Virus record (IMG/VR): IMGVR_UViG_3300046011_005042
Location: 1 to 25,933 of that record
DNA: 25,933 bases
Strand: one strand, 5' to 3'
DNA from: a virus
In this document: piece by piece, positions 1 to 25,933 of the stretch
Position numbering within the stretch: position 1 is the first letter of the stretch
Layout: each line of letters starts with the position of its first letter
Notes under the pieces: generated by a model
What the model was told of the DNA's origin: nothing
Database searches by the model: none
What the model saw: the letters and a program-made list of their open reading frames with translations, nothing else
Program-made: the position numbers and the translations under genes

Positions 1-683
1 ATTCCTTGAATACGAAGTAAATCTGCATGTATTGGCATCATCATAAAATTGACAGAAGGAGAAAATCCTCCGAAATCAAATGCATCTAATAAACCTTGAG
101 ATCCTAAACCAGTTCCAACAAATGGGTCAAAATATCTAACTATTGCTGGAGGTGGTTGATGAAGCACTCTACGTATTTCAATTGAACTAGTATTACTTAA
201 AGGGAATCCTAATGATGCAGAAACTGCATTGCGAATACTATATGTTTGAATACCATCAATTACATCAAATGATGCAGAATGCCATCTTACAGTACCACCA
301 GATTCAGCTTCTGTACCATATGCTTTACTTAGTTTAACAATGTATGATAATGATGTTCCTACCACTTTACCTGTTAATCCGGATGCGCCAATTAAATTAG
401 ATGCAGTTTGGGCACCTAATAAATTTGACAAATTATTAACAATGTTAACTTGATTAACTTGATTTGAATATTCTATCACTGCCGCTTCAAATGCCGTATA
501 AAAATTTACAGCTTGAAGTTCAACATCCATTATAGGATATCCTACCGTGTTAGCTGCAAATTTAGCAAATTTATCTGCGTGTGCTTGAAACACCGGATCG
601 GCATCAAAATACCCAAAAGGCGTCGATCCAGTTGTGAATGACGAACTGCCTGGCCAGATTGGTGAATTTTGTGAATAATCCAT
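1..683 (-). CDS. Probable virion structural protein, N-terminal 227 residues (runs off window)
   Basis: The open frame starts at ATG 681-683 and stays open to the window edge, so the C terminus is missing. The start has a Shine-Dalgarno-like AAAGGA about 6 bases upstream and begins MDYSQNSPIWPGSSSF. The visible part is rich in small and aromatic residues, has no signal peptide or membrane segment, and includes alternating hydrophobic stretches and an LHQPPPAIVRYFDP segment. I recognise no catalytic motif. Its place in the late gene block, just downstream of the major capsid gene and phoH, and its composition suggest a neck, tail or head protein, but this is inference. The stop codon of phoH lies 24 bases upstream, inside a conserved junction motif, so it may have its own late transcript. 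Confidence 0.7.
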   Translation of the reverse strand, partial: MDYSQNSPIWPGSSSFTTGSTPFGYFDADPVFQAHADKFAKFAANTVGYPIMDVELQAVNFYTAFEAAVIEYSNQVNQVNIVNNLSNLLGAQTASNLIGASGLTGKVVGTSLSYIVKLSKAYGTEAESGGTVRWHSASFDVIDGIQTYSIRNAVSASLGFPLSNTSSIEIRRVLHQPPPAIVRYFDPFVGTGLGSQGLLDAFDFGGFSPSVNFMMMPIHADLLRIQG

Positions 684-696
684 GGTATTTCCTTTT

Positions 697-709
697 TATA
701 TAAATATCA
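697..709 (-). promoter_or_regulatory. Recurrent AT-rich junction motif (candidate late promoter)
   Basis: The coding strand reads TGATATTTATATA. The TGA is the stop codon of phoH, and the motif ends 13 bases before the start of the next gene. It shares the TATTTAT core with eight other junctions in the window. The promoter role is inferred. Confidence 0.5.
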
Positions 710-1372
710 ATATGATTCATTTAAGAGACGTAAAATCTCCGTTAACGCTTCATGACGATGATTATCTTTTAAAATAATTTCATTGACAAACTTTGATCCT
801 TTAATCTTAGGTACATCATGTATAGCAGAATCATTTTTAAATTTCAAATCTATCTGATGTTTATCACCCGTTAATATCATTAAACTGTCTTTTCCTAAAC
901 GCGATAATACCATTTGTAATTGTTGTTTAGTTAAATTTTGAAATTCATCTACAATGCAAATTGCATTATCAAATGTACGTCCGCGGAAGTGTGCTAATGA
1001 AACCAATTCAATATTTTCTTCCTTTTCCATTTTGTCTAATATTTCCGGTTTATTATAAACTTTACGCATATTGCTACGAAGTGGAACTAACCATGGATCC
1101 ATTTTCTCTGCTAATGATCCCGGCAGAAATCCATTGTCTTCATTTGATACGGTTGGACGAGTTATGATAATTTTATTTACTTGTCGTTTAAAAAACATAT
1201 CTAATGCAATTTGTACTGCTAACAATGTTTTGCCACTACCTGCTTGTCCTAAAACAAAATTAAATGGCGTTTCAATAATCTTTGCTTTTGCTTGTTTTTG
1301 CTCGTCTGATAATGTTATTGTATATTTAATATCATTCTTCGGTGGAGTTTTCTCCTTGTTTTGTGTAGCCAT
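707..1372 (-). CDS. phoH: PhoH-like ATPase
   Basis: This 221-residue protein is a single P-loop ATPase domain of the PhoH family, related to the N-terminal half of superfamily 1 helicases. The Walker A motif is GQAGSGKT at residues 42-49. The Walker B motif is ICIVDEFQN at about 138-146, with Asp142 and Glu143. A conserved LTGDKHQID segment follows at about 167-175. The length fits the short phage form without an RNA-binding KH or PIN extension. PhoH-like genes are common in marine T4-like phages, but their role there is unsettled; phosphate stress and RNA metabolism have both been suggested. The start at 1370-1372 has AAAGGA about 5 bases upstream. The gene sits between a small unknown downstream of gp23 and a probable virion gene. 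Confidence 0.93.
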   Translation of the reverse strand: MATQNKEKTPPKNDIKYTITLSDEQKQAKAKIIETPFNFVLGQAGSGKTLLAVQIALDMFFKRQVNKIIITRPTVSNEDNGFLPGSLAEKMDPWLVPLRSNMRKVYNKPEILDKMEKEENIELVSLAHFRGRTFDNAICIVDEFQNLTKQQLQMVLSRLGKDSLMILTGDKHQIDLKFKNDSAIHDVPKIKGSKFVNEIILKDNHRHEALTEILRLLNESY

Positions 1373-1386
1373 AACTATCCTTTGTT

Positions 1387-1662
1387 TTAGTGTAATTTTG
1401 TAAGCGTGGATTCTTGCAGTGTCATGTCTTTAAGAGTTTCAATTTTACCTAAACACATTTTTCTAACTGCATGAAATGATTCTCTAGGAGCATATGGCGT
1501 CATTATTTTTATAGTAATTCGTTCTTTATCAGGTCCTAAATCTTGTTCGATATGTACCATTAATACTAAACGAACTGCTCGTATTCTATCTAATACGTCA
1601 ATTAATCGGCCATCATAACGAATAATCGCTTCCATGGAATATTTGTTTCTTTCTACTGCCAT
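1387..1662 (-). CDS. Small conserved-looking protein of unknown function (91 aa)
   Basis: I do not recognise this protein. The frame can be extended upstream to 1713, but that start lies inside the terminator hairpin after gp23 and the extra residues would cross the AT-rich junction motif. I therefore place the start at ATG 1660-1662, giving MAVERNKYSMEAIIRYDG. The protein looks like a compact alpha/beta fold with alternating hydrophobic strands (RLVLMVHIEQDL, RITIKIMTPY) and no membrane segment. There is no clear Shine-Dalgarno sequence; the junction motif ends only 8 bases before the ATG. It is followed 14 bases later by phoH and is probably co-transcribed with it. The strand-helix pattern and charge suggest a small cytoplasmic or virion accessory protein, but no function can be assigned. 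Confidence 0.7.
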   Translation of the reverse strand: MAVERNKYSMEAIIRYDGRLIDVLDRIRAVRLVLMVHIEQDLGPDKERITIKIMTPYAPRESFHAVRKMCLGKIETLKDMTLQESTLTKLH

Positions 1663-1670
1663 ATCTTTTA

Positions 1671-1683
1671 TATATAAATATTT
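1671..1683 (-). promoter_or_regulatory. Recurrent AT-rich junction motif (candidate late promoter)
   Basis: The coding strand reads AAATATTTATATA and lies directly downstream of the gp23 terminator and 8 bases before the 91-residue gene. A promoter here would restart transcription after the terminator. Role inferred. Confidence 0.5.
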
Positions 1684-1690
1684 GGATAGT

Positions 1691-1719
1691 AAAAAAGGGA
1701 TAACCGAAGCCATCCCTTT
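1691..1719 (-). terminator. Rho-independent terminator after the major capsid gene
   Basis: On the minus strand an 8-bp stem AAAGGGAT/ATCCCTTT is extended by two G-T pairs and a C-G pair closing a TTCG tetraloop, then runs into six T residues. The C(UUCG)G loop is exceptionally stable in RNA. It begins about 37 bases after the gp23 stop and would end the capsid transcript. Confidence 0.9.
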
Positions 1720-1755
1720 CTGTTTAATTAGTTAAATAATTAAATTGATTAACTA

Positions 1756-3432
1756 TTAAAGAGTGTTAAGTCCGTGTACATATACTTTACCGTAGAACTC
1801 AGGACGAACCACTTTCTTCGCGTAACGTGTCATAACACCTTTACGTGGAGTGAAGTTAACTGGATCGTAAACTAATGGAGTCATGATAAGTGGAATGTAT
1901 GGAGAATAAACAGCACCCGTTTCAAGGAACTGACTACCTCTGAAGCCCATAAGGATTACATTCTCTAACATGTATGGGTTTTTGTATACTGTGTATCGGT
2001 TATTGATTGCACCAATTTTTTGAACACCGGCAGCAAATTCTAATTTAGTACCATCTGTGTCTGCAGCAAATCCTGGGATAGACTCAAGAATAGTTGCTAC
2101 TGCAGGAGATGTAACTAAGAAATTAGCACCACCACGTAATGTTTTTTGGTGAATCTTGTTACTTACTTTTTGAAGTTTAGTACCTAATGTTTGGAACCAA
2201 CCACCTTGAGTGTTGTAGAATCCATCACCAGCTGCACCAACTGAACCAGCTGCTGCTTGAGTAAATCCAGATCCGTTCCATACGTTGTTATTCAATGCTG
2301 ACCAATACTCAGTTGTAGGAGCCGCAGAAATCAACATATCTAAAATCTCAAGATCAATTTCCATTGATACATACTCAGACAACATTGAAGTCAATTCAGC
2401 TTCAGCATCAATTGAATGGTATGCATTCAAATCTTGTGCAAATTCAGGTGTCCAAACTGCTTTCAACTTACGTGTTTTAGCAACGATTGGATCTGATTGC
2501 ATTTCCAAGTTAATTTCTGGAATGTCAATATCCGTACCAACATTAATACCTGAAGTACCTGACCCTTTAAATGGATCTTTATCTTCAAAATCACCTCTAG
2601 TTACATCAGATGGTTGTACACTGTATTGTACAAATAATGCAGACGCAGCTTTAGCTACTTGAAGAGATGTTGCTTGTGCGGTTGTTACAATGAATGATGC
2701 AGTGTAATCAGATGTAATTTTAGAAAATGCTTGTACTGGAATAATTTCAGTTGAACCAGATAACAATGTAAATGCTCTAACTGCAAATAAATCAGCATTA
2801 GTTGGCATTGCAATAGTTACTTTTTTGTAGCTAGATAAAGAAGCAGAATATGCACTATCAAAGTTAACATCTGCCGCATCAGACAATGCACCTGCACCAG
2901 AACCTGTTGAAGCAACTGCTGACAAGTTAGATGTAGTTACGTTGTTGATTGAATAACCAAAACGACCTGCACCATAAAGACCACCTGCTGCGTCAGAACC
3001 AGTAGTTGTAACACCAAACAATGAATCTAATGCATTAGGATTACCAAATGGATCACCTGTTCTATTAGAATTGTCATTATCAAATCCAGGTTGAGCTGTA
3101 CCATATTTAAAGTCTAAGTAAAATACTAGACCTGATGGCAAGTTCATTGGTTGAACTGATACAAATTCTTTAGCTGCAAATTCAGCAAAGATACGACGTA
3201 CCAATGGAAGTGCAACACCAGCCCACTCTTCAGATCCATTTGCTGTACCTGTTTGTGAAGCTTCTTTTACTAATTGTCTTGCTTGGTTTTCAAGCAATTG
3301 AGCCATTCCTGCTCTTTCTGTCTCATTTCTAAGACCTTCTAACAATCCCGTTCTTTCCCATTTGTTCACAGTTGCTAATGCAGCTGATCTTTGAGAATTA
3401 TCAGGACTTTGTAATAATGAATTTAAACTCAT
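1756..3432 (-). CDS. 23: Major capsid protein, T4 gp23-like
   Basis: This 558-residue protein is the main shell subunit of the T4-type head. The region VALPLVRRIFAEFAAKEF followed by VSVQPMNLPSGLVFYL (residues about 73-105) matches the highly conserved gp23 segment containing VQPMN.P.G. The length is close to T4 gp23 (521 residues). The N-terminal stretch is helical and charged, like the gp23 propeptide. An LVKE/AS site at residue 57, shortly before the conserved block, is a plausible gp21 cleavage site, by analogy with FLTE/AE in T4. The middle is Ser/Thr/Ala/Gly rich, as expected for the surface insertion. The gene is preceded by a strong AAGGAG ribosome-binding site, follows the scaffold gene by 28 bases and ends at a strong terminator, which fits very high expression. 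Confidence 0.97.
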   Translation of the reverse strand: MSLNSLLQSPDNSQRSAALATVNKWERTGLLEGLRNETERAGMAQLLENQARQLVKEASQTGTANGSEEWAGVALPLVRRIFAEFAAKEFVSVQPMNLPSGLVFYLDFKYGTAQPGFDNDNSNRTGDPFGNPNALDSLFGVTTTGSDAAGGLYGAGRFGYSINNVTTSNLSAVASTGSGAGALSDAADVNFDSAYSASLSSYKKVTIAMPTNADLFAVRAFTLLSGSTEIIPVQAFSKITSDYTASFIVTTAQATSLQVAKAASALFVQYSVQPSDVTRGDFEDKDPFKGSGTSGINVGTDIDIPEINLEMQSDPIVAKTRKLKAVWTPEFAQDLNAYHSIDAEAELTSMLSEYVSMEIDLEILDMLISAAPTTEYWSALNNNVWNGSGFTQAAAGSVGAAGDGFYNTQGGWFQTLGTKLQKVSNKIHQKTLRGGANFLVTSPAVATILESIPGFAADTDGTKLEFAAGVQKIGAINNRYTVYKNPYMLENVILMGFRGSQFLETGAVYSPYIPLIMTPLVYDPVNFTPRKGVMTRYAKKVVRPEFYGKVYVHGLNTL

Positions 3433-3440
3433 CTTTTTTT

Positions 3441-3446
3441 CTCCTT
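3441..3446 (-). promoter_or_regulatory. Strong ribosome-binding site of gp23
   Basis: The coding strand reads AAGGAG, 8 bases before the ATG at 3430-3432. It is one of the two best Shine-Dalgarno matches in the window. That is unusual if the host is a Bacteroidota, whose ribosomes mask the anti-Shine-Dalgarno sequence. Confidence 0.85.
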
Positions 3447-3460
3447 GTTTGTTTTTTAAA

Positions 3461-4474
3461 TTAAATTAATCCTGCTAATTTTTTCCAACGGTTTGCCATT
3501 TCAAAACCTTCAGATAAAATTTGCGTTGTTTGGCGTGATGGCGCAGTTGTAGAAATTGCTCTAGATGCTGCTGATTCTTTTACCATCTTGCGTTTTTGTG
3601 TTGGTTTGTTAAAGCTTTCAGCCAATGTAGCAAATACTAATTTTGCTTCTCTTGTTGATACCGCTCTATCAAAATTCTCAATAACTTTCATTTTTTGACC
3701 TTCGTTCAAGTCAAAGTTACGGAACAATTTGTTTGTGTAAAGAAGTTTTGCATTTAAAAGATTAACTTCGTTGATAACAGACTTAAGGTGTTTAACCGTA
3801 CGGTATGCTTCTTCTAAGTTTTGCTCTAATTCTGCCTTTTCGGTTTGTAATGCATCTACTTGAGCTGCACCAGCCATTGGCTCATCTACCATTTCTTCTT
3901 CACGTAAGATTGCTTCGATGATTGAATTGATATCTTCGTCAATTTCATCAGTTACTGGTTCTTCTGCTGGCATTTCTTGTTCGTTATATGCACCTTCTCC
4001 GTACATACCTTCATTTTCCATACCATCCAATGGTTCTTCCAATTCTCTTAAAATTTCATCTAAATTAAGATCATCTTCTTCAGCTTCCATTCCTGCTTCC
4101 ATTCCAGCTTCTGCACCTGCTTCCATTCCAGTGTCTGCACTAGCTTCTAAGTCTGCATCTTCTTCACCACCTAATATTCCTGTTAAATCATACTCGCCGT
4201 CATCATTGAAATCTAATCCAACGTTAACTGAATCTGGGAATTCACCCATATCCATTCCTTCTTCACCTTCCATTCCAGCTTCTGCGTCTGCATCCAAGTC
4301 CATGTTAACATCCATTTCATCTTCTTCTAATTCTTTCATTAGACCAGCTGATAGAATGTTTTCAAGTCTAGGAGCAAATGCTTCTTGTAATGCAAGTTTT
4401 GCGTTTGCTAATGCCGTTTCTTTAACTGCCTTAGCATCAGCGATTGCTTGTTTTAGCAAATCTGATTTTGCCAT
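3461..4474 (-). CDS. 22: Prohead core scaffold protein, T4 gp22-like
   Basis: This 337-residue protein lies directly upstream of gp23, the position of the T4 scaffold gene. It has the expected build: a helical N terminus, a very acidic Asp/Glu/Met/Gly-rich middle (about residues 48-200, with repeated GMEAG and GMEAE units), a coiled-coil region (about 205-245), and a conserved-looking basic C-terminal tail ending RWKKLAGLI. Scaffold proteins of this type form the inner core of the prohead and are digested by gp21. Several Leu/Ile-x-Glu sites, for example in ILSEGF near the C terminus, could be cut. A strong AAGGAG precedes the start, behind a leader of about 100 bases with hairpins. The repeated acidic units are more extreme than in T4. 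Confidence 0.9.
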   Translation of the reverse strand: MAKSDLLKQAIADAKAVKETALANAKLALQEAFAPRLENILSAGLMKELEEDEMDVNMDLDADAEAGMEGEEGMDMGEFPDSVNVGLDFNDDGEYDLTGILGGEEDADLEASADTGMEAGAEAGMEAGMEAEEDDLNLDEILRELEEPLDGMENEGMYGEGAYNEQEMPAEEPVTDEIDEDINSIIEAILREEEMVDEPMAGAAQVDALQTEKAELEQNLEEAYRTVKHLKSVINEVNLLNAKLLYTNKLFRNFDLNEGQKMKVIENFDRAVSTREAKLVFATLAESFNKPTQKRKMVKESAASRAISTTAPSRQTTQILSEGFEMANRWKKLAGLI

Positions 4475-4481
4475 ACTTGTT

Positions 4482-4487
4482 CTCCTT
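4482..4487 (-). promoter_or_regulatory. Strong ribosome-binding site of gp22
   Basis: The coding strand reads AAGGAG, 7 bases before the ATG at 4472-4474. Confidence 0.85.
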
Positions 4488-4507
4488 AAATTTTGTTTTT
4501 TGGAAAT

Positions 4508-4578
4508 AAGATTATTTGAAAATCTTAATAAGAATATAAAATTATGTAACGCTATATAAGATAGAATAGCGTATTCTA
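4508..4578 (-). promoter_or_regulatory. Structured leader of the scaffold gene with overlapping hairpins
   Basis: Three inverted repeats lie between the candidate promoter and the gp22 start. Plus-strand TAGAATA (4562-4568) pairs with TATTCTA (4572-4578) across a GCG loop. ACGCTAT (4549-4555) pairs with ATAGCGT (4566-4572). AAGATT (4508-4513) pairs with AATCTT (4521-4526). The first two share bases and cannot form together, so the leader could switch between folds. The regulatory role is inferred. Confidence 0.45.
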
Positions 4579-4580
4579 CA

Positions 4581-4592
4581 AATAAATATAAG
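4581..4592 (-). promoter_or_regulatory. Recurrent AT-rich junction motif upstream of gp22
   Basis: The coding strand reads CTTATATTTATT, 106 bases before the gp22 start and just after the bS21 terminator. This spacing makes a promoter more likely than a translation signal, because it lies far from the start codon. Confidence 0.5.
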
Positions 4593-4610
4593 CAAAAATA
4601 AAAAACCAGT

Positions 4611-4641
4611 AAAAAAGCCCTAACTTTTTAGGCTAGGGCTT
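4611..4641 (-). terminator. Rho-independent terminator after bS21
   Basis: On the minus strand an 8-bp stem AAGCCCTA/TAGGGCTT closes an 11-base loop and continues into a run of T residues. It begins 20 bases after the bS21 stop and separates the protease/bS21 transcript from the scaffold/capsid transcript. Confidence 0.88.
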
Positions 4642-4660
4642 AAAATTTCAAGTAAATCAA

Positions 4661-4906
4661 TTAATCTCGGTGTAAATCTCTTACATGTTGAATGTAACGT
4701 GCTGCACTTAATTCTTGTCTACGTTTAACACTTGGCTTTGTAAAAGTTTTATTATCTTTAATTTTTTCTAAAACTCCTGCTGATTTTACTTTGCGTTTAA
4801 ATATTTTCATTGCATGTGCAAAATCTTCTCGGCTTGTTCCTACTACATTAACTGCTGTAGCGTGACCTGGTACAATTGCTTTGTGTTGTTTTTGTTTTTT
4901 ACTCAT
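4661..4906 (-). CDS. rpsU: Phage-encoded small-subunit ribosomal protein bS21
   Basis: This 81-residue basic protein carries the bS21 core: FKRKVKSAGVLEKI (residues 36-49) and FTKPSVKRRQELSAARYIQ (55-73). From memory, the Flavobacterium protein has KPSVVKRAQIQKAAYIQ, which aligns without gaps to the second segment. The match is much closer to the Bacteroidota type than to the Arg-rich proteobacterial tail. Tyr71 aligns with the Tyr (about residue 54) that helps cover the anti-Shine-Dalgarno end of 16S rRNA in that phylum. An N-terminal extension of about 17 residues (MSKKQKQHKAIVPGHATAV) is unusual. The gene has no Shine-Dalgarno sequence and sits in the head module between a 141-residue unknown and a terminator. 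It presumably enters host ribosomes to alter mRNA choice during infection; that role is inferred. Confidence 0.9.
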   Translation of the reverse strand: MSKKQKQHKAIVPGHATAVNVVGTSREDFAHAMKIFKRKVKSAGVLEKIKDNKTFTKPSVKRRQELSAARYIQHVRDLHRD

Positions 4907-4916
4907 ATATGTGTTA

Positions 4917-5342
4917 TTAAATTTTTCTTAAAGGACGTTTGGTTTGCATTTCTGGTGATGGTAATTCTCGCGCCGGATTTGCTTCTCCACGAACTTTGAA
5001 TTTAAACGCTGCTAATTCTAAACGTTGAGCAAAATAACCTTGAATGCGTTGTGCATCCTTTTCTGGATCATCACCTAATCGAAAATAGAAATAACCACTT
5101 TTACCATTTTTAGATAACGTACGTTTAATTATAGTAAATCCTTTCTTTTCTGCCCATTGTTTGATATCATCTGAAACAGACTGTGCCTGTGCTGGATCTT
5201 TAATTGCATATACAACCCCACCTTGATATTCATCAATACCATTAACCAATTTAGCTTCGTCTACTAATTTTTCATCAGCTGATTCAACTGATTCTGTTAG
5301 TCCGAAGAAATCTCTATACAATTTTTTAAACGTATTCATCAT
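4917..5342 (-). CDS. Unknown protein in the head module (141 aa)
   Basis: I do not recognise a family. The N terminus (MMNTFKKLYRDFFGLTESVESADE) is an amphipathic helix followed by a Leu-Thr-Glu site of the sort cut by T4-type prohead proteases, then an acidic linker. Residues about 40-125 look like a compact alpha/beta domain (GVVYAIKDPAQAQSVSDDIKQW, YFYFRLGDDPEKDAQRI). The C-terminal tail is basic and Pro-rich (ELPSPEMQTKRPLRKI). There is no membrane segment. The start has AAAGG 5 bases upstream; a second ATG follows immediately. It lies between a helical unknown and bS21, in the block that in T4 contains only core and protease genes, so a prohead core or internal protein is a reasonable guess. 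An RNA-binding role linked to bS21 is possible but unsupported. Confidence 0.8.
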   Translation of the reverse strand: MMNTFKKLYRDFFGLTESVESADEKLVDEAKLVNGIDEYQGGVVYAIKDPAQAQSVSDDIKQWAEKKGFTIIKRTLSKNGKSGYFYFRLGDDPEKDAQRIQGYFAQRLELAAFKFKVRGEANPARELPSPEMQTKRPLRKI

Positions 5343-5382
5343 ACTTACCTTTAATATAAAAAATTAAATTATGATATCCAAA

Positions 5383-5793
5383 TTAACGAACATCATAATA
5401 TTTACTTAATCCTTCTCGGATATCTTCACACGCTGCTTCCATTCTGCGTTCGTGAATCATTACTTCATTTGCACTTTTTTGTAATTCTGTTAAAGATGCT
5501 TTTACAAATTTAGAACGACGAGATGCATCTATTTTATCAACGACATCATTTTCAGATTCGCTAATCATTCGATCTGCAACTTCTACCATTTTAGATATTT
5601 GTTCAACTGATTCTTTTAAACGTTCGCCTCGTGCGCGCAATGTTTCTGCTAATTCTGAGAATCTACTTAATCCATCAGCTAATGCTCTTTTTTCGTCTAT
5701 AGATAACGGCGCCGGTTGTTCACCAAATACTGTTTGTTTTTTCTCATCTCTTTCGTACAATAAGTCACGTACTAGTTGTAATTTGCTTTTCAT
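5383..5793 (-). CDS. Helical protein of unknown function between gp21 and bS21 (136 aa)
   Basis: The sequence is almost entirely helix-forming, with heptad-like Leu/Ile spacing (LSRFSELAETLRARGERLKE, EQISKMVEVADRMISESEND) that suggests an extended coiled-coil bundle. There is no signal peptide, membrane segment or catalytic motif. The start at 5791-5793 is 3 bases after the protease stop at 5797 and has an AGGA 8 bases upstream that lies in the end of the gp21 gene, so the two are probably translated together. Size, helicity and position next to the protease gene suggest a minor prohead core component, comparable in role to T4 gp67 or gp68, although I see no direct sequence similarity. Confidence 0.78.
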   Translation of the reverse strand: MKSKLQLVRDLLYERDEKKQTVFGEQPAPLSIDEKRALADGLSRFSELAETLRARGERLKESVEQISKMVEVADRMISESENDVVDKIDASRRSKFVKASLTELQKSANEVMIHERRMEAACEDIREGLSKYYDVR

Positions 5794-5796
5794 ATT

Positions 5797-6426
5797 TTAT
5801 ATCCTACATTTACCATCTTCACATAAAATTGATGTAATAATACTATTTACACCACTATATTTATTTGTTGTTATATTTTTATTAGTTGATTCATTCATGC
5901 TCGTAGGCCGCATAAAAGCCCCATGAGTTGATGGATTAGAAACAAAGTCCCAACATATCAATTCAAAATCTTCTTGAACTTCTACTACACCTTCACTACG
6001 TAATTCTTTAACTGACCCCATTCCTCTACTAGAAATACCTAATGTAATTCCTGCTTTAAACAATGATTTCAATATGTTTCCAGATGGCGTATCTAGAATT
6101 TGTACTGCTCCACATAAATCATCACCTTTCCACCAAATTTTTAAAACATTGTGTGAAACATTGTTCAAGTTAACTACTGATGATTCTGGATGATCTAATT
6201 CGCCTAATGCTCTATGTTGATCAATATATTCGGTTTGATATCGTTTACATTCTCTTTCTAGAATATGTTTAGGATATATTCTACCATTTTGATTTTTAGC
6301 TCCAGCTCGTTGCAATACACCTTGCACAACAACTCCGCCAGGAATGCCATATGCAGCACCTGATTGCTCGGTTAATGTCCCGACAGGTTTAAATGGTATA
6401 TATTCTACAATTAACTGCTTTGACAT
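5797..6426 (-). CDS. 21: Prohead core protease, T4 gp21-like
   Basis: This 209-residue serine protease matches the T4 gp21 (S77) family, which matures the head by cutting scaffold, capsid and internal proteins after Leu/Ile-x-Glu type sites. The conserved parts are NGRIYPKHILERE (47-59), LGELDHPE (74-81) with the probable catalytic His79, GITLGISSRGMGS (126-138) with the catalytic Ser at 132 or 133, and CWDFVSNPSTHGA (158-170) with the probable third residue Asp160. The C-terminal 35 residues (from about TSMNES) are Asn/Thr/Ser rich and probably a removable tail, as in the self-processing T4 enzyme. AGGAG stands 6 bases before the ATG. The gene starts one base after the preceding stop codon. 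Confidence 0.95.
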   Translation of the reverse strand: MSKQLIVEYIPFKPVGTLTEQSGAAYGIPGGVVVQGVLQRAGAKNQNGRIYPKHILERECKRYQTEYIDQHRALGELDHPESSVVNLNNVSHNVLKIWWKGDDLCGAVQILDTPSGNILKSLFKAGITLGISSRGMGSVKELRSEGVVEVQEDFELICWDFVSNPSTHGAFMRPTSMNESTNKNITTNKYSGVNSIITSILCEDGKCRI

Positions 6427-6427
6427 A

Positions 6428-7186
6428 TTATTCTCCTAATGCTCTTACGCGTTCTGATATCTTAATTAATCGTTCAGATATTTTATTTAATGCTTTTGTT
6501 GTTGATGGCCCATAATGTGATGATGTAACTCCTGATTCTGTTTTCAAACGTGAATTATATTCTACCAATGTTTCTATTTCTCGAAGTTTCATTGCAATTT
6601 CTTGAATTGTTCGTTTTACTTTACTAGAAGGTTTATCATCTCCTTTTTTGAAATTGCGATATGATTCTATAAGTTGTTCATATTTTGCATCCATTGTCTC
6701 ATATACGTTTTTATCTGTTTTATTTTTTACTCCTGACCAATCATATTCAACATGCATTTTTGATGATACATGTGCCGGCCGGTCTGAGTATCTGTTATAT
6801 GATGATATTATTGGTTCTGTCGGATACTTGAATTTTGCATGTTGCCAATTTGCATCATCATCAGCAAAAGGAAATTTATCCATGTATTCTTCTTCACTAG
6901 ATTCGGGACGTTGATATTCTCCAGGACGATATGACGGAGGAGTATTAATACCTTCTCGTACATTTTTAACCCGTTTCATTCCTAACACTTCAACCGTATC
7001 ATCATCTGCATTTGCAAATGCATTTGGCGTCATATATGAACCTGCGGCTCCAGATGTTGAAATTTCGTCTAATTCTAAGTCTTCATTTGGTAAATGATTT
7101 ACATGATTTGCAAGATCATCTATAATTTCATCAGTTTTATCAACAGCTTCAAATGCTTCTTCTATTTGTTGTAAGAATGATTTCAT
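6428..7186 (-). CDS. Probable prohead core or internal virion protein (252 aa)
   Basis: No family is recognised. The first 11 residues, MKSFLQQIEEA, closely resemble the capsid-targeting peptide of T4 internal proteins (MKTYQEFIAEA), which gp21 removes after the Glu. The following segment is acidic (AVDKTDEIIDDLANHVNHLPNEDLELDE), the middle is Tyr/Pro/Asp rich, and the C-terminal 90 residues are helical and charged (KVKRTIQEIAMKLREIETLVEY). There is no membrane segment. The gene overlaps the upstream 284-residue gene by an ATGA and is followed one base later by gp21. It therefore sits where T4 has gp67/gp68, the small core proteins. A core or packaged internal protein cut by gp21 is the favoured reading, by inference from the N terminus and location. 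Confidence 0.78.
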   Translation of the reverse strand: MKSFLQQIEEAFEAVDKTDEIIDDLANHVNHLPNEDLELDEISTSGAAGSYMTPNAFANADDDTVEVLGMKRVKNVREGINTPPSYRPGEYQRPESSEEEYMDKFPFADDDANWQHAKFKYPTEPIISSYNRYSDRPAHVSSKMHVEYDWSGVKNKTDKNVYETMDAKYEQLIESYRNFKKGDDKPSSKVKRTIQEIAMKLREIETLVEYNSRLKTESGVTSSHYGPSTTKALNKISERLIKISERVRALGE

Positions 7187-8037
7187 TTATGTATCTCATT
7201 TAATTCATCAACCAAATCCATGTATCGCATCAAGTTCAATATATGTGATTCTTTTAATTTTTTTATTGTTTCTACATTGCAAAGCATTTCTGATAATTTT
7301 TCTACTTTAATCTTAACAACTTTATCATCAATATTTTTAGCATGATTAGCTAATCTTGTTTTAATAGTAGGAATTATTTTTTGTACATATTCTCTAAGAG
7401 CTTCAGTATCATTAACGTGTGTAATATATTTATTTAACAATTGTTTTTGTGACTCTGATAATACATTTGAATATGTAGTATTAAATTTATCTACTAGCAA
7501 TTTATATGTCAATAAACGAACGTCTTTGTCTTGTTTAGCAAACGATTCCATAACTACATCACGTTGTTCCGTAATTTTTGGTTTAGGTAATGCATGTTCT
7601 AATAAAACATTTTTACATTGCATTAATTGCTTTGGATTATCCGTTTCCTCATATTCAAACAACAAATATATAGAAGCTAATTCTTTATAGTTATTAATAT
7701 GTATTTTTGCCATATTTTCAAAAACAAAATTTTGTGAAATTTCTTTTACTAAATTGTATTTTTGACGATTTAAAACTGTTTGATTTAATTTTTTATGAGC
7801 ATCTTTTACCGTACGCATATAATCTAATGCACGTGCTTCCGATTTATGTTGTTCTTTTATCAGGGCATTATATAATTGTAATTCTTTAGCTAATTCGGTA
7901 TTTTTGCCAAAATATTTTTTAATAATATCAATTGTTATTGATTTATCCGACGTCAATGTTTCTGATGTTAGTTTGCGCACTAACATCTCAAAAAGAATGC
8001 CGGTATTTTTATACTTTGAATGTTTTAATTTTTTCAT
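7183..8037 (-). CDS. Helical protein of unknown function downstream of the portal gene (284 aa)
   Basis: The protein is predominantly helical and strongly charged. It begins MKKLKHSKYKNTGILFEMLVRKL and has long Lys/Glu/Leu-rich helices, for example around residues 50-120 and 225-280. There is no signal peptide, membrane segment or enzyme motif. Its place between the portal gene and the core/protease genes is that of T4 gp67/gp68, but it is much larger and I see no clear similarity. Candidate roles are portal-associated assembly factor or prohead core protein. The start at 8035-8037 has no Shine-Dalgarno sequence but follows a junction motif by 19 bases. The stop overlaps the start of the 252-residue gene (ATGA), which suggests coupled translation. 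Confidence 0.8.
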   Translation of the reverse strand: MKKLKHSKYKNTGILFEMLVRKLTSETLTSDKSITIDIIKKYFGKNTELAKELQLYNALIKEQHKSEARALDYMRTVKDAHKKLNQTVLNRQKYNLVKEISQNFVFENMAKIHINNYKELASIYLLFEYEETDNPKQLMQCKNVLLEHALPKPKITEQRDVVMESFAKQDKDVRLLTYKLLVDKFNTTYSNVLSESQKQLLNKYITHVNDTEALREYVQKIIPTIKTRLANHAKNIDDKVVKIKVEKLSEMLCNVETIKKLKESHILNLMRYMDLVDELNEIHK

Positions 8038-8056
8038 ATCAATACGATACTTTTTT

Positions 8057-8068
8057 TAAATAAATATG
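8057..8068 (-). promoter_or_regulatory. Recurrent AT-rich junction motif
   Basis: The coding strand reads CATATTTATTTA directly after the TAA stop of the portal gene and 19 bases before the next start. It belongs to the nine-member motif set. Confidence 0.45.
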
Positions 8069-9904
8069 TTATAAAATATTATTCTCATCTAATAATGTTC
8101 CTGCATCGGAATTTGGTTTCTCTCCCGGTGCCATTGATTCTAGAATGATATTCGATTCGGTTTTATTTTTTGACCTTTTCATTGTTTTTATAACATTCTC
8201 ATGAGCTAAATCCAATTTGCGTTCTCTTCGTGGATCTGGTAAAAAGGCTGTTTTTTGATTTTCAGAATCAAATGCTTGATCAATTTCTTTTTTACCCGTA
8301 GGATCCCATCCGAATGCATTTTTGTGTTGTCCAAATTTAATTCCTTCTTTTGGACGACCGCCTTTGTCTTTATCTTCAACATCATCTGAGCTCATATGCA
8401 TTGATGCTAAATCGTGTGGCGTACCATATGATACTCCCGTAACCGCAGGATCATTTCCTTCTTGTTCTAATTGATTTTGTCGGAATCGTAATTTTAAATC
8501 TTCAATAACATTGGTACGTTCTTGCAACCATTGGTCTTCTGTCATATTAAAGATATATTCATATATGTATTTATCTGATACTAATTTTGAATCTTTCATT
8601 GATGTTGCTAATGTCATTTTTTCAGTCATTAATGCAACTTTTTGTTGATCGTATACAATTGACGGAGCTGTTAATTCTAATTCAAATCCAACTAAATCTT
8701 CTCCTTCATATCCTTGTGCATATAAATGAACAATTGCTATCTTGTATAATTCAGAAGTAACAATTTTTTGAATACGTTCAATTGTTCTAGCAAAACGAAT
8801 ATCCATCGATGCTAATGTAGTTTTACCTTCAACTGCTTCTGCATATCCTAAAAATGGTTTAGGAATTTTAAGAGCAGCCATCATTTTATCTTTAACGTAA
8901 TTGATATCATCAATACCCGTAAATGTCATTCCTGGTAATGTATCAATTGCAGTAGATGATTGTCCTCCTCGCACGGGCAAGTAATAATCTTCCAACATGT
9001 TGTTCAAATTGAATTTTAAATTGTAATTACCAGTTTGTGCATCAACGTGTGGAATTTTTTTCATTTTATTGATAACTTGTTCCATGAATGTATCTACTTC
9101 ATTTGGCGGAATATTACCAATATCAATTTTAAAAATACGTTTTTCCGGAGCACGCATTATTCTATGAATAAGCATTGCATCTTCTAGCATTGTAAGTTTT
9201 TGAAATTCTTTACGTGCTCCTTCTAACATTGATTTACCGTATGGCAAAAAGTTAGAATCAGATAACATTCGGAAATGTGCTACTTCAAATACATCATACA
9301 TTAAACCTGGGCTCGATGCGTGACGAAATTTAATTTTATAATCACCCGTATCTTCTGCAAATTCTTCCCAACGTTCTACTTCATAACTAGAGAAAGGACG
9401 TGCATTAATTACGCCTAATTCATTAGCAATATCAAGTTTTAAAAAGAAATCGCCGTACTTAGTCATGTTTCTAATCCATGGCCAAAGATTAAATTCTATA
9501 TTTAATACATCATAAAATAAATTATAAAGTATTTTTTGTATGTGAGTTTTGTTTGTTTTGATAGTTAGAATATCACCAAATTGATCTGCGAGAGTTGATT
9601 CATCTGCATAAATATCAAGTGCCGCACTTATGATTGGATCTTTATCCATCATTTCGTAATCAGTGTATAACTGCATACGATTTTGATGCATATAATAATT
9701 TGAATCATATCCACCCATACCTCCTACACGATGGCGATTTGAACCATGCAAGCGAGTATATCTATCAGCAACTTTAGTTTGATTTAGATTTCCCGTTGAC
9801 TGTAAACGGTTTGTATCTACAACTTTAAGTTGGTCTTTTCCATAAGCCCGTACGATAACGTTCGTGGCGAACAGATTTTGTAATCGTTTTCTTAATGATG
9901 CCAT
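8069..9904 (-). CDS. 20: Portal vertex protein, T4 gp20-like
   Basis: This 611-residue protein would form the dodecameric ring at one vertex of the head, through which DNA is packaged and ejected and on which the prohead starts. Recognisable gp20 segments are YEMMDKDPIISAALDIYADES (residues about 84-104), RAPEKRIFKIDIGNIPPNEV, the GNYNLKFNLNNMLEDYYLPVRGG stretch, and MAALKIPKPFLGYAEAVEGK in the stem/clip region. The length is somewhat above T4 gp20 (524 residues). The extra residues are mainly a charged C-terminal tail (GRPKEGIKFGQHKN to the end), which ends in an acidic stretch. The gene lies directly downstream of the large terminase, its packaging partner. No Shine-Dalgarno sequence is evident; a junction motif ends 10 bases before the ATG. 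Confidence 0.95.
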   Translation of the reverse strand: MASLRKRLQNLFATNVIVRAYGKDQLKVVDTNRLQSTGNLNQTKVADRYTRLHGSNRHRVGGMGGYDSNYYMHQNRMQLYTDYEMMDKDPIISAALDIYADESTLADQFGDILTIKTNKTHIQKILYNLFYDVLNIEFNLWPWIRNMTKYGDFFLKLDIANELGVINARPFSSYEVERWEEFAEDTGDYKIKFRHASSPGLMYDVFEVAHFRMLSDSNFLPYGKSMLEGARKEFQKLTMLEDAMLIHRIMRAPEKRIFKIDIGNIPPNEVDTFMEQVINKMKKIPHVDAQTGNYNLKFNLNNMLEDYYLPVRGGQSSTAIDTLPGMTFTGIDDINYVKDKMMAALKIPKPFLGYAEAVEGKTTLASMDIRFARTIERIQKIVTSELYKIAIVHLYAQGYEGEDLVGFELELTAPSIVYDQQKVALMTEKMTLATSMKDSKLVSDKYIYEYIFNMTEDQWLQERTNVIEDLKLRFRQNQLEQEGNDPAVTGVSYGTPHDLASMHMSSDDVEDKDKGGRPKEGIKFGQHKNAFGWDPTGKKEIDQAFDSENQKTAFLPDPRRERKLDLAHENVIKTMKRSKNKTESNIILESMAPGEKPNSDAGTLLDENNIL

Positions 9905-9914
9905 ATATTATTTT

Positions 9915-9929
9915 TAATATAAATATAAC
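9915..9929 (-). promoter_or_regulatory. Recurrent AT-rich junction motif upstream of the portal gene
   Basis: The coding strand reads GTTATATTTATATTA in the 47-base gap between the terminase and portal genes, ending 10 bases before the portal ATG. It belongs to the nine-member motif set. Confidence 0.5.
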
Positions 9930-9951
9930 TAATTATAGAACCATTGGTGTT

Positions 9952-11529
9952 TTACAACAACCAAGTTAAACTTTCGTCGTCGGTTCCATTATTCCATGAC
10001 CAACCAGTATCTTGTCTGCGTTGGTTGTTGGTGTATATAACTGGATCTGTTTTTGTGAAGTGTGATAAGGCACGTTTATTTAATTCAATGCCTTGTTGTC
10101 TCAATTTAAGTGATGTATCACGTAACCATAAGCCAATACAAAATGCCATTACAAGGTCATCATTATACCCACTTTGTGATTGAGCTTTTCCATTTAGCCA
10201 AACAAATACAAATAATTCTTGTATTAAACGTTTAGATCTAATTATAGGAGTTCGTTCTCGCATATACATTTCTAGAGCTGAAATCATTAATGGACGTGTA
10301 CGTGATGTAGTTGATACTCCCGGAACCATTTGGCTCTTATCTTTCATATCATAACCTTTTTTCAATTGTACATCGGCATCTGTATATCCATCATCTTTAT
10401 ATGTATAAAATAAATTTTGATAACCTCTATCTAATGCTGGTTGTATTGCTGCCCAACCAATGTTTGCATTTTCTATTGCTAGCAATGCATTGTTCCATTC
10501 TGTTGCAACTGTAACTAACATGTTTCCGAAATCATTAGGTGGCATTTTTCCTTTATACTCTGCTACTTGTCGAATATCTAAAGTATCAATAACATGGAAT
10601 GTTGACCAGTCACCGCCGTCCCCTCGCGCAACGTCAGCAATAACCATATAGTCTCGCGAATAGTCCGGATATTCCCAAACCCAATATGCATTATCATATC
10701 CTCGCTTTTCTATAGGCTCTGTACATTTTTCTTCAAATTCCATCAATATAGCACCATCAATTACAGTATGACCAGATGAAATAAAGTCACAATCACATTC
10801 TTGTGCTGCACCACGTTCACCTAATAATTGTGTTTGTTGATCTCGCCAAGCTTGATCTCGTTCGGGATGCACTGTCCAATGCAGTTTAATTGTATGGAAT
10901 CCGTTGATTGCAGCTTCAGCATCTGCCCATGTTTGATGAAACCAATTACCTACCCCATTCGGAGTAGATAAAACTATAGCACCACCACCCGTTGATAGTG
11001 TTGCTTGTGAGGCTATCCATATTTCTTCAATGTTTCGAATAAATGCAGCTTCATCAATGATTAACAATGATAATGCCTCAGAACGTGCACCGGTTGTTGC
11101 GGATGATACTGCTTTTATTTGTGAACCGTTTTTAAATTTAAGTGATAGTTTATTATCTGCTTCAACCGTTCCCTTGAGCCAACTTGGTAAATTTTCATGC
11201 ATCACGCGCACTTTAGTTACTAAGTTTTTTGCTACTTCTTGTGTCGTTGCAATAACAAGTACATTGAAATCTTCCTTGAACAACATGCTCCATAGTGCAA
11301 AACCGGCAGATAATGTTGATATACCTAACTGTCGAGATTTCAATATAACGCTGTATCTGTTATCTCGTAATTCGGTTAATGAATCTTCCTGAAATGGAAA
11401 CAAATTAAATTTAATTTTTCCTTTTTTAGGATGTTGAATATAACAATATTGTCTCATAAAAAACACAGGATCTTTAGCACACATTTGATATTGTTGCTGA
11501 ATAATCTGTTTTATGTTTGGTTGAGACAT
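9952..11529 (-). CDS. 17: Terminase large subunit, T4 gp17-like
   Basis: This 525-residue protein is the DNA-packaging motor and headful nuclease. The N-terminal ATPase has a Walker A-type KSRQLGIS at residues 64-71, Walker B LLIIDE at 155-160 with the catalytic Glu160, and the coupling motif LSTPNG at 187-192. The C-terminal RNase H-like nuclease has acidic residues in VIADVARGDGGD (Asp299), LAIEN (Glu353) and NDDLVMAF (Asp457/458). The length is somewhat shorter than T4 gp17 (610 residues), mainly at the N terminus. It lies directly upstream of the portal gene. No gp16 homologue is evident immediately before it; the T4 position of the small subunit is taken by two membrane proteins. No Shine-Dalgarno sequence precedes the ATG. 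Confidence 0.96.
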   Translation of the reverse strand: MSQPNIKQIIQQQYQMCAKDPVFFMRQYCYIQHPKKGKIKFNLFPFQEDSLTELRDNRYSVILKSRQLGISTLSAGFALWSMLFKEDFNVLVIATTQEVAKNLVTKVRVMHENLPSWLKGTVEADNKLSLKFKNGSQIKAVSSATTGARSEALSLLIIDEAAFIRNIEEIWIASQATLSTGGGAIVLSTPNGVGNWFHQTWADAEAAINGFHTIKLHWTVHPERDQAWRDQQTQLLGERGAAQECDCDFISSGHTVIDGAILMEFEEKCTEPIEKRGYDNAYWVWEYPDYSRDYMVIADVARGDGGDWSTFHVIDTLDIRQVAEYKGKMPPNDFGNMLVTVATEWNNALLAIENANIGWAAIQPALDRGYQNLFYTYKDDGYTDADVQLKKGYDMKDKSQMVPGVSTTSRTRPLMISALEMYMRERTPIIRSKRLIQELFVFVWLNGKAQSQSGYNDDLVMAFCIGLWLRDTSLKLRQQGIELNKRALSHFTKTDPVIYTNNQRRQDTGWSWNNGTDDESLTWLL

Positions 11530-11530
11530 A

Positions 11531-11911
11531 TTATTTTAGTATTTCGTTGATTAATATTCCAGAACCTAATGTTGTAAAAATTCCTAAGCCAAACCATATG
11601 TTTTTATTATCATACCACTTTGGCTGTAATCGTTTTTCTCGTTCAACATACAAATCAATGTTTGTTTGCAATAACGCAACTTGTTGTTTTTGCAATGCAA
11701 TTTGTACTGAATCTAAATACATGACAGACTGTTGCTTTTTTATTATAAGTTGTTGTTTGGAAATAATATTGGTATTAATTTCATCAACTTGCCAAAGTGA
11801 ATCTATTGTATTTGAAATATCATTTAATTCTTGAGTTGTAAAACATGTATCCGGATATGTTTGCGTAAATGCATATAACGGAAATAAAAATATAACTAAT
11901 AAACGTTTCAT
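11531..11911 (-). CDS. Exported coiled-coil protein with C-terminal membrane anchor (spanin-like candidate)
   Basis: This 126-residue protein starts with a short signal peptide (MKRLLVIFLFPLYAFTQ), likely cut near residue 16, in a form typical of Bacteroidota. No lipobox Cys is present; Cys23 is too far downstream. Residues about 28-95 form a Gln/Lys/Ile-rich coiled coil, and residues about 104-122 (IWFGLGIFTTLGSGILINEIL) form one membrane segment. The layout would place a coiled coil in the periplasm, anchored to the inner membrane at the C terminus. The start overlaps the stop of the preceding membrane gene (ATGA) and the stop is 1 base before the terminase start. A pair of small membrane/coiled-coil genes here suggests envelope disruption at lysis, but this is inference without sequence similarity to Rz proteins. 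Confidence 0.75.
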   Translation of the reverse strand: MKRLLVIFLFPLYAFTQTYPDTCFTTQELNDISNTIDSLWQVDEINTNIISKQQLIIKKQQSVMYLDSVQIALQKQQVALLQTNIDLYVEREKRLQPKWYDNKNIWFGLGIFTTLGSGILINEILK

Positions 11912-12243
11912 TTTTTCTTTTTCTTGTTTGTTTTATTCAAGATATTTTCTTTAGCTTGTTTTGCAGTTTTAGGAGTAGTTGTAGTTACTTCTTGTTTTTT
12001 TTCTTCTAACTCTTTAACTTCTGTCGTTAATGCTGTAATATCTTTTTTAATATCAGTTTTTTGATCTTCAATTGCATCAACTTTACCAGATATAACATCT
12101 GCTTGTTGTTTGTTATCATCAATTTTTTTATCTGATTTTGCAAGTTGCTTATCATTTAATTTTTTGTTTACAGCTATTCCAATTCCGAATGCTGCTAGTA
12201 TTGCGCCTACTATAATTGCCCAATATTTTTTAATTATTTTCAT
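11908..12243 (-). CDS. Small membrane protein with coiled coil and lysine-rich tail (111 aa)
   Basis: The first in-frame ATG is at 12255, but GGAG lies 6 bases before the ATG at 12241-12243, so I choose that start (MKIIKKYWAIIVGAILAAFG). One membrane segment spans residues about 8-25. It is followed by a highly charged coiled coil (KLNDKQLAKSDKKIDDNKQQ through KELEEKKQE), a Thr/Pro linker, and a lysine-rich C terminus ending NKKKKK. This resembles an inner-membrane spanin or a structural membrane anchor, but holin function is unlikely with a single helix and a long charged tail. It overlaps the 215-residue gene by 14 bases and the next gene by ATGA, forming a tightly coupled set with a second membrane protein. 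Function is not established. Confidence 0.72.
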   Translation of the reverse strand: MKIIKKYWAIIVGAILAAFGIGIAVNKKLNDKQLAKSDKKIDDNKQQADVISGKVDAIEDQKTDIKKDITALTTEVKELEEKKQEVTTTTPKTAKQAKENILNKTNKKKKK

Positions 12244-12877
12244 TGTTTTCTCCATTTAATTTTTTTAAAAAGTTTTCTTTGAATTCTGCAAAGCTTTTTT
12301 CTATTTTATCTTCGAACTCCTCTGGCGACATTCTTGCTGCATATGATTCTGTTTCGCCATCACCATTAAGTACAAATTTAGAAGCTTCTGTATATGTTTT
12401 CTTTAACATCATGACATCTTGTTCAGCATCTCGTAACCATGCTAGTGCATTTTCTCGTATTTTATTATGAGCATATTCATCAAATGTTCCATCTTTTTTC
12501 ATTTGATGTTCCATTTCAATTACACAGTCAAAACACATACCATGTATCTTTCTCATTTTTTCATCAAGTTGATTTGCTTGATAACATGTACATGTTGCTT
12601 TTTGACATTTTGGAAATGCTCGTAATTCATCTCGTACTTCTTGAAATAAATCAGAATTTTTTGTTTTACGTATTCGAAACCCTTCTTTTTGTTCTATGAT
12701 GTATACATGGCCATGTGCGTCTGTTTCTTCCCACGTATCACCCACTTCATGACGTTGTGCTTTTTTAGCCATGGCTTCAGCATCAGAAAACCCTATTGAT
12801 TTTTTGGTTTGGAACTTGTGTGTGCCGTCAATCATTTGTTGTACGGCTTTGATGTTTTGTAACTTGTTATTTGACAT
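12230..12877 (-). CDS. Cys-cluster protein of unknown function upstream of terminase (215 aa)
   Basis: Residues about 42-72 look like a small beta-rich domain (GDTWEETDAHGHVYIIEQKEG). Then comes a cluster Cys91, Cys96, Cys98, Cys115 and Cys118 (CTC and CFDC with His112 nearby), which looks like a small zinc-binding knuckle. The C-terminal half is helical and ends in an acidic Asn-rich tail. I know of no function. It lies two genes upstream of the large terminase, so a role as the small terminase subunit or another DNA-binding packaging factor deserves testing, but the typical gp16 pattern is not visible. The start at 12875-12877 is 7 bases after the preceding stop and has no Shine-Dalgarno sequence. 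It overlaps the next gene by 14 bases. Confidence 0.78.
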   Translation of the reverse strand: MSNNKLQNIKAVQQMIDGTHKFQTKKSIGFSDAEAMAKKAQRHEVGDTWEETDAHGHVYIIEQKEGFRIRKTKNSDLFQEVRDELRAFPKCQKATCTCYQANQLDEKMRKIHGMCFDCVIEMEHQMKKDGTFDEYAHNKIRENALAWLRDAEQDVMMLKKTYTEASKFVLNGDGETESYAARMSPEEFEDKIEKSFAEFKENFLKKLNGENNENN

Positions 12878-12884
12878 ATATTAT

Positions 12885-13715
12885 TTATTTTTCAGTTTCG
12901 TCATTGCTAGGCTGTGCCGGTTTTATTTTAGCTAATCTACGTAAAATCATAATCTTAGCTAATTTTAAATCTTTAACATCTAGATTACCTAATGCTTTTG
13001 CTAATGGATCAAATCCGGTATCAACTAGGCTATTTGGACCTGTTTGATCAGATAACATTTCTTCCCAATATTTCAAAGCAATTTTTTGTTTAGCAATTTT
13101 TTCTTTTGCTTTATCTTCCGGAGATGCTGTTGTTTCGTCAGGAGTTGGGGTTGTTGGTGCTGCAGGTGTAGGTGCTGCAGGTGGTGCTGCATTTGGGTCT
13201 GGAGCTGCTAAATCTGGTGCAGGTGCTGCATTTGGATCTGCGGGTGGTGCTGCATTTGGATCTGCAGGTGGTGCTGCATTTGGATCAGGTTCTTCCGTCT
13301 CTTTGTCTTCTTGTTCAATCAATTGTTTAACTATAGTACGGCGAACATATTCTCTAACTAAACGTTCTTTTTGTTCTCTAGTTAAATTTTCTACTTTATC
13401 TTTAAGTACAGCTGATGTTTCTTTTTCTTCGTTGTCTTGACGTTTTTTAAGGATTTTTGCTGCATGCTTTGCATCATACTCGCCATCTTCTAAATCTTTA
13501 TATAATCGATCATCGGAATTATACTTAACATCATAATTACCATCATCTTGAACTGTTTTATCAGTTTTACGTAAAACATTTGATAATTTTTCTTTTGTAG
13601 AATATGGATTAAGTTTTCCGTCTTTATCATCCATAGTATAATCTTTCAAATCTTTTCTAGATTTATATTTTGTATTTTCTGGTTTTTTGTATTTGCTTTT
13701 GTGTTTTTCAGCCAT
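12885..13715 (-). CDS. Low-complexity protein with Ala/Pro/Asp repeats (276 aa)
   Basis: No family is recognised. The N-terminal third is very lysine and aspartate rich (MAEKHKSKYKKPENTKYKSR), with a Tyr-Asp pattern around residues 55-85 and a helical segment (LTREQKERLVREYVRRTIVK) at about 111-131. The middle, about residues 147-195, is a flexible linker of DPNAAPPA units and related Ala/Pro/Thr residues. The C-terminal 75 residues form a helical domain (EKIAKQKIALKYWEEMLS) ending basic and polar. A two-domain protein joined by a flexible arm is likely, probably virion-associated or a core component given its late-gene neighbours. AGGA lies 8 bases before the ATG at 13713-13715, and a junction motif overlaps the stop of the upstream ligase gene. 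Confidence 0.75.
   Translation of the reverse strand: MAEKHKSKYKKPENTKYKSRKDLKDYTMDDKDGKLNPYSTKEKLSNVLRKTDKTVQDDGNYDVKYNSDDRLYKDLEDGEYDAKHAAKILKKRQDNEEKETSAVLKDKVENLTREQKERLVREYVRRTIVKQLIEQEDKETEEPDPNAAPPADPNAAPPADPNAAPAPDLAAPDPNAAPPAAPTPAAPTTPTPDETTASPEDKAKEKIAKQKIALKYWEEMLSDQTGPNSLVDTGFDPLAKALGNLDVKDLKLAKIMILRRLAKIKPAQPSNDETEK
13222..13290 (-). repeat. 24-bp tandem repeat coding for DPNAAPPA units
   Basis: Three consecutive copies (the last partial) of a 24-base unit start at 13222, 13246 and 13270 with one or two differences. A fourth related copy starts at 13183. Copy number could vary between related phages through slippage. Confidence 0.85.
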
Positions 13716-13734
13716 TGCTTTAATCCTATTTTCT

Positions 13735-13751
13735 TATAAATATAAATATCA
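13735..13751 (-). promoter_or_regulatory. Recurrent AT-rich junction motif
   Basis: The coding strand reads TGATATTTATATTTATA. The TGA is the stop codon of the nucleotidyltransferase-ligase gene, and the motif ends 19 bases before the next start. The core is doubled here (TATTTATATTTATA). Confidence 0.5.
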
Positions 13752-15773
13752 CCGTGCGTACTTTAATACCCCTAATATTTGATTGACTGGCGCAAATGCT
13801 CCGGTTAGCTTGTATGTATTGCCACCATATACAAATACTACGCCTTCAGATGGTACAATTGCTTCAAATCCACCTAACCGTTGTATACGTTTTAATTCGT
13901 GCTCTAATTTCTTGATACTATTAATATCATTAGTTGTTTGCAATTCTCGAATTAAATCTGCTAAATCCTTTTTTAATTCTTGTGCAGATTTAGATGTATT
14001 TGCTGCTAAAAAGTTTTGAGCATTACGTAACACTACTGCACCTAATCTTAAAAAGATAGATTCAAACGGCTCCATGTTTTGTTTGTAATACGTTTTAAAA
14101 TCTTTTTTATCAAATTCAGTTACCCAATTTGCAAAGTCAACGTTATCAATTTGTTTTTTAACTGCAACTATGCTTGTTGACTTATCAAAGAATGCCCAAC
14201 GATTAATTAATAAAGACAATATACTATCTGGAATTTCATATCCGACAGCTTGTGCTTTTTCTCGTATTATATCTGCCCACCAAGCCTTGTGATAATCAGA
14301 AACTAAATCAGTATCTTTTAAATTATATCTAGATTCTAATTGATCTACTTCACTAAAAAATGCAGCTTGTTGATCTTCAAAATCTTCTAATCTACCAATT
14401 TTAATTCGTTGCGGAGGAATAAATGAAAATGTTTTTTGCAAATGTGCGTTAGCATCTTGTATAATACCTTGTAATGCACCACCACCCGTTAAATCTGTTT
14501 GAACAGTGTTTCCTGCTTCATCATATTCTACTAAATTGTGAAATTGTAATACAGCAACATCATATGAAATTACATTTTTAGTTGCAGGATAAATAATTTC
14601 CATGTTAGCAAATACTCGTCCATTCTTAAAAATGCCATTTAAAGTTTCAGGATCGACACGATTAAATGCTTCTGCTAAATCTTCTGCTGCATTACCAAAT
14701 GCATCTGATATAGGCCCTCGTCCTCCGAACTTGTCTTGTATTTCTTGTACTGACATTGGATTAATTACAGTACCTTTATTACGAGCAAAACCAATTTGAT
14801 TATTTTTATATGTTACTTGAATATTTTGGCCATCCGTTTTTTCAGTTACTGCGGCTTCAATATCTAAATATCCTCCTAATGCACGTGCAATAATTTCTTT
14901 TACATCTCCAAATGATAATGAATGATCATCATATGGATGTGCCATATGTCCTGCTGCACCACCTTCTTTAATTATTTGAATTGCTTCAGTTAAAGGAACT
15001 CCATAAACCGTTTTTTCAAAATCTGCAAAATCATATATAAATGGTTTGCCGAAATTTGAATCTAAAAACTTTTTTAATTTAGAAATTTTATGTTTGTGTT
15101 TTTCAGAAGTTTTAGGATCCATATATCCTTCAACTATATCAAAAATATCTTCTTGTAAATTTTTACCCCACCATTCTTTTGAAAACAATGATTCTTGTAC
15201 ACCTTTTAATATTTGCCATATATTTTTTACTTCAGCATCATTTTGCCCGGGATATGAAGCTCGAAATGTAGCATAATCATCATTTGCTAATGCAACACGT
15301 ATTGTTGATGCTGAAATTGGTTCTCCTGATTTATATAGTAACGGATCAATATCAATATTTAATTCCGTTGCATCTACTCCGGAAGGAATTTTGCGTCCTT
15401 TTTTATCTCCAATTGTTTTGTATTTATCTACATTTGGAACAAAATCTTTAGCACGTACATAATCATCTCCTTTTGTTGATGCTGCCATTGCAAATCGACC
15501 TTGTACATCAGCTGGAAGTGCAAACAAATATTCATATGCAGCCATTATTGGAGAATTGAATTCAGTAGGTTGAATTGTGATGTTTGTATTACGATTAATC
15601 AAATTGAATATATCAATTGTTTTTTCTCGGGTAATTCCATCGCGATCCTTAGGCCCAATAAGAAGAATTACTCGATCGGTGTCAGGGTGTTGAGCATAAC
15701 GTTCTGCTAATGCTAAATGAGCTCCGGTTAATGGCTTGAATCCGCCTGGAAATAACGTTGTTATTTTGTTCAT
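13749..15773 (-). CDS. Fused HIGH-type nucleotidyltransferase and polynucleotide ligase
   Basis: This 674-residue protein joins two enzymes. Residues 1 to about 190 are an adenylyl/cytidylyltransferase of the HxGH class: FPGGFKPLTGAHLALAERY (8-26) with the GxH signature at 17-19, and ISASTIR (153-159) as the second nucleotide-binding motif. NMN or pantetheine-phosphate adenylyltransferases are the nearest types; the substrate cannot be read from sequence. From about 270 a covalent nucleotidyltransferase fold of RNA/DNA ligases follows: KTDG with Lys312 as the probable AMP-carrying lysine, RNKG (331-334), VFANMEIIYP with Glu392, EGVVF with Glu643, and Lys655 in YKLTG. About 250 residues separate Glu392 from Glu643, more than is usual, and include a coiled coil (594-632). 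An RNA-repair or NAD-linked role is inferred. No clear Shine-Dalgarno sequence. Confidence 0.85.
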   Translation of the reverse strand: MNKITTLFPGGFKPLTGAHLALAERYAQHPDTDRVILLIGPKDRDGITREKTIDIFNLINRNTNITIQPTEFNSPIMAAYEYLFALPADVQGRFAMAASTKGDDYVRAKDFVPNVDKYKTIGDKKGRKIPSGVDATELNIDIDPLLYKSGEPISASTIRVALANDDYATFRASYPGQNDAEVKNIWQILKGVQESLFSKEWWGKNLQEDIFDIVEGYMDPKTSEKHKHKISKLKKFLDSNFGKPFIYDFADFEKTVYGVPLTEAIQIIKEGGAAGHMAHPYDDHSLSFGDVKEIIARALGGYLDIEAAVTEKTDGQNIQVTYKNNQIGFARNKGTVINPMSVQEIQDKFGGRGPISDAFGNAAEDLAEAFNRVDPETLNGIFKNGRVFANMEIIYPATKNVISYDVAVLQFHNLVEYDEAGNTVQTDLTGGGALQGIIQDANAHLQKTFSFIPPQRIKIGRLEDFEDQQAAFFSEVDQLESRYNLKDTDLVSDYHKAWWADIIREKAQAVGYEIPDSILSLLINRWAFFDKSTSIVAVKKQIDNVDFANWVTEFDKKDFKTYYKQNMEPFESIFLRLGAVVLRNAQNFLAANTSKSAQELKKDLADLIRELQTTNDINSIKKLEHELKRIQRLGGFEAIVPSEGVVFVYGGNTYKLTGAFAPVNQILGVLKYAR

Positions 15774-15786
15774 TTGTATTTCTTTT

Positions 15787-15801
15787 TATATAAATATATT
15801 A
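15787..15801 (-). promoter_or_regulatory. Recurrent AT-rich junction motif
   Basis: The coding strand reads TAATATATTTATATA. The TAA is the stop codon of the 177-residue gene, and the motif ends 13 bases before the ATG of the nucleotidyltransferase-ligase gene. Confidence 0.5.
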
Positions 15802-16332
15802 CGTCCAAGTACCATATTCAGATAATATATAATATCCTAGGGATGTATTACCGGATGATAACAATTGTATAGATGCAGATGCATCCGATGTAGCTAGTGT
15901 TAATGCTCCGTCGATAGTAGTAGTCGACGCCGGATTAATAGTTAATGCGTTTGTGCCACCTATTTTTTTGATAAAATATATTCGTCCTTTAGAAGCTCCG
16001 GTGGTTGTTGGTAATTGTAATGTTACTGTTCCACTAGTTGTGGAAACTAATATTACTGACTCTAAATCAGTTGCCGATACCGTTGTTGTACCACTAGTAT
16101 TAATAGTTAAATGATTATTAATTAATAATGAACCGCTAACTGTTAACGTTTCATCAATCTGCAAATCACCTTTAAATGTAGATTTAGCTGCATCTTGAGA
16201 TTCTACTATGATATTAGAATGAAATAATTTCGAAAATGGTTCACTTGATCCGCCGATACTTGATAATGTAGATGAATTTGTGCCAGCCGTTGTTATTTGA
16301 AATGTGCCAGGTTTTAATAAATAAACTCCCAT
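15799..16332 (-). CDS. Small beta-rich virion protein, probable tail-fibre component (177 aa)
   Basis: The sequence is dominated by Ser, Thr, Gly and Ala in short alternating strands (TFKGDLQIDETLTVSGSLLI, TTTVSATDLESVILVS, TTTIDGALTLATSDAS), the pattern of trimeric beta-helical fibre or spike domains. The segment SGTVTLQLPTTTGASKGRIY resembles repeats common in phage fibre and structural proteins. There is no signal peptide, membrane segment or catalytic motif. It lies 10 bases after the 824-residue adhesin-like gene and has AGAGGA about 7 bases before its ATG (16330-16332). The two probably form one fibre assembly, or this one is a tip or accessory subunit. Host-range role is inferred only. 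Confidence 0.72.
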   Translation of the reverse strand: MGVYLLKPGTFQITTAGTNSSTLSSIGGSSEPFSKLFHSNIIVESQDAAKSTFKGDLQIDETLTVSGSLLINNHLTINTSGTTTVSATDLESVILVSTTSGTVTLQLPTTTGASKGRIYFIKKIGGTNALTINPASTTTIDGALTLATSDASASIQLLSSGNTSLGYYILSEYGTWT

Positions 16333-16342
16333 ATATATCCTC

Positions 16343-18817
16343 TTAAAATTGTGCTAGTGCAAATTCATCAGTTAAATAAACTATACGGTTAGAATCGATA
16401 GCAATAATAACAGTGGATCCTGCTGTATTTGTCACCGGCGTTAAAATTGATCCAATTGCTCTATATGCAGTTGAATCATTAACTACGGCATTAAATGGAG
16501 CTGTTAATATATCACAATTGATAAGTACTTTTTGACAAATTAGTCCACCTAATGATCCATCTAAAACTAATTCCCAATAATATGGAGAAAGTATCGTGCC
16601 TAAACCGCGTGGACTGAGATAGCTAGATGAATTTGCAGTTGTAATTGTTACTGTTGTATTTGCAAATGCAGATGATTCATTTATACCGGTGAAAGTTGCA
16701 TCATTTGCAAATACATCTCCGCTACTACTAAGTAAAAAATTACTAGATGAAATTTCAATTAATCCATTACTACCGCTAATATATGATGTTGCAATATCAC
16801 CAAAAAAGAAATTATTTGTTGCAACATAAATTTCATCATCTGTAGTTGAATATCTAAAATAACTAGCAGTATTGAGATATAGTTCTAATCCTACTCCGGA
16901 ATATGGTTGATTGTATTTTGACAACGAACCGGTTAGTGCAGAACCACTCCAAAGTAAGAACCCTGGAAATCCTGCATCAAAACCTTCATATCCTAATGAT
17001 CTAACAAATCCAGAATTTTTATATCCAGAAATTGCAACTCCTGATTCTAGGGAATCTGCGACATAAAGTGAACCAGTAAGCATTGAATAATCGCCATCGA
17101 TGTATCTATTGCCGCCTTGCCACACGTTATCATAAAGATATGAAGTTTGTTTGCTAACAACACCATCAACATTATAATATTCTACTTTGAATGAAATTTG
17201 ATTGTTTGCTTTATGTGGCGTTTCAATTATTGATCTAATTCTAGTATAATTCGGAGAATATCCAGCATCGTTATCTGTAGTTGTGCGTACATCTGCAATC
17301 TGCCATTGACCTGATTCTACTACAAATAGCAGTGCACCAGTACCATCATAATTGCTTTCAAAATTAAATACCACATCATCAAATCGTTGTGAATCTGAAG
17401 TTACTTCTAATTCACCAATGCGTTTACCTAATGTTTTTGGAAGTTCTTGATTAAAATAATCTGTTGGGTCGAATGCTACAGCACTACCAGAAACATATAC
17501 TGATAAGCGAGGGTTAAGTCCTGTTGCATCGCGTGTACCTAATGCATCTATAGAAACTTTGTATGATGATGTTGCAATAAATATGCCATTATATGCAGAT
17601 TTATTTTGTACTACTAACACTGCATTTTGAGCAGAAATATTAGTAGCACTTGTAATATTCATGGCATCGTTCAATGATGCTGTCGACCAAGTAAGTGTTG
17701 GAGCTGTACCGGTAGTTTTACCCGTGTACGTAAATCCTTCCCAATATGTATTGATAATGCTTTGAGATGTAAATGTGCCTATACTTTGGTCAGGAAATAA
17801 AGATGCTGTGCTAGTTACAAATATTTCTGTTTCTTCTAATTCAACATCATTAACTAATTCCCACGTACCAACCGTACCTTTATTGTTTGTATAAACTTTT
17901 ATGCGAGATACATCTCCAGTTGCCGGTTCTAATCCTTTGATTTGCACTAGAGCAAATGATTGTGAATTTTCTGTTGCAACATATGTAGGTGTTTGTTCAT
18001 ATGTCAATGAAAATGCTGATGCGGCAAATTCCGTGTATATGTGAGGAAAAATACTTTGGCTACTATAAACCGTATATTCTTCATCTAATAGAATCGTAGT
18101 GTCAGATAATACTTTTTTTATTGTACTAGAGTAAGGAGCGGAGACCACCGGGTAATTAGGAGTAGGAGAAGGATTTTGTGGAGTAGCAACTGTAATTGTT
18201 CCTGTCTTCATATCTCCAGTAAATTTACCCCCTACGAGCTCTATTGCAGGTGCACCGTTAAGTGTAAATAATCTTACTGTTCCTGTTGTATATGTTGGAA
18301 ATTGTTGACTGCCGGAATAAATTCGGTCTAATTGTACTCCAACTTGTTCTGATACTGTTACTTGTGGTAATTTAGAAAATATGATTTCAGATACGTTTGA
18401 TACATTTGGATTGACAGGTACTGTACGACGCCATTTGATATTTGGACGACCTTGCCATTCTTGTGGTACGGCTTGACCTTGTATATTTTGTGCTTCTGCT
18501 AAAAGTGTTATGCTGCAATCACCTGGTGATGTTTCTGTATAAATATAAATTGCAATGACACGTGATTTGTCTTCATCAATGTAATCTACAACTTCAGAAT
18601 AAATTGGATCGCCATTATAATCCAATACTTCAATTCCTAATACTCCGCCAACACGTAAATTAGTAGGATGACCTCGAAGTTTAAATAGATTTTTACCGGC
18701 TGTTAAACGTGTAGGAAATTCAGTTATTTGAAAATAGTCCGGAGATGTTAATGATGTATCTTGAAAATAAACCGGAACGAATTCTAAACCTTTATATACT
18801 GCTTCTTTGCGTTTCAT
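16343..18817 (-). CDS. Large beta-rich probable tail-fibre or adhesin protein (824 aa)
   Basis: The frame can begin at TTG 18847, but that would overlap the upstream stop codon and the junction motif. The ATG at 18815-18817 (MKRKEAVYKGLEFVPVYFQD) is a better start. The N-terminal 150 residues look like a compact beta domain that would attach to the baseplate. The rest is a long Ser/Thr/Gly/Tyr-rich array of strands, including SGYKNSGFVRSLGYEGFDAG and GFLLWSGSALTGS, patterns seen in marine T4-like fibre proteins. The C terminus ends in hydrophobic, Cys-containing strands (GGLICQKVLINCDIL). No enzyme motif, signal peptide or membrane segment is visible. With the adjacent 177-residue gene it probably forms host-recognition structures. 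The exact tail position is unknown. Confidence 0.72.
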   Translation of the reverse strand: MKRKEAVYKGLEFVPVYFQDTSLTSPDYFQITEFPTRLTAGKNLFKLRGHPTNLRVGGVLGIEVLDYNGDPIYSEVVDYIDEDKSRVIAIYIYTETSPGDCSITLLAEAQNIQGQAVPQEWQGRPNIKWRRTVPVNPNVSNVSEIIFSKLPQVTVSEQVGVQLDRIYSGSQQFPTYTTGTVRLFTLNGAPAIELVGGKFTGDMKTGTITVATPQNPSPTPNYPVVSAPYSSTIKKVLSDTTILLDEEYTVYSSQSIFPHIYTEFAASAFSLTYEQTPTYVATENSQSFALVQIKGLEPATGDVSRIKVYTNNKGTVGTWELVNDVELEETEIFVTSTASLFPDQSIGTFTSQSIINTYWEGFTYTGKTTGTAPTLTWSTASLNDAMNITSATNISAQNAVLVVQNKSAYNGIFIATSSYKVSIDALGTRDATGLNPRLSVYVSGSAVAFDPTDYFNQELPKTLGKRIGELEVTSDSQRFDDVVFNFESNYDGTGALLFVVESGQWQIADVRTTTDNDAGYSPNYTRIRSIIETPHKANNQISFKVEYYNVDGVVSKQTSYLYDNVWQGGNRYIDGDYSMLTGSLYVADSLESGVAISGYKNSGFVRSLGYEGFDAGFPGFLLWSGSALTGSLSKYNQPYSGVGLELYLNTASYFRYSTTDDEIYVATNNFFFGDIATSYISGSNGLIEISSSNFLLSSSGDVFANDATFTGINESSAFANTTVTITTANSSSYLSPRGLGTILSPYYWELVLDGSLGGLICQKVLINCDILTAPFNAVVNDSTAYRAIGSILTPVTNTAGSTVIIAIDSNRIVYLTDEFALAQF

Positions 18818-18831
18818 TGAGTTTGATATCT

Positions 18832-18846
18832 TTATTATAAATATCA
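18832..18846 (-). promoter_or_regulatory. Recurrent AT-rich junction motif
   Basis: The coding strand reads TGATATTTATAATAA. The TGA is the stop codon of the gp47-gp46 fusion gene, and the motif ends 14 bases before the fibre-gene ATG. It marks the switch from DNA-metabolism genes to structural genes. Confidence 0.52.
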
Positions 18847-21800
18847 AACATGATTAATCTTGCTAAATCCTTGTGTCTTGTTTACTTCAATTAAATTGTC
18901 GACCATATCTCGCATTGAATCAACGTGTGAAATGATAATTGAAAAATCAAATTTAGTTCGGAAATATTCAAATAAATTTACTACAGAAGAAATGTGTTCT
19001 GAATCTAAACTTCCCCAACCTTCATCGATTGCAATGAAATTAGGACGAGGTAGTGCCGAAACATTGATAAGTGCTATGCGAATTGCTAAAGATGAAATAA
19101 AACGTTCCATTCCGCTTGTTAATTCTAATGGCCAAAAATTGTCTTCATCATATATGATATAACCATTAATGTTTTTACCATCCGTGTTCATTACCATGTT
19201 GAATTCAACAATTTGATTAAGTACATTGTTTATTTCAGCTTCTATTTTAGGAAGAGCTTTTGTAATTAATTCATATGGAATGCCATCTCGTTTAACTGAT
19301 TCTAAATAATAACCATATGCTTTGTATTCAGTTTCAAGTTGTTGATAACGTTCCAATTGTTGCATTGCCGTAGATTTTTGTGTTTTTGCTACTTCAATTG
19401 CCCCATAATTATTTTTAATTTGATTTTGAATTGTTTTGATTTGTTCTGATATATTTGCAATTTGTTTTTTGCAAGATTCAATTTCAATGTCAATAGTTCG
19501 ATTGTGTTTAATTGCCGTTTCATTTTGGCGAAATGATTCTTGTCGTTCAACTGCCGTTTCTAATTCAGATTCTCGGGTTTGCAAATCACTTTCTAAGATT
19601 TGAAGTTGCAATTCATTGCGTTCTTTTGTAATTGTTTTTGTTGCAATAGTATTACGTAACGCATTAAGTTGTTCCGTTTGTTCAAATACCGGGTTTAATA
19701 TTTTCAATTCATTGTTTAACGTTGCAATTCTTTCTTTTAAAGAATCTAATACATTTCTATCTTGGTCAATTGTATTTTGAGCTTCGATTGCATTTCGTAC
19801 GAAAACGTTAGATGTACAGTATTGACATTGCGGATCATATTCATGGTCGGCAAGGTGATTAATTTTTTCTTGTTTTGCATTTACTATCTCCTGTTGTTGG
19901 CGTAATTTTTGTAAAAGTGTATTGACTGAATGTTCTTTTGCAGAGTATTGTTTTGTTTGTTCTGTTATAGTTGGTATATCAAATTGAGCCAACGTTGATT
20001 TATGTTCACTGATAGTTGCAATCAAAGATTCTAAATCAAATTCCGCAGTTTCAATGTCTGTTTGAATTGATTCAATATGTTCAATCAATGTTGCTTCTTG
20101 TTTTTTTAATTCTTCAATATCTGGGCCATTATAAGATGTTGGTAGTTTCGTTTCAATAAATGTAACAATTTGTTCTTGAAGTGAGTTACGACGATCTTGC
20201 AATACATCTTCTTCAGTTTCCAATGCCGTAATTGTTTCTTGGTTGTCGGTAATAATGTTATCAGAATTAATAATAATTTCAGCAAAATCCGTTTTCTTAT
20301 AATCTTTTAAACGACCTGCAGTTTCTTTTATTTCATCAGCTGCGAGTTGATAAAGTTGTTCAAATACCGTAATATCTAAAAATTGTGAAAGCAAATCTTT
20401 GCGTTCTTTTTGAGACTTTTCAATAAAGTTATTGTTATCTGCTTGAAGTGAAAATGCCGTTAAAATAAAATCATCATACGTTCCTAGGTAGCGACGTATA
20501 CTTTTATTTGTATCACTTCGTTCTTCTCCGTTTAAATTTTCTGTTTCAGTATAAAAATCAACATCAACTTTTACGTGTGTTTCTTTCTTTTTATTTTGAG
20601 TACCTCGACGTTCAATTGTATATATGATTCCATTCATTTCAAATTTGAATAAACCCCGGAACCAAGTTTTTTTATTGTTTAATATTTCATTTGCTTTGCC
20701 TGTTTTACTACATTTATCAAATATAGTATATGTTATTGCATCTAACAAAGACGACTTACCAGATGTGTTTGCTGCAAATAAACCGCATACATCAGATAAA
20801 TTTTCAAAGTTTAACGTGTTGCCTTCACCATATGAAAACATGTTATCGAATTCAAATGATATCGGATGCCATGTTGTATGACGAATTGATTCAACTGCTG
20901 GAAGTTTAGAATTAATTGTACGGTTAATATGTCTAATTGCGTCTACTTCTTCTGCTGTTGCTTGAGGAAAATGTGAATCTATATAATCTGATAATAACGT
21001 ATTTTGATATTCTACGTCTCTAACATTACCAATAGCTAAACTAGATGATGCAGCCGTTGCACCATGATCAATCGTACGTTGAATTGTTATATCTTGTACA
21101 TTGTACTTTTTACGAATAGTTGCAATTAGTTTTTTCATTCCAGCTGCACTAGTACCATTAAATTTAATTCTAATACGAGGCTTTTCTGGCATTCGGTGCG
21201 GATGTGATACAATTTTATCACCTTGTGTTTCTAAAGTAACATAACCGTAGTCATTTTCTATTTGTGTAAATTCAGCGCTTCGATTAGCAACATCCCATAC
21301 AAGTATTCCATGATCTAATGCTTCTCCATGATTTTGTTGAATAAGCGATCCAGGATATGCAATTGTACGTGCATCATCTAAAAATTGTGCTGGCTTATGA
21401 ATATCGCCTAACAATGTAATGTCATGACCAGCAAATAATTCTGTTGTTACATGTTCATTTGATATTTGATAACCTATATCCGTTTTAGCAGTATTAACAG
21501 CACCATGGTGCATTGCAATTTTATATGTAGCTGAAAATTGATCAGCTCGTATGTAATCTGCAGGTGTCTTATCGACTGCCATATGATTCCAAACACATCC
21601 ACCTAATTCAAAAAGTCCATTATCTTTTACAAAATGAATATTAGGATTTTGAATAACATCTAATACAGGACTTACTGCATCTACTCGGTGCATATTGTTA
21701 AGATTCATATCATGATTACCTAGAATAACAACGGTAGGTATTTTGAATCCATTAAAGAAATCAACTAGCATTTGAACTAGTTCCGGCGACATATCCAATT

Positions 21801-21990
21801 TGCTATGAACAATATCTCCTGTTACAACTGCGACACTATTTTTAGTAGCGTGGGTTTCCATGTAGTCAAATAAATTTTTAAATACTTGTCGGTATTCAGT
21901 ATGGCGTTTCAATGTACGAATATGTACGTCTGAAATATGAAAAATTTTATCAATCAGTGTAATTGATGTATCAATATGTTTTATGTCCAT
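18844..21990 (-). CDS. 47-46: Fused Mre11-like nuclease and Rad50-like ATPase (T4 gp47-gp46 in one chain)
   Basis: This 1048-residue protein combines both subunits of the recombination nuclease that T4 makes as gp47 (339 residues) and gp46 (560). Residues 1 to about 330 carry metallophosphoesterase motifs: Asp21-Val-His23, GD at 58-59, GNHD at 91-94, HH at 161-162 and GDIH at 195-198. From about 375 an SMC/Rad50 ATPase follows: Walker A AANTSGKSS (406-414), a long coiled coil split by a CQYC zinc-hook (722-725), a signature-like TSGMERF (958-964), Walker B FIAIDE (985-990), D-loop SLD (994-996) and switch His1022. The first Gly of Walker A is Ala406. All active sites otherwise look intact. 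It should process DNA ends for recombination-dependent replication. The gene overlaps the primase gene by 10 bases and starts behind GGGA. Confidence 0.94.
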   Translation of the reverse strand: MDIKHIDTSITLIDKIFHISDVHIRTLKRHTEYRQVFKNLFDYMETHATKNSVAVVTGDIVHSKLDMSPELVQMLVDFFNGFKIPTVVILGNHDMNLNNMHRVDAVSPVLDVIQNPNIHFVKDNGLFELGGCVWNHMAVDKTPADYIRADQFSATYKIAMHHGAVNTAKTDIGYQISNEHVTTELFAGHDITLLGDIHKPAQFLDDARTIAYPGSLIQQNHGEALDHGILVWDVANRSAEFTQIENDYGYVTLETQGDKIVSHPHRMPEKPRIRIKFNGTSAAGMKKLIATIRKKYNVQDITIQRTIDHGATAASSSLAIGNVRDVEYQNTLLSDYIDSHFPQATAEEVDAIRHINRTINSKLPAVESIRHTTWHPISFEFDNMFSYGEGNTLNFENLSDVCGLFAANTSGKSSLLDAITYTIFDKCSKTGKANEILNNKKTWFRGLFKFEMNGIIYTIERRGTQNKKKETHVKVDVDFYTETENLNGEERSDTNKSIRRYLGTYDDFILTAFSLQADNNNFIEKSQKERKDLLSQFLDITVFEQLYQLAADEIKETAGRLKDYKKTDFAEIIINSDNIITDNQETITALETEEDVLQDRRNSLQEQIVTFIETKLPTSYNGPDIEELKKQEATLIEHIESIQTDIETAEFDLESLIATISEHKSTLAQFDIPTITEQTKQYSAKEHSVNTLLQKLRQQQEIVNAKQEKINHLADHEYDPQCQYCTSNVFVRNAIEAQNTIDQDRNVLDSLKERIATLNNELKILNPVFEQTEQLNALRNTIATKTITKERNELQLQILESDLQTRESELETAVERQESFRQNETAIKHNRTIDIEIESCKKQIANISEQIKTIQNQIKNNYGAIEVAKTQKSTAMQQLERYQQLETEYKAYGYYLESVKRDGIPYELITKALPKIEAEINNVLNQIVEFNMVMNTDGKNINGYIIYDEDNFWPLELTSGMERFISSLAIRIALINVSALPRPNFIAIDEGWGSLDSEHISSVVNLFEYFRTKFDFSIIISHVDSMRDMVDNLIEVNKTQGFSKINHV

Positions 21991-22925
21991 AATAATCCCA
22001 TTCTGAGCTCCATGATTCGCTCAAAGGTTAAAATATCAGTATTTTCTATAATTTCCGTAATTCTTTGAAATCCTAGTTCAGATGCATCATCATCTTGCAA
22101 TTCAACAAAATAAACATTAAGACCTTCTCCAATAAATTTTTCAGCAATTGCTAATGCATTTTTTAAAGCATCTGCATCTAAACATATGTAAATGTTTTTA
22201 ACGCGTTCTTCAATAATTTTCTTTTGCAATGCAGGTTGAATTATTTTTCCAAACAATGGAATTGCATTTCTTTTAACAGCAATTGCATCAAATGAACCTT
22301 CACATAAAATAATAGGTTCAGCCCAATTAATTAACATTTCAAATCCAATTATATCTTTTGAAATCTTTGGATTTTTATGTTTGAATTTATCTGCCTTATA
22401 AAATGCTCTACTAACAAAATAATTTAATTGACCATCGCGATCGTAACTAGGAATAATTATCTTGCCGGAATATTCTCCATTTTCACAATAACCTATTCTG
22501 TATTTTAAAATATCAAAAACCGTTACACCTCTGTTTGTTAAATAGTGAATTGCATTGCGATAATCCGGCGTATTTTTTTTAATCCAAAGTGGAGCATATT
22601 CTGCAGGTAATTGAATTGTTTGATTGGTTTTGATTTCTTTAGCATCAACCCGATAACGAGTTGATTCGATTATACGGTTAAGTTGTTCTAAACGTTCTTT
22701 AGGTAAATTTAATTGTTTAAACAACGTGTGAATACTTTTACCTTTTTTATCAGTAATCCAACAGTGCCAAGTATAATTTCCGTTTTCATCCGGAGTACTA
22801 CGAATTTCTAATTTAGGTTTATAATGTGAAGTAAATGGAGAAAAGAATGTTATATTACCTCCGGATGTAGGCTTTCCTTTACCTAACACTGATTCCAATA
22901 ATTGAAGTAATTTATGATTCTTCAT
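21981..22925 (-). CDS. 61: DNA primase, T4 gp61-like
   Basis: This 314-residue protein matches the short T4-type primase that makes RNA primers for lagging-strand synthesis with the gp41 helicase. The TOPRIM core is visible: LCEGSFDA at 207-214 (Glu209), YICLDAD at 246-252 (Asp250, Asp252), and an acidic QDDDASELG at 277-285 that should help bind metal. Residues about 26-75 correspond to the N-terminal zinc domain (FFSPFTSHYKPKLEI, WHCWITDKKGKSIHTL), but only His34 and Cys55 remain of the usual ligands; Ser29 and Thr58 replace cysteines. The C terminus (TFERIMELRMGLLWT) resembles the end of gp61. No Shine-Dalgarno sequence precedes the ATG. Its stop lies within the start of the fusion gene. 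Confidence 0.9.
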   Translation of the reverse strand: MKNHKLLQLLESVLGKGKPTSGGNITFFSPFTSHYKPKLEIRSTPDENGNYTWHCWITDKKGKSIHTLFKQLNLPKERLEQLNRIIESTRYRVDAKEIKTNQTIQLPAEYAPLWIKKNTPDYRNAIHYLTNRGVTVFDILKYRIGYCENGEYSGKIIIPSYDRDGQLNYFVSRAFYKADKFKHKNPKISKDIIGFEMLINWAEPIILCEGSFDAIAVKRNAIPLFGKIIQPALQKKIIEERVKNIYICLDADALKNALAIAEKFIGEGLNVYFVELQDDDASELGFQRITEIIENTDILTFERIMELRMGLLWT

Positions 22926-23112
22926 ATTAATATAATAATAAAATTCTGTAAGGAATCCAATTAATAATTAATATTAATATAAATAATATATGTTTGACAC
23001 ATACATTACATTACTGATCAAACGATCGAATTAATAAATAATTCAATCTATTAATAAAATAAATTTCATTAATATTTCATGAATATATTAAAAATAATTT
23101 AAAAATCAAACC
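22926..23112 (-). other. AT-rich non-coding gap with inverted repeats between endonuclease I and primase
   Basis: This 187-base gap is the longest in the window and almost pure A/T in places. It holds a perfect 6-bp inverted repeat GAATTA/TAATTC around a 5-base centre (23028-23044), a 5-bp repeat TATGT/ACATA (22989-23003), a TTCATGAA palindrome near 23078, and a CGATCG. On the coding strand TTGATT is followed after 16 bases by TATATT, a possible host-type promoter at about 23062-23105. Promoter, operator or replication-origin roles are possible; none is proven. Confidence 0.4.
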
Positions 23113-23595
23113 TTATTCAAAGAAACGTTTAACATTTATCGGACTTTCACCGGATTTTATGCATTCCAACAACCATTCTTCAGGTATATCTTTCTTAGCA
23201 ACATGATTAATTCCTAATTTTAATGCATATTCAGCATATGTAGTTTTGCTTGTTTTTGACAAACGTTGATTAGGATTTTGAAATACCATACGAATATCAA
23301 CACCAGGATTTGACTGTAATACATGTTTCATTTTAGTACGATCTGCTGTAGTCCATCGTCCTTTTGTTTCAACAAACATGAATTGGCCATTGCGTTTTGT
23401 AAATACGAAGTCAGGCGTATATTTTGCTTTACGCTCAGGTACTATATAATTTATGATTTCTGTTTCATATTTCAAATCATATGCAGTAGTTTTTATCCAA
23501 TCTGCAACTGTATGTTCTAATCCAGATTTATATCCGTACTTAAGTGCCGTAGCTCGTTTTGAGTTGCCCGAGCTGTGAAAATGATTTTTTGCCAT
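23113..23595 (-). CDS. T7-type endonuclease I (Holliday-junction resolvase)
   Basis: This 160-residue protein aligns over its full length with T7 gp3 endonuclease I (149 residues), which cuts branched DNA. Shared segments are YKSGLEHTVADW (T7 FRSGLEDKV), YTPDFVF (T7 YTPDFLL), FVETKGRW (T7 FVETKGLW), DIRMVFQNPNQRL, TYAEYALKLGI and KDIPEEWL (T7 LIPAEWI). The catalytic residues are present as Glu27, Asp62, Glu76 and Lys78, in the order Glu-Asp-Glu-Lys of the T7 enzyme. T4 uses the unrelated endonuclease VII (gp49) for this task. The gene lies next to primase and the gp47-gp46 fusion, which supports a role in resolving recombination and replication intermediates before packaging. No Shine-Dalgarno sequence precedes the ATG at 23593-23595. 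Confidence 0.94.
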   Translation of the reverse strand: MAKNHFHSSGNSKRATALKYGYKSGLEHTVADWIKTTAYDLKYETEIINYIVPERKAKYTPDFVFTKRNGQFMFVETKGRWTTADRTKMKHVLQSNPGVDIRMVFQNPNQRLSKTSKTTYAEYALKLGINHVAKKDIPEEWLLECIKSGESPINVKRFFE

Positions 23596-23619
23596 AACTT
23601 GTTATTAAATTTAATATAT

Positions 23620-25812
23620 TTACTTATTACTCAAAACATCTCTATATACACCACTTTTAATAGATGTAGTTACTGACCAAAATGAAGATATTGCTCGTAT
23701 TGCTGCTAATAATGTCACTTTAAATGCAGGACCTGCTGCAGCTTTTGTTACATATATTTTTTCTGTTACTGTTTTACCAAACAATTTTGCTTGTAAACGT
23801 TTGCCGCCATCAGACCAACCACTTCCTGTACCTTGTAATATTGTAGCACCTTTTACTTTAACTATAATAGTTCCATCGTCGCGTACATGCAAAAATGCAT
23901 TTTGATCAAATGCTCCTGGACTTCTTTTTAATAAAAGAGTTGCATCAAACCACCAAACTTTAAGTTTACTATCATATGATGCTGTTACATTTAATGCTTT
24001 AGCAACGTCTTGTATAAAACGTTTAGGTGCTGGCTTTTGTGCTTGTGTACTAGTTTTTGTCGATGTCTTCGTTGTTGATTTAGTAGTAGTAGCTTTTGGT
24101 TTTAAAGATGGTTGTTCGGGAAGATTTCTAAAACTTAATCTATTAATACCGATTTGTAGATTTAACGTTTTATCTTTCCATGCTCCTGCATTGGCGCGAA
24201 TTGCTTGAAATAATGTATCATATATTGCATCGCCAGCTGGCAGTTTGCTAGTATATGTTCCAGTTTTCGTTATTAATTTTCTACCACCATCAGACCATCC
24301 ACTACCAATACCTTGTACAATTTGTTTACCTTCTGATGTAGCAGAAATAGTACCATCATCACGCATATGTAACAATCCATCTACATCCATTTTTCCCGGA
24401 CCTCGTACAATACGTATTTCTAAATCAATATAGTATACTTTTAACTTTTCGCTGTAATGTATACTACCACCTGTTTCTTGAGCTATTTTATCAATACCGC
24501 GGCGATGACCAAAAAGTGTTGCAGTATCAGATTTTTTTGTTTTTTCCGGTGCCTTAGCTTTTTCCGGCTCAGTCGTTTTTGGAACAGTTTTAGTTGATGT
24601 AGATGTTGTTGTTTTAGGAACTTCTTTTTTTGTAGTAGTAACAGGCGTTGGAGTAGTAACAGCTGAAACATCAAACCCTGAAAAATCTTGTTCTCGTAAA
24701 TTAAGTTCAAGAAGTATAGATTTCAATAAAAGTTTAGATTCCGATTTAATTGGAGATAATAATCTATCAATCAATTGTTCTGTTACGTCTGTTGAATTTT
24801 GTACTTTAAAAAATCCTTTATTCAAATCACGTATTACAGCTTTTGATTTATTTCCCCAAATGCCATCAACTGGTTTTGCAATATTGGCAAAATCTTTAAC
24901 AGATGGTATTATTTCTTTTAATGTATATTGTTTTCCATCTACCATAATCTTACTGTTTATTACGCGTTGCATAATAAGCTGTTGGAAGACCTTTGCAGTT
25001 TCGGCATCTGGCGTTGTTTTATTAATTTCTGGTAATAATGCTAGTAATTCTTCTTTAGATAACGCTTTATCTTCACCTTTATCCGTTTTAAATGACAATT
25101 TTTCTAAACTAGTTACTTGTTTTAATACTTTATCATCTTTTTTAACTTCATCATCTTTTTTATCAATAACTACCGAATCATCTTTTTTAGAATCATCTGA
25201 AGATCCATCTTTTTTAGAATCATCTGAAGATCCATCTTTTTTGACAACCACAATTTCTTTTTCATCACTACTAGGAGAATCTACAATTGTATTATTAAGT
25301 ATGTCATTTATTTGTTTGATCAATGTAGCACCAGTTCCCAATGTTTCAGGAATTCTTTCAGCCTTAGGATCGATAGCTGAAACAAAATCACTTACTTTGA
25401 TAATATCGCTACTTCCAACTTTACCCGATGATTTTGGTGTTGTTTTAAATAAAAATTCAATTTCTTCCCATTTTTGCTTTCCTTTATCAACGCCAACTAA
25501 TTTTCGTTTCGGATAAATTAATACATCAGTTACAAGACGTCGTTCTGCTTTTTTACGGTCATCTCCTATTATATAATACCAATCGCCATTTGCAAAACTA
25601 GATGCTGGACCATATTGTGTATTTTTAGGAGATGTTAAAACATACATGACGTCATGTTCAAAATCCGGAGGAGATTTTTCGTCTCTAGTAGCTTTAAATT
25701 TAATTCGAAATACACCTGCCATTAAGTCAGCTGCTTTTGAAATAATTGCATTTGGTGATTTTTTTAATATATAATTTACATCTTCTGTTAATAAGTTTTT
25801 TAACTTGATCAT
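23620..25812 (-). CDS. Large multidomain protein with duplicated C-terminal domain (730 aa)
   Basis: The family is not recognised. The first 10 residues, MIKLKNLLTE, look like a capsid-targeting peptide ending in a gp21-type Leu-x-Glu site. Residues about 28-125 form a mixed alpha/beta domain. A Lys/Asp/Ser linker follows (about 178-228). Residues about 313-335 (KPVDGIWGNKSKAVIRDLNK) resemble the end of a peptidoglycan-binding type 1 domain. After a Thr/Lys/Pro linker, two homologous domains occur at about 438-548 and 598-713, sharing HxRDDGTI, I(V/L)QGxGSGWSDGG and a helical end. There is no membrane segment or clear enzyme motif. It could be an injected internal protein or a virion-bound wall-binding protein; both are inference. 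AAAGG lies 7 bases before the ATG. Confidence 0.82.
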   Translation of the reverse strand: MIKLKNLLTEDVNYILKKSPNAIISKAADLMAGVFRIKFKATRDEKSPPDFEHDVMYVLTSPKNTQYGPASSFANGDWYYIIGDDRKKAERRLVTDVLIYPKRKLVGVDKGKQKWEEIEFLFKTTPKSSGKVGSSDIIKVSDFVSAIDPKAERIPETLGTGATLIKQINDILNNTIVDSPSSDEKEIVVVKKDGSSDDSKKDGSSDDSKKDDSVVIDKKDDEVKKDDKVLKQVTSLEKLSFKTDKGEDKALSKEELLALLPEINKTTPDAETAKVFQQLIMQRVINSKIMVDGKQYTLKEIIPSVKDFANIAKPVDGIWGNKSKAVIRDLNKGFFKVQNSTDVTEQLIDRLLSPIKSESKLLLKSILLELNLREQDFSGFDVSAVTTPTPVTTTKKEVPKTTTSTSTKTVPKTTEPEKAKAPEKTKKSDTATLFGHRRGIDKIAQETGGSIHYSEKLKVYYIDLEIRIVRGPGKMDVDGLLHMRDDGTISATSEGKQIVQGIGSGWSDGGRKLITKTGTYTSKLPAGDAIYDTLFQAIRANAGAWKDKTLNLQIGINRLSFRNLPEQPSLKPKATTTKSTTKTSTKTSTQAQKPAPKRFIQDVAKALNVTASYDSKLKVWWFDATLLLKRSPGAFDQNAFLHVRDDGTIIVKVKGATILQGTGSGWSDGGKRLQAKLFGKTVTEKIYVTKAAAGPAFKVTLLAAIRAISSFWSVTTSIKSGVYRDVLSNK
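25179..25232 (-). repeat. 27-bp direct tandem repeat in the linker of the 730-residue protein
   Basis: Two identical 27-base units (25179-25205 and 25206-25232) are followed by a 10-base partial third copy. They encode repeated KKDGSSDDS units of the charged linker. The identity of the copies suggests a recent duplication. Confidence 0.88.
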
Positions 25813-25822
25813 TTTTAACCTT

Positions 25823-25840
25823 TATATATAATAAATATCA
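25823..25840 (-). promoter_or_regulatory. Recurrent AT-rich junction motif
   Basis: The coding strand reads TGATATTTATTATATATA. The TGA is the stop codon of the partial upstream gene, and the motif ends 10 bases before the ATG of the 730-residue gene. Confidence 0.5.
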
Positions 25841-25933
25841 CCAATCTACTAATACGAGCTTATTATTCCACAACATCATGTTCGATGCACTAAAATCTAA
25901 ATCTAAATCAAAATCATCGATACCTATTTTTGC
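25838..25933 (-). CDS. C-terminal end of an unidentified protein (31 residues visible)
   Basis: A frame open from the window edge ends at TGA 25838-25840. It reads DDFDLDLDFSASNMMLWNNK followed by LVLVDW at the extreme C terminus. The pattern Asp, five residues, Asn, then a strand and Asp resembles the catalytic loop and metal-binding Asp of small phosphotransferases or kinase-like proteins, and some phage kinase-like proteins end just after this motif. With 31 residues this is only a suggestion. The codon use and the overlap of its stop with the junction motif support a real gene in line with its neighbours. Confidence 0.6.
   Translation of the reverse strand, partial: AKIGIDDFDLDLDFSASNMMLWNNKLVLVDW

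Follow-up and report, generated by a model that had tools for sequence, protein, structure and literature searches.

A two-module protein of T4-like phages that joins a HIGH-superfamily nucleotidyltransferase to an RNA-ligase-like domain

Gene context and protein architecture

Why would a T4-like phage join a nucleotidyltransferase to a ligase-like domain in one chain, and encode that chain next to its head genes? The question is raised by a viral record of 25,933 bases, which was analysed over its whole length (the window). We computed the domains, motifs and conservation of the protein, the order of the head cluster, the shuffling of modules in relatives and the enrichment of candidate cleavage sites. 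The source record belongs to a T4-like phage; its genes for PhoH, major capsid, prohead protease, portal and terminase follow a T4-like order. Further genes of the window encode a primase, endonuclease I and a fused SbcD/SbcC-type product. The latter (18844-21990) is a single ORF of 1048 aa, which fuses a calcineurin-like phosphoesterase (SbcD/gp47-like) to an SbcC/gp46-like ATPase; in T4, gp47 and gp46 are separate genes.

The gene under study is encoded on the minus strand, with a structural-type gene on one side and the head cluster on the other. The ORF covers positions 13752-15773 plus the stop codon (13749-15773 in total), and its product of 674 aa consists of a HIGH nucleotidyltransferase (module NT), a linker and an RNA-ligase-like domain (module LIG). 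Relatives of this protein are encoded by 274 stretches in viral contigs, and this number together with the fixed synteny excludes a chance origin of the motifs. The NT-LIG fusion is kept across the whole window clade (80 full or near-full homologues). Across 81 viral homologues, invariance reaches at least 97% at H19, S154, R159, K312, D314, G315, E392, E643, G644 and K655. One cultured phage, Microcystis phage Mel-JY01, possesses a relative with the full architecture, and further relatives are found in jumbo-phage metagenome assemblies. No paper that mentions Mel-JY01, or a packaged RNA ligase of this type, was found in the literature searched. The 674-aa protein is real, conserved and unusual. 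Most simply, it represents two enzymes in one chain, one of them from an RNA ligase family that is new and, as it appears, restricted to viruses.

HIGH-superfamily nucleotidyltransferase module

Pfam, profile search and Foldseek assign module NT (residues 1-190; 15204-15773, minus strand) to the HIGH-superfamily adenylyl/cytidylyltransferases. The module possesses the nucleotide-binding motif GGFKPLTGAH (residues 10-19; 15717-15746, minus strand), which is at least 97% invariant and ends in T16-G-A-H19, and the second motif of the superfamily, ISASTIR (residues 153-159; 15297-15317, minus strand), with S154 and R159 invariant. The GxFxP...H and (I)SxS..R motifs characteristic of the superfamily are thus both present, on a Rossmann-type fold. 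The initial annotation had named a HIGH-class nucleotidyltransferase from these motifs, and the profiles and fold obtained from relatives agree with it.

The single-sequence Pfam match of the window protein to CTP_transf_like (E=0.017) is below the cut-off. Unfused or marine versions of NT score up to 3e-8 for the same family, with adenylyltransferase profiles nearest. A single-sequence search against solved structures revealed only weak matches to phosphopantetheine adenylyltransferases (PPATs). Searching each module separately by profile, as had been proposed, was productive for one of the two: the NT profile (34 members) matched PPATs with E 1.5e-4, and the ligase profile A4 matched nothing meaningful. 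The fold search with Foldseek retrieved NadM, NadD and PPAT, a NadM-type enzyme being the best match. The NT module reached neither the NMN adenylyltransferase profile TIGR00482 (15 bits against a cut-off of 112) nor the PPAT-specific profile (14 bits against 103). Judged by sequence, PPAT and NMNAT appear equally near to it.

We favour NMN or NaMN as the substrate only because phages are known to encode NAD-rebuilding enzymes against NAD depletion (PMC9503650), so that module NT would most likely act as an NMN/NaMN adenylyltransferase that rebuilds NAD. The HIGH adenylyltransferase is common to NadM, NadR and phage NAD reconstitution (PMC9503650) and to the protein described here. Similar to the marine relatives described below, NadR pairs this enzyme with a P-loop kinase (PMC9503650), but the kinase of the marine relatives is AAA_33/Zeta-like. 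NadV was not noticed in the loci read.

RNA-ligase-like module

Module LIG (residues 271-674; 13752-14963, minus strand) is recognised as an ATP-dependent RNA-ligase-like domain by its conserved motifs, its structural model and its fold matches. All of its motifs are encoded on the minus strand. Motif I, EKTDG (residues 311-315; 14829-14843), contains the KTDG of residues 312-315 and the predicted AMP acceptor K312. It is followed by motif Ia with R331 (14781-14783), motif III, FANME (residues 388-392; 14598-14612), ending in E392, and motif IIIa, LQFHN (residues 409-413; 14535-14549), the H412 of which corresponds to the motif IIIa His of RLIG1. Motif IV, EGVVF (residues 643-647; 13833-13847), includes EGVV 643-646 with E643 and G644 invariant, and motif V is YKLTG (residues 654-658; 13800-13814), with K655 and T657. 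In alignment A5 (30 divergent sequences, 35-78% identical to the window protein) the motif residues (I, Ia, III, IIIa, IV and V) do not vary, R331, H412 and T657 included. The covalent nucleotidyltransferase/ligase core that the initial annotation had deduced from KTDG, E392, EGVV and K655 is borne out; R331 and H412 had been overlooked.

The single-sequence Pfam match to RNA_ligase (E=0.047) is below the cut-off, with 14.3-15.4 bits against a curated value of 27. Because the single-sequence matches of both modules are sub-threshold, the ligase and HIGH assignments are based on conservation, model and relatives. The ligase-only model has a mean pLDDT of 89 and a pTM of 0.86. Its first 24 PDB matches in Foldseek are T4 Rnl2, archaeal Rnl, Rnl1, Naegleria Rnl and Trl1, with 3qwu, a putative DNA ligase, as the sole exception. 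DNA ligases come after these, and a capping enzyme is found far lower. The matches score weakly (best E 2e-3, TM about 0.2), and their E-values are modest because the shared part is the core only. Aligning A5 with the single T4 RnlA and RnlB sequences by hhalign paired parts of the core (motifs I and III with Rnl1, motif I with Rnl2), but at a probability below 1%, too low to count as proof. The motifs of LIG follow the same canonical order as in T4 Rnl1/Rnl2, Trl1 and RLIG1 of the Pfam RNA_ligase clan. From this order and the RNA ligase matches, it is unlikely that K312, E392, E643 and K655 lie outside one pocket.

The initial annotation had also described an insertion of about 250 residues between ligase motifs. 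The distance between motifs III and IV is indeed 251 residues, but the excess over the minimal ligase RLIG1 is only about 185 and lies past motif IIIa. From IIIa to IV there are 231 residues in LIG and 45 in RLIG1 (PMC11494293), whereas the remaining spacings are close (I-Ia 19 versus 16, III-IIIa 20 versus 21, IV-V 12 versus 13). In the ligase-only chain, DSSP of the model identified helices 200-373 as the insertion, mostly with pLDDT >83. They correspond to about residues 445-632 (13878-14441, minus strand). The chain ends 19 residues past K655 without a C-terminal domain, and the subfamily-specific domain of T4 Rnl1/Rnl2 proper is therefore absent. The usual motif V of ligases is K-x-K. Throughout the LIG family it is K-x-T (K655-x-T657), with the first Lys only; RLIG1 is likewise described with a single motif V Lys (PMC11494293).

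The helical insertion, the missing C-terminal domain, K-x-T and the sub-threshold Pfam score distinguish LIG from T4 Rnl1/Rnl2, Trl1 and RLIG1, as does its distribution, since the family was found only in viral-type contigs. A cellular origin is unsupported: the genome-contig search returned no more than five contigs, all short and derived from metagenomes, and phage neighbours are present on L171-L173 and L175. The scan with the ligase of the jumbo-phage relative L083 as query gave no match. A HEPN_AbiA_CTD match at residues 527-613 and scattered Pfam matches in single LIG members were discarded as chance. The mixed alignment A2, in which NT fragments were misplaced, was left out.

As an RNA ligase, the module would be ATP-dependent and act in the 5'-3' direction. 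K312 would take AMP from ATP, and the bound AMP would be passed to a 5'-phosphate RNA end, which would then be sealed to a 3'-OH; the inserted helical domain may stand in for the usual C-terminal RNA-binding domain. It is improbable that the domain instead transfers AMP to another target, such as a protein or a DNA end, or serves as a head component that only binds nucleotide. The lone Lys of motif V, the absence of the usual C-terminal domain and the weak fold scores would fit such a role, yet every motif residue is invariant, the acceptor Lys and the metal-site acids among them, and RNA repair enzymes occur in the same chain in relatives.

Module organisation in related phages

In marine relatives, LIG ends single ORFs of 1,000-2,400 aa. 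The usual order recovered by seed searches is kinase, NT, DDGP, variable modules and ligase, and some relatives also have a CCA-adding enzyme or a Pol-beta transferase in the chain. The kinase module matches AAA_33 (1.5e-8) and Zeta (1e-7), with weaker matches to polynucleotide kinase and seryl-tRNA kinase profiles. The CCA-adding module matches PolyA_pol (5e-31) and possesses RNA-binding and HD domains. One marine ORF of 2428 aa that lacks its start (L087:1-7284) encodes kinase, CCA-adding enzyme, HD, HIGH transferase, several unknown modules and ligase. In another polyprotein (L160:1450-5058), a Zn_protease family module (PF05618) and a Pol-beta transferase are located between the HIGH enzyme and the ligase, and that of L097 has an extra ParB-like module.

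Jumbo phages show different arrangements. A relative of 915 aa (L083:6507-9251) possesses an extra N-terminal ParB-like region, followed by nucleotidyltransferase and ligase. In the jumbo phages L179 and L180, separate genes for ligase, kinase and NT lie next to one another, and in L084 the ligase gene adjoins a gene for a protein with an NT domain. Lak megaphages encode a separate NT relative of 207 aa (L085:6001-6624), and no ligase relative was found in Lak phages.

These arrangements bear on the earlier proposal of one cofactor-coupled RNA enzyme, in which module NT would make or handle a dinucleotide cofactor or cap and module LIG would attach it to RNA ends or remove it. The structural half of the proposal stands, as a HIGH enzyme is joined to an RNA-ligase-type core. 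Coupling within one enzyme could explain the clade-wide fusion and the joint presence of NT and LIG in most complete polyproteins. However, the two are separate genes in jumbo phages, NT occurs in Lak phages, where no ligase relative was detected, other modules are inserted between NT and LIG in marine relatives, and in the window clade a disordered linker with L/I-x-E sites separates them. Because the modules occur unfused, we rank functional coupling of cofactor and RNA end low and consider it improbable.

The suggested link to RNA repair has fared better and is our favoured context, its main support being the PNK-family-like kinase, CCA-adding and Pol-beta nucleotidyltransferase partners in the chains of relatives. 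Phage RNA ligases are known to be accompanied by CCA enzymes and Pol-beta (RlaP) transferases (PMC7824862), and the partners found here are of the same kinds as the PNK, RNA ligase, CCA enzyme and RlaP Pol-beta members of phage RNA repair sets (PMC7824862). Unlike in those sets, the enzymes here form one fused chain or carry head-type N-termini, and their genes lie among head genes. The RNA substrate would most likely be host-cut tRNA. The search of two long window-clade genomes detected no polynucleotide kinase, CCA enzyme or second ligase, which speaks against such a role, since in these phages RNA ends would need healing by host enzymes or have to be ligation-ready. One of the long genomes of the clade (L184:11369-12424) encodes a separate Pol-beta nucleotidyltransferase related to the marine polyprotein module. 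The tRNA genes of the two long records, 0 and 1 in number, likewise speak against it rather than for RNA repair.

The chains also resemble polyvalent proteins as presented in passages of Iyer et al. 2017 (PMC5512222), which unite many enzymatic domains in one phage chain and are predicted to be packaged and early-acting, a likeness that extends to PMC9503650. Similar to these, at least two unrelated enzymatic domains are found here in a chain linked to virion genes. According to the same passages, polyvalent proteins are released by embedded peptidase domains, whereas the borders found here match a separate prohead protease; those passages of PMC5512222 do not describe a ligase/HIGH/kinase set.

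Head gene cluster

All genes of the head cluster discussed here are on the minus strand, as is the ligase gene. The next gene downstream (12885-13715) is the same neighbour in 79/80 homologous loci of the clade. It is followed by a gene for a CxxC protein (12230-12877), the immediate neighbour of the ligase gene in almost every marine relative. The large terminase (gp17-like; 9952-11529) is a homologue of the annotated Mel-JY01 terminase, and the portal (gp20-like; 8069-9904) matches phrog_213 with E 2e-62. The prohead protease (gp21-like; 5797-6426), homologous to the annotated prohead protease of Mel-JY01, is the candidate processing enzyme. Ligase, CxxC protein, terminase, portal, two more head-cluster genes and, where the contig reaches, prohead protease follow one another in this order in nearly all of about 80 divergent marine loci. 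As these loci were all fetched via the ligase, the counts describe conservation of its surroundings and not its frequency among phages. In the reading that we prefer, the protein would be produced late alongside head proteins and then enter the prohead.

Predicted prohead-protease sites and N-terminal peptides

The gp21 protease of T4 cuts after L/I-x-E, and the N-terminal targeting peptides that direct T4 internal proteins into the head end in such a site (PMC9026906, PMC9958956). In the window protein, a disordered linker lies between NT and LIG, and its conserved L/I-x-E sites suggest that the two modules may become separate proteins after cleavage at E208 and E270. The first site ends the segment ESLFSKEWWGKNLQE (residues 194-208; 15150-15194, minus strand), which is followed by D and has the pattern F-S/T-K-x-WW...L-x-E, with E208 conserved at 92%. 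This short segment also recurs before module borders in L087, L097, L098 and L110. The second, IKE followed by G (residues 268-271; 14961-14972, minus strand), is predicted just ahead of the ligase module, and E270 lies in a stretch with pLDDT <50 in the model.

The [IL]-x-E pattern directly precedes the ligase, with G after it, in 36/36 distinct contexts of the window clade, with seven different middle residues. In marine relatives it was found before the ligase in 35/36 distinct contexts (background 4%), before the DDGP module in 15/16 (background 12%) and before the SHSD module in 10/12 (background 4%). The signal is weaker before NT (0.52 vs 0.13) and kinase (0.44 vs 0.11), where V-x-E is common. 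M replaces E at the ligase border (LLLMGG) in L123, L136, L161 and L165, and L083 has no L/I-x-E site at this border.

Unfused ligase, kinase, NT and Pol-beta proteins begin much like T4 IPI-IPIII (MKTYQEFIAE and MKTFKEFTS among the IPII/IPIII/IPI N-termini), with starts such as MKYVNTFAEFIFE, MALLSYTQFLNE and MKFLKSYEEFLNE. The kinase homologue of coliphage Lw1 (gp231), the gene of which is near hoc and inh, starts with MKSFKDFVSLDEA (T4-IP-like MKSFKDFVSLDE). Unfused relatives and the majority of complete marine polyproteins have the targeting peptide; the window protein, which starts with MNKITTLFPGG, lacks it. Similar to the T4 internal proteins and Alt, which are packaged in the head and cut by gp21, the unfused relatives have a targeting peptide ending in L/I-x-E and are encoded with head genes. 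Unlike in those proteins, several enzymes with internal candidate sites form one chain, and the functions point to RNA repair instead of ADP-ribosylation or anti-restriction.

An N-terminal [LIF][LIV]xE is in excess in the two long window-clade genomes (36/298 vs 2.9%, P 6e-13), and proteins with MI[KR]LKxLLxE are among this set. The LysM lysozymes L184:8211-9038 and L191:14470-15246 begin with the same MIRLKxLLxE peptide. Possibly this peptide serves more than head packaging, or the lysozymes may be packaged too; because lysozymes are among the carriers, the N-terminal signal is possibly not head-specific. A 730-aa product of the window without family match (23620-25812) starts with MIKLKNLLTED and so shares the pattern of the MI[KR]LKxLLxE proteins; at least 13 proteins encoded by two related genomes begin in this way.

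One may ask whether the protein simply stays whole, as one intracellular protein for RNA repair and nucleotide metabolism, with L/I-x-E as part of an ordinary linker and the head-cluster position as a matter of gene order only. The lack of a targeting peptide in the window protein would fit this, a linker by itself is no proof of cleavage, and PseT and RnlA, T4's own repair enzymes, are encoded apart from head genes. Nonetheless, [IL]-x-E is kept in the 36 contexts while surrounding and inner residues vary, it appears again where unrelated modules meet, the N-termini of unfused modules are of the T4 head-targeting type, and the location beside gp21 is fixed. We consider an uncut protein rather unlikely, though less so than the coupled enzyme or the non-ligase roles. 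Virion delivery and release by the prohead protease are supported by these patterns, and we infer both.

Proposed role and significance

The reading that we prefer, at about even odds, is that the protein contributes two modules to a head-delivered, protease-released phage set of RNA-end repair and counter-defence enzymes. In the prohead, the gp21-like protease would cut after L/I-x-E, and the freed enzymes would enter the host along with the DNA. A broader and more tentative proposal, which we hold at somewhat less than even, is that widespread aquatic T4-like phages pack an RNA-repair and cofactor polyprotein into the head, cut it with the capsid protease and inject it with the DNA; damage to tRNA and loss of NAD might then be mended before any phage gene is expressed. 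Its core would be an RNA ligase family that is new, confined to viruses and equipped with an inserted accessory domain.

The proposal is directly testable, as the cultured phage Mel-JY01 possesses the gene and the T4-like coliphage Lw1 a homologue of the kinase. If it is correct, it would also add a family of RNA ligases in which the accessory domain occupies a new position, a possible source of new ligation enzymes. Polyprotein processing as a strategy is otherwise known from RNA viruses of eukaryotes. If the proposal is true, a capsid protease would double as a polyprotein-processing enzyme, and these phages would bring ready-made repair tools against tRNA-cutting and NAD-depleting defences of the host inside the particle.
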